Of a DNA stretch of 64,000 nucleotides, positions 1 to 64,000 are shown piece by piece. This DNA is from a bacterium. Its GTDB lineage: Bacteria; Pseudomonadota; Alphaproteobacteria; Caulobacterales; Hyphomonadaceae. The stretch is from assembly GCA_016125045.1 (NCBI GenBank), contig WGML01000004.1:124001-188000 (forward strand). The letters run 5' to 3'. Within the stretch, counting starts at the first letter, position 1. Each line of letters starts with the position of its first letter. The notes beneath the pieces were generated by a model. It was given only the letters and a program-made list of their open reading frames with translations. It was not told the DNA's origin and searched no databases. Position numbers and translations under genes: made by a program.

Positions 1-578
1 CCCACAACCTGTTCCGCGGCAACATGGACAAGTGGGCCGACTATTACGAGCGCATCTTCAATTTCCGCGAGATCCGCTATTTCGACATCGAGGGAAAGAT
101 GACCGGCCTCGTCTCCAAGGCGATGACGAGCCCGTGCGGCAAGATCCGCATTCCGCTGAATGAAAGCCGGGACGACAAGAGCCAGATCGAGGAGTTCCTC
201 AAGGACTATGGCGGGGAGGGCATCCAGCACATCGCCCTGGGGACCGACGACATCTATGAGAGCGTCGAGGCGCTGCGGGCGCGCGGCGTTGAGTTCCAGT
301 CGACGCTCGACACCTATTATGAGGGCGTCGACGGCCGTGTCGGCGCGCATGGCGAGGACATCGCCCGGCTGAAACGCAACAACATCCTGATCGACGGGGC
401 GCCGACCAAGGGGCAGGGGCTGCTCCTGCAAATCTTCACCACCAATGCGATCGGCCCGATCTTCTTCGAGATCATCCAGCGCAAGGGCAATGAGGGCTTC
501 GGAGAGGGTAATTTCCGGGCGCTGTTTGAATCCATCGAACTCGATCAGATCCGCAGGGGTGTGCTGAAGGAGGCGTGA
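1..578 (+). CDS. hppD: 4-hydroxyphenylpyruvate dioxygenase, C-terminal part (truncated by window start)
   Basis: Open frame from base 3; C-terminal HPPD features (EGIQHIALGTDDI, GLLLQIFTTNAIGPIFFEIIQRKG, ALFESIELDQIRRGVLK); adjacent to maiA/hmgA. Confidence 0.93.
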   Translation, partial: HNLFRGNMDKWADYYERIFNFREIRYFDIEGKMTGLVSKAMTSPCGKIRIPLNESRDDKSQIEEFLKDYGGEGIQHIALGTDDIYESVEALRARGVEFQSTLDTYYEGVDGRVGAHGEDIARLKRNNILIDGAPTKGQGLLLQIFTTNAIGPIFFEIIQRKGNEGFGEGNFRALFESIELDQIRRGVLKEA

Positions 579-648
579 GACGGGCCGGCGCGGTCCCAGG
601 TCCGGATCGGGCGACCCCATTGCGCCGCGGCCAACTCCTGCTACTCAT

Positions 649-666
649 GATCACGGCGCCGTGATC
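649..666. promoter_or_regulatory. 18-bp perfect palindrome GATCACGGCGCCGTGATC upstream of dctA
   Basis: Direct reading of intergenic sequence; possible operator or hairpin. Confidence 0.4.
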
Positions 667-694
667 TTCCCGACGCCATCGGGCGATGGGGTGA

Positions 695-2062
695 ATGGCG
701 ATGGCGCTCATCGGCGCTGCTGACGGTGGTCCGGGGGCCGGCGTCCGGGTCCACAAGCCGTTCTGGCGACAGCTTTATTTTCAGGTGCTTGCGGCGATCC
801 TGCTTGGCGGGCTGATCGGGCATTTCTATCGCGGCGCGCCGTGGATCGAGGCTTATCTCTATCCGCTCGGCCAGGGCTTCATCGCGCTCGTGAAGATGAT
901 CATCCCGCCGGTGATCTTTCTCACTGTGTCGGTCGGGATCGCCGGCATGCGCGACATGGGCGCGCTCGGACGGGTGGCCGGAAAGGCGTTCACCTATTTC
1001 CTGTTCTTCTCGACGCTCGCCCTGATCGTGGGGATGATCGTCAGCAATGTCTTCAAGCCCGGGCTCGGGATGAATGTGGACGTCGCGACCCTCGATCCCG
1101 GCGCGCTCGAACGCGTCTCGGGTTTTGAGGCGAAATCGCATGACCTGACGATCCAGTCGTTTCTGCTCGATATCATTCCGAAGACGTTCTTCAGCGCCTT
1201 CACGGAAGGCAGCATCCTTCAGGTGCTGTTCGTGTCGCTTCTGTTCGGCGTCGCGCTCGCGCTGGTGGGCGATCCGGCGCAGCCGGTCGTGGACATGCTG
1301 ACGGCGGTGGGGCGGGTCGTGTTCAGGCTGGTCGCCCTGCTGATGTCGGCGGCTCCGATCGGCGCCTTCGGCGCCTTCGCCTTCGTGATTTCGAGCCAGG
1401 GTATCAGCGCGATCATCGGTCTTGGACAGCTCATCGCGTCCGTCTATCTGACGTCGTTCCTGTTCATCGTCGTGGTGCTCGGCGCCGTGGCGGCCTGGGC
1501 GGGGTTCTCGATCTTCCGGCTCATCGGCTATCTGCGCGAGGAGCTGATCCTGGTGCTCGGCACGTCCTCGTCGGAATCGGCCCTGCCGGCGCTGATGGAG
1601 AAGATGGAGCGCGCGGGTTGTTCCCGCCACGTCGTCGGGCTGGTCGTGCCGACGGGCTATTCCTTCAATCTCGACGGCACGAACATCTACATGACGATCG
1701 CGGCGCTGTTCATCGCGCACGCCACCAACACCGAGCTGACGATGGGGCAGCAACTGGCGCTGCTCGCGGTCGCCATGATCAGCTCGAAAGGCGCGGCGGG
1801 CGTCACGGGCGCGGGCTTCATCACGCTGGCGGCGACGCTTGAGGCGGTCCCGACGCTGCCGCTCGCGGGGATTGCGATCATTCTCGGCGTCGACCGGTTC
1901 CTGTCCGAATGCAGGGCGATCACGAATTTCATCGGGAATGCGGTCGCGACGATCGTCGTGAGCCGCTGGGAAGGCGCGCTCAACCGCGAACAGCTCGACG
2001 CCGCCCTGCGCACGCCGCCGCGGCCGGTGGCGGCGGTTCCGGTCGAGGCGGACGCGGACTGA
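695..2062 (+). CDS. dctA: Dicarboxylate/cation symporter (DctA/GltP family)
   Basis: 455 aa; [30 protein letters not shown] and [23 protein letters not shown] motifs of the DAACS family. Confidence 0.9.
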
Positions 2063-2066
2063 AGGG

Positions 2067-2459
2067 TTACGCTTCGGGGGCGGGGCTCCGGGCGTCCCAC
2101 GCTTTCAGAAAGCGTCTCGGGGCGAGGGCGCGCCAGGACTGCGTGAGATTGCGCCGCGCCCAGTCGGCGTCGAACCGGTCAGGCCGCATCAGGATGATGC
2201 TGTAGGGCCGGTGGTGGTCGCTGGTGAAGAAGGTTTCCGGCGCGGCTTCCAGCAGGAATTCGAACTCGTCGCGGTCCACCTTGAAGGCGGGCGCGTTGGC
2301 GTAGTGCGCGGGCGGCCACCACGCCCAGAGCTTGCCGTGCGCCTTGATGCAGGGGCTGCCCCAGGCGGTCGTTTCGGTGAGTTCGGGCAGGCCGAGGCCG
2401 AGGGCGAAGTCCCGATAGTCCGGCCAGCCGGACAGTCTGATCGGTGGAGATGCAGTCAT
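2067..2459 (-). CDS. MmcQ/YjbR family protein
   Basis: 130 aa; YRDFALGLPELTETTAWGSPCIKAHGKLWAWW...FKVD pattern. Confidence 0.75.
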   Translation of the reverse strand: MTASPPIRLSGWPDYRDFALGLGLPELTETTAWGSPCIKAHGKLWAWWPPAHYANAPAFKVDRDEFEFLLEAAPETFFTSDHHRPYSIILMRPDRFDADWARRNLTQSWRALAPRRFLKAWDARSPAPEA

Positions 2460-2628
2460 CGCTCCGGCGGCCTCTCAATCGCCCGTGGCGTCCGGACTAT
2501 CGCAGAGGGGCGGGCGGCGCGCCAGTCGGCGCTGGTCGGATAGGTGGGGGAAGGTTCGGTCCTGGCTTTGGCGACACTGGCTTTGGCGACACTGGCGCAG
2601 GCCCGGCGAAGGCGGCATAAAGGCCCCC

Positions 2629-3273
2629 ATGAGCGACCCCATTCTTTATGGCTACTGGCGATCGTCGGCGTCCTATCGCGTGCGTATCGCGCTCAATCTC
2701 AAGGGTGTGGCGTACCGGTCGGTGAGCGTCGACCTGCGCAAGGGCGGGCAGACCTCCGAGGCGCACCGGGCGCGCCATCCATCGGCGCGGGTTCCGGTGC
2801 TGGAGATCGACGGCGTGACGCTCGCCCAGTCGATGGCGATCGTCGACTATCTCGACGAGACAAGGCCCGATCCGCCGCTGCTGCCGGCCTCCGCGGTCGA
2901 TCGGGCGCGGGTGCGCGACATCGTCGGCCAGATCGCGGCGGACATCCATCCGCTGAACAATCTCGCCGTGCTCGCCCGGCTGCGCAGCCAGTTCGCGGCG
3001 GATGATGCTGCGGTGGCGGAGTGGTATCGCCACTGGGTCATCCGCGGGTTCGAGGTGCTGGAGCAGATGCTTCCATCGTCTGGCGGGGTGTGCTTCGGCG
3101 ATCAGGTGACGGTGGCGGACATCGCCCTCGCGCCGCAGGTCGCCAATGCAAGGCGGTTCGATGTGCGGGTCGAGGACTATCCCAACATCGCGCGGATCGA
3201 TGCGGCGCTGTTGAAGCGGAAGCCTTTCGCCGACGCCGCCCCAGAGAACCAGCCGGAGGCGACGAGCGCGTGA
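2629..3273 (+). CDS. maiA: Maleylacetoacetate isomerase (zeta-class GST)
   Basis: YGYWRSSASYRVRIALNLKGVAY motif; GST fold; next to hmgA; start reassigned to ATG 2629. Confidence 0.93.
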   Translation: MSDPILYGYWRSSASYRVRIALNLKGVAYRSVSVDLRKGGQTSEAHRARHPSARVPVLEIDGVTLAQSMAIVDYLDETRPDPPLLPASAVDRARVRDIVGQIAADIHPLNNLAVLARLRSQFAADDAAVAEWYRHWVIRGFEVLEQMLPSSGGVCFGDQVTVADIALAPQVANARRFDVRVEDYPNIARIDAALLKRKPFADAAPENQPEATSA

Positions 3274-3370
3274 CAGGCCGCGAGACCCCCTCCGTCTCGC
3301 TCGCAAGGGCGAGCGATCCACCTCCCCCGCGTTCGGGGGGGAGGCAAGCACTCTGGCGCCGGAGTCATCG

Positions 3371-4519
3371 ATGACCAAAGGAAAATGGATTCCGGTGAGG
3401 GGGGCGGGCGGCGAGCACTCGCGCCAGGCGCACGCCGACCTGCCCGAGGGCACGTTCGAGCGGGAGATGTCGAAGGAGGGCTTTTTCGGTCCCGCGGCGT
3501 TCTTCCACCATCCGAAGCCGCCGACGGGATGGACGGACTTCGAGGGGCCGCTGCGGCCGCGTGCGTTCGATCTCGCCGCAAGTCCAGCGGGGGACGCGAC
3601 GAGCGCGGGGCCGTGGTCCGCGCCGGTGATCCTGTCGAACGCGGCGATGGAGCTGAGGTATTGGCGGCTGGCGGCCGCCATGGCGGATCTTGCCCGCAAC
3701 GCGGATGGGGACACGCTGTTGTTCGTCCATTCGGGCGGCGGCGACCTTTATTGCGACTGGGGCAGGCTCACGGTTGCTGCTGGCGACTATGTCTACATGC
3801 CCCGCGGCGGCATGTTCCGGCTGGTCCCCGCGGGCGGCCGGGGGATGGACCTCCTGGTGATCGAGGCGACGAACAGCCATTTCACGCTGCCCGACCGGGG
3901 GCTGCTTGGCCCGCACGCCTTCTTCGATCCGGCGATGCTCGATGTTCCGGCGATGGACGAGGGGTTCCGGGCGCACCAGGCGTCGGCCGGCAAGGCGTGG
4001 CGGGTGGAGATCAAGAAGCGGCGGGCGGTGTCGACCGTCACCTATCCGCACAATCCGCTGGACGCCGTTGGCTGGCATGGCGAACTCGCGCCGGCGCGGA
4101 TCAATGTGCGCGACCTGCGCCCCGTGAACAGTCACCGCTATCATCTGCCGCCGAGCGCGCACACGACGTTTCTGGCCGACCGCTTTGTCGTCTGCACCTT
4201 CTGCCCGCGCCCGTTCGAGACCGACCCCGGCGCGATCAAGGTGCCGTTCTTCCACAACAATGACGACTATGACGAAGTGCTGTTCTATCACGCGGGCGAC
4301 TTCTTCAGCCGCGACGGAATTCATGCCGGGATGATGACGCTCCATCCCTCGGGCTTCACGCACGGGCCGCATCCGAAAGCGCTCGGCAAGATGCTGAAGC
4401 AGGACAAGCCCGGAACCGACGAATACGCGGTGATGATCGACACGCGCGATCCGCTGGATGTCGGCCCGGCCGCCGAAGCGGTCGAACGCCGCGACTATGT
4501 CGACAGCTGGAAGACCTGA
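3371..4519 (+). CDS. hmgA: Homogentisate 1,2-dioxygenase
   Basis: 382 aa; cupin HGPHPKAL, HNNDDYDEVLFYHAGDFFSRDGIHAGMMTLHPSGFTHGPHP motif. Confidence 0.92.
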   Translation: MTKGKWIPVRGAGGEHSRQAHADLPEGTFEREMSKEGFFGPAAFFHHPKPPTGWTDFEGPLRPRAFDLAASPAGDATSAGPWSAPVILSNAAMELRYWRLAAAMADLARNADGDTLLFVHSGGGDLYCDWGRLTVAAGDYVYMPRGGMFRLVPAGGRGMDLLVIEATNSHFTLPDRGLLGPHAFFDPAMLDVPAMDEGFRAHQASAGKAWRVEIKKRRAVSTVTYPHNPLDAVGWHGELAPARINVRDLRPVNSHRYHLPPSAHTTFLADRFVVCTFCPRPFETDPGAIKVPFFHNNDDYDEVLFYHAGDFFSRDGIHAGMMTLHPSGFTHGPHPKALGKMLKQDKPGTDEYAVMIDTRDPLDVGPAAEAVERRDYVDSWKT

Positions 4520-4587
4520 CGGGGGGGCCGAATTCTGGCCGCATTCGCGATGTCTGCTGCCGCTGCGCCAGTCGGGAGCTGCACGAA

Positions 4588-5811
4588 ATGTCGAACCTGA
4601 TGTTGGGACCGGTGCGGCTCGCAGCCTGCCTGTTTGCCGCCGCGGTCATGCAGCCGTCGCTTGCGAGCGCGCAAGGCTACAAGCCCCGGACGTGTTCCGC
4701 CGCGGCGCCCTATGCCGGCCCGGCGCTGCTGACGCCCGCAACCGAGGGCGCGTTCGAGGCAGGACCGTTGAGTCTGCAGTCCATGCGTCCCGATGTTGCG
4801 GCGCGCCTTGACGCCGCGCTGGACAAGGCCTTCGCCGCGACCGGGGCGAAATCGATCACGGCGGCGGTGAACACCCCCGGCGTGGGTCGCTGGTCGGGCG
4901 AGCGGGGCGTTGCGGCCTCCGGCCAGGTGGGCGGGGCCGCCCCGCTGCATTTCTGGGCGAGCGCCGGCAAGGCGTTCACGGCGGTGGCGATCCTGCAACT
5001 CGTCGAGGAGGGCCGGATCAGCCTCGACCAGCCGGTCGCGACCTGGGTGAAGGGCCTCCCCAATGGCGACGTCGTCACGGTGGATCACCTGCTCAGCCAC
5101 ACAAGCGGCCTCTTCAGCGCCAATGAGGACCCCGCCTTCCGAAAGGCGCCCAGACGATTGTCCACGCCGGACCTCGTGAAGATCGTCCGCAAGCATGGCG
5201 CGATGTTCTGTCCGGGGGAAAACTGGCGCTACACGAATTCGGGCTATCAGCTGCTCGGAGACATTCTCGAACAGGTCGAGGGCCGCCCCTATGACGAGGT
5301 GATCGCGGCGCGCGTGCTGTCGAAACTCGCGGCCGGGCGCATCCGGATGGTGACCGCGGACGATGCGCTCATGGATGTCGCGGTCCCGTCGCCGTCCCCG
5401 GTTCTGGCCAACGGGGAGCCCGCAATCGATCCGCGCATTCCGGGGGCCGCGGGCGGCGTCGTGGCGGACGCGGACGGGATGATCGGGTTTCTGTCGGCGC
5501 TGCTCGGAGGGGAGTTGCTGTCGCCCGGAATGACGCAGGCGATGGTGGAGCGGCTCTATCCGATGTTCGGGCAGCCGCCGGGATATGGCCGCGGCCTGAT
5601 GGTGTATGAGCTTCCCGCCGAGCCGGGGCGGGGCGCTGATGTGTGGCTCGGCCACAGCGGCGGAGCGCCGGGCGTCAAGGCGATCGTCGCCTACTCACTT
5701 GCCGAGAAGACGTTCGTGGCGGTCGCCCTCACGGGTGACGGGCCGGCGGAAGCGGCCGCGAACCTGCTCCTGAAGCAGCTTTCGCCGCCGCAGGACGCGG
5801 GCGAGAACTAG
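4588..5811 (+). CDS. Serine hydrolase, beta-lactamase class C family
   Basis: 407 aa with signal peptide; SAGK (SxxK), YTNSGY (YxN) and HSGG motifs. Confidence 0.85.
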   Translation: MSNLMLGPVRLAACLFAAAVMQPSLASAQGYKPRTCSAAAPYAGPALLTPATEGAFEAGPLSLQSMRPDVAARLDAALDKAFAATGAKSITAAVNTPGVGRWSGERGVAASGQVGGAAPLHFWASAGKAFTAVAILQLVEEGRISLDQPVATWVKGLPNGDVVTVDHLLSHTSGLFSANEDPAFRKAPRRLSTPDLVKIVRKHGAMFCPGENWRYTNSGYQLLGDILEQVEGRPYDEVIAARVLSKLAAGRIRMVTADDALMDVAVPSPSPVLANGEPAIDPRIPGAAGGVVADADGMIGFLSALLGGELLSPGMTQAMVERLYPMFGQPPGYGRGLMVYELPAEPGRGADVWLGHSGGAPGVKAIVAYSLAEKTFVAVALTGDGPAEAAANLLLKQLSPPQDAGEN

Positions 5812-5812
5812 C

Positions 5813-5929
5813 TCAGCTGCGCGCGATGACCTTCGCCTGGTCGGCGTAGTTGAGCCCGGCGATCAGCACCGACACCGGCATCAGGAAGGCGCAGACGGTC
5901 GCGTAGAAGCAAGCGCGTGTGAAATACAT
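5813..5929 (-). CDS. Putative 38-aa small membrane protein (not in the ORF track)
   Basis: Reverse strand ATG..TGA: MYFTRACFYATVCAFLMPVSVLIAGLNYADQAKVIARS; one predicted hydrophobic helix. Confidence 0.4.
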   Translation of the reverse strand: MYFTRACFYATVCAFLMPVSVLIAGLNYADQAKVIARS

Positions 5930-6214
5930 GTCCTCAGTCCTCGCATGGCGAGGCCCGCACCGGCGCGCCGAAGGGGGCACTCGAAGTTACAACGGGTTCA
6001 GGATGCCTCGGGAGGGTTAACGAGAGGTCGACGATTCGTGACATCTGCAACACGTGCCGAAAGCGCTCACCTGCGCGTGATGGCGGCGTTCACGATCGCC
6101 ACGGATTCGAGATCAGTCGATCACGCAACGTCCAAACTCTTTGATTTCGCTTGATTTCCGGTTGTCACGCGGTCGATGCTACCGGCTCGTCGCCACACAA
6201 GGGAGACGAATCTG

Positions 6215-6694
6215 ATGCCTTTCATCATCCGCAATATTCCAAACGCGATCGCGCTTTTCATGTCGGCGATCTTTCTGGACAGCCTTCGTTACAAGTTTAC
6301 CGACCATCCCAACACGCAGGTGATCTTCGGCCGTCTGAATGAGTGGGCGGCGTCGTTCGGGGCGCCTGGCCTGTTCGGCCATACGGGTTTGTTCAGTCAG
6401 TATGTGATCGGTTCAGCCGAACTCGTGGCGTCGGGGCTCCTGCTTTCGGGGCTGTTGCCGAGGCTGCGTCACCTGCAGGCGCTGGGCGCCGCGCTCGGCG
6501 TCGCGATCATGGCCGGGGCCGTCAATTTCCACCTTTGGACCCCGCTCACAACCGACCCGAACAATGACGGCGGGGGCCTGTTCGTGGCGGCGTGCATCAA
6601 TCTTGTGGCCGGAATCGCGATGGTGGTCTGGTTCCGTCGAGTCGAGAGTCTCACTCTTGTGAAACGTGTCGCCGGAGTGTTTGCGCCGGTCTGA
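6215..6694 (+). CDS. DoxX-like small integral membrane protein
   Basis: 159 aa, four hydrophobic segments, DoxX-like topology; start at ATG 6215. Confidence 0.5.
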   Translation: MPFIIRNIPNAIALFMSAIFLDSLRYKFTDHPNTQVIFGRLNEWAASFGAPGLFGHTGLFSQYVIGSAELVASGLLLSGLLPRLRHLQALGAALGVAIMAGAVNFHLWTPLTTDPNNDGGGLFVAACINLVAGIAMVVWFRRVESLTLVKRVAGVFAPV

Positions 6695-6715
6695 ATTTCG
6701 CGCCATAGGAGGCGA

Positions 6716-7720
6716 ATGAAGCTCGCCTCGCTGAAGCACGGAAGAGATGGTCGGCTGGTGGTGGTCGCGCGTGACCTCACCCGCTGCGCGGACGCCACAC
6801 ATATCGCGCCGACGCTGCAGGCGGCGCTGGACGGGTGGAGGCGGGCGGCGCCCCGGCTCGAAACCCTCGCGGAGGAGGTGGAGCTCGGATCGGTCCCCAC
6901 CGAGCGGTTTCACGAAAGCGCATGCGACTCGCCGCTTCCGAGGGCCTATCAGTGGGCGGACGGCTCGGCCTACGTCAATCATGTGGAACTGGTGCGCAAG
7001 GCGCGCGGGGCGGAGATTCCGGAAAGCTTCTGGACCGATCCGCTGATGTATCAGGGCGGGTCCGACAGTTTTCTCGGCCCGCGCGATCCGATCCCGCCCG
7101 GAGAACCGGACTGGGGCCTCGACATGGAGGGAGAGGTCGCGGTCATCACGGGCGATGTGCGGCTCGGCGCCGATCGCGAGGCGGCGCAGAAGGCCATCCG
7201 GCTGATCCTCCTGTGCAATGACGTAACGTTCCGCGGCCTGACGGCGGGAGAACTCGCAAAGGGGTTCGGCTTCTTCCAGTCCAAGCCGCCGACGGCTTTT
7301 TCTCCGGTGGCCGTGACGCCGGACGAACTCGGCGAGGCCTGGGACGGCGACCGTCTGCATCTGCCGCTGACGGTGCGGCTGAACGGCAAGCCCTTCGGCA
7401 AGGCGGAGGCGGGGGTCGACATGACGTTCGATTTCCCGACGCTGATCGCCCATGCCTCGCGCACGCGGCCGCTTGCGGCGGGCAGCATCATCGGTTCGGG
7501 CACGGTATCGAACCGCGACGAGGGCGGCGGCCCGGGGCGGCCGATCACGGCGGGCGGGCTCGGCTATTCCTGCATCGCCGAACAACGGGTGGTGGAGACG
7601 CTGCTCGAGGGCGCCGCCAGGACTCCCTTCCTGAAGCCGGGCGACCGGGTCGAGATCGAGATGCTCGACAAGAAGGGACATTCGATCTTCGGACGGATCG
7701 ATCAGACCGTCGGCGTCTGA
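6716..7720 (+). CDS. Fumarylacetoacetate hydrolase family protein
   Basis: 334 aa; GDSFLGPRDPI/ DWGLDMEGEVAVITGDV and GSGTVSNRD...GYSCIAE motifs; homogentisate cluster context. Confidence 0.88.
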   Translation: MKLASLKHGRDGRLVVVARDLTRCADATHIAPTLQAALDGWRRAAPRLETLAEEVELGSVPTERFHESACDSPLPRAYQWADGSAYVNHVELVRKARGAEIPESFWTDPLMYQGGSDSFLGPRDPIPPGEPDWGLDMEGEVAVITGDVRLGADREAAQKAIRLILLCNDVTFRGLTAGELAKGFGFFQSKPPTAFSPVAVTPDELGEAWDGDRLHLPLTVRLNGKPFGKAEAGVDMTFDFPTLIAHASRTRPLAAGSIIGSGTVSNRDEGGGPGRPITAGGLGYSCIAEQRVVETLLEGAARTPFLKPGDRVEIEMLDKKGHSIFGRIDQTVGV

Positions 7721-7777
7721 CCGGCTAAGGAACAGGCGCGCCCGCCGAGGCCGCCGCGCGATCGAGAAGGAAGCTTC

Positions 7778-9187
7778 ATGGCTAGCAAGGTCTATTCATC
7801 TGCCGCGGCGGCGCTCGACGGACTGCTCTTCGACGGCATGACGCTGATGTCGGGCGGCTTTGGCCTGTGCGGCATCCCTGAGAACCTGATCGAGGCGGTG
7901 AAGGAGGCCGGGGTGAAGAACCTGACGGTCATCTCCAACAATGCCGGCGTCGACGGTTTCGGGCTCGGCGTCCTGCTCAACACGCGGCAGGTGAAGAAGA
8001 TGATCTCGTCCTATGTCGGCGAGAACAAGGAGTTCGAGCGCCAGTATCTCGCGGGCGAACTGGAGCTTGAGTTCAATCCGCAGGGGACGCTCGCGGAGCG
8101 GTGTCGGGCGGGCGGCGCGGGGGTTCCGGGCTTCTACACCAAGACGGGGGTCGGAACGGTGATCGCCGAGGGCAAGGAGAGCAAGCGTTTCAACGGCGAG
8201 GAGTATATCCTCGAAACCGGTCTCGTTGCCGACGTGTCGATCGTGAAGGCCTGGAAGGGCGATGCGCAGGGCAATCTCGTCTACCGGAAGACCGCGCTCA
8301 ATTTCAACGCGGACATGGCGACGGCGGGCCGCGTGACCGTGGCCGAGGTCGAGGAGATCGTTCCCGTGGGCTCGATCCCGCCCGAGCATATCCACACGCC
8401 GGGCATTTTCGTTCAGCGGATCATCCAGGGACGCCACGAGAAGCGCATCGAGAAGGTGACGACGCGGCCGCGGCGGACCGCCGCCCCCGCGGCGGAGGCG
8501 GCTGGGGGCCAGGCGGCTGGGGGCCAGGCGCCGCAGAAGCCCAAGGAGGATGCCCTGCCGGGCTGGTCTCGCGACGAGATGGCGGCCGTCGCGGCGCGGG
8601 AGCTTGAGGACGGGTTCTATGTGAATCTCGGCATCGGCATCCCGACGCTGGTCGCAAACCATATTCCGGACGGCGTCGACGTCACCCTCCAGTCGGAGAA
8701 CGGCATGCTCGGCATGGGGCCGTTCCCCTATGAGGGCGAGGAGGATGCGGACCTGATCAACGCGGGCAAGCAGACCATCACCGAGCTTGACCGCACGAGT
8801 TATTTCTCCTCCTCGACATCGTTTGCGATGATCCGTGGCGGCCATATCGATCTCGCCATCCTCGGCGCGATGGAGGTGTCGGAGGACGGCGATCTTGCGA
8901 ACTGGATGATCCCGGGAAAGCTCGTGAAGGGCATGGGCGGGGCGATGGACCTCGTCGCCGGCGTGAAGCGGGTGGTTGTGGTGATGGATCACACCAACAA
9001 GGCGGGAGACTCGAAACTGCTGAAGGCGTGCACGCTGCCGCTCACGGGCCGGCGCGTGGTCGACCGGATCATCACCAATCTCGGCGTGTTCGACGTCGTG
9101 GAGGGCGGGCTGAAGCTCATCGAACTCGCTCCGGGCGTGACCGAGGCCGAGGCGCGGGCCGCGACCGAAGCCCGACTTGTCGGGTAG
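7778..9187 (+). CDS. 3-oxoacid (succinyl-CoA:acetoacetate) CoA-transferase, fused A and B subunits
   Basis: N-half ScoA-like ([16 protein letters not shown]), C-half ScoB-like ([12 protein letters not shown]) in one frame joined by an Ala/Gly/Pro-rich linker. Confidence 0.92.
8501..8530. repeat. 15-bp tandem duplication GCTGGGGGCCAGGCG x2 in the SCOT linker
   Basis: Direct reading; encodes [10 protein letters not shown]. Confidence 0.9.
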
Positions 9188-9195
9188 CGGGGCTC

Positions 9196-9576
9196 ATGGG
9201 CCGGGGGCCAGGGACGAGTGAAGAGGTGGACGCCTATGTGGCGCGGGCGCCGGAGCCGGCGCGCGTGATCCTGTCGCGGGTGCGGGACCTCGCCCGACTG
9301 GTCGCGCCGGATGCAGAAGAGGTGATCAGCTACCAGATGCCCGCCCTCAAGGGCGCCGGGATGCTCGTCTATTTCGGCGCGTTCAAGCGGCATATCGGCA
9401 TGTTCCCGCCGATCGAGGGCGACCCAGCGCTGGAGGCGGAGCTGTCGCCCTTCCGCGGGCCGAAGGGAAACCTCGAATTCCCCTATTCGCAGGCGTTTCC
9501 CTACGACCTGGTGAAACGCATCATCGCGCTCAGGGTCGCGCAGGACGCGGTCAAGGCGCGGATGAAGGCGCGATGA
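9196..9576 (+). CDS. DUF1801/YdhG-like protein
   Basis: EEVISYQMPALKGAGMLVYFGAFKRHIGMFPP pattern; start at ATG 9196. Confidence 0.75.
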   Translation: MGRGPGTSEEVDAYVARAPEPARVILSRVRDLARLVAPDAEEVISYQMPALKGAGMLVYFGAFKRHIGMFPPIEGDPALEAELSPFRGPKGNLEFPYSQAFPYDLVKRIIALRVAQDAVKARMKAR

Positions 9577-9692
9577 CGGGGTGAGTGTTTCGGACGCCTT
9601 CCGATCCGGCGCGGAACTTCCAAAAGAATAGAGGTATCAGATAGTTGAGGGCACCGACTTCATGTATTGCGTGAAGCGGGGCCGCGTCGTGC

Positions 9693-10103
9693 TCAGGTCC
9701 GCGCAGGCGCAGGGCCCGCGACGCGCACGATGATCTCGACCGCCCGCACGCGCGCCCCATCCGGGGTTGCGGGCAGGCCCTCGATCCGGATCGCTTCGCC
9801 GGGCACGTCGCTGAGTTCGCCGTGATCCTCGAAGAACAGGTGATGATGCTCGCTCGTATTGGTGTCGAACCAGGTGCGGTCGGCCTCGACGGTGATCCGC
9901 TTCATCAGGCCCGCCGCGACGAACTGGTTCAGCGTGTTGTAGACCGTGGCGAGCGATACGCGCAGGCCCGCGGCGCGCGCGAGGCGGGCGACATCATCGG
10001 CGGTCACATGCCGGTCGACGCCGTCGAGCAGCAGGGCGCCGATGGCGAGGCGTTTCGGCGTCGCGCGCAGGCCGGCGGATTGAAGGCGGTCGGCAAGGGC
10101 CAT
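9693..10103 (-). CDS. irr: Fur-family iron response regulator Irr
   Basis: 136 aa; LRATPKRLAIG...VSLATVYNTLNQFVAAGL, SEHHHLFFEDHGEL histidine motif. Confidence 0.85.
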   Translation of the reverse strand: MALADRLQSAGLRATPKRLAIGALLLDGVDRHVTADDVARLARAAGLRVSLATVYNTLNQFVAAGLMKRITVEADRTWFDTNTSEHHHLFFEDHGELSDVPGEAIRIEGLPATPDGARVRAVEIIVRVAGPAPART

Positions 10104-10140
10104 CAGACTCTCTACAAGGGGTGCAGCAGCTCAACTCTAT

Positions 10141-10150
10141 ATTCTAGAAT
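10141..10150. promoter_or_regulatory. Candidate Irr/ICE-like palindrome ATTCTAGAAT upstream of irr
   Basis: Located about 40 bp upstream of the irr start; half-site resembles TTCTAAA/TTTAGAA. Confidence 0.35.
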
Positions 10151-10291
10151 GCTTACAATTTGCGTCAAGGCCGGGGAGTATCACCGCCGGGCGCTGACGA
10201 GGCGGCGCAGGGGTCCGCGCCACTATCCAGCGGCTGCAAGTGCGCTAAGACAGGGGAAACGCCACCAAGAAACGATGCGGGGAGAGCGACC

Positions 10292-11509
10292 TTGACGACA
10301 GATACAAGCCAGGCCGGACCAGCCGGCGCGCGGCGTTCGACCGGCCCGCTCGCGGGAATCAGCGTCGTCGACCTCTCCACGGTGCTGCTCGGCCCATATG
10401 CGACGCAGATTCTGGGCGATCTCGGCGCAGACGTGATCAAGGTGGAAACCGGCCGCGGCGACATCATGCGTCATGCGGGGCCTGCGCCGGCCGACGGCAT
10501 GGGCGCGCTGTTCATGGCGGCCAACCGCAACAAGCGGTCGATCGTGCTCGATCTGAAGTCCGAACTCGGGGCCGAGGCGCTGCGCCGGCTGATCGCGAAA
10601 TCGGATGTGTTCTTCACCAATGTGCGGATGGACGGGCTGAAACGGCTCGGCTTCGGCCCGGAGGAGGTGAAGGCGCTGCGACCCGACGGGCTCTATGTGC
10701 ACTGCGCGGGATATGGCGCGAAGGGGCCGCTTGCGGGCAGTCCCGCCTATGACGACCTCATCCAGGCGGGTTCGGGCGTCGCCGAACTTCTCGCCATCCG
10801 GGAAGGCGGGCCGCCGAAATATCTGCCGTCCCTGGTGGCCGACAAGACCACGGGCCTGCACGCCGCCTATGCGACGCTCGCCGGGCTGTTCCATCGGGAG
10901 CGGACGGGCGAAGGGCAGTTCATCGAGGTTCCGATGTACGAGGTGTTCACCTCGTTCACGCTGATCGAAAACCTCTACGGGCACACCTTCATCCCTCCGA
11001 CGACGGGCGTCGCTTACAGCCGGTCTGTCAGCCCCAACCGCAAACCCTATGCGACCCTGGACGGCTATATCGGCGTGCTGCCCTATTCCGACGAGCAGTG
11101 GGCGACCTTCTTTGAACTCGGCGGGCGGCCGGGCGTCATGACCGAGGATCCGCGCTTCTCGACCTACAAGGCACGCACCGCCAATATCGATGCGCTCTAC
11201 GCCCTGGTGTCGGAGACGGTGGCGACCAAGACCTCGGCGGAGTGGCTGCGCCTCCTGGAGGAGGCCGACATTCCGGCCATGCGCTGCAATTCGCTGGCGG
11301 AGGTCGTCGATGACGCGCACCTGCGGGCGACGGGGCTGATCCATGAACGCGACCACCCGGCCTTCGGGCCCTATGTGGCGGTCGGGCCGCCGGTCAATTT
11401 CGATGCAACCCCATCCGACATCCGCCGCGAGCCGCCGGGGCTTGGGGAACATACGGCGGAAATCCTCGCCGAGCTTGGCCTGTCCGCGGCTTCGGACCGG
11501 TCAAGCTGA
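10292..11509 (+). CDS. CaiB/BaiF family CoA-transferase
   Basis: LAGISVVDLSTVLLGPYATQILGDLGADVIKVE motif; start uncertain (TTG 10292 proposed; ORF open from 10160). Confidence 0.88.
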   Translation: MTTDTSQAGPAGARRSTGPLAGISVVDLSTVLLGPYATQILGDLGADVIKVETGRGDIMRHAGPAPADGMGALFMAANRNKRSIVLDLKSELGAEALRRLIAKSDVFFTNVRMDGLKRLGFGPEEVKALRPDGLYVHCAGYGAKGPLAGSPAYDDLIQAGSGVAELLAIREGGPPKYLPSLVADKTTGLHAAYATLAGLFHRERTGEGQFIEVPMYEVFTSFTLIENLYGHTFIPPTTGVAYSRSVSPNRKPYATLDGYIGVLPYSDEQWATFFELGGRPGVMTEDPRFSTYKARTANIDALYALVSETVATKTSAEWLRLLEEADIPAMRCNSLAEVVDDAHLRATGLIHERDHPAFGPYVAVGPPVNFDATPSDIRREPPGLGEHTAEILAELGLSAASDRSS

Positions 11510-11594
11510 ACGTCCGGCGCCAAGACGATTTACCATATGCCCCCCATGGGCGTAACGTAGCTCCACCTACAACACGATCTCGGGGAGATGAGAG

Positions 11595-12248
11595 ATGACT
11601 TTCAAGGCAGGACTGGTTTGCGCGGCGGCGATCATGGCCGCGGGATGCGCCGCGACGCCCACCACCGGCGGCGCGCCGCTGTTCACCGGCGGAAACGTTC
11701 AGGCGGTGGCCAATATGGCGATCCCCGGCGGCTGTCCGACGTCGAGCACGCTGACCAGCAGCATCACGGCGGTCTGCCGCGGGGTCGACCTTGCCTCGCT
11801 CGCCCTCAACCGCTCGTCGCGGCCGCAATTCAACTATGCCGAGAACGACGATTTCGACCTTCAGCTCAATGCGTCGATGAAGGGTGGCGTTCCGACGATC
11901 AAGGCGATCACGCCCGCGAGCGAGTCCCTCACCGTCGCCGAGCTTGAGGCGGCGACCGTGCCCTCGGCCGACAGCCCGCGCCTCTCTTTCTGGCTCGCCA
12001 AGATCCGCGCGACCGGCGGCCAGAATCTCGTCTGCCAGGAGGAGACCGACGGGGCCGAGAGCGCCTTCGCCTGGATGGTCGCCAGCATGGCGGCGGACTG
12101 GCTGACCGACTGGCTGACCTACAAGCCGGCCGAAGCCTATCACTCGATCGTCTATGTTCGCCCGATCGAAGGGACGGAGGAGCTTCGCGTCGTGCGCACC
12201 GAGTTCCTCAGCCGGGCGTCAAACCCGAACCCGGTCTGCCCGGCCTAG
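11595..12248 (+). CDS. Hypothetical lipoprotein
   Basis: 217 aa; lipobox MAAGC after hydrophobic signal; no family recognised. Confidence 0.65.
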   Translation: MTFKAGLVCAAAIMAAGCAATPTTGGAPLFTGGNVQAVANMAIPGGCPTSSTLTSSITAVCRGVDLASLALNRSSRPQFNYAENDDFDLQLNASMKGGVPTIKAITPASESLTVAELEAATVPSADSPRLSFWLAKIRATGGQNLVCQEETDGAESAFAWMVASMAADWLTDWLTYKPAEAYHSIVYVRPIEGTEELRVVRTEFLSRASNPNPVCPA

Positions 12249-12298
12249 GGACAGCGGGCTTCTCGACCTGTCCCTGCGTCCCGGGGGGGCGTTGACGC

Positions 12299-12718
12299 CT
12301 AGCGCGTCTTCGCCTTCGCGGGCGACGCGGCGTCCGGCGCGAGCGAGAGCACGACCGCCGCGACGAGCGTGTCCTTCTGGCGTTCGACCTCCGGCAGATC
12401 CTCGTAGGGGATGAGGAGGGGATGGGTTTTCTTCTTGCCGTCCTTCACCTTGCCGTAGCGCCAGCCGTTCGCGAGCTTTTCGTCCGCCCACTGGTCATGC
12501 TGGGCCGACGCCGGCGCCTTGCGGTGCGCGAGACGCCACACGACGGCCTCGCGTGAGGCCGTCTTCATCCACGCCGGAGCGCGCGACCAGGGCGGGGCCG
12601 CCTCCTGGCCGTTCGCCATCTGCCAGGCGCGCACCGCCTCGTGCATCACGCGCGCGATGCGGGTGATCTCCGGAGCGGGGTCGGGCGCGGGCGATCGAGG
12701 GGGCTTCTGGGTCGGCAT
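12299..12718 (-). CDS. Small RyR-domain protein
   Basis: 139 aa from ATG 12718; HDQWADEKLANGWRYGKVKDGKKKTHPLLIPYEDLPEVERQKD matches the ryanodine-receptor RyR repeat signature. Confidence 0.85.
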   Translation of the reverse strand: MPTQKPPRSPAPDPAPEITRIARVMHEAVRAWQMANGQEAAPPWSRAPAWMKTASREAVVWRLAHRKAPASAQHDQWADEKLANGWRYGKVKDGKKKTHPLLIPYEDLPEVERQKDTLVAAVVLSLAPDAASPAKAKTR

Positions 12719-12771
12719 GGGCGCACGCCTTTTGCGGCGGAGGGGTGAGGGACTGCGGCGAGCGTGGGCGG

Positions 12772-15700
12772 TCAGGCCATCGCGCCGGAGCTGAGCATGT
12801 CGTCGGCTTCCTGTTTCCAGGCGCTGATCTGGGCGAACATCGCGGGGTCGATCCATGGCCCGGAATTCGCCTGACCGAGCGCCATGGGCGTCGAGGCCTT
12901 GCCATAGGCATGGACGCCGATCGCGACCGGCGTCGGCGACGACACCGGATCGTGCAGATAGATCGGCGCGCCCGACTGTCCGGCGGTCGTGTCGGTCGCA
13001 TAGAACACGCGGTTCTGCTGCACCCCGATCACCGGCGCGCGATGGTGCCAGAGCTGGGAGGCCTGAACCGGCGGCAGCGGCCGGCCGGACGGGTCTTTCG
13101 CCTGTTCGATTTTCTCGCCGGGATAGCCGGTGACGTGAACCCAGGCGGACTGCAGCTGTTCGGGCGGCCGGGAGGCGAGGCCGAACCAGCCGAGCTTGCG
13201 GCCGATCGGCTTGTCGAGAAAAATCGCCCCGACGTCGAAGGCGAAGTCGAAAGTCGACGCCCACTGGTCCGTCATGTGGATGCGTGCGGCGTTCATCACG
13301 CCATAAGGGGGCTCTTCGGCGCCATTGAGGCCGAAGATCACGTCGATCCGGTCCGGCGGCGCGCGCCGCTCCTTCGGGAACACGCAGTGTCCGGCGGTCA
13401 GGATCAGGTTCGGGCTGACGAGGAAGCCGGTGCCGACCGAGAGGCGCTGGCCCCAATAGCCGCGCAGCGCGCAGATCATCCGCCAGGGGGCGAAATGCGT
13501 GTCGAAGATGCGCACGCGGCTGTCGATCCCGATGATGCTCTCATTGCCCGAGGCGAGAATCTCCTGTTGCGAGGCCACCCCTTCGCGAAGCACCTCCCGG
13601 ATGATCGACGACGCGCCGAGCGTCGGATCGCCGATCGATCCGGGCCAGAACAGGGATGGCGGCGCCGGGGTTGGTTCCGGCGGGGCGGGCGGCGCCGCGC
13701 CAAGCGTGATGCTCTTCCCGATCGGGGAGGCGGCCCGGGGCGGCGGAGCTGGCGCCGGAGCTGGGGCCGGGGCCGGCGGCGGGGGTGGCGTCGGTGCGGG
13801 TGACGTGGTCGTCGCCCCCGGCTCGGGAAGCGCCCATGGCGGCGTCCCGGTGATCCCTCCTGTAGGGGGCTGCGAGCCGGCGACGGGCGTCGTGGGCGCC
13901 GGAGCGGGAGAGGGGGCGGGCGACGCCGGCGCGCCTGCGCCCGTCGATGCCGCGGCGTCCTTGAGGACTTTGAATCCACGGCGAAGCAAGCGCCACTGGC
14001 GGTTGAAGGCGTCGTTGACGCTCAGCGATTCCTGCTCGCTCTCCGCTTCGTCCAGTGTTTGCGCGATCGCCGCGCGGATGCTCTCGATCCAGATGCCCTG
14101 ATTGGCGGCGTATTCGCCGCTCTTGTAGGGCAGGCGCGGCAGGTTCGGCAGGCCGCGATGATGCACGCCGATCAGCTGGAATTTGTTGAAGTCGAACACC
14201 GGACTGCCGGAACTTCCGCCGAGCGTCGGCGCCTTGTAGTGCATGCGCACCGGTTCGGGCGAGGCGGAGAACCCCGCGCCGACGCTCTCGCCGTTCGCCG
14301 ACAGGGCGGGCTTTGCGTCATGGTCGAGCAGGATGTTGTCCGCGAACGAGAAGGACAGCGGTCCACCCATCGGATAGCCGATCACATAGACCCGGCCGAT
14401 GCCGTCGTCAGACTCGCAGCGCTGCGGCAGGGCGTCTTGCGCGTAGACGTCGAGCGGTCTGGCCGACTGGGGAAGCGGGCCCTTCGGTTTCAGAATGGTC
14501 ACATCGTGCGCCTGATCCTCGGACTCCCAGATGATGTCTTCGAATTCGACGCGGATTTCCTGGTCGTTCTCCGGGTTCACGAACACCGCTTCGCAGTTCT
14601 GGAAGCGCTGGCTCATCCGGTTCGGCCGGGACGAGATGACATGGTTGTTGGTGACGATGACCGGGTCGTCGCCCCAGCTGTCGTGGAACACCTTGCCGTG
14701 CACCGCGAAGGCGGTTCCGATCGCGCGGCGCTGGCCGTTCATGTAGCAGTCGATGCGGCAGACGGCGGTCGCGCGCTCGAGGCCGGTGCGCAGGAGCTGG
14801 ACAGCGAACGGGGCGTTGTTCGCGAAGATCTGCTCGTAGCCCTTGGGGTCCTCGGCGACCGCCTTCCCCATGCCGGGGGCCGGGGCTTCCGGCGTCGCGC
14901 TGCGGCGGACCTTGTCCTTCTGGAGTTCGGCCTCGATCATCTCCGAATCCTTGACGATCAGCGCCGCCTCGCTGGCGCTGACGTGGATTTCGGTGGTCTC
15001 GCGGGTTTCTGGCGTGTCCCCGCCTGCGGCTTTCATCTTGGTGATGAGCGCGGTCTTCAGCACTCGGACCGGGGCGCCCTCGACCTCATGCCGCCCGTCG
15101 AGGCCCCAGATCTCCTCAAGCTGGCGCAGCGCGGCGTTGAGCTGGAACAGGCTGACCTCGGGACGGAACACGAAATTGGCGTAGGACTTCGCCGCCTCGG
15201 CGAACTTCCCCTGATAGATCTGCGTCTCGCCAAGCGTCGCCCAGGACCAGGCGTCGGGCGTGCCGTCCACGGCGTTCAGAATGTCGCGGGCGAGCGCGTT
15301 GAGGTCCGCTCCGGGCACGGGATTGCCCTCGATCTCGGCGCGGCGGGCGACCGAGAGCGCGTTCACGCCATAATAGGCGGTGGAAGCCGATTGCTCGATC
15401 GACCACACCTGCGAATAGGCGCGGTAGCTCTTGTGGAGATAGGTCTCCCGCAGCGCCTCATCGAGCGGCGGAGTGGCCTTTATCCCGTCGGCGAACAGTT
15501 GCTTGTAGATGCGGCCAAGCGCGGAGAGCCCGTCCCGTCCGGCGTTGGTCGTCGGTCCCTGGGCCGCGAGCGGCGTTGCAAGCGCGAGCGCCGCCTCGTG
15601 CACGCCGAGTTCGATCAGCGCCTGGATTTCCCAGCGTTTCATGTCGAGCCGCTGCTGCAGCCGCTTGCGCCGGACCGTCAGCGCCTGAAGCTTCGCCGCG

Positions 15701-16194
15701 TCTCCGGCCTGCTTCGCCGTGGCGATGTCCGCGTCCAGCCCTTCCGTGTCGAAACGGGTCTCGCCCGGCGTGTTGAGTTCGGAGGTGAGGATGTAGAGGT
15801 CGTCGAACGCCCGGTTCTCGCGCAGCATCTTGCCGAAGCCGTGCAGCGCATCCAGCCCGTCCGCGCCGAGTTCGCGGGCGCGCGCGATGATCCGCAAGAG
15901 CGCCGACAGGGTCGGGCTGGTGTCGGCCTTCCAGAGGACGGGCACGAGCTGCTTCAGGTCAGCGCTCAGCGCCTCGATTTCGGCCTCGGGCGCGGCCGGA
16001 GCCGCCGTACCGGATGCGTTGAGAGCCATGGAACGGGCGGAAGGGGCCGGCGCGACGGCGGGCGCGGCAGCTTCGGGGGCCTGAGCTTCGGGGGCCTGAG
16101 CTTCAGGCGCGGCCGTATCGGGCGCCGCGTTCGGGTCGGCGGGGGTCGGGTCGGCGTCGCTCGGGTTCGGTTGGGTCGGGAGATGATCGGTCAT
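12772..16194 (-). CDS. TRAFs-binding/DUF4071-like TPR region plus two trypsin-like serine protease domains
   Basis: N-terminal region with ALGRIYKQLF...AYYGVNALSVA...WSWATLGETQIYQGKFAEAAKSY; protease 1 NNHV / HDVTIL / GGSSGSPV; protease 2 TAGHC / FDFAFDVGAI / TTAGQSGAPI; start at ATG 16194. Confidence 0.85.
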   Translation of the reverse strand: MTDHLPTQPNPSDADPTPADPNAAPDTAAPEAQAPEAQAPEAAAPAVAPAPSARSMALNASGTAAPAAPEAEIEALSADLKQLVPVLWKADTSPTLSALLRIIARARELGADGLDALHGFGKMLRENRAFDDLYILTSELNTPGETRFDTEGLDADIATAKQAGDAAKLQALTVRRKRLQQRLDMKRWEIQALIELGVHEAALALATPLAAQGPTTNAGRDGLSALGRIYKQLFADGIKATPPLDEALRETYLHKSYRAYSQVWSIEQSASTAYYGVNALSVARRAEIEGNPVPGADLNALARDILNAVDGTPDAWSWATLGETQIYQGKFAEAAKSYANFVFRPEVSLFQLNAALRQLEEIWGLDGRHEVEGAPVRVLKTALITKMKAAGGDTPETRETTEIHVSASEAALIVKDSEMIEAELQKDKVRRSATPEAPAPGMGKAVAEDPKGYEQIFANNAPFAVQLLRTGLERATAVCRIDCYMNGQRRAIGTAFAVHGKVFHDSWGDDPVIVTNNHVISSRPNRMSQRFQNCEAVFVNPENDQEIRVEFEDIIWESEDQAHDVTILKPKGPLPQSARPLDVYAQDALPQRCESDDGIGRVYVIGYPMGGPLSFSFADNILLDHDAKPALSANGESVGAGFSASPEPVRMHYKAPTLGGSSGSPVFDFNKFQLIGVHHRGLPNLPRLPYKSGEYAANQGIWIESIRAAIAQTLDEAESEQESLSVNDAFNRQWRLLRRGFKVLKDAAASTGAGAPASPAPSPAPAPTTPVAGSQPPTGGITGTPPWALPEPGATTTSPAPTPPPPPAPAPAPAPAPPPRAASPIGKSITLGAAPPAPPEPTPAPPSLFWPGSIGDPTLGASSIIREVLREGVASQQEILASGNESIIGIDSRVRIFDTHFAPWRMICALRGYWGQRLSVGTGFLVSPNLILTAGHCVFPKERRAPPDRIDVIFGLNGAEEPPYGVMNAARIHMTDQWASTFDFAFDVGAIFLDKPIGRKLGWFGLASRPPEQLQSAWVHVTGYPGEKIEQAKDPSGRPLPPVQASQLWHHRAPVIGVQQNRVFYATDTTAGQSGAPIYLHDPVSSPTPVAIGVHAYGKASTPMALGQANSGPWIDPAMFAQISAWKQEADDMLSSGAMA
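16070..16104. repeat. 15-bp tandem repeat (GCTTCGGGGGCCTGA, two full copies plus partial) in the low-complexity N-terminus of the protease gene
   Basis: Direct reading; encodes PEAQAPEAQAPEA on the minus strand. Confidence 0.9.
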
Positions 16195-16211
16195 CGCGGC
16201 TCTCCTCCTCT

Positions 16212-17906
16212 TCAGACGGCTGCGGCGGGGGCGGCCGTAGGCGGCGACCATCGGCTGAAATCAGGCGCGGCGGCCTGGAGCGGAACCCAGTCGGCGTCCG
16301 CTGCGGATGCGGCGGGCGCGCCGCCCTCGAGCAGCGCCTGGAGCGTGGAGCGCAGGCTGCTCACGCGCTTTAACCATCCGCGCAGGAACACGCCCTGTGA
16401 CGGGTTCATCTCGACGAGGCGGCGGTAGAACGTCTCCCGCCGGTCGAGGAAAGCCTGAACCAGCCCGGGCATGTCCGAGCCGGCGCTGAGCACGCGCTTC
16501 TGGGTGGATTCGCCCCACAGCCCGTCGACCGCGAGGTCGGGCGTGCCGACGCACTGCTGCAACATGCGGATGGCGGGCTGCACCCCATGGTTCACGGCGG
16601 CGTCGAACACCGCGATCGCGATCGCCTCTCCCGGCATGTCCTGGCACCGGGCGGGGACCCAATAACCCTGGCGATAGATCTCCGCGATTTCGTCCGGGGT
16701 GATGTCCTTGACGCTGCGGATCGCCGCCTTCTTCTTCTTGCGGTAGGCGTCATAGGTCGCCTGGGTCACGCCCCGGTTGGTCGCGCGACCGGGGTCCTTC
16801 GGGTGGTTCACATAGCCGCCCTCATGTTCGAGCACGAGTTCGAGCGCCCGCGCGAACACGCCCTCCGACACCCCCATCGAACCCATCCGTCCGCTGAGGC
16901 CGGCCGGCAGGGTGAAGCTCTCCGCGGCGGCGGCCGGGGACGTCATCATGAGTTCGAGCGACTCCGCCATGTCGCCGGGGTCCTCCATCGTCGTGAAGCT
17001 CTCCGTCTGCGCCATCACGGAGGAGAATTTCCGTTCCGCCGCCTCGACCAGCCGCTGGGCGTCCGCGCGCGTGAGGTCGGGTGAGGTCACGGCGGTCACG
17101 CGGAAATAGTCGACCGCGCCGGCGACGTCCTGCTGGGCGAGGGCCGCCTCGCGGATCCGCCGCCACGCCTGATTGAGATCGGGCAGCGTCATCCAGTCCG
17201 GGCGCGTCTCCTCGCCGACGAAATCGAGCACGAGATAAGGCGCCTTGATCGGGCCGTCGGCGTTGCGCAGCGCATAACCGCCTTCATCGAAGCGCAGCCC
17301 CTTGGTGTCGACCGACGCGTCCATCAGCACGTAGCGGCCGGTCGCGATCGGCGATGTCAGCGTGGTGTTGATCGCGCCGAGCGCGCGCAGCTTGTCTGCG
17401 TCGAGCAGCGCATCGAGGCTCTGCTTGATCCGGTCAACGGTCTGCACGCCCATGCTCACAGCGCCGGCGATCGGCGCCGCCGCTGAGAAGAACGCCGCCG
17501 CCGGGGACGCCGCGATTTCCGACGCCACGTTGAGAGCGCCCGCCAGATAGTCCTTCTTGCGGATCTGCCCGAGCGTGAAATCGATCGTCACCTGCTCGCG
17601 GGCGATCAGCCGCGGCGTCAGCTGGAGATTGACAACGTGCGCGGTGCTGGCCCCGCCGAAGTCCGGCCGCTCCTCGCTGGTGTTCGGAAACAGACCGCAG
17701 AGCGTCTGTTCACCGTCGAAGGTGAAATGCTTGAGCGCCGCCCAGACCACCGGTGCATATTTCGATGTGCTGAAGAAACCCGACGGCGTGTTTACCGCCA
17801 CGAGCCAGACCGAAAGATAGTCCTGCTCCGGGCGCAGCGGCGGGCCCCGCTCGCCGATCTGAGTGAGCCGGTAGCCCGAGGCGGTCGTGCGTCTTCCCCT
17901 CGCCAT
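16212..17906 (-). CDS. Uncharacterised N-terminal region fused to a GH108-type N-acetylmuramidase with peptidoglycan-binding-like C-terminus
   Basis: EHEGGYVNHPKDPGRATNRGVTQATYDAYR (GH108 catalytic signature) and AIAVFDAAVNHGVQPAIRMLQQCVG...DGLWGESTQKRVL; no N-terminal signal peptide apparent. Confidence 0.82.
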   Translation of the reverse strand: MARGRRTTASGYRLTQIGERGPPLRPEQDYLSVWLVAVNTPSGFFSTSKYAPVVWAALKHFTFDGEQTLCGLFPNTSEERPDFGGASTAHVVNLQLTPRLIAREQVTIDFTLGQIRKKDYLAGALNVASEIAASPAAAFFSAAAPIAGAVSMGVQTVDRIKQSLDALLDADKLRALGAINTTLTSPIATGRYVLMDASVDTKGLRFDEGGYALRNADGPIKAPYLVLDFVGEETRPDWMTLPDLNQAWRRIREAALAQQDVAGAVDYFRVTAVTSPDLTRADAQRLVEAAERKFSSVMAQTESFTTMEDPGDMAESLELMMTSPAAAAESFTLPAGLSGRMGSMGVSEGVFARALELVLEHEGGYVNHPKDPGRATNRGVTQATYDAYRKKKKAAIRSVKDITPDEIAEIYRQGYWVPARCQDMPGEAIAIAVFDAAVNHGVQPAIRMLQQCVGTPDLAVDGLWGESTQKRVLSAGSDMPGLVQAFLDRRETFYRRLVEMNPSQGVFLRGWLKRVSSLRSTLQALLEGGAPAASAADADWVPLQAAAPDFSRWSPPTAAPAAAV

Positions 17907-17929
17907 GGCGTCTTCCCCTTCGCCTTGCT

Positions 17930-17942
17930 TAACACTGTGTTA
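17930..17942. promoter_or_regulatory. Perfect inverted repeat TAACAC-T-GTGTTA in the divergent intergenic region
   Basis: Direct reading, between the start of the GH108 gene (17906) and the start of the RyR membrane gene (18071). Confidence 0.5.
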
Positions 17943-18070
17943 GCATGTGGTTTCGGGACCGAGTAGGTCGAACGGCGCCGGTTCACTGCATCAGCCGGCA
18001 TTTTTTGGCGGTTTGCGCTCGATCTTCCGGGGCATTCGTCCGATTGTTCCGGTTCGGGGAGGATCATCTC

Positions 18071-27538: not shown

Positions 27539-28225
27539 ATGCTGACGGGTGAAGAGCTGACCATCCTCGCCACCAGTCTCGGCGTGGCGCTGCGTGCAGT
27601 GATCCTGTCGCTGCCTGTGGCGACGCTCGCCGCCTGGGCGCTGTCGAAGCCGACCTTTCCCGGCAAGAGCGTGCTCGACGCCGTCGCGCACCTGCCGCTC
27701 GTCCTGCCGCCGGTCCTGATCGGCTATCTTCTCCTTGTCACTTTCGGCCGCCGCGGTCCGCTCGGCGCCTGGCTGGAGGCGACGTTCGGCGTCCAGCTCG
27801 CCTTCACGATGGAGGGGGCGGCGCTCGCGACCGCGGTGATGTCCTTCCCGTTGATGGTGCGGGCGATCCGACTTGCCTTCGAGGCGACCGATCCGCGCCT
27901 GTTCGACGCCGCGGCCCTCCTCGGCGCGGGACCATGGACGCGGTTTCGCCGCCTCGCCCTGCCGCTCGCCGGGCCGGGCGTGCTCGCCGGTGCGGTCACG
28001 GCGTTCGCGGCCGGACTCGGCGAGTTCGGCGCGGTGATCACCTTCGCCTCCAACGTCCCGGGGGAGACGCAGACCCTGCCGCTCGCGATCTATACGGCGC
28101 TTCAGTCGCCCGGGGGTGAGGACCGGGCCTTGCGCCTCGCAATGATGTCGTTTGGACTTGCCGTGGCGGGCCTTGCGCTCGCCGAGCAGATCCAGCGCTG
28201 GGCGCGGCGGAGGCAGGACGCGTGA
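27539..28225 (+). CDS. modB: Molybdate ABC transporter permease
   Basis: LPLVLPPVLIGYLLL, GAPGP-like EAA loop, GEFGAVITFASNVPGETQTLPLAIYTALQ. Confidence 0.92.
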   Translation: MLTGEELTILATSLGVALRAVILSLPVATLAAWALSKPTFPGKSVLDAVAHLPLVLPPVLIGYLLLVTFGRRGPLGAWLEATFGVQLAFTMEGAALATAVMSFPLMVRAIRLAFEATDPRLFDAAALLGAGPWTRFRRLALPLAGPGVLAGAVTAFAAGLGEFGAVITFASNVPGETQTLPLAIYTALQSPGGEDRALRLAMMSFGLAVAGLALAEQIQRWARRRQDA

Positions 28226-29241
28226 CGCCGCCCGCCCTGGCCGTCGACATCCGCCTCCAGAGGGGGGGCTTCGCGCTTGAGGCGGAGTTCCGTCACGAGC
28301 ACGGCGTCGCGGTGGTGTTCGGCCCCTCCGGATCGGGTAAGTCGCTCCTGTTGTCGGCGATCGCGGGGCTCAGACGCCTTGGCGGCGGACGGGTCGCGGT
28401 GCTCGGCGAGCCGGTTGAGGACGTCGCCGCCGGCGTCCGCACGCCGCCATCGAGGCGCGGTGTCGGTCTCGTCTTCCAGGAGCCGCTGCTCTTTCCCCAC
28501 ATGAGCGTCGCCGGAAACCTGCGCTTCGCGGCCGAACAGGCGATGCGCGCCGGGCGGTCGGCGACCCTGTCGATGGACGAGGCGATCGAGCGGTTTGAAC
28601 TCGCGGCGCTGCTCCCGCGCGCGCCGCGGCAGTTGTCGGGCGGAGAGAAGAACCGCGTCGCGCTCGCCCGCGCCATCCTCGCCGCGCCGCGCCTGCTCCT
28701 GCTCGATGAACCCTTCGCGGCGCTCGACGGCCTCCGTCGTCGGGCCTATCTGCGCCACCTCCTGGACCTGTCGCGGGAGCATGGCCTGCCGATGCTTGTG
28801 GTCACCCATGAGATCGAGGACGCGGCCGCCCTCGCCGACACGCTGATCGCGCTCGCGTCCGGCCGGGTCGTGGCCTGCGGACCCGCGCGTGAGGCAATGG
28901 CGTCTCATGTCTTCCAGTCGATGCTTGATCCGCGCGATGTCGGGTCGGCGATTCCGCCATCGGCGTTCGCGGGCGAGGTTGCGGAACGGCGCGAGCGGGC
29001 GGTGTGGCTGAAGGCGGATCGGGTTCTGCTGGCGAGCGAACGGCCGCGCGGCCTGTCCGCCCGCAACATCTGGGAGGGCGAGGTCGCACGCCTGACCCGT
29101 GAGGCTGACGGATCGGTGCTCGTCGAGGTGTCCGCCCCGATCGGCGGTCTGCTCGCCCGCGTGACGCCAGAAGCCGCAAGCGATCTCGATCTTGCTCCGG
29201 GCCGTCCGGTGTGGTCGATCGTGAAGACCCATCTTGTGTGA
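28222..29241 (+). CDS. modC: Molybdate ABC transporter ATP-binding protein
   Basis: GPSGSGKS Walker A, LSGGEKNRVALARAIL, LLLLDEPFAALD, C-terminal Mop-like region; GTG start overlaps modB stop. Confidence 0.92.
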   Translation: MTPPALAVDIRLQRGGFALEAEFRHEHGVAVVFGPSGSGKSLLLSAIAGLRRLGGGRVAVLGEPVEDVAAGVRTPPSRRGVGLVFQEPLLFPHMSVAGNLRFAAEQAMRAGRSATLSMDEAIERFELAALLPRAPRQLSGGEKNRVALARAILAAPRLLLLDEPFAALDGLRRRAYLRHLLDLSREHGLPMLVVTHEIEDAAALADTLIALASGRVVACGPAREAMASHVFQSMLDPRDVGSAIPPSAFAGEVAERRERAVWLKADRVLLASERPRGLSARNIWEGEVARLTREADGSVLVEVSAPIGGLLARVTPEAASDLDLAPGRPVWSIVKTHLV

Positions 29242-29264
29242 TCCGCCCCCCGGAGGCCGCCTTC

Positions 29265-30083
29265 ATGAACCGACGACAGGTGCTGATCGCCGCCGGGGCG
29301 GGACTTGCGGCCGCGTGCGCGCCTGAGGGCGCGGACGAGCCTGCTGCGCTGCGTGTGTTCGCCGCCACGAGCCTCGTCGACGTGCTGAAGGCCGCGGGCG
29401 ACCTGTTGCAGCAGATCGGCGGCGAGGAATTGGGGGCGACCCCGCCGGTGATGAATTTCGCGGCGACCTCTGATCTTGCCCGCCAGATCATCCAGGGCGC
29501 GCGGGCGGACCTGTTCATTTCGGCCGACGAAGCATGGATCGACGAACTGGACGCCAGGGCGCTGCTCGTCCGCGCGGAGCGGCGGGTGCTCGCGGGCAAT
29601 CGTCTCGTTGTCATCGCGCCTGCCGATGCGCCGTTCGAGATCGATCTCTCGCCCGGCGTGGACATCGTCTCCGCCCTGAAGGGCGGGCGCATCGCAATCG
29701 CCGAACCAGAGACCGTGCCTGCGGGGCGCTATGCCCGCGAGGCGTTCACCGCGCTTGGCGTGTGGGACGAGGTGAAGTCGGCCGCGGCGTATGGGGAATC
29801 GGTCCGCTCGGCGCTCCGGCTGGTGGAGCTCGGGGAAGCTGCGGCGGGTGTGGTCTACGCAACCGATGCGCGCGCGTCGCGGGATCTTGTGCGCGTCGCC
29901 GGCGTGTTCGACCCCGCGCTCCACACGCCGATCATCTATCCGATGGCGCCGGTCGCAGCCGGAGACGTCCCCGCCGCGGTCCGCCTGATGGCGTTTCTCC
30001 TCTCCCCTCCGGCGCAGGCGGTTTTCGCGGAATTCGGGTTTCTGCCGCCCGATGTCGCAAGGGTGGACGCCGCAGCGGAGTGA
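29265..30083 (+). CDS. modA: Molybdate ABC transporter substrate-binding protein
   Basis: VFAATSLVDVLKAAGD, NFAATSDLARQIIQGARADLFISADEAWID; Tat/lipoprotein-like N-terminus. Confidence 0.9.
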   Translation: MNRRQVLIAAGAGLAAACAPEGADEPAALRVFAATSLVDVLKAAGDLLQQIGGEELGATPPVMNFAATSDLARQIIQGARADLFISADEAWIDELDARALLVRAERRVLAGNRLVVIAPADAPFEIDLSPGVDIVSALKGGRIAIAEPETVPAGRYAREAFTALGVWDEVKSAAAYGESVRSALRLVELGEAAAGVVYATDARASRDLVRVAGVFDPALHTPIIYPMAPVAAGDVPAAVRLMAFLLSPPAQAVFAEFGFLPPDVARVDAAAE

Positions 30084-30145
30084 CGCCGTCGTCGGTCTCG
30101 ATCGGCGGATTGCGTTTACGCGTCATTAACCGAAGCGATCGATCT

Positions 30146-30221
30146 GTGATGGTGTCTTCCTTTGAGGACACACCACCATCACCCATCGCCTTTGCGGGAG
30201 CTTCGGCTCCCGCGATTTTTT
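30146..30221 (+). ncRNA. Candidate small RNA or structured 3' region: 5' hairpin plus intrinsic terminator
   Basis: GTGATGGTG (30146-30154) pairs with CACCATCAC (30174-30182); terminator stem GCGGGAGC-TTCG-GCTCCCGC followed by GATTTTTT (30194-30221). Confidence 0.35.
30194..30221 (+). terminator. Rho-independent terminator downstream of modA
   Basis: 8-bp GC stem with TTCG tetraloop and 6-T tract. Confidence 0.85.
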
Positions 30222-30317
30222 GTGCGGTGGTGGGTGGTCGCCCGGTCGCAGGCTTGCCGATGAGCGGGGATTGCACCACCGGCGGGCAGTCGTTATACCC
30301 GCCGCCTGCCGAACTGG

Positions 30318-30393
30318 TCCGCGGTAGCTCAGTTGGTAGAGCAGGCGACTGTTAATCGCCTGGTCGTTGGTTCGAGTCCAACCCGCGGAGCCA
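30318..30393 (+). tRNA. tRNA-Asn (GTT)
   Basis: TCCGCGG/CCGCGGA acceptor, ACTGTTAA anticodon loop, GGTTCGAGTCC T-arm, encoded CCA; 76 nt. Confidence 0.97.
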
Positions 30394-30496
30394 TTCCTTG
30401 GAAGCGTGAGAATCTGCGGGTCCGAAGTGCCCTGCTCCTGCTACAGTCGATTTTCGAACGCGTCTCGCCGGCCTGTGCGGTGCGCTTCGCAGTTCC

Positions 30497-30658
30497 CTCA
30501 ATCAGGTCGGCCTGATGCGCGGTGACGGCCAACCCCTCGGCCGTCAGTTCAGCGGCCCGCGTGAAGGTGCGGCCGGTCGTGCTTGAGATCGCGAGCGAAA
30601 ACCCCGCCGCGCCAAGGGCGCGCGCCGAAGCCAGCCCGATGCCCCCCGGCGCGCCTAG
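30497..30658 (-). pseudogene. Truncated short-chain dehydrogenase N-terminal fragment
   Basis: Minus-strand reading ...GGIGLASARALGAAGFSLAISSTTGRTFTRAAELTAEGLAVTAHQADLIE is SDR-like; upstream in-frame stop, no start, no C-terminal portion. Confidence 0.6.
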
Positions 30659-30714
30659 CTACCGGGGCCCCGGCGGCGGGGCAAGCGGCACGGCAAGCTG
30701 CCGGGCAAGCGGCG

Positions 30715-31095
30715 CTAGCCGGACTGGGTCAGGCTGAGGTTGTTGCCATCGGGGTCGGCGAACCAGGCGATGCGGGCACTGCCGTCCGGGGCGGACCAGA
30801 TGCCCCGCTCGTCCTGGCCAAAGCCGGGATAAACCAAGAATGTCACGCCCCGATCGTTCAGGGTCGTCACGGCCGCATGGATATCGGGCACGGTCCAGCC
30901 CAGGACGGTATGGGCCGAAGGGGTGTGACCGGCGATGTCGGTCAGCCGCACGGTCAGACCCGCCATGTCGTAGACGGCGGCGAAATCGTCTTCGGACACG
31001 AGCGCAAAGCCCATGACATCGCTGTAGAACGCCATGGCGCGGGCGCGGTCGGCCGTCAGGACAAAGCCCACCGGGCGGGCATCGGTCAGGGACAT
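30715..31095 (-). CDS. VOC/glyoxalase superfamily protein
   Basis: 126 aa; RAMAFYSDVMGFALVSED, AWFADPDGNNLSLTQSG. Confidence 0.88.
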   Translation of the reverse strand: MSLTDARPVGFVLTADRARAMAFYSDVMGFALVSEDDFAAVYDMAGLTVRLTDIAGHTPSAHTVLGWTVPDIHAAVTTLNDRGVTFLVYPGFGQDERGIWSAPDGSARIAWFADPDGNNLSLTQSG

Positions 31096-31100
31096 GCAGG

Positions 31101-31198
31101 TTACTCCGACAGGACAAGCCCAGTCTTACTCCGACAGGACAAGCCCAGTCTTAACTCCGACAGGACAAGCCCAGTCTTAACTCCGACAGGACAAGCCC
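31101..31198. repeat. Four-copy direct tandem repeat, 25-26 bp unit TTA(A)CTCCGACAGGACAAGCCCAGTC
   Basis: Direct reading: copies at 31101-31125, 31126-31150, 31151-31176 and 31177-31198 (last truncated). Confidence 0.95.
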
Positions 31199-31207
31199 GA
31201 CAGCCTA

Positions 31208-31486
31208 TCACGCGACAAAGACCCTGTCATCACGGGCAAAGCCATCGTCCTGCGGCAGGACGCGGCCAAAGCCGCGCAGCAGGTGACCGCCGCCCACCAG
31301 CAGGCCCCGCGTGGCGGCGCCCAGCAAGGCCAGGCACCGGGTCGCCCGCGCCTCGCCGGGGCTCACGTCATAGCGGGTGGCGATGCGCGGGTCGGGCAGT
31401 TGCAGGTGTTCGGCATGGATGATATCAACCATCTGCGCCAAGCTCTGCCCGATCTGCAAAAAGTGCGGGTCAGTCTGGAGCTGCAA
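31208..31486 (-). CDS. Hypothetical 92-aa ORF or gene fragment
   Basis: High-GC3 codon pattern on minus strand; MQLQTDPHFLQIGQSLAQMVDIIHAEHLQLPDPRIATRYD...; possibly a truncated gene C-terminus. Confidence 0.4.
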   Translation of the reverse strand: MQLQTDPHFLQIGQSLAQMVDIIHAEHLQLPDPRIATRYDVSPGEARATRCLALLGAATRGLLVGGGHLLRGFGRVLPQDDGFARDDRVFVA

Positions 31487-32319
31487 TGCTTTGTCGTAAT
31501 CTCAAGACCCTCGTGGCGATCTGGTCCGCGATCGTGGTTGTTTCTTGCAACAGGGCGGCCGCCCCCGTTGATCCGGTTCCCCCGCACGACAGTTTCGTCA
31601 TTGCGTCAAAAGTGCTCGGCGAAAATCGGGGTATCAATGTCTATCTCCCGCCGGGTTATGAGCAGTCCGACGGATCCTATCCGGTGGTCTACATGCCCGA
31701 TGGTGGGGTGAAGGAGGACTTCCCGCACATCGCCAACACGCTTGCCGATCTGATCAAGGAGGGGAAGATTCCTCCTGTCCTCCTGGTTGGCGTCGAGAAC
31801 ACGGATCGGCGGCGCGATCTCACACCCGCCTCCACGACGCCATATGACAGAGACTTCGGTCCGTCGGGCGACGGTGCGACGGCCTTCAGAGCCCTGATAC
31901 GGGATGAACTGATGCCTGAAGTGGCAGCGAGATATCGGACCGCTTCAGGCCGAACCATAGTCGGCGAGTCGGCGGCGGGGTTGTTTGTCGTCGACACGTT
32001 TTTTCGAGAGCCGGCTCTCTTTGACAACTATGTCGCCATGGACCCGGCGCTTTGGTGGGATAGTCAGGATCTGGTAAAACAGGCTTCGGCGCGTCTCTCC
32101 GGTATGGACTTGGAGGGGAAGTCACTGTGGTTCGCTGGGTCTGCTGCAAAGGATATCCAGCCGCAAACTCGAAACCTAGAAGGCGTGCTGAAGGAATTCG
32201 CCCCGTCTGCGCTTCGCTGGACCTATCGGGATAGCCCGACAGAGGAACACTCCACGATCTTTCGCTCCACCAAAGAGGAAGCGTTTCTCTGGACTTTGGG
32301 CGAGACTTCACCGCGCTGA
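31486..32319 (+). CDS. Putative esterase (alpha/beta hydrolase, IroE/esterase-D-like), lipoprotein
   Basis: GINVYLPPGYEQSDGSYPVVYMPDGG, TIVGESAAGLFVVDTF nucleophile elbow (GESAAG); visibly lower GC than flanks. Confidence 0.75.
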   Translation: MLCRNLKTLVAIWSAIVVVSCNRAAAPVDPVPPHDSFVIASKVLGENRGINVYLPPGYEQSDGSYPVVYMPDGGVKEDFPHIANTLADLIKEGKIPPVLLVGVENTDRRRDLTPASTTPYDRDFGPSGDGATAFRALIRDELMPEVAARYRTASGRTIVGESAAGLFVVDTFFREPALFDNYVAMDPALWWDSQDLVKQASARLSGMDLEGKSLWFAGSAAKDIQPQTRNLEGVLKEFAPSALRWTYRDSPTEEHSTIFRSTKEEAFLWTLGETSPR

Positions 32320-32457
32320 GGGTATTCTTCGAGGGCGTCGCCAACGGGTCGTTCTGCTCGCTCGACGATTCAACCCGCTTTGCTGCGAGCGATATTCAGC
32401 CTTCGGTACTCGGCCGAGGGTTCGATCGGCAATAATAAACGGGCGCGCGTTCTTCCC

Positions 32458-34035
32458 TCAGCTGTAGAGCAGACCGGGCAGCCAGGTCGCGATCGGCGGC
32501 CACAGCGCGACAAGGAGCAGCGTCAGGATCTGGATGCCGATGAACGGGATCACGCCGCGATAGATCGCCGTGGTCGGCACGTGCGCCGGCGTCACCCCCC
32601 GCAGATAGAACAGCGCAAAGCCGAAGGGCGGCGTCAGGAAGGATGTCTGCAGGTTGAGCGCGATCAGAACGCCGAGCCACACCGGGTCCGCGCCCATCAT
32701 CAGGAGCGGCGGCGCGACGAGCGGGATGACGATGAAGGTGATCTCGATGAAGTCGATGAAGAAGCCGAGCACGAAGATCAGGAGATTGACCACGATCAGC
32801 GATCCGATGAGGCCGCCGGGGATCAGTCCCAGCATTTCGGCGATCCAGTCATCGCCGCCGAGGCCGCGGAACACGAGCGCGAACAGGGCCGCGCCGATGA
32901 GGATCGTGAACACCATCGTGGTCACGCCCATGGCCGAGCGGAGCGCGGGCTGGAGATTGTTCTGCCGCCACAGCCGCCGTCCCGCCGCGAGCACGCCCGC
33001 CGCCATGACGAGCGCCGCTGTGATCGCCAGACCCTGACCGACCTCGTCCATCAAGGACACCTCCTCGCGGCCGATCCTGAGATCGACGAGGGCGTTGATG
33101 ACGATGAGAAACGCCGCCGCTCCGCCCCCGGCCGCGATCACCGCGCGCTCGATGCGGTCGGGCCCGCCCGACCCCTCCTTGCGCCAGGCGGCGAGCAGCA
33201 GGGCGCCGAGCGCGCCGACCGCCGCGCCCTCCGTCGGCGTCGCGACGCCTGCGAGGATCGACCCGAGCACCGCGCCGACGAGCACGAGCGGCGCGACGAG
33301 CGCGTCGAGAATGCGCGCCAGATCCGGCCGGCCCGCCTCGCCGGGGGGCGCGACCTTGGGATCAGACCAGGCCCGCCACGCCTGATAGACGAGGTACAGC
33401 ACAACGAGCAGAAGCCCCGGAAAGATCGACCCCGCGAACAGGTCGCCGACCGAAACGGCGGTCGGCGCGGTCGCGCCCTGCGCCAGCTGCGCCCGCTGGT
33501 GCGCCGCCGAAATCGCGTCCCCGAGCAAGATCAGCACGATCGAGGGCGGGATGATCTGGCCGAGCGTCCCCGCCGCCGCGAGCGACCCCGTCGCCAGCGC
33601 GCGGTCATACCCCCGGTTCAGCATCACCGGCAGGGCGAGCATTCCCATCGCGGTCACGGTCGCGCCGACCACGCCCGTAGACGCGGCGAGCACCGCGCCG
33701 ACGAGGGTGGTGGCGAACAGCAGCCCGCCCCGCAATCCGCCAAACAGGTCGCCGATGGTCGAGAGCAGCCGCTCGGCGATGCGCGATCGCTCGAGGATCG
33801 CGCCCATCAGGATGAACAGCGGCACCGCCATCAGCGTCGTGTTGGTCATCGACCCGAAGATGCGGTTGGGGATCGCCTGCAGGAATCCGGTGTCGAACAC
33901 TCCGAACGCCACCCCGAGCAGCGCGAAGATCAGCGCGATCCCGGCGAGCGTGAAGGCGACCGGCGCGCCGGACATGAGGCCGGCGGCGAGGGCGATGAAC
34001 ATCAGGATGTCGAGGGAGTCGCGAATCTCGATCAC
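32458..34035 (-). CDS. TRAP transporter large permease (DctM family)
   Basis: 550-aa ORF, multi-TM, TLVGAVLAASTGVVGATVTAMGMLALP and LGQIIPPSIVLILLGD motifs; GTG start at 34035 overlapping the upstream stop. Confidence 0.92.
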   Translation of the reverse strand: MIEIRDSLDILMFIALAAGLMSGAPVAFTLAGIALIFALLGVAFGVFDTGFLQAIPNRIFGSMTNTTLMAVPLFILMGAILERSRIAERLLSTIGDLFGGLRGGLLFATTLVGAVLAASTGVVGATVTAMGMLALPVMLNRGYDRALATGSLAAAGTLGQIIPPSIVLILLGDAISAAHQRAQLAQGATAPTAVSVGDLFAGSIFPGLLLVVLYLVYQAWRAWSDPKVAPPGEAGRPDLARILDALVAPLVLVGAVLGSILAGVATPTEGAAVGALGALLLAAWRKEGSGGPDRIERAVIAAGGGAAAFLIVINALVDLRIGREEVSLMDEVGQGLAITAALVMAAGVLAAGRRLWRQNNLQPALRSAMGVTTMVFTILIGAALFALVFRGLGGDDWIAEMLGLIPGGLIGSLIVVNLLIFVLGFFIDFIEITFIVIPLVAPPLLMMGADPVWLGVLIALNLQTSFLTPPFGFALFYLRGVTPAHVPTTAIYRGVIPFIGIQILTLLLVALWPPIATWLPGLLYS

Positions 34036-34706
34036 GGCCGTGGTCCACCCTCGGAGACGAAGCGCGAGCGGGGCGGAGCGAGCCGTTTCAGGGTCGCGGC
34101 GGCGCGGCACGCCTCCGCCATCGCCTGCGCCAGCAACAGCACGGCGAAGACCGGGATGGTGGTCTTGACGATGAACAGCACGGGCAGGCCGTCCGTCTCG
34201 ATCGAACGCTCCGCGATCCGCCAGGACGCCGCGACATAGGGCCCGGCGAAATGCAGGATGGTCAGCAGCATGGGCGTCGCCAGGAACACATAGGCGGCGA
34301 GGTTGACGATCGCCTTCTTCCGCTCGCTGAAGCGCGAGTAGAGCACATCGACCCGCACATGCCCGTCACGGCCGAGCGCAGCCGGCGCCGCGAGGAGAAA
34401 GGCGGCCGCGTGGGCGTAGAGCGCCCCCTCCGACAGGGCGGTGAAGGAGAGGCCGAACACATATCGCAGCACCACGATCACGCCGACGCAGAGCGTCAGC
34501 ACGACGAGCAGGCCCTGCGCGATGCGCTCGGCCCAGTCGGATACGGTCTCGACGAGGTCGACCGCCGGTTGCGCGATCTCGATGAACGGCCGCCCGAAGG
34601 CGAGAATCGCAAGCGGCAGCAGCAGGAACGGGGCGAGCGCGCCCAGCATCACGATCGAAACCGCGCCCAGCGGCTCGCCGAGGGCCTGCGCCGACAGGTC
34701 GATCAT
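34032..34706 (-). CDS. TRAP transporter small permease (DctQ family)
   Basis: 224 aa, four hydrophobic segments, immediately upstream of DctM. Confidence 0.88.
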   Translation of the reverse strand: MIDLSAQALGEPLGAVSIVMLGALAPFLLLPLAILAFGRPFIEIAQPAVDLVETVSDWAERIAQGLLVVLTLCVGVIVVLRYVFGLSFTALSEGALYAHAAAFLLAAPAALGRDGHVRVDVLYSRFSERKKAIVNLAAYVFLATPMLLTILHFAGPYVAASWRIAERSIETDGLPVLFIVKTTIPVFAVLLLAQAMAEACRAAATLKRLAPPRSRFVSEGGPRP

Positions 34707-35863
34707 CGCGCCCCTCGACGGATATCGAGAAAGCCGCCGTCGCCGATCTGCGCCCAGGGGCGGAAGGCGGTGCGGGCCGCCTCGAAACTCGCATGGATCC
34801 GCCGCCCGAGATCGTCCGAGCGTCCGGCGTCGGCGCGGATGTCGGCGCTCGCCTCCGCGGCGCGGATGTTCATGTCATCCGGGAAGGAGCGCAGCTGGAC
34901 GCCGTGCTGTTCGACCAGGATTTTCAGATAGGCGGCGTTCTGGAACGTGAATTCCGCGATCGACTGGTCGTTGATCGCCCGGCACGCCGCGCGAACCGCC
35001 GCCTGCTGCGTCGCCGTGAGGCCCTCGAACACCCGCTTGTTGAAGCCGACGGCGAGCGATGAGCCGGGTTCATGGAAACCCGGACCGTAATAGTAGGGGG
35101 CCTCCCGATAGAAGCCGAGAAAGAAGTCGTTCCACGGCCCCACCCATTCGGTGCCGTCGATCAGCCCGGACTGGAGCGCGCCATAGATTTCGCCGCCGGC
35201 GATCGCGACCGCGGCGCCGCCGAGTTCGCGGAACACCTCGCCGCCAAGGCCCGGAATGCGCATTTTCAGCCCGCGCACATCCGCCAGGGAATTGATCTCG
35301 CGCTTGAACCATCCGCCCATCTGGTGACCGGTGTTCGCCCCCTGCATCGGCACGATGCCGAACTGGCCGCCGAGTTCATCCCAGAGCTGCTGGCCGCCGC
35401 CGAAATCGATCCAGGCCATGTGCTCGGTGGAGGTCATGCCGAACGGCACGGCGGTGAAGAACGGGTAGGCCGGATGCTTGCCGCCCCAGTAATAGTCGGC
35501 GGCGTGATAGATGTCCGCCGCGCCGCCCGAGACCGCGTCGAACGCCTCGAACGCGCCCACGAGTTCACCCGCCGCATAGACGCGCACCTCGATCTCGCCG
35601 TCGGTCAGCTCGTTGATCAGCACCGCCAGCCGCTCCGCCGCGCTGCCAAGGCCGGGCAGGTTCTTCGGCCAGGCGGTGACCATCGAGAGACGCTTCAGGC
35701 CGCGATTGATGTTGGGCGCGCGAATCCTGCCCGTCCCCGGCGCCGAGCCGCCATCCGCGGCGGCCGGTGCGCCCTGTTGCGCCACGCGTGACACGGCGAC
35801 GCCGGCGCCCGCGCCCGTGGCCGCGCCGACCAGTCCCGCAAGCAGGAGCGTTCTTCGATCCAT
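34703..35863 (-). CDS. TRAP transporter substrate-binding protein (DctP family)
   Basis: Tat-type N-terminus; TAWPKNLPGLGSAAERLAVLINELTDGEIEVRVYAAGELVGAFEAFDAVSGGAADIYH; ATGA overlap with DctQ. Confidence 0.92.
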   Translation of the reverse strand: MDRRTLLLAGLVGAATGAGAGVAVSRVAQQGAPAAADGGSAPGTGRIRAPNINRGLKRLSMVTAWPKNLPGLGSAAERLAVLINELTDGEIEVRVYAAGELVGAFEAFDAVSGGAADIYHAADYYWGGKHPAYPFFTAVPFGMTSTEHMAWIDFGGGQQLWDELGGQFGIVPMQGANTGHQMGGWFKREINSLADVRGLKMRIPGLGGEVFRELGGAAVAIAGGEIYGALQSGLIDGTEWVGPWNDFFLGFYREAPYYYGPGFHEPGSSLAVGFNKRVFEGLTATQQAAVRAACRAINDQSIAEFTFQNAAYLKILVEQHGVQLRSFPDDMNIRAAEASADIRADAGRSDDLGRRIHASFEAARTAFRPWAQIGDGGFLDIRRGAR

Positions 35864-35987
35864 TCCGGCTTCGCCCCTCCGCGACCCTCAGTGCGTCCAC
35901 GACGCCCTCAGCATACATTGAACCGGTCGCGGGGCCAGCCTGCGGCGCGCCGGCGTTGGTCCGCCCGCCGCCCATCCACCGGCGTCC

Positions 35988-37256
35988 TCACTCTCCCCGC
36001 GCGAGCCTTTCCTCGGCGCGCGTGAAGGCGGAGCGCACGCCCCGGTCGTCGGGATCGACCCCGGTTACGAAATAGGCGACGCCGGTCCCGGCCGCCCGGT
36101 CGATCCAGAGCCCGGATTTCAGGCCGTAGGCGTCGCCCGCATGTCCCACCCGCGCGACGCCGTCGCCGAACGGGTCGTCGCGGCAGCCCTCGACGGCGGT
36201 CGCGAGGGTCTGGCTGGCGAGCCCGTAGCGACAGAAGAAGCCCGCGTCCGCGTCCGTGCCGGCGTCCGCCTCGAAAGTGGCGCCCGGGGTCTCGCCGAAC
36301 CGCCAGACCGGGGTGAGGATCAGGTCGACCGATCGCGGGGTCAGCAGCCGCGCGCCGTCGAGGTCCCCGCCGCGCAGCAGCAGCCGGCCGATCCGGGCGA
36401 GGCCGGCCGCCGAGATCCTCAGCCCGCCCTGGGGTGAGAAGATCGCGCCGTTGACACCGGGCCGCCACCGGGTGAGGTCGCAATCCCCGCCCGTCGCCGG
36501 GGTGACCGAGCAGTCGGGCTTGGCGCCCTGATTGTCGTCCCGCGCGATCTCCCGGTTGGCGCGATAGAGCACGACGGCGCGCGCGGCGGTATCCGCATCG
36601 CACGCATCCCAGTTGAAGCAGGCGTCGAGCTTCAGGGGGGCCAGCACCAGCCGGTCCACCAGCCGGTCGAACCGCTCGCCGGTCGCGCCCTCCATCACCG
36701 AGGCGATGACCGGGAAATTGAAGTTTGCGTACTCGAAGTGTTCGCCCGGCCCATGGGTCTTCGACCACGCCTCGGGATCGGCGAGGGCGCGTTCGAGTTC
36801 GCCGTCGAGCGGCAGCGCATAGGACGTCTGGTCCGTCAGGCCCGACCGGTGCGACAGGAGCAGCCGCAGCGTTATCGGCGTGTCGGGGTGCGATGGGTGC
36901 CGAAACCGCCAGCCCAGCGTTTGCGATACGTCGGCGTCGAGCGACAGCCGCCCCTCCTCGACGAGGCGCATCACACCGATCGCGATGACCAGCTTGGAGA
37001 TCGAGGCGACGCGCGCAGGATCGTCCACCGTGATCCGGCGGCCGGCGGCGATATCGGCGAGGCCCGATGCGCGGGACGCCGTGACGCCGGATGCATCGAA
37101 CGCCACCCGGACCTCCGCGACGGGGCCTTCGCCGTCGTCAAGCGCACCCGCCCCGCTTGCGCATCCCGCCGCCGCGATCAGCAGGCCCGCGAGCACGCCG
37201 CCCCTCGCCCATGGCTTCAGAGGCGCGAGCGCCGTCCGGAAGAGGATGCTGGTCAT
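35988..37256 (-). CDS. Serine hydrolase, beta-lactamase family
   Basis: SISK (SxxK), YANFNFP, HAGDAYG; start at ATG 37256. Confidence 0.82.
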
Positions 37257-37338
37257 CGTCTGGTCTCGCGTTTTTGACGGACGGCCATGACTATCCTGTT
37301 GCGCGCGGCGGATCGCAATCGCGCCGGCGCCGGAAGCG

Positions 37339-37386
37339 GCGCCCGGATAAGCGCCCGGATCAGCGCCCGAATCAGCGCCCGGTCGA
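37339..37386. repeat. 12-bp tandem repeat (GCGCCCGGATCA-like) x4
   Basis: GCGCCCGGATAA GCGCCCGGATCA GCGCCCGAATCA GCGCCCGGTCGA read directly. Confidence 0.9.
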
Positions 37387-37408
37387 AGGTGCAGCTTTCT
37401 GAGGAGAT

Positions 37409-37482
37409 TGGAGGCCACGCCCGGAATCGAACCGGGGTACGCGGATTTGCAGTCCGATGCGTCACCACTCCGCCACGTGGCC
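37409..37482 (-). tRNA. tRNA-Cys (GCA)
   Basis: GGCCACG/CGTGGCC acceptor, ACTGCAAA anticodon loop, GGTTCGATTCC T-arm, encoded CCA; 74 nt. Confidence 0.96.
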
Positions 37483-37730
37483 TCAGCTCGATGGTCTGCG
37501 TTGCGAGAACAGGGGCGATCCCCGTTTGAGAAGCAGAGTCGGGCAAGAGCAGGCTCTTACCAGCTTCCGCCAAATAGTGAAGCTTCAATCACGGCGCGGC
37601 GTTCGTCGGCGCGGCTTTGGCGCCGGCATCCGGGCGACACGGGTGCGTTGCGCACGGGCGCACCTATGATAATAGGCCCGCGCACGGACATGCGCTCGAT
37701 TCTCGCTTCGGAAAGGGTCCCGACTTGGAC

Positions 37731-38375
37731 ATGCAGGCCGCCCGCGAGGCGATGATCGACACCCAGGTGCGCCCGAACGACGTCACGGACCGCCGTGTGA
37801 TCGCCGCGCTCGCCCTTGTGCCGAGGGAGATGTTTCTGCCGGCCGAGCGCCGCGGCCTCGCCTATGTCGACGCCGCGGTCGATTATGCGCCGGGCCGCAG
37901 CATCCAGCGCGCCCGGGACTATTCCAAACTCCTCCAGGCCGCCGAGATCGGGCCGGACGACTGCGTGCTCGATGTCGCAAGCGGCACGGGATACACATCG
38001 GCGGTGCTGTCGCGCCTCGCGCGGCATGTCGTTGCGGTGGAGGACCAGCCCGATCTGGTCGAGATCGCCCGCGCCCGCCTCGCCGATCTTCAGGTGCTCA
38101 ACGTCGATATCGTCGTGGGGCCGTTGTCGGCCGGCGCGCCCGCGGCCGGCCCGTTCGATGTCGTCGTGGTCAATGGCGCCGTCGAGGAGCCCGCGGCCGC
38201 GTGGAGCGATCAGCTCGCCGAGGGCGGCCGCCTTGCGGTAGTGGTCTCGGAGGGGCCGGTGAAACGCGCCCGCATCTACACGAAAGCCGGCGGCGTCCTC
38301 GCCTGGCGCACGCCCTTCGAGGCGTCCACCCCGGTTCTGCCCGGCTTCGAGCGCGTCCAGCGATTCCGCTTCTGA
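37731..38375 (+). CDS. pcm: Protein-L-isoaspartate O-methyltransferase
   Basis: MIDTQVRPNDVTDRRVIAAL, VPREMFLP, VLDVASGTGYTSAVLSRLA; alternative TTG start at 37725. Confidence 0.88.
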   Translation: MQAAREAMIDTQVRPNDVTDRRVIAALALVPREMFLPAERRGLAYVDAAVDYAPGRSIQRARDYSKLLQAAEIGPDDCVLDVASGTGYTSAVLSRLARHVVAVEDQPDLVEIARARLADLQVLNVDIVVGPLSAGAPAAGPFDVVVVNGAVEEPAAAWSDQLAEGGRLAVVVSEGPVKRARIYTKAGGVLAWRTPFEASTPVLPGFERVQRFRF

Positions 38376-38628
38376 GCGCGGTCGCGCGCGCATCGGATCC
38401 GCCGCCTGTCTTCGCCCCACCGCGCCCGACTCGCCTTAAGGGAGAGAGTCGGAGGGGGCGCCTTGAGCCATCGACGCGAAGCGGCAATAGTGACATGACA
38501 CTGTCAAGCGGCGGTCCCAGGGCGTCGCGCCGAGGTCGAGCAAGGGCCAGACCGGGCTGGCGGAGAAGCGGCTCGCAAGCTGCATTGCCTGGCGTCCGCG
38601 CCGGACGACAATTGAGAGAGGCACGTGA

Positions 38629-39930
38629 ATGAAACCTGTCGCCATCGCCCTGATCGCCGCCTCCATGGCCGCGCCCGCCTTCGCGCAGACGACGTCCGAC
38701 ACGCTCGGCGACGCCGTCTCATCGGCCTTCGACTCAAATCCGGATGTGCTCGCGGAGCGCAAGACGCGGGAGGTCGCCGGCGAAACGCTTGAACAGGCGC
38801 GGTCGTTTTTGCGCCCGTCCGTGTCGCTCACATCGGGGCTCGGCGCACAATACGTCAACCAGGACCCTGCGTTTCAGTTCAACGGCCTCTCCTTCAGCCA
38901 GGACGGCGACGCCTATCGCGCGTCGGTGGGGCTCCAGGCGCAACAGACCCTCTATGGCGGCGGCGGATTGACCGCGCGCACGCGCCAGGCTGAGGCGGGC
39001 GTCGACGCCGCCTCCGCGAGCCTGATCGCGGTGGAGCAGTCGATCATTCTCGGCGTGATCCGGTCCTATCTCGACGTGCGCCGGAGCGAATCAGTCGTCG
39101 ACATCCGCGAGTCGAACGTCGCCGCCCTGCGCAAGCAGGTCGAGGCGGCGACCGACCGCTTCGATGTGGGAGAGGTCACCCGCACCGATGTCGCGCAGTC
39201 TCAGGCGAGGCTTGCCGGCGCCGAAGCCAATCTCGCGGCGGCCCGCGCTGGGCTCCAGTCGGTCCGTGCGGAGTATGAGCGCCTGGTCGGCCGTGCGCCG
39301 GTCCAGCTCGCGGCGCCGCCGCCCGCGCCGGCGATCCCGCGCACCGTCGAGGAGGCGTTCGCCGCCGCGATCGCAGCCAACCCGCAGATCGTCGCCTCCC
39401 GCGCCGCCGAGGAGGCCGCGCGACACGCGATCGACGTCGCACGCGGCGACCTGCGTCCGCGTGTGACCCTGTCGGGCAATGTCGGGCTCCAGGAGACCCG
39501 CCAGGACAACTCGCTCAGGGACTTCAACGTCGGCGTCGCCGCCAATCTCACCTTCCCGCTCTATTCGGGCGGGCTGCTGGAATCCCGCACCCGGCAGGCG
39601 AGGCTCCAGCTTGACCGCGCCCGCCTCGTCACGCGATCGCTGGAGCGTCAGGTCACGGCGGCCGTCGCAAGCGCCTGGTATGACGTCATCGCCGCGCGCC
39701 AGGCCGCGGAGGCGTCCCGCCTGCAGGTCGCGGCGGCGGAACTGGCGCTCGAGGGGACCGAGCAGGAACTCGCCGTCGGGTCGCGAATCACCCTCGACGT
39801 GCTCGATCAGGAGCAGGAGCTCCTCGAGGCCCGGCTTGGTCTCATCAATGCGGAGCAGGCGGCCTATCTGGCGGTTCACCGGCTTCTTGCGCTGTCCGGC
39901 GGCCTGTCGCCCGCGCTGTTTGATCGCTGA
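38629..39930 (+). CDS. TolC family outer membrane efflux protein
   Basis: 433 aa; signal peptide, NPDVLAERKTREVAGE, FDVGEVTRTDVAQSQARLAGAEANL, NLTFPLYSGG. Confidence 0.92.
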   Translation: MKPVAIALIAASMAAPAFAQTTSDTLGDAVSSAFDSNPDVLAERKTREVAGETLEQARSFLRPSVSLTSGLGAQYVNQDPAFQFNGLSFSQDGDAYRASVGLQAQQTLYGGGGLTARTRQAEAGVDAASASLIAVEQSIILGVIRSYLDVRRSESVVDIRESNVAALRKQVEAATDRFDVGEVTRTDVAQSQARLAGAEANLAAARAGLQSVRAEYERLVGRAPVQLAAPPPAPAIPRTVEEAFAAAIAANPQIVASRAAEEAARHAIDVARGDLRPRVTLSGNVGLQETRQDNSLRDFNVGVAANLTFPLYSGGLLESRTRQARLQLDRARLVTRSLERQVTAAVASAWYDVIAARQAAEASRLQVAAAELALEGTEQELAVGSRITLDVLDQEQELLEARLGLINAEQAAYLAVHRLLALSGGLSPALFDR

Positions 39931-40059
39931 AGGCGCGGCGTTAACCAACCTTTAGGCGGCGCGCGACTTCTATCGTCCCTGCAAACGACGAGGTGAGACC
40001 CGCCCGGAGGCCCCGATCCCCCGGTGACGCGTCCGCCGGGGACGGATCGGAGACGGGCC

Positions 40060-40662
40060 ATGGCTGGCGCAGCGACCACAAAAGAACCCACGATGGAGGA
40101 GATTCTCGCCTCCATCCGGCGCATCATCTCGGAGGATGACGAGCCGAAGGGCGCGGGCGGCGACGAGGATGTGCTTGATCTCACCGACGCCGAAGCCGAT
40201 CCCATCGAGGAGGACGATTTCTCCTTCGAGGAGGAGAATGCTCCCGCGCCTCCCAAGAAATCGCCGCCCCGAGAGGACATCTTCGCGCAGGCCAAATCGC
40301 CGGATGTTGAACTCGACGATGTGATGGTGCTCGACGCCGATGACTTCGGCGTGGAGCTGGAAGACGAGTCCGAGGCGGAAGCGGAAGCCCCCGCTTTCGA
40401 TCCCGCGCCTTCGCCCCCGCCGGCGCCTCGCGCGGTTCCGGCCGACGACCGGTTGCTCGGCGACCCGGCCGCCTCGCGGGCGGCAAGCTCGATCGGCCGG
40501 CTCATGGGCGCGATGATGGTGACCTCCGGCGCGACGCTCGACGATGTCGTCCGCGAACTCCTCAAGCCGCTGCTCAAGGACTGGCTCGACGCCCATCTGC
40601 CGACGCTCGTGGAAGCCGAGGTCGCCAAGGAGATCGAGCGCATCAGCCGCATGGCGCGCTGA
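40060..40662 (+). CDS. popZ: PopZ/DUF2497 family polar organising protein
   Basis: N-terminal EPTMEEILASIRRIISED and C-terminal DDVVRELLKPLLKDWLDAHLPTLVEAEVAKEIERISR; acidic/proline-rich middle. Confidence 0.88.
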   Translation: MAGAATTKEPTMEEILASIRRIISEDDEPKGAGGDEDVLDLTDAEADPIEEDDFSFEEENAPAPPKKSPPREDIFAQAKSPDVELDDVMVLDADDFGVELEDESEAEAEAPAFDPAPSPPPAPRAVPADDRLLGDPAASRAASSIGRLMGAMMVTSGATLDDVVRELLKPLLKDWLDAHLPTLVEAEVAKEIERISRMAR

Positions 40663-40813
40663 TATCTCCCTCGATCGGTGATTTCAGGCGCCGGCCGGCG
40701 GATGATTGCGCTTCCCGCCGTCCTCGCCCTATCGTCAGCGTCAAGTTTCCGGCTTTCCGGCCCGCCCTCCAGGTCCGAAGCAAGTGTCACCGGGGACGCG
40801 CGGCGGGGTGGAT

Positions 40814-42244
40814 ATGGCGTCTGACGGACCAAACCCTTCACTCGGTGTGAAGCTCGCCTACGGGTCTGGCGCCATGGCGTTCGGCGTCAAGGATCAGGGC
40901 TTCAGCTATTTCCTCCTGCTGTTCTACTCGCAGGTCGTCGGGGTGGACGCCCGCCTCGTCGGGCTCGCCCTCACCATCGCGCTCGTGTTCGACGCCGTGT
41001 CCGATCCGGTGGTCGGCTACTGGTCGGACAATTTCCGCTCGCGCTGGGGACGGCGCCACCCCTTTCTCTACGCCTCGGCGATTCCGACCGCGGTCGCGTT
41101 CGGGCTGATCTGGATGCCGCCCTCGGGGTGGAGCGAGTGGGGGCTGTTCGCCTACCTTCTCGTCCTCTCGGTGCTGACCCGCACCGCGATCACCTTCTTC
41201 GAGACGCCAAGCGCCGCGCTCGCGCCTGAACTCACGCGGGACTATGTCGCCCGCTCGACGCTCCTGTCCTATCGCAGCGCCTTCCAGTGGATCGGCGGCA
41301 ACGGCATGACGGTGCTGATGTTCATCGTGCTGTTTCCCGCCTTCGTGACGACGACGATCCCCAACGGCCAGTTCAACCCGGAGGCCTATCGTCTCTACGG
41401 CTTCATCGGCGGCGGGGTGATTCTCGCATCGATCCTCGTATCGAGCCTCGGCACGCACGCCCGCATTCCAGACCTGCACATCCCGTCCGATCGCAGTCGG
41501 CAGTCCGTGTCGGAGGCGTTCGGCGAGATATTTGCGGTGTTCTCCAACCGGTCGTTTCTCGCGATCGCCGCTGCGGCGATCGTGCTCGCCGTGACCGCCG
41601 GGCTCAGCTCGGCGCTGTCGGTCTACATCTCGACCTATTTCTGGGGCTTCAGCTCTGAACAGATCGGCGTGCTCACGCTCGGCATCTTCGTCGGCGCCTT
41701 CGCCGGAGCGCTCATCGCCAAGCCTGTCAGCGGCGCGCTCGGCAAGCGGCGGGGGGCGATCGTCCTCGGCTTCATCGCGATGTTCGGCACGCCGGTGATC
41801 CTCGCCCTGCGCGCCTTCGACGTGCTGGCGGGCGACGGCGATCCCACCACCTTCTGGATCGTGTTCACCGTGGCCCAGTTCGAGGTCTGTCTCACCGTCT
41901 GCATGGCGATCCTGATCGCCTCGATGATCGCCGACATTTCCGAGGATGTGGAGGTCTCGACCGGCCGCCGGTCGGAGGGCGTCCTGTTCGCCGCCAACAC
42001 GTTCATCGGCAAGGCGATGACCGGGATCGGCCTGACGATCGCCGCGCAGGTCATCACGCTCGCGCGCTTCCCGACCGGGGCCGCGCCGGACGCCGTGCCG
42101 CCGGAAGCGCTCCAGCGGCTCGGCCTGATCTACATCCCGATCATCATCGGGCTGCGGCTGTTGCTGCTGGTGGTTCTCGCTCGCTACCGGATTGACCGCA
42201 GCGGCCACGAGGAGAACCTGCGCAGGCTCGCCGCGTCCGGCTGA
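40814..42244 (+). CDS. MFS/GPH-family sugar:cation symporter-like transporter
   Basis: DAVSDPVVGYWSDNFRSRWGRRHPFLYASAIP motif; 12 TM pattern. Confidence 0.88.
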   Translation: MASDGPNPSLGVKLAYGSGAMAFGVKDQGFSYFLLLFYSQVVGVDARLVGLALTIALVFDAVSDPVVGYWSDNFRSRWGRRHPFLYASAIPTAVAFGLIWMPPSGWSEWGLFAYLLVLSVLTRTAITFFETPSAALAPELTRDYVARSTLLSYRSAFQWIGGNGMTVLMFIVLFPAFVTTTIPNGQFNPEAYRLYGFIGGGVILASILVSSLGTHARIPDLHIPSDRSRQSVSEAFGEIFAVFSNRSFLAIAAAAIVLAVTAGLSSALSVYISTYFWGFSSEQIGVLTLGIFVGAFAGALIAKPVSGALGKRRGAIVLGFIAMFGTPVILALRAFDVLAGDGDPTTFWIVFTVAQFEVCLTVCMAILIASMIADISEDVEVSTGRRSEGVLFAANTFIGKAMTGIGLTIAAQVITLARFPTGAAPDAVPPEALQRLGLIYIPIIIGLRLLLLVVLARYRIDRSGHEENLRRLAASG

Positions 42245-42342
42245 GCCGTCACAATCGTTTCACAAAACCTTCGCCTGCGCGTGGCTTGACCGCGCAAACC
42301 CGACAGTTACCGTTTGTTTAGCTATGGAGTGGGAGGGACGGG

Positions 42343-43488
42343 ATGCGCTGGCTGATTTCTGCCCTTGCGGTTCTGGGGTTGGGCGCCTGCGCCAGCGGAC
42401 CCGAATATGCGCCAACTTTGACCGGCCTCAGCCTCGCCGTCGACGCGCCCGAGGGCGATTACCAGCTGCGCGCGATGTCGGACACACGGGCGACTTATGG
42501 CGGTCTGGCGCTGGGCGGCGTCCGCGCCAAGGCCGACCGGGACAGCTTCACGGTCGACCGCACATCCTACGCGACCGTGCGGGGCGGCGGGGTGCGGAAC
42601 GCCCTTCCCGAGCGGGCGGTGGAATCGGGCAGATGCTTCGTGCTGCTGGACAACAAGATGTCCGCCGCCCGTGTGTGGCCGGAGGGCGAGGGCCTCGATC
42701 GATACCGGTTCCGGCTCGATCCCGCCAAGGCGGTCCTTGATGCACGGGAGCGCGCCCAACGGGCCCAGTCGGCCCATCAGGCGGCGGTTCGTTCACATGC
42801 CTCCGCAGTCTCCGCCCTCGAGCGCGCGCGCACCAGCCTCGCGGCGTCGCCCGTCTATCGCAACGGCGCCTGCGCCTCGCTCAGTCCGACGCCGATCAGC
42901 CGGCCGTCGAACGCAATCTCGCCGTCCGAGGCGGCGCGGCAGGCTGAAAGCGTCATTCAGGAGACAATGGTCGCCCGCTATGGCTGTTCCATGGCCGGGG
43001 ACATGCTGGCCCGCCTCAACCGCACGCCGAGGTGGACCGGATTTGTCGCGGGCTGGGCCTGCGGCCAGGCGGCGACCCCCAAAGCCTTTCCATCCGACGG
43101 GCTGACCTTCTTTGCGGACGAATTCGAGACCGGATCGTTCCGCTGCATGGGGAACGACAAGAACTCCATGGTCACGCGCGTCTTTTGCGGGGTCACCTGG
43201 ATCGCGACCGCGTCGACCCGATACAATCAGGACATGGAGACGCTGACGAGCCGCTACAGCCGTCCCTACAACAACTGGCGGCGGAGCGTGAACGCCGAGT
43301 CCCAGCGCGTCAACAGCATCAACTCCACCTGCACGTCGCTGCTGTCGAGCTTGCAGAGGGGGCCCTCGAGCATCAGCGCGGCGGAACGGGATATCCAGGA
43401 GAAGACGCGCGCGCTCGACACGGCGATCTCAGCCCGCACCGCGGCGGAGCGCGCTGTCGTCTCGGGGGCCGCGCTCCGGTGCAGGTGA
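42343..43488 (+). CDS. Hypothetical cysteine-containing lipoprotein with coiled-coil segments
   Basis: Lipobox LGAC; 381 aa; no family recognised. Confidence 0.6.
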   Translation: MRWLISALAVLGLGACASGPEYAPTLTGLSLAVDAPEGDYQLRAMSDTRATYGGLALGGVRAKADRDSFTVDRTSYATVRGGGVRNALPERAVESGRCFVLLDNKMSAARVWPEGEGLDRYRFRLDPAKAVLDARERAQRAQSAHQAAVRSHASAVSALERARTSLAASPVYRNGACASLSPTPISRPSNAISPSEAARQAESVIQETMVARYGCSMAGDMLARLNRTPRWTGFVAGWACGQAATPKAFPSDGLTFFADEFETGSFRCMGNDKNSMVTRVFCGVTWIATASTRYNQDMETLTSRYSRPYNNWRRSVNAESQRVNSINSTCTSLLSSLQRGPSSISAAERDIQEKTRALDTAISARTAAERAVVSGAALRCR

Positions 43489-43612
43489 CGCTGACGCGGC
43501 TTTGACTTGACCCGCCGGTCGGGCGGCGTACCCTTTTGCTCACAAGCGCGGTCCCGCGCCGCCCAAGACAGGAGTCCGCGCCGCAGGCGGGCCGGTGAGG
43601 AGAGGAAACCCG

Positions 43613-44557
43613 ATGCTGAGCAATGAGGTGAAGGCCCGTTTCGAGGACATCGCCGCGACCGGCAAGGTCGACGCCGCGGCGCTCGGCGCCCGCGCCAAGG
43701 CCGGCGACGTCGCCGCCGCCGCCGATCTCGCCGCCGTGTTCGCCCGCGTGGGCTTCATCGAGCCGGAACTGATCCGCGACGCCTACGACGCCGCCGCCGA
43801 CGGCTGGTTTGGAAACGAGGCGTCGCCGGTTGATCTCACACGCGGAACCGCGACCGCGCCCGCCGCCCTCTGGCGGGATTTCTGGGCCTTCATCGAGGAT
43901 GAGAGCCCGACCGACGCCGCCGGCTTCACCGTGCGGTCCGCCTCGCTCGGCGGACATCTCGACGACGCCTTCGCCGCGCGCGCCGCCGCCCATTCGCTGT
44001 CCTATCCGGGGGTGGCGGAGGCCGCCGCGCAGGGCTGGCCGGACAAGTTCCGCCTCGAAGACCTCGCTCGTTGCCCGAAGGATTCGCTCGGCGGCGCCTT
44101 TCACAGCCTGATCGTCGACAACGGGTTCGATCTGGAAGTCCTCGACCGCGACGCGCTCGGCCTCGCCAGCCTGCGTCCGCCGCTCGACTATCTCAACGTG
44201 CGGATCCTGCAGTGCCACGACCTCTGGCACATCATGGGCGGCTACCACACGACCGGCCTGCATGAGGTCGCGATCTCGGGCTTCCAGCTCGCCCAGTTCG
44301 GACACAACTATTCGGCCCAGTTCCTCTCGGTGGTCACCACCAAGTCGACGCTCGTCCGCCCGGAGGGCATGGCGCTGATGTTCGAGACCATCCTCTCGGC
44401 CTGGCGTCATGGCCGCGAGACCCCGCTGCTGCTCGGCGTCGACTGGGAAGCGATCTGGGATGCGCCGGTGGACGAGCTTCGCGCCCGTCTCGGGGTCAAG
44501 CCCTACGCGTCGCCTTTCCCGCCGAACCTGTTCGAGATGATGCGGGCGGCCGCCTGA
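43613..44557 (+). CDS. Coq4 family protein
   Basis: HDLWHIMGGYHTTGLHE (HDxxHx11E-type) motif; LNVRILQCHDLWH. Confidence 0.8.
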   Translation: MLSNEVKARFEDIAATGKVDAAALGARAKAGDVAAAADLAAVFARVGFIEPELIRDAYDAAADGWFGNEASPVDLTRGTATAPAALWRDFWAFIEDESPTDAAGFTVRSASLGGHLDDAFAARAAAHSLSYPGVAEAAAQGWPDKFRLEDLARCPKDSLGGAFHSLIVDNGFDLEVLDRDALGLASLRPPLDYLNVRILQCHDLWHIMGGYHTTGLHEVAISGFQLAQFGHNYSAQFLSVVTTKSTLVRPEGMALMFETILSAWRHGRETPLLLGVDWEAIWDAPVDELRARLGVKPYASPFPPNLFEMMRAAA

Positions 44558-44662
44558 CCCCTCAACGTCGCCGCGCGCCCGTCGCCGGCGGCGCAAAGGC
44601 TTGCCGCCGGAGGCCGACGGAGCCACGATGGCGGTCCTCATCCGTTTCCTGAAGAGCTTCCC

Positions 44663-45346
44663 ATGAACGTATCCGAGGCCGTCGCCAGGCGCATCTCCAC
44701 CCGCGCCTTCCTGCCTGACCCGCTGTCCCGCGCCGATGTGTCCGCGCTTCTGGAGGCCGCCCAGCGCTCCCCCTCCGGCGGCAATGTGCAGCCATGGAAG
44801 GTCATCGCCGTCGCGGGCGAGGCCAGGGACGCGCTGATCGCGCTTGCGGCGTCCTCCCTCGCCGGCGACCCGAGGGCGGTGGTTGAGCTTGACCGGCCGA
44901 TCTATCCGCCGGACCTTCTGGAGATGGACCCCGTCTACGATCAGCGCCGCCGCCGCGTCGGCGAAATGATGTACGACATTCTCGATGTTCCGAAGACCGA
45001 CCGGGCGGGCCGTCTCGCCTGGTTCGCCAACAATTACCGCTTCTTCGGTGCGCCGGTCGGCCTCTTTTTCGTCATCGACAAGCGCATGGGCCACGGCCAG
45101 TGGGCGCACATGGGCATGTACATGCAGACGATCGCGCTGCTCGCCGAGGAGCGCGGCTGGGGCACCTGCATGCAGGAGTGCTGGGCGCGGCTTCGCGAAC
45201 AGCTGAACCGGCATTTCGAGCTTCCGGACAACGAGATGGTCTATTGCGGCATGTCGCTCGGGGTTCCCGACCGGACCCACAAGGTGAACTCCCTCTACGC
45301 CGAGCGCGCGCCGCAGGACGAGGTCGTGCGCTTCCTGGGCTTCTGA
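44663..45346 (+). CDS. Nitroreductase family protein
   Basis: RISTRAFLPDPLSRADVSALLEAAQRSPSGGNVQPWKVI; C-terminal MSLGVPD. Confidence 0.92.
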   Translation: MNVSEAVARRISTRAFLPDPLSRADVSALLEAAQRSPSGGNVQPWKVIAVAGEARDALIALAASSLAGDPRAVVELDRPIYPPDLLEMDPVYDQRRRRVGEMMYDILDVPKTDRAGRLAWFANNYRFFGAPVGLFFVIDKRMGHGQWAHMGMYMQTIALLAEERGWGTCMQECWARLREQLNRHFELPDNEMVYCGMSLGVPDRTHKVNSLYAERAPQDEVVRFLGF

Positions 45347-46057
45347 ATGACGCCTGCCGCGCTCGCTGGCTTTTTCGGGCTCGCCCTCGTCGACAGCCTG
45401 AACCCGTCCGCCATCGCGGCGGTGATCCTGCTCGGATCGCAGCCGGGATTCGCGGGCAAGGCTGCGGTCTATGTGGCGGCGGTGTTCACCACCTATCTCT
45501 GCTTCGGGGTCGCGGCGCTGCTCGGCTTCTCGCTGGCGTGGACCGTGCTCGACACCACCGCCGGCCATGCCGTGCTCGCCCTCATCGGAGCGGCGATGCT
45601 CGCCTACGCCCTGTTTGCGAAACCTCCCGCAAGCCCTGCGGACGCCACTGAAATCCCGGCCGGCGGCGCAACCGCGACGGCGCCGCAGGACACGCTCGGC
45701 CTCCTTGCGGTCGCGGCCCTCGGCGTCGGCGTCACCTTCGCGGAACTGCCGACCGCCCTGCCATATGCCGGAGCGCTCGCGCTGCTGGTCGACGCCGGGG
45801 TCGGACCCGCGCAGTGGATTCCGCTCCTTCTGCTCTACAATCTCATCTTTGTTGCGCCGCCGACGCTCATCGCGATCCTCTATCTGGTGTTCGGGCGCGG
45901 GGCGAACGACCGGTTCCGGCGGTTCGCCGACTGGCTGAAGCGCCAGGCTACCGAAACCGTCCTTTGGCTCATGGGGATTGTCGGCTTTTTCCTGCTCGCG
46001 GATTCGGGCTTGAAGGTCGCGGCGGCAATGGGATGGATCACGCTCGGGGACGGCTGA
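45347..46057 (+). CDS. GAP/Sap-like six-TM membrane protein
   Basis: LALVDSLNPSAIAAVILLG; multiple TM helices; abuts the nitroreductase stop. Confidence 0.65.
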   Translation: MTPAALAGFFGLALVDSLNPSAIAAVILLGSQPGFAGKAAVYVAAVFTTYLCFGVAALLGFSLAWTVLDTTAGHAVLALIGAAMLAYALFAKPPASPADATEIPAGGATATAPQDTLGLLAVAALGVGVTFAELPTALPYAGALALLVDAGVGPAQWIPLLLLYNLIFVAPPTLIAILYLVFGRGANDRFRRFADWLKRQATETVLWLMGIVGFFLLADSGLKVAAAMGWITLGDG

Positions 46058-46106
46058 TGGCAAGGGCGCCATCGACACGCCCGCCGACGCGCAGTTAACT
46101 CGCGCC

Positions 46107-46886
46107 ATGAAAATCGCGACCTGGAACGTCAACTCCATCAACGCCCGCCTTCCGACCGTGAAGGAGGTGCTCGCCCGCGTCGACGCCGATGTCTGGTGCC
46201 TTCAGGAAATCAAGTGCGAGGACGCGAAATTCCCCCGCGCGGAGCTGGAGGATCTCGGCTTCAACCTCGCCGTCCATGGCCAGAAAACCTATAACGGCGT
46301 CGCCATCCTCTCAAAGCATCCGATCTCGGACATCGCGGTCGGCCTGCCGGGCGACGCCTCCGACGAACAATCGCGCTATCTGGAGGCCACGATCGAGACG
46401 GCGCGGCCGGCGCGCGTCGCCGCGATCTACCTGCCGAACGGCAATCCGCGCCCCGGCGAGAAATACGACTACAAGCTCGCCTTCATGGAGCGCCTCGTCA
46501 CCCGCGCGACGGACCTCCTCGCGGACGAGATCGCGACCGTCCTCGCCGGCGACTACAACTGCATCCCGACCGATGAGGACTGCTGGGACATCAATGTCTG
46601 GAAGGATGACGCGCTCGCCTTCAAGGAGACGCGCGCGCGGTTCCGCCAACTGCTCTGGCTCGGCTACACGGACGCCTTCATGTCGGCCGACGGGCGCAGC
46701 CACACCTACACCTTCTGGGACTATCAGGCGGGGGCCTGGGCGAAGGATCACGGCATCCGCATCGACCATCTCCTGCTGAGCCCCGAGGCGGCCGACCGGC
46801 TCCGCGGGGTGGACATCGCCCGCTTCGCGCGCGGGCTCGACAAGCCGTCCGACCACGTCCCCGTCACGGTCACGCTCGCGGCCTGA
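46107..46886 (+). CDS. xth: Exodeoxyribonuclease III
   Basis: MKIATWNVNSINARL, LQEIKCED, IYLPNGNP, LAGDYNCIP, GIRIDHLLLSP, SDHVPV. Confidence 0.95.
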   Translation: MKIATWNVNSINARLPTVKEVLARVDADVWCLQEIKCEDAKFPRAELEDLGFNLAVHGQKTYNGVAILSKHPISDIAVGLPGDASDEQSRYLEATIETARPARVAAIYLPNGNPRPGEKYDYKLAFMERLVTRATDLLADEIATVLAGDYNCIPTDEDCWDINVWKDDALAFKETRARFRQLLWLGYTDAFMSADGRSHTYTFWDYQAGAWAKDHGIRIDHLLLSPEAADRLRGVDIARFARGLDKPSDHVPVTVTLAA

Positions 46887-47045
46887 AGCGGCGACTGAAC
46901 CGGCGCCGGATGTTTTTGGGTCGTCCCGTCAGAGCGGCGTCCGCCGCAATCCTGCCGCAAACTATCTTCGGCCCGCCTTGTTTCGGGCATTCGGCGGCCG
47001 GGATGGGCGGTCACACCCGCATCATTCTCTCCCCCGAAATGCCTC

Positions 47046-47074
47046 GCCCCGCGGTTCCGCCGCGGGGCTTTTTC
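47046..47074 (+). terminator. Rho-independent terminator downstream of xth
   Basis: GCCCCGCGG-TTCCG-CCGCGGGGC followed by TTTTT. Confidence 0.85.
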
Positions 47075-47098
47075 GTTTGGGGCGACCGCTCGCACGGC

Positions 47099-48112
47099 TC
47101 AGCGCTCGGTTTCGGCGTCCGTGTCTGCGCGGCGGAACCGCACCTCGTCCAGCAGCCTGAACAGGGCGAGAAAATCCTTGAGAATGGCGGCGACGCGCTC
47201 GGGATCGTCGAGCGGCTTGTAGAGCGAGCCCGGTTCGAACTGGTTCTTGCCCTCGACGGCCACCAGCATTTCCCCCTCCGCGAACGCGCAGCGCAGCTGC
47301 TTGCCGCGGAAGGCGGTCTCAAGATCGACCAGCCGCTGCATGAAATCCGGGGTCAGGAGATAGCGCGCCTCGATCTGATCGGTGGAATAGACCTCGAACG
47401 CCTTCTCGAACACCGGGTCCTCCAACCGCACCCGTTCGGCGGAGGTCTGGCCGAACTTCTGGCCGATCCCGGTCAGCATGTTGAACACGCCCGCGTCGCG
47501 GACGATCTTGGTCACGCCCTGGAAGGGACGCTCGAAATCAACGATCACGCACTGGCCCTTGAAGATCGTCACCCAGGTCGTCGTCGTGCGGCCCTTTGAA
47601 TCGGTGGACGTCCGCTTCTCCTCGAGGTGCGCTTCGAAGAACTCGAAGGCGAGGTCGTTGCGCACGCCCGTCATCCTGTCCTCGAACTTCGCCCGGTCCC
47701 AGGAGCCGATCAGCCCGAGGCTGCGGAAGTCGCTGATCCGCGGGCGCAGGCCCGGCTTCGCTTCGTAGGTGAGGTCGAACTGCGTCGCGATCGGCAGCAC
47801 CAGAAGCGCCTTCAGCTCCTTGCGCAGCGCATCGAACTTGCGTCCGCCGTAGGCGGCGAACAGCACAAACACGATCCCGCCGACGATCAGCCCGGCAAGC
47901 GATTTCGTGAACAGCCACACCAGCCCCGCGGCGATGACGCCGCCGAGCGCCCCTATGGCTCGGAATTTTCGCGCCTCGGACACCATCGCCTGGCGATCCG
48001 CCTCCCGCGCCTGCAAGGCCGGGGCGATCGCCGTTCGGTAGCGATCCCTGAAGAACGCGAATTCCTTCGGGACGCTGTCGAGCAGGTCCGATAGGGGGTC
48101 GCCTTGCGCCAT
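47099..48112 (-). CDS. DUF3137-like membrane protein
   Basis: Two adjacent hydrophobic segments; TTWVTIFKGQCVIVDFERPFQG pattern; start at ATG 48112. Confidence 0.7.
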   Translation of the reverse strand: MAQGDPLSDLLDSVPKEFAFFRDRYRTAIAPALQAREADRQAMVSEARKFRAIGALGGVIAAGLVWLFTKSLAGLIVGGIVFVLFAAYGGRKFDALRKELKALLVLPIATQFDLTYEAKPGLRPRISDFRSLGLIGSWDRAKFEDRMTGVRNDLAFEFFEAHLEEKRTSTDSKGRTTTTWVTIFKGQCVIVDFERPFQGVTKIVRDAGVFNMLTGIGQKFGQTSAERVRLEDPVFEKAFEVYSTDQIEARYLLTPDFMQRLVDLETAFRGKQLRCAFAEGEMLVAVEGKNQFEPGSLYKPLDDPERVAAILKDFLALFRLLDEVRFRRADTDAETER

Positions 48113-48159
48113 CTTGTGTCCGCCCTTCGTCCGCGCCCGATTAGGGCCGCCGCCCGCCG

Positions 48160-49896
48160 TCAGATGTCCGCATAGACGTGCCGTTCGCCGGTGAAGCCCG
48201 GGTGCGTCACCGCGCCCTTGCTCGCCGGGCCGACGGCCTGCGCATACTTCCACAGCGCGCCGGAGCCGTAAGCCGTCACGCGCGGCTTCCAGCTCTTCCT
48301 GCGTTCGGCGAGTTCGGCTTCGGACACTTCAAGGTCGATCACGCCGGTCTCCGCATTGAGCGAGATCATGTCGCCATTGCGCACCAGCGCGATCGGGCCG
48401 CCATCCTGAGCCTCCGGCCCGACATGGCCGACGCAGAAGCCGCGCGTCGCACCGGAAAACCGTCCGTCGGTGATCAGCGCAACCTTGTCGCCCATGTCCT
48501 GGCCATAGATGGCCGCCGTCGTCGCCAGCATCTCCCGCATGCCGGGGCCGCCCTTGGGGCCTTCGTAGCGGATCACCAGAACCTCGCCGGCCTTGTAGTC
48601 CCGCCGCTCCACCGCCGCGAACGCCTGTTCTTCGCTGTCGAAGACGCGGGCCGGGCCGCGGAACACCTGGGTCTTGAGGCCCGCCACCTTGACGATGGCG
48701 CCCTCGGGCGCGAGCGATCCCTTCAGGCCCACCACGCCGCCGGTCGGCGAAAGCGGGTTGGACGCCGGCCGGATCACCTCCTGATCGTCTCGCCACACCA
48801 CCGAGGCGAGGTTTTCGCGCAGCGTCCTGCCGGTCGCGGTCATCACATCGCCATGCAGGAAGCCCGCATCGAGCAGGGTGCGCATCAGCATCGGCACGCC
48901 GCCGGCCTCGCCCATGGATTTGGCCACGAAGCGTCCGCCGGGCTTCAGGTCGGCGAGGTAGGGCGTGCGCCGCATGATCCTGCACACATCCTCCATGTCG
49001 AAGCTGACGCCGCACTCGTGCGCCATCGCCGGCAGGTGCAGCCCTCCATTGGTCGAGCCGCCGGTCGCCGCAATGATCACCGCGGCGTTCTCGAACGCCT
49101 CGCGCGTGCAGATGTCGCGCGGCCTGAGCCCCGTCCGCAGCAGATGCATCACCGCCTCGCCGGAGGCCCGCGCATACTGGTCGCGATCGAGATAGGGGGC
49201 CGGCAGCGCGGACGAGAGCGGCAGCGCCAGTCCGATCGCCTCCGACACGCAGGCCATGGTGTTCGCGGTGTACTGCCCGCCGCAGGCGCCGTCGCCCGGG
49301 CAGGCGCGTTTCTCCAGTTCGCAGAGCCGTTCGAGGCTCATCGCGCCGGCCGCGTGCGCGCCCACGCCTTCAAACACGTCCTGGACCGTCACCTCCCGGC
49401 CCTCGAACTCGCCCGGCAGGATCGATCCGCCATAGAGAAACACCGACGGCACGTTGAGACGCAGCATCGCCATCATCATGCCGGGCAGCGACTTGTCGCA
49501 ACCTGCGACGCCGACCAGCGCGTCATAGGAGTGCCCGCGCATCGTCAGCTCGACAGAGTCGGCGATCACCTCCCGCGACACGAGCGACGACCGCATCCCC
49601 TCATGGCCCATCGCGATCCCGTCCGTGACCGTGATCGTGCAGAATTCGCGCGGGGTGCCGCCCGCCGCCTTCACGCCCTCGGAGACGACATGCGCCTGGC
49701 GCATCAGCGTCGTGTTGCAGGGCGCGGCCTCGTTCCAGCAGGACGCGACGCCGACGAGCGGCTGTTCGATCTCGCGGGTGCCGAGGCCCATCGCGTAGAG
49801 ATACGACCGATGCGGCGCCTTGGACGGCCCCTCCGTGACATGCCGCGAAGGAAGGCGGGACTTGTCCCACGCGTGCGGACGTTTCGGATCGGACAT
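48160..49896 (-). CDS. ilvD: Dihydroxy-acid dehydratase (IlvD/Edd family)
   Basis: 578 aa; [52 protein letters not shown]. Confidence 0.92.
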
Positions 49897-50127
49897 CGTG
49901 CTCCCCTCGGCCTGCGGCGTTGCTCGCCATGCTGTTGCGCTGTTCGCGCTATACCACGCCGCACGCCTTGCGTAAGGCGTTGCGTCCGAGGTCAGGCGGG
50001 GCGGTCAGGCGTCGCGCCTGACGCGAGCGTGATTGCCTGAATCAGCCCCCGGGCTTACGCTGCGTCTCAGGATACAGACCGGGCTGCGTTGCAACATCGA
50101 GCGCGCGCCCTCTTCGGGACACACGCC

Positions 50128-52074
50128 ATGCACCTGCTTCGCTCCAGACACGCGCTCGCCGCTGTTTTCATCGCCGCCGTCGCGATCTCCGCTCCGGCGT
50201 TCGCGCAAGGCGTCGCGCCGAGCAGTTTCGCGGGGCCGTTCAAGCCCGAAATGGGGCATGAGGACATCCCCAACCGCGAAGCCGATATCGCCGCCGCCCG
50301 CGCCGGCGCCGAAAAGCTCGGTCTCACGGGCGCATCTACGATCGCCACGGTCCTGCCGCGCAGTCCGCGTCTCGGCTTCCCTCTGAAGGAAGCCGCCGGG
50401 GTGAAGTCGTTCACCGCCTTCGGCATCTCCAACTATCTCGATCACAACAACGCTCAGGGCGCCCTGCAGGACTACACCTGCGGAACCCGCACCTATGACC
50501 TGCCGGACGGCTACGACCATGCCGGCATCGACTTCTTCACCGCGCCATTCCCGTGGACGACGATGGACGCCTCCAACGCCTTCGCGACCGCCGCCTATGC
50601 GGGCGTCGTCACCGCCGTTCGCTCGGGCGAGGCGGACCGCTCATGCGGCAACCTAAGCACGCTGCCGACGACGACCCAGCCCAACTTCGTCGCCATCCGT
50701 CAGGACGACGGCTACATGGCCTACTACTATCACTTCAAGCGGGACTCGATCCCCGCCGCCGTGACGGTCGGCGCGCGCGTCGCCAAGGGCGATGTGCTCG
50801 GCGTCATCGGCAGTTCGGGCTTCTCCTCCGGGCCGCATCTCCATTTCGAACTCCGCGACGAGCAGAACGTCGCGATCGATCCGATGTCCGGGACATGCAG
50901 CCCCGGCGCGCCCCTGTTCACGCACCAGTGGAATTTCCGCGACACGCGCGTCATGCGCATCGGCACCCACGGCGCCGCGCCGAACCTGCCGTCCGATTCC
51001 TGCGTCACCGAAACCCCGAACCTCAAGACCGTCTTCCAGCCCGGCGAGACCATCTTTGTCGCACCCTACATGCGCGATTTGCTTCCCGGCCAGACCGTCG
51101 CCGTGACGCTCTTCCGCCCGGACGGCTCAACCTACGGCCAAGCCTCCACGAACGCGAACATCCCCGAACCCTACGCCTGGGCCTATTATTACTGGTCGTG
51201 GAACCTGCCGACCAACGCGCCCGCGGGCACTTGGCGCGCCCGTGCGACGGTCGCGGGCGTCACCTATGAGCAGGCCTTCATCGTTGGGGCGGCGCCGGCG
51301 GCGTCCGGTCCGGTCTATGGCGCGACCCTGCCGGGCAGCCGCTCGGTGTCCATCGGCAATGTCGCAACGGCGTTCGCCACCATCCTCAACACCGGCGCGC
51401 AGGCGGTTCGCGGCTGCACGATCGCGCCGGCCGAGCCGATCGACGCAGATTTCTCCTTCCAGACCACCAACCCCTCCACCAATGCCCTTCAGGGCACGCG
51501 CGACCGCGCGGTCGACATCGCGGCGGGGGCGGCGCAGACCTTCCTCATCGCGATCACGCCGCGCACCGGCGCATCCGCCCAGGGGCTCGACCTGCCGTTC
51601 AAGTTCAACTGCCTCAATTCGGACGCCGCGCCGATCTTCGCGAACCTCAACACGCTGAAGCTCAGCTTCGAGGCGAACCCGGTCGCCGACGTGATCGCCC
51701 TCGCGGGGACTGTCGCGAATGACGGTCAGGTCCGCACCGGCACGCCCGCGGGCTCGGGCGCCTTCGTCGTCGCCGCAACCAATATCGGCGCGCCGGCCCA
51801 GCTCACGGTGACGCCGCGCAAGACCAGCGCCTCGATGGCCGGCAATCTCTTCGTCTGCGAAACCGTTCCGGCGACCGGCGCCTGCAAGGCCGGCCCGACC
51901 GCCAGCGTCACCCGCAGTTTCGCAACCGGCGAGAACACCACCTGGAGCGTCTTCCTTCAGGGCTCCGGAACGGCGATCCCCTTCGATCCGGCCAACAACC
52001 GGATCGCCGTCGAGTTCGAGGATGCAGGCTCGGTGTCTCGCGGCTCGACATCGGTCGCGGCGCGAACCGACTGA
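50128..52074 (+). CDS. Secreted M23-family metallopeptidase with long C-terminal extension
   Basis: Signal peptide; YDHAGIDFF and GPHLHFELRD motifs; start at ATG 50128. Confidence 0.85.
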   Translation: MHLLRSRHALAAVFIAAVAISAPAFAQGVAPSSFAGPFKPEMGHEDIPNREADIAAARAGAEKLGLTGASTIATVLPRSPRLGFPLKEAAGVKSFTAFGISNYLDHNNAQGALQDYTCGTRTYDLPDGYDHAGIDFFTAPFPWTTMDASNAFATAAYAGVVTAVRSGEADRSCGNLSTLPTTTQPNFVAIRQDDGYMAYYYHFKRDSIPAAVTVGARVAKGDVLGVIGSSGFSSGPHLHFELRDEQNVAIDPMSGTCSPGAPLFTHQWNFRDTRVMRIGTHGAAPNLPSDSCVTETPNLKTVFQPGETIFVAPYMRDLLPGQTVAVTLFRPDGSTYGQASTNANIPEPYAWAYYYWSWNLPTNAPAGTWRARATVAGVTYEQAFIVGAAPAASGPVYGATLPGSRSVSIGNVATAFATILNTGAQAVRGCTIAPAEPIDADFSFQTTNPSTNALQGTRDRAVDIAAGAAQTFLIAITPRTGASAQGLDLPFKFNCLNSDAAPIFANLNTLKLSFEANPVADVIALAGTVANDGQVRTGTPAGSGAFVVAATNIGAPAQLTVTPRKTSASMAGNLFVCETVPATGACKAGPTASVTRSFATGENTTWSVFLQGSGTAIPFDPANNRIAVEFEDAGSVSRGSTSVAARTD

Positions 52075-52122
52075 CGCGGCGCAGCCGGCAGGGGCGGCGG
52101 GCAAGGAAGGGCGGCTCGCCCC

Positions 52123-52638
52123 TCAGGCCGCCATGGGTTTGAGGCGCACGGGGCCCACGCCCGCGATGAATGTCTCGGCGCGAAAGCCCGTCAGCCTCTG
52201 CGCGAACTCCACCATGAGCACAGGATAGGGGTCGACGTCCGGCGTGCGCTCCAGCCGTGTGTGGCCTGCCCGGAGGAGTTCGTCGAACCCTTCAGGCGTC
52301 TCGCCGTCAACGGTCGGCTCGCCCGGCGGGTCCGATGCCTGATGGACGATTGACCACACCACCTCGCCGCGATCCCACATCTGGAGACGGCTCGCCATCG
52401 TGTCGTCCGGGAACGTCGCGAGCAGCGCGTGTCCGTTCGCGGAGGCCGCCTTCAGCAGGTCAGGGTTTGCATCTTTCTGCCTGCGAAGCGCGATGATGTA
52501 CCAGTCGCCGGACGCGACGCCCGTCCAGCTGCTCTCGAAGAAATCGTCCGCCTCCGCAGTCTCACGCAGATTGAGAAGAGACAAAAATTCCGCCTTGCGG
52601 CCAGCTTCAACACCGACCCAGACAATCGACCATACCAT
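52123..52638 (-). CDS. Hypothetical protein (171 aa)
   Basis: Intact ORF with consistent codon usage; no family recognised. Confidence 0.6.
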   Translation of the reverse strand: MVWSIVWVGVEAGRKAEFLSLLNLRETAEADDFFESSWTGVASGDWYIIALRRQKDANPDLLKAASANGHALLATFPDDTMASRLQMWDRGEVVWSIVHQASDPPGEPTVDGETPEGFDELLRAGHTRLERTPDVDPYPVLMVEFAQRLTGFRAETFIAGVGPVRLKPMAA

Positions 52639-52923
52639 GGTGCGACTCCCGGTTTCTAAAGTTAACGATGTATCGGAACGCCACCATCACGCGGAGCCCT
52701 ACGATGACTCCGATTACGGTGGGTGTAGCGCTTCAGATGACTTGAGCAATGGTCGCCGGTCGAAAATCTCGATTACAAATGACGCGCCGACATAATATCT
52801 AGTTGGTCGCAGGGTTAACCCTAATGTACATCAAGAATTGTCCGCATTTTCTGAATCGTGTTCGGGCAATACATTGATCTTGGGGCCGTCTCCGCCAAAG
52901 CCGCCTCCGGCCACGGGCTATCG

Positions 52924-54291
52924 TCAGCCGATCAACTCGACCCCGCCCATATAGGGGACCAGCGCCGCCGGCACGCGCACGCGGCCATCCGCTTCCTGAT
53001 GGTTTTCGAGCACAGCCACCAGCGTCCGCCCGACGGCGAGGCCCGACCCGTTGAGCGTGTGCACGAATTCCGGCTTCGCTCCGGCTTCGGGGCGGTAGCG
53101 GGCGTCCATGCGGCGGGCCTGGAAGTCGCCGCAGTTCGAACAGGACGAGATTTCCCGATACGTGTTCTGCGACGGCAGCCACACGTCAAGGTCGTAGGTC
53201 TTGCGCGCGCTGAAGCCCATGTCGCCGGTCGAGAGCAGCATCACGCGGTACGGCAGCTCCAGCCGCTTCAGGATTTCCTCGGCGCACGCCGTCATGCGCT
53301 CGTGTTCGGCGTCGGAGTCCTCCGGCCGCGTGATCGAGACGAGTTCCACCTTGGTGAACTGGTGCTGGCGGATCATGCCTTTCGTGTCGCGGCCCGCCGA
53401 GCCCGCCTCGGCGCGAAAGCAGGGCGTCGCCGCCGTCATGCGCATCGGCAGGGCGGACGCCTCCAGCACCTGCTCGCGAACCAGGTTGGTGAGCGACACT
53501 TCGGCGGTTGGGATGAGCCATCGGCGCAAGCCCACGGGTCGCTCCTCGCCATCGTCGAAGCGTTCGACCGCCGGAGCTTCTTCGCCCGTTTCCAGATATC
53601 GGTTCACGTAAAACTGGTCGTTCAGGAACTTCGGCAGTTGGCCGGTGCCGAACATCGCCTGCTCGCGCACGATGAGCGGCGGACTGTGCTCGACATAGCC
53701 GTGCTCGCCGGTCTGAACGTCCAGCATGAAGGCGGCGAGGGCGCGCTCAAGCCTTGCGAGCTGCCCCTTCAGCACCACGAACCGCGCGCCTGACATTCTG
53801 GCCGCAGCCTCGAAGTCCATCATCCCGAGCGCCTCGCCGAGGTCGGCGTGATCCTTGGGCTGGAAGTTGAACGCGCGGGGCGCGCCCCAGCGACGCACGT
53901 CCCGGTTCGCGGTCTCGTCCGCGCCCTCCGGCGCGTCGGCGGCGGGCAGGTTGGGCAGGCTCGCCAGCAGGTCGTCGCGCTCGCGCAGATACATCTCCTC
54001 AGCCGCGCCTGCGCGCTCGATCGCCGCCTTGGCGTCCGCGACCTCCGCCATCAGCTGCGCGGCGCGGGCTTCGTCCTTTGCGGCTTTCGCCTTGCCGATC
54101 TCCTTCGACGTCGCATTGCGCGCCTGTTCGGCGGCCTGCTTCTGCGTCACCGCCGCGCGCGCGCCGGCGTCGAGTTCGAGGATCACCTCAACCACCGGGC
54201 GACCGTCCTTCAGGTGCACGCCGCCGGACCGCCTGGCGAGCGCGGTCTGGAAGGCGTGGGGATCGTCGCGAAGGGCGCGGATGTCGTGCAT
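52924..54291 (-). CDS. serS: Serine--tRNA ligase
   Basis: [22 protein letters not shown]; class II motifs ([43 protein letters not shown]). Confidence 0.96.
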
Positions 54292-54558
54292 GGCCGGCAA
54301 ACCTTAGGCTGAATTCAGGAGGGTGGGATAACACGCGGCCTGTCCCCGTAAAGCCGCCGGAAAACTGCGGGAGCATCGACCGGGGCGCGAGCGTTCGGGG
54401 GAACGGGCGGACGAGGGCCGAAGCGGCGGTGAACTTGTCCCCCTATCGGTCGCGCCATAAGCGCCCCGATCGCGATCAGATCACGTCCGGCCGCCGTAAG
54501 TGAAGCCTGCCTGAAACATCACTCAAACCTGTCGCCAACCTGCGCGCCGGGCGCGTGA

Positions 54559-54894
54559 TCAGGCGACCGAGAAGCTCGTCCCGCAGCCGCAACCGGCGGT
54601 CGCGTTGGGGTTGTGAACCTTGAACGACGCGCCGATCAGCTCATCGACATAGTCGATTTCAGAGCCTTCCAGGAGCGGGAGGCTCGCCTCGTCGATCACC
54701 GCCTTCGCGCCGTCGCGTTCGATGACAATGTCGTCGAGCTTCACCTCGTGGGCGAAGCCGAAGCGGTAGGAGAAGCCCGAACACCCGCCTCCGATCACTT
54801 CTAGCCGAAGCATCGCGCCCGGGGGTTCGGATTGGATGATCCGGAGGATGCGCTTGGCGGCCGCGGCGCTCAGGGAGACGGTCTGGCCCGTCAT
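54559..54894 (-). CDS. erpA: A-type iron-sulfur carrier (IscA/ErpA family)
   Basis: LRLEVIGGGCSGFSYRFGF; C-terminal GCGCGTSF. Confidence 0.9.
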   Translation of the reverse strand: MTGQTVSLSAAAAKRILRIIQSEPPGAMLRLEVIGGGCSGFSYRFGFAHEVKLDDIVIERDGAKAVIDEASLPLLEGSEIDYVDELIGASFKVHNPNATAGCGCGTSFSVA

Positions 54895-54967
54895 GTCGGG
54901 TGTTCCTTGCACTTTTGCCTCGTCCCACGTGTGAGATAGGGTCAGTTGTTATCGAGGGAAAGACGTC

Positions 54968-56164
54968 ATGCCGCCAAAGCCCTTTCGACCGCCCGCGCGG
55001 GCCGTCTATGCGAGCGACCCCGCGAGGTCGCGGGGGCGGCTCCATGCCGAGGCGCCGAGCCCCACCCGCACGGAGTTCCAGCGCGACCGCGACCGGATCA
55101 TCCACGCAGACGCCTTTCGCCGCCTGAAGCAGAAGACGCAGGTGTTCGTCAGCCATGAGGGCGACCATTACCGCACCCGGCTCACGCATTCGCTCGAAGT
55201 GTCGCAGATCGCCCGCTCCGCCGCGAGGACCCTTGGCCTGGACGAGGATCTCGCCGAAGCCCTTGCTTTGGCTCATGATATTGGCCACCCGCCCTTCGGT
55301 CACGCCGGGGAAACCGCGCTCGACGCCTGCATGGCGGACCATGGCGGGTTCGATCACAACGCCCAGACGCTCCGGGTCCTGACGCGGCTGGAGCGCAAAT
55401 ATCCAACCTTCGACGGCCTCAACCTGACCTGGGAGACGCTCGAAGGCGTGATCAAGCACAATGGCCCGCTGGTGAATTCGGCCACCGGCTATGATGACCT
55501 CCCTACCGCCTTTCGGGACTATGAAGCCCTGCAGTCCCTTGAATTGACGACATTTGCCGGGCCGGAGGCGCAGGTCGCCGCGCTCGCGGACGACATCGCT
55601 TACAACAATCATGACATCCAGGACGGATTGCGGGCCGGGCTTTTCTCGATTTCCGACCTCGAAGATATCCCCCTCGCGGGAGAGACCTTCCGCACCGTGA
55701 TGAAGGCGTTTCCCGACATCGACACCGATCGGGTTGTGGCTGAGTCCGTGCGGCGGCTCATCGGGGTCTGGATTCGCGACCTGACGCAGGAGTTCGCCAG
55801 CCGCGCGAAACGCTTGAAGCCCGAAAGCGTGGAGGACGTGCGGGCGCTGAGCGAGCCGCTCGCCGCCTTCTCGCCTGAGATCGACGAGAAGCAGAAGCCG
55901 CTTCGGGCGTTCCTGTTTGAGAAAATGTATAGACATTACAAGGTCAATCGCATGATGAGCCAGGCGCGACGCATCGTTGCGGAGCTGTTCGCTTTGTTCC
56001 TCGCCGAGCCGGACACCCTGCCTCCGGGGTGGCGCGAGCGGGCGCTGCAGGCGGGCTCGCAGAAGAGGCGCGCGCGAGTCGTTTGCGATTATATCGCTGG
56101 AATGACAGATACTTACGCGATGGAGGCTCACCACCGCCTGTTCAATCTCGAGCGCTGGATCTGA
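54968..56164 (+). CDS. dgt: dGTP triphosphohydrolase-like protein
   Basis: FQRDRDRIIHADAFRRLKQKTQVF, RLTHSLEVSQIAR, ALAHDIGHPPFGHAGE, YNNHDIQDG HD motifs. Confidence 0.94.
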   Translation: MPPKPFRPPARAVYASDPARSRGRLHAEAPSPTRTEFQRDRDRIIHADAFRRLKQKTQVFVSHEGDHYRTRLTHSLEVSQIARSAARTLGLDEDLAEALALAHDIGHPPFGHAGETALDACMADHGGFDHNAQTLRVLTRLERKYPTFDGLNLTWETLEGVIKHNGPLVNSATGYDDLPTAFRDYEALQSLELTTFAGPEAQVAALADDIAYNNHDIQDGLRAGLFSISDLEDIPLAGETFRTVMKAFPDIDTDRVVAESVRRLIGVWIRDLTQEFASRAKRLKPESVEDVRALSEPLAAFSPEIDEKQKPLRAFLFEKMYRHYKVNRMMSQARRIVAELFALFLAEPDTLPPGWRERALQAGSQKRRARVVCDYIAGMTDTYAMEAHHRLFNLERWI

Positions 56165-56317
56165 CCCGTAGGCGCACGCCGTTTCCGGTTTGGTTACGGT
56201 TGGAGGGCGAGGTTAGGTCAAGTTTGAGTCGCGTCAGGGCGGCGTTGACGCGACGTTGGGCGCGAGCTTCGCCGCTTCAGTGCTAAGATAAGCCGTCGAG
56301 GCTGCGATTCGGACGCC

Positions 56318-57277
56318 ATGAACCACTATCTGAAACCACCTTCCGGCGACCGCCGCCACAAACCGATCCGCATGGGCGACGCCCCGCGGGCGAAGGTCGA
56401 GTTCGGTGACGATTTCGCCCCCCTGAGCGACGCCCGCCGGGCCGATCCGGGGGAGGCGCGAGACCAGACCGAGCGCGACGATCGCTCCCCCCGGCCCGGC
56501 GGCGCACGGCGGGCCGCCCCGCGAGATGACGCAGACGCCTATCGCCGCCTTCCCGGGGAGCCGGGCTACAGGGCAGGCTATCGGCCGGTCGACGAGTCGC
56601 GCCGCGGCCCGATGGTTCTCGCGCTGGCGGTGGGGATTCTCGCTCTCTTCGGATTCGTTGTCTGGAACGCCTATCGCGACGGGGTTCGGCCCGAAGGAGC
56701 TAACGGCCGGATCGAGCTTGCAGACGCCGGCCCGTTCAAGTCGCGTCCCGAACGTTCGGATCAGCCGGCCGCGGATTCGCTGGAGGCGAGCGTTTTTGAT
56801 CAGGTGGAGCCAGGCGACCCCCCTGAGGACCTGGTCGGCGGTCCTTCCGCGGCCGAGCCGGTTGCGACGCCGGAGCTCGATCCCGTTCCGGAACCGGTCG
56901 TGGCTGCAACCGAGGCTGCGCCGCCGGTTGTGCCGATCGTTCGAGACCCGCCCGCGCCCCTGACCCCTGCGGTTCAGTCGCCGCCCCCCGCTCCTGAGAC
57001 ACGAACGTCGGGCGCGCAGCCGGCGCGCGGCGGACCCGACGTCGTGCAACTCGCCGCCGTCAAGTCGGAAGCCGACGCCCGGGCGGAATGGGCGAGGCGG
57101 GCCGCGGCCGCTCCAGATCTCTACGCGCGGGCCGAACTCCTGATTCAGGCCGCCGACGTCAATGGGCAGACCGTCTACCGTGTTCGCGCGCAGGGCTTTG
57201 CCGACCGCGCAGAGGCGGACGCGTTCTGTGCGGCGGTGAAGTTCCGCGGGGGCGACTGTTTCAGGACCGTCAGATGA
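56318..57277 (+). CDS. SPOR domain-containing membrane protein
   Basis: Single TM (MVLALAVGILALFGFVVW), Pro-rich spacer, C-terminal VVQLAAVKSEADARAEW...RVRAQGFADRAEADAFCAAVKFRGGDCF. Confidence 0.85.
   Translation: MNHYLKPPSGDRRHKPIRMGDAPRAKVEFGDDFAPLSDARRADPGEARDQTERDDRSPRPGGARRAAPRDDADAYRRLPGEPGYRAGYRPVDESRRGPMVLALAVGILALFGFVVWNAYRDGVRPEGANGRIELADAGPFKSRPERSDQPAADSLEASVFDQVEPGDPPEDLVGGPSAAEPVATPELDPVPEPVVAATEAAPPVVPIVRDPPAPLTPAVQSPPPAPETRTSGAQPARGGPDVVQLAAVKSEADARAEWARRAAAAPDLYARAELLIQAADVNGQTVYRVRAQGFADRAEADAFCAAVKFRGGDCFRTVR

Positions 57278-64000: not shown

Follow-up and report, generated by a model that had tools for sequence, protein, structure and literature searches.

Organisation of the locus

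The DNA analysed here (the window) is a stretch of 64,000 nucleotides from a bacterium of the Hyphomonadaceae, and its minus strand carries a three-gene operon encoding, in this order, a protein in which a region that we call X is joined to a GH108 muramidase, a protein in which a TPR-S region precedes two trypsin-like proteases, and a small RyR-domain protein (12299..12718). TPR-S and RyR domains are encoded in one operon, and a divergent gene on the plus strand (18071..19957) adjoins it, coding for a membrane protein with two transmembrane segments, two Rossmann/RCK-like stretches, and a C-terminal RyR domain. The middle gene of the operon runs on the minus strand from an ATG at 16194 to a stop ending at 12772 and encodes 1140 residues, exactly where a preliminary description of this DNA had placed it; a second in-frame ATG lies upstream, at 16251. 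That description did not take in the operon, with its partner muramidase and RyR genes, nor the usual form of the family, which has one protease (protease 1).

The helical, sensor-like TPR-S region of the two-protease protein spans residues 71-380 (15055..15984; this and the following coordinates are on the minus strand) and has its core at residues 184-281, where the Pfam family PF20308 matches with an E value of 1.4e-7 and a score of 32.4 bits against a curated cut-off of 27.6, which places the protein in the TPR-S family. Protease 1 (residues 478-710, 14065..14763) matches Trypsin_2 over residues 507-677 (E 2.4e-23), and its triad, located from Pfam and the homologue alignment, is H518/D564/S662. 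It is followed by a linker rich in Pro, Ala, and Gly (residues about 748-870, 13585..13953), a candidate activation site at E885↓S886 (13537..13542; the arrow marks the candidate scissile bond), and protease 2 (residues 886-1128, 12811..13539), which matches the Pfam Trypsin family over residues 920-1100 (E 9.5e-12) and has the triad H936/D987/S1074; alignment to 1p3c identifies its catalytic Asp as the second Asp of FDFAFD. An AlphaFold2 model of residues 71-1140 gave pLDDT values of about 90 for the TPR helices and protease 1 and about 80 for protease 2, while the linker, mostly below 40, was modelled as disordered. The best Foldseek match of the model is the glutamyl endopeptidase 1p3c (E 4e-10, TM 0.80 on the target). 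Sequence and hydropathy show neither a signal peptide nor a transmembrane segment, and a plain secreted protease was ruled out for want of a signal peptide. In these respects the preliminary description, which had reported two apparently intact proteases, a long Pro/Ala/Gly linker, and no signal peptide, holds up well.

The first protein of the operon (564 residues, 16212..17906) begins with X (residues 1-300, 17007..17906), which is made of a beta-sandwich and helices. Its best Foldseek match has an E value of 0.03, and the weak C2-like fold matches, with probabilities of up to 0.92 and none with an E value below 1e-3, make a C2-like identity only suggestive. Among 190 genomes sampled across the class, X was found only in that of the window, and it recurs within the TPR-S/GH108 family; among the genomes sampled, it is confined to this bacterial family. 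A candidate cleavage junction with a conserved Glu, E302↓S303 (16998..17003), separates X from the GH108 catalytic domain (residues 356-441, 16584..16841), which carries an HEGGY motif and is closest to phage endolysins. Pfam matches to GH108 (E 9.8e-30) and to PG_binding_3 (E 1.1e-11), together with the EGG motif, assign the protein to the GH108 family. The endolysins of Sphingomonas phage Kharn and Rhizobium phage RHph_I3_18 share about 44% identity with the muramidase and peptidoglycan-binding part and have the EGG motif, whereas in the operon the enzyme is joined to X, outside any phage context, and the phage versions checked have no GFE site of the kind discussed below. A prophage lysis cassette was ruled out by the TPR-S and RyR partners; the phage collection holds no full-length relative of either protein.

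Pfam found no nuclease (MBL-fold partner) in the operon and no enzyme producing an NAD+-derived ligand among the genes of the window scanned between 10160 and 27458; TIR or TRPM-SLOG genes lie beside the related loci L002, L022, and L045. No defence island was seen in the window flanks scanned, and in PADLOC 2023 no named system matches the operon, the protease domains alone showing weak similarities to PDC-S45, RT-Protease_XI, and LmuA.

Resemblance to ASK1

The preliminary description had called the helical region a TRAFs-binding-like TPR, a label that is fair for the family, while the window protein itself is a TPR-S protein below the PF13281 cut-off, with PF13281 (MAP3K_TRAF_bd) absent among its Pfam matches. 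A profile of 29 homologues matches the central regulatory region of ASK1/MAP3K5 over the TPR part (5ulm, E 9e-5; 8qgy, E 4e-4), and the PF13281 threshold is passed by the Sinorhizobium homologue in L002 and by a TPR-S neighbour in L028. Several TPR-S residues, charged or aromatic among them (R/K/Y/N/E/RQ/W), are invariant across 27 homologues. On this profile-level similarity, it is fair to regard the TPR-S region as probably related to the ASK1 central regulatory region, with the difference that in ASK1 the TPR region is coupled to a kinase and here to proteases.

Conservation and the wider family

All four genes occur together in eight distinct Alphaproteobacterial genomes, namely that of the window and those of L009, L012, L013, and L124-L127, once duplicate loci are merged (L011 with L009, L129 with L012, and L128 with L013). 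These genomes represent several genera and differing gene settings, the proteins are mostly 30-50% identical, and the membrane-protein gene occurs in two orientations. L009, L012, and L013 have flanking genes in common, and these form no clusters with the flanking genes of the window, which suggests that the four genes move together as one unit. All parts of the system are under purifying selection: between L009 and L012, the ratio of dN to dS ranges from about 0.10 for protease 2, the most conserved part (89% identity), to about 0.29 for the membrane protein, the least conserved, with all other parts in between. The triad of protease 1 is kept in 47 of 47 homologous loci, a count that for Ser is partly biased by the pattern used in the search, and that of protease 2 is intact in all eight two-protease proteins. 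A chance open reading frame or pseudogene was ruled out by the intact triads, the synteny, and the dN/dS ratios.

Single-sequence scans of the genome and viral collections with the two-protease protein gave no matches, unlike an alignment-based scan, which recovered its homologues. The usual form of the family, found in many phyla, is a TPR-S region with one protease, about 530 residues long. An alpha/beta hydrolase adjoins the TPR-S-trypsin gene in 21 loci, and in L018 it is fused to it. In other bacteria, GH108 genes lie directly upstream of TPR-S-trypsin genes (L002, L015, L016, and L036), and in L033 the TPR-S-trypsin gene is followed by one whose product combines a lysozyme-like domain with PG_binding_1. 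Given that GH108 is present in just 6 of 21 related genomes, at zero to one copy each, the probability that this adjacency arose by chance is negligible. The loci L124-L137 were found by searching with the X-GH108 protein and are not independent evidence for the linkage, for which the loci from other scans count.

Fusions make the link between protease and muramidase direct. For instance, a single chain in L130 comprises X, GH108, TPR-S, and protease 1; another, in L010, comprises X, TPR-S, protease 1, and a lysozyme-like domain assigned from weak Pfam matches to Pesticin and Phage_lysozyme; and a third, in L133, ends with a peptidoglycan-binding-like tail after X, TPR-S, and protease 1. In L131 and L134, X-GH108 adjoins a TPR-S protein with a single protease, without protease 2. 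The GH108 domain of L127 is degenerate and has lost the catalytic EGG segment, which the other GH108 partners keep. Neighbours of the relatives include genes typical of biological conflict, such as TIR-nSTAND1, TRPM-type SLOG, and TPR-S/MAP3K_TRAF_bd genes, and in L132, from a related genome, a TIR-WD40-GH108 fusion independently suggests that GH108 serves as an effector in such systems.

Protease 2 as a putative embedded zymogen

The Streptomyces enzyme Glu-SGP processes itself at Glu(-1)-Val1. In the V8/BIGEP glutamyl endopeptidases, the S1 pocket is built from the alpha-amino group of residue 1, His213, and Thr/Ser190, with Gly216, and forms only after a new N-terminus has been released (PMC5508998). 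Protease 2 aligns with BIGEP from the first segment (VIGDDGRTKV in BIGEP; IIGIDSRVRI and VIGDDNRMQV in protease 2), and all eight two-protease proteins have Thr at Ser-5, the equivalents of His213 and Gly216, and Glu at -1, positions 190, 213, and 216 being assigned by motif alignment and not by superposition. With V8, BIGEP, and Esp (S1B; 1qy6, 1p3c, and 4jcn), protease 2 shares the fold, the triad, Thr190, His213, Gly216, and the N-terminal (V/I)IG.D.R; those enzymes have a signal peptide and a propeptide and are secreted, whereas 885 residues and no signal peptide precede the mature start predicted by equivalence for protease 2. As judged from alignment and model, it is a V8-type glutamyl endopeptidase domain and, being internal to a protein without a signal peptide, not a secreted GEPase. 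Free-standing relatives of protease 2 occur on plasmids.

The candidate activation site reads GNE↓SIIG in the window, GFE↓TVIG in three proteins, and GME↓SVIG, RLE↓TVIG, GLE↓TVIG, and QLE↓TVIG in the others, so that in all eight the Glu is followed by Ser or Thr and then by (Val/Ile)-Ile-Gly, while the linker around it is otherwise variable in sequence and length. The natural reading is that protease 2 is an embedded zymogen that would be cut after this Glu. Protease 1 also has a Thr at Ser-5 (the Thr190 equivalent) and a His213 equivalent, which makes a preference for Glu plausible there too. The earlier suggestion of a cytosolic, TPR-regulated polypeptide that is activated like a zymogen and not secreted is supported, in part and indirectly, by the V8/BIGEP type of protease 2 and by the Glu that precedes its presumed N-terminus in every case.

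Similar sites are found in the partner proteins. Most carry G-(A/F/M)-E↓S at the end of X; a Glu is present at the X/GH108 junction in 9 of 9 two-protease or one-chain proteins, with Ser next in eight, and the motif is absent in L131 and L134, both without protease 2. In seven of eight GH108 partners, the window being the exception, the peptidoglycan-binding domain is immediately followed by G-(F/Q)-E↓(S/A/R); at this place, none of six unrelated GH108 proteins checked has GFE. The fused chains carry GFE↓S three times each, at linker positions in L010 (0.02 expected by shuffling) and at domain boundaries in L130 (0.03 expected). The motif was spotted by eye, and L130, fetched after it had been defined, is the sole clean test. 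In 176,678 residues of neighbourhood open reading frames, GFE[ST] occurs nine times, seven of them in proteins of the system; those in the CHAT-TPR neighbour of L038 and in L040 were taken as incidental.

A possible cascade and its alternatives

We propose a signal-gated proteolytic cascade with the muramidase as executioner, a model to which we give about an even chance. A small signal, under the standing prediction for such domains a nucleotide derived from NAD+, would be sensed by the TPR-S region, probably also by the RyR domains, and would turn on protease 1. Protease 2 would be held as a zymogen for want of a free N-terminus until a cut after E885, made by protease 1 or autocatalytically, produced the N-terminus S/T-V/I-I-G and completed the Glu pocket. 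The active protease or proteases could then cleave X from GH108 at their G-x-E↓S junction, and the endolysin-like muramidase thus freed might lyse the infected or damaged cell, with the membrane protein perhaps opening the inner membrane. The fuller version, in which TPR-S/RyR signalling has as its suicide effector a domesticated muramidase of the phage endolysin type that is inactive while in the cytosol and is freed by a two-step, Glu-specific cascade encoded, zymogen included, in one polypeptide, seems to us somewhat less probable. There are precedents for such wiring: in Hachiman and AVAST, nuclease proenzymes are activated by the trypsin-like proteases with which they are paired (PMC12799240), and for further predicted conflict systems, PMC8195603 discusses proteolytic activation by trypsin-like peptidases. 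Several observations speak against the cascade, however: the model gives the muramidase no route across the inner membrane; L131 and L134 pair X-GH108 with protease 1 in the absence of protease 2 and of the junction motif; L127 is without the catalytic EGG segment; the scan of the window operon and its flanks found no ligand-making enzyme; and the window itself has GNE↓S instead of GFE↓S at its activation site and, in the C-terminal tail of GH108, none of the G-x-E↓S present in most others.

The roles could also be reversed, with protease 1 as the executioner acting on host or phage proteins, X-GH108 triggering the protease on sensing phage lysis enzymes or a damaged cell wall, and protease 2 amplifying the response. 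A muramidase is missing from most TPR-S-trypsin relatives, which have an alpha/beta hydrolase beside them or neither enzyme, peptidoglycan-binding domains recur, and the degenerate GH108 of L127 would fit a sensor role; nevertheless, we consider this unlikely, as the other GH108 partners retain the EGG motif, the cytosol holds no peptidoglycan to detect, and the conserved Glu-Ser junction resembles a release site. We find it similarly improbable that the same wiring from protease to muramidase serves programmed lysis or a released toxin, for instance in stress lysis or interbacterial killing, and has no role in phage defence. The flanks scanned show no defence island, no catalogued defence system matches, and the GH108 domain is nearest to phage endolysins, but TPR-S and RyR domains are typical of conflict systems, as are the TIR, TRPM-SLOG, and nSTAND1 genes beside the relatives, and the distribution is patchy, with loci that differ.

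Least probable of all, in our opinion, is that the two proteases act independently on separate substrates and that the Glu before protease 2 is an uncut inheritance from a secreted glutamyl endopeptidase ancestor. The plasmid-borne relatives of protease 2 would fit such an origin, but Glu and the following Ser or Thr are kept in all eight proteins despite the highly variable linker, and the S1 chemistry of this enzyme group demands a free N-terminus (PMC5508998).

Relation to known systems and implications

Like the nuclease-protease pairs of Hachiman, AVAST, Lamassu, and DRT (PMC12799240), the operon sets a sensor-fused trypsin-like protease beside a proenzyme effector, but it has a peptidoglycan hydrolase instead of an MBL-fold nuclease, a second protease that is likely a zymogen, and another sensor. 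Literature searches on TPR-S or muramidase effectors returned nothing relevant, PMC7016017 does not cover bacterial RyR operons, and PMC12419801, on the lipocone, makes no mention of TPR-S. The link between TPR-S-trypsin proteins and muramidases and the embedded zymogen look new, with no description in the literature searched. The operon also resembles the TPR-S/RyR conflict systems in having a TPR-S sensor fused to an effector, an RyR domain in the operon, and relatives beside TIR, TRPM-type SLOG, and nSTAND genes, and it differs from them in being centred on GH108, and in having two proteases per chain, and no ligand-making enzyme was found in the window operon. Such systems, based on NAD+-derived nucleotides, were reportedly predicted by Burroughs and Aravind (J Bacteriol, 2020).

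The cascade reading predicts the exact cleavage bonds E885↓S886 and E302↓S303; if it is right, the operon would encode a bacterial suicide effector of a new type, and TPR-S proteases would gain a defined substrate and downstream effector. Gasdermins are known protease-activated effectors, and peptidoglycan hydrolases would join this class, which so far has consisted mainly of nucleases and gasdermins. Bacteria would then possess an intramolecular zymogen cascade under an ASK1-like sensor, a counterpart of the caspase or complement cascades that would end in the lysis of the cell wall.

Adjoining the operon in the window is a short, lipoprotein-like ORF (11595-12248, plus strand) for which no Pfam match was found. 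Among related loci, L127 carries a GH108 partner (9338-11053) from which the catalytic EGG segment is missing, the remaining operon being intact, and L135 has one ORF (58-1005) in which part of X, the N-terminal region of the GH108 partner, is fused straight onto the end of protease 2; this ORF is either a deletion remnant or an assembly artefact.

GH108 muramidases are also found in other fusions. A 977-aa chain in related genome G069 (L132, 7318-10251) joins a TIR domain, a WD40-like propeller and GH108, the last two separated by GFE|N, where the bar marks a putative cleavage site, and in related genome G006 (L107, 8209-9438), a solitary gene surrounded by housekeeping genes joins GH108 to a trypsin-like domain whose triad looks intact.

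TPR-S-trypsin genes, which encode the common one-protease form, have further neighbours. The protein immediately upstream in L035 (1-501) consists of tandem 8-residue repeats of the GSKIAGHE type, and in L036 the genes for GH108, an alpha/beta hydrolase and TPR-S-trypsin are preceded by one for a TPR-S protein (411-2429) with a weak SLOG (YAcAr) domain match. The pairing of an alpha/beta hydrolase gene with TPR-S-trypsin is widespread across phyla (L002, L003, L014-L017, L019, L020, L022, L027, L036, L037, L039, L040, L042-L046, L049 and L056); the L002 and L045 hydrolases had no PADLOC match, and in L018 hydrolase and TPR-S-trypsin form a single fused protein.
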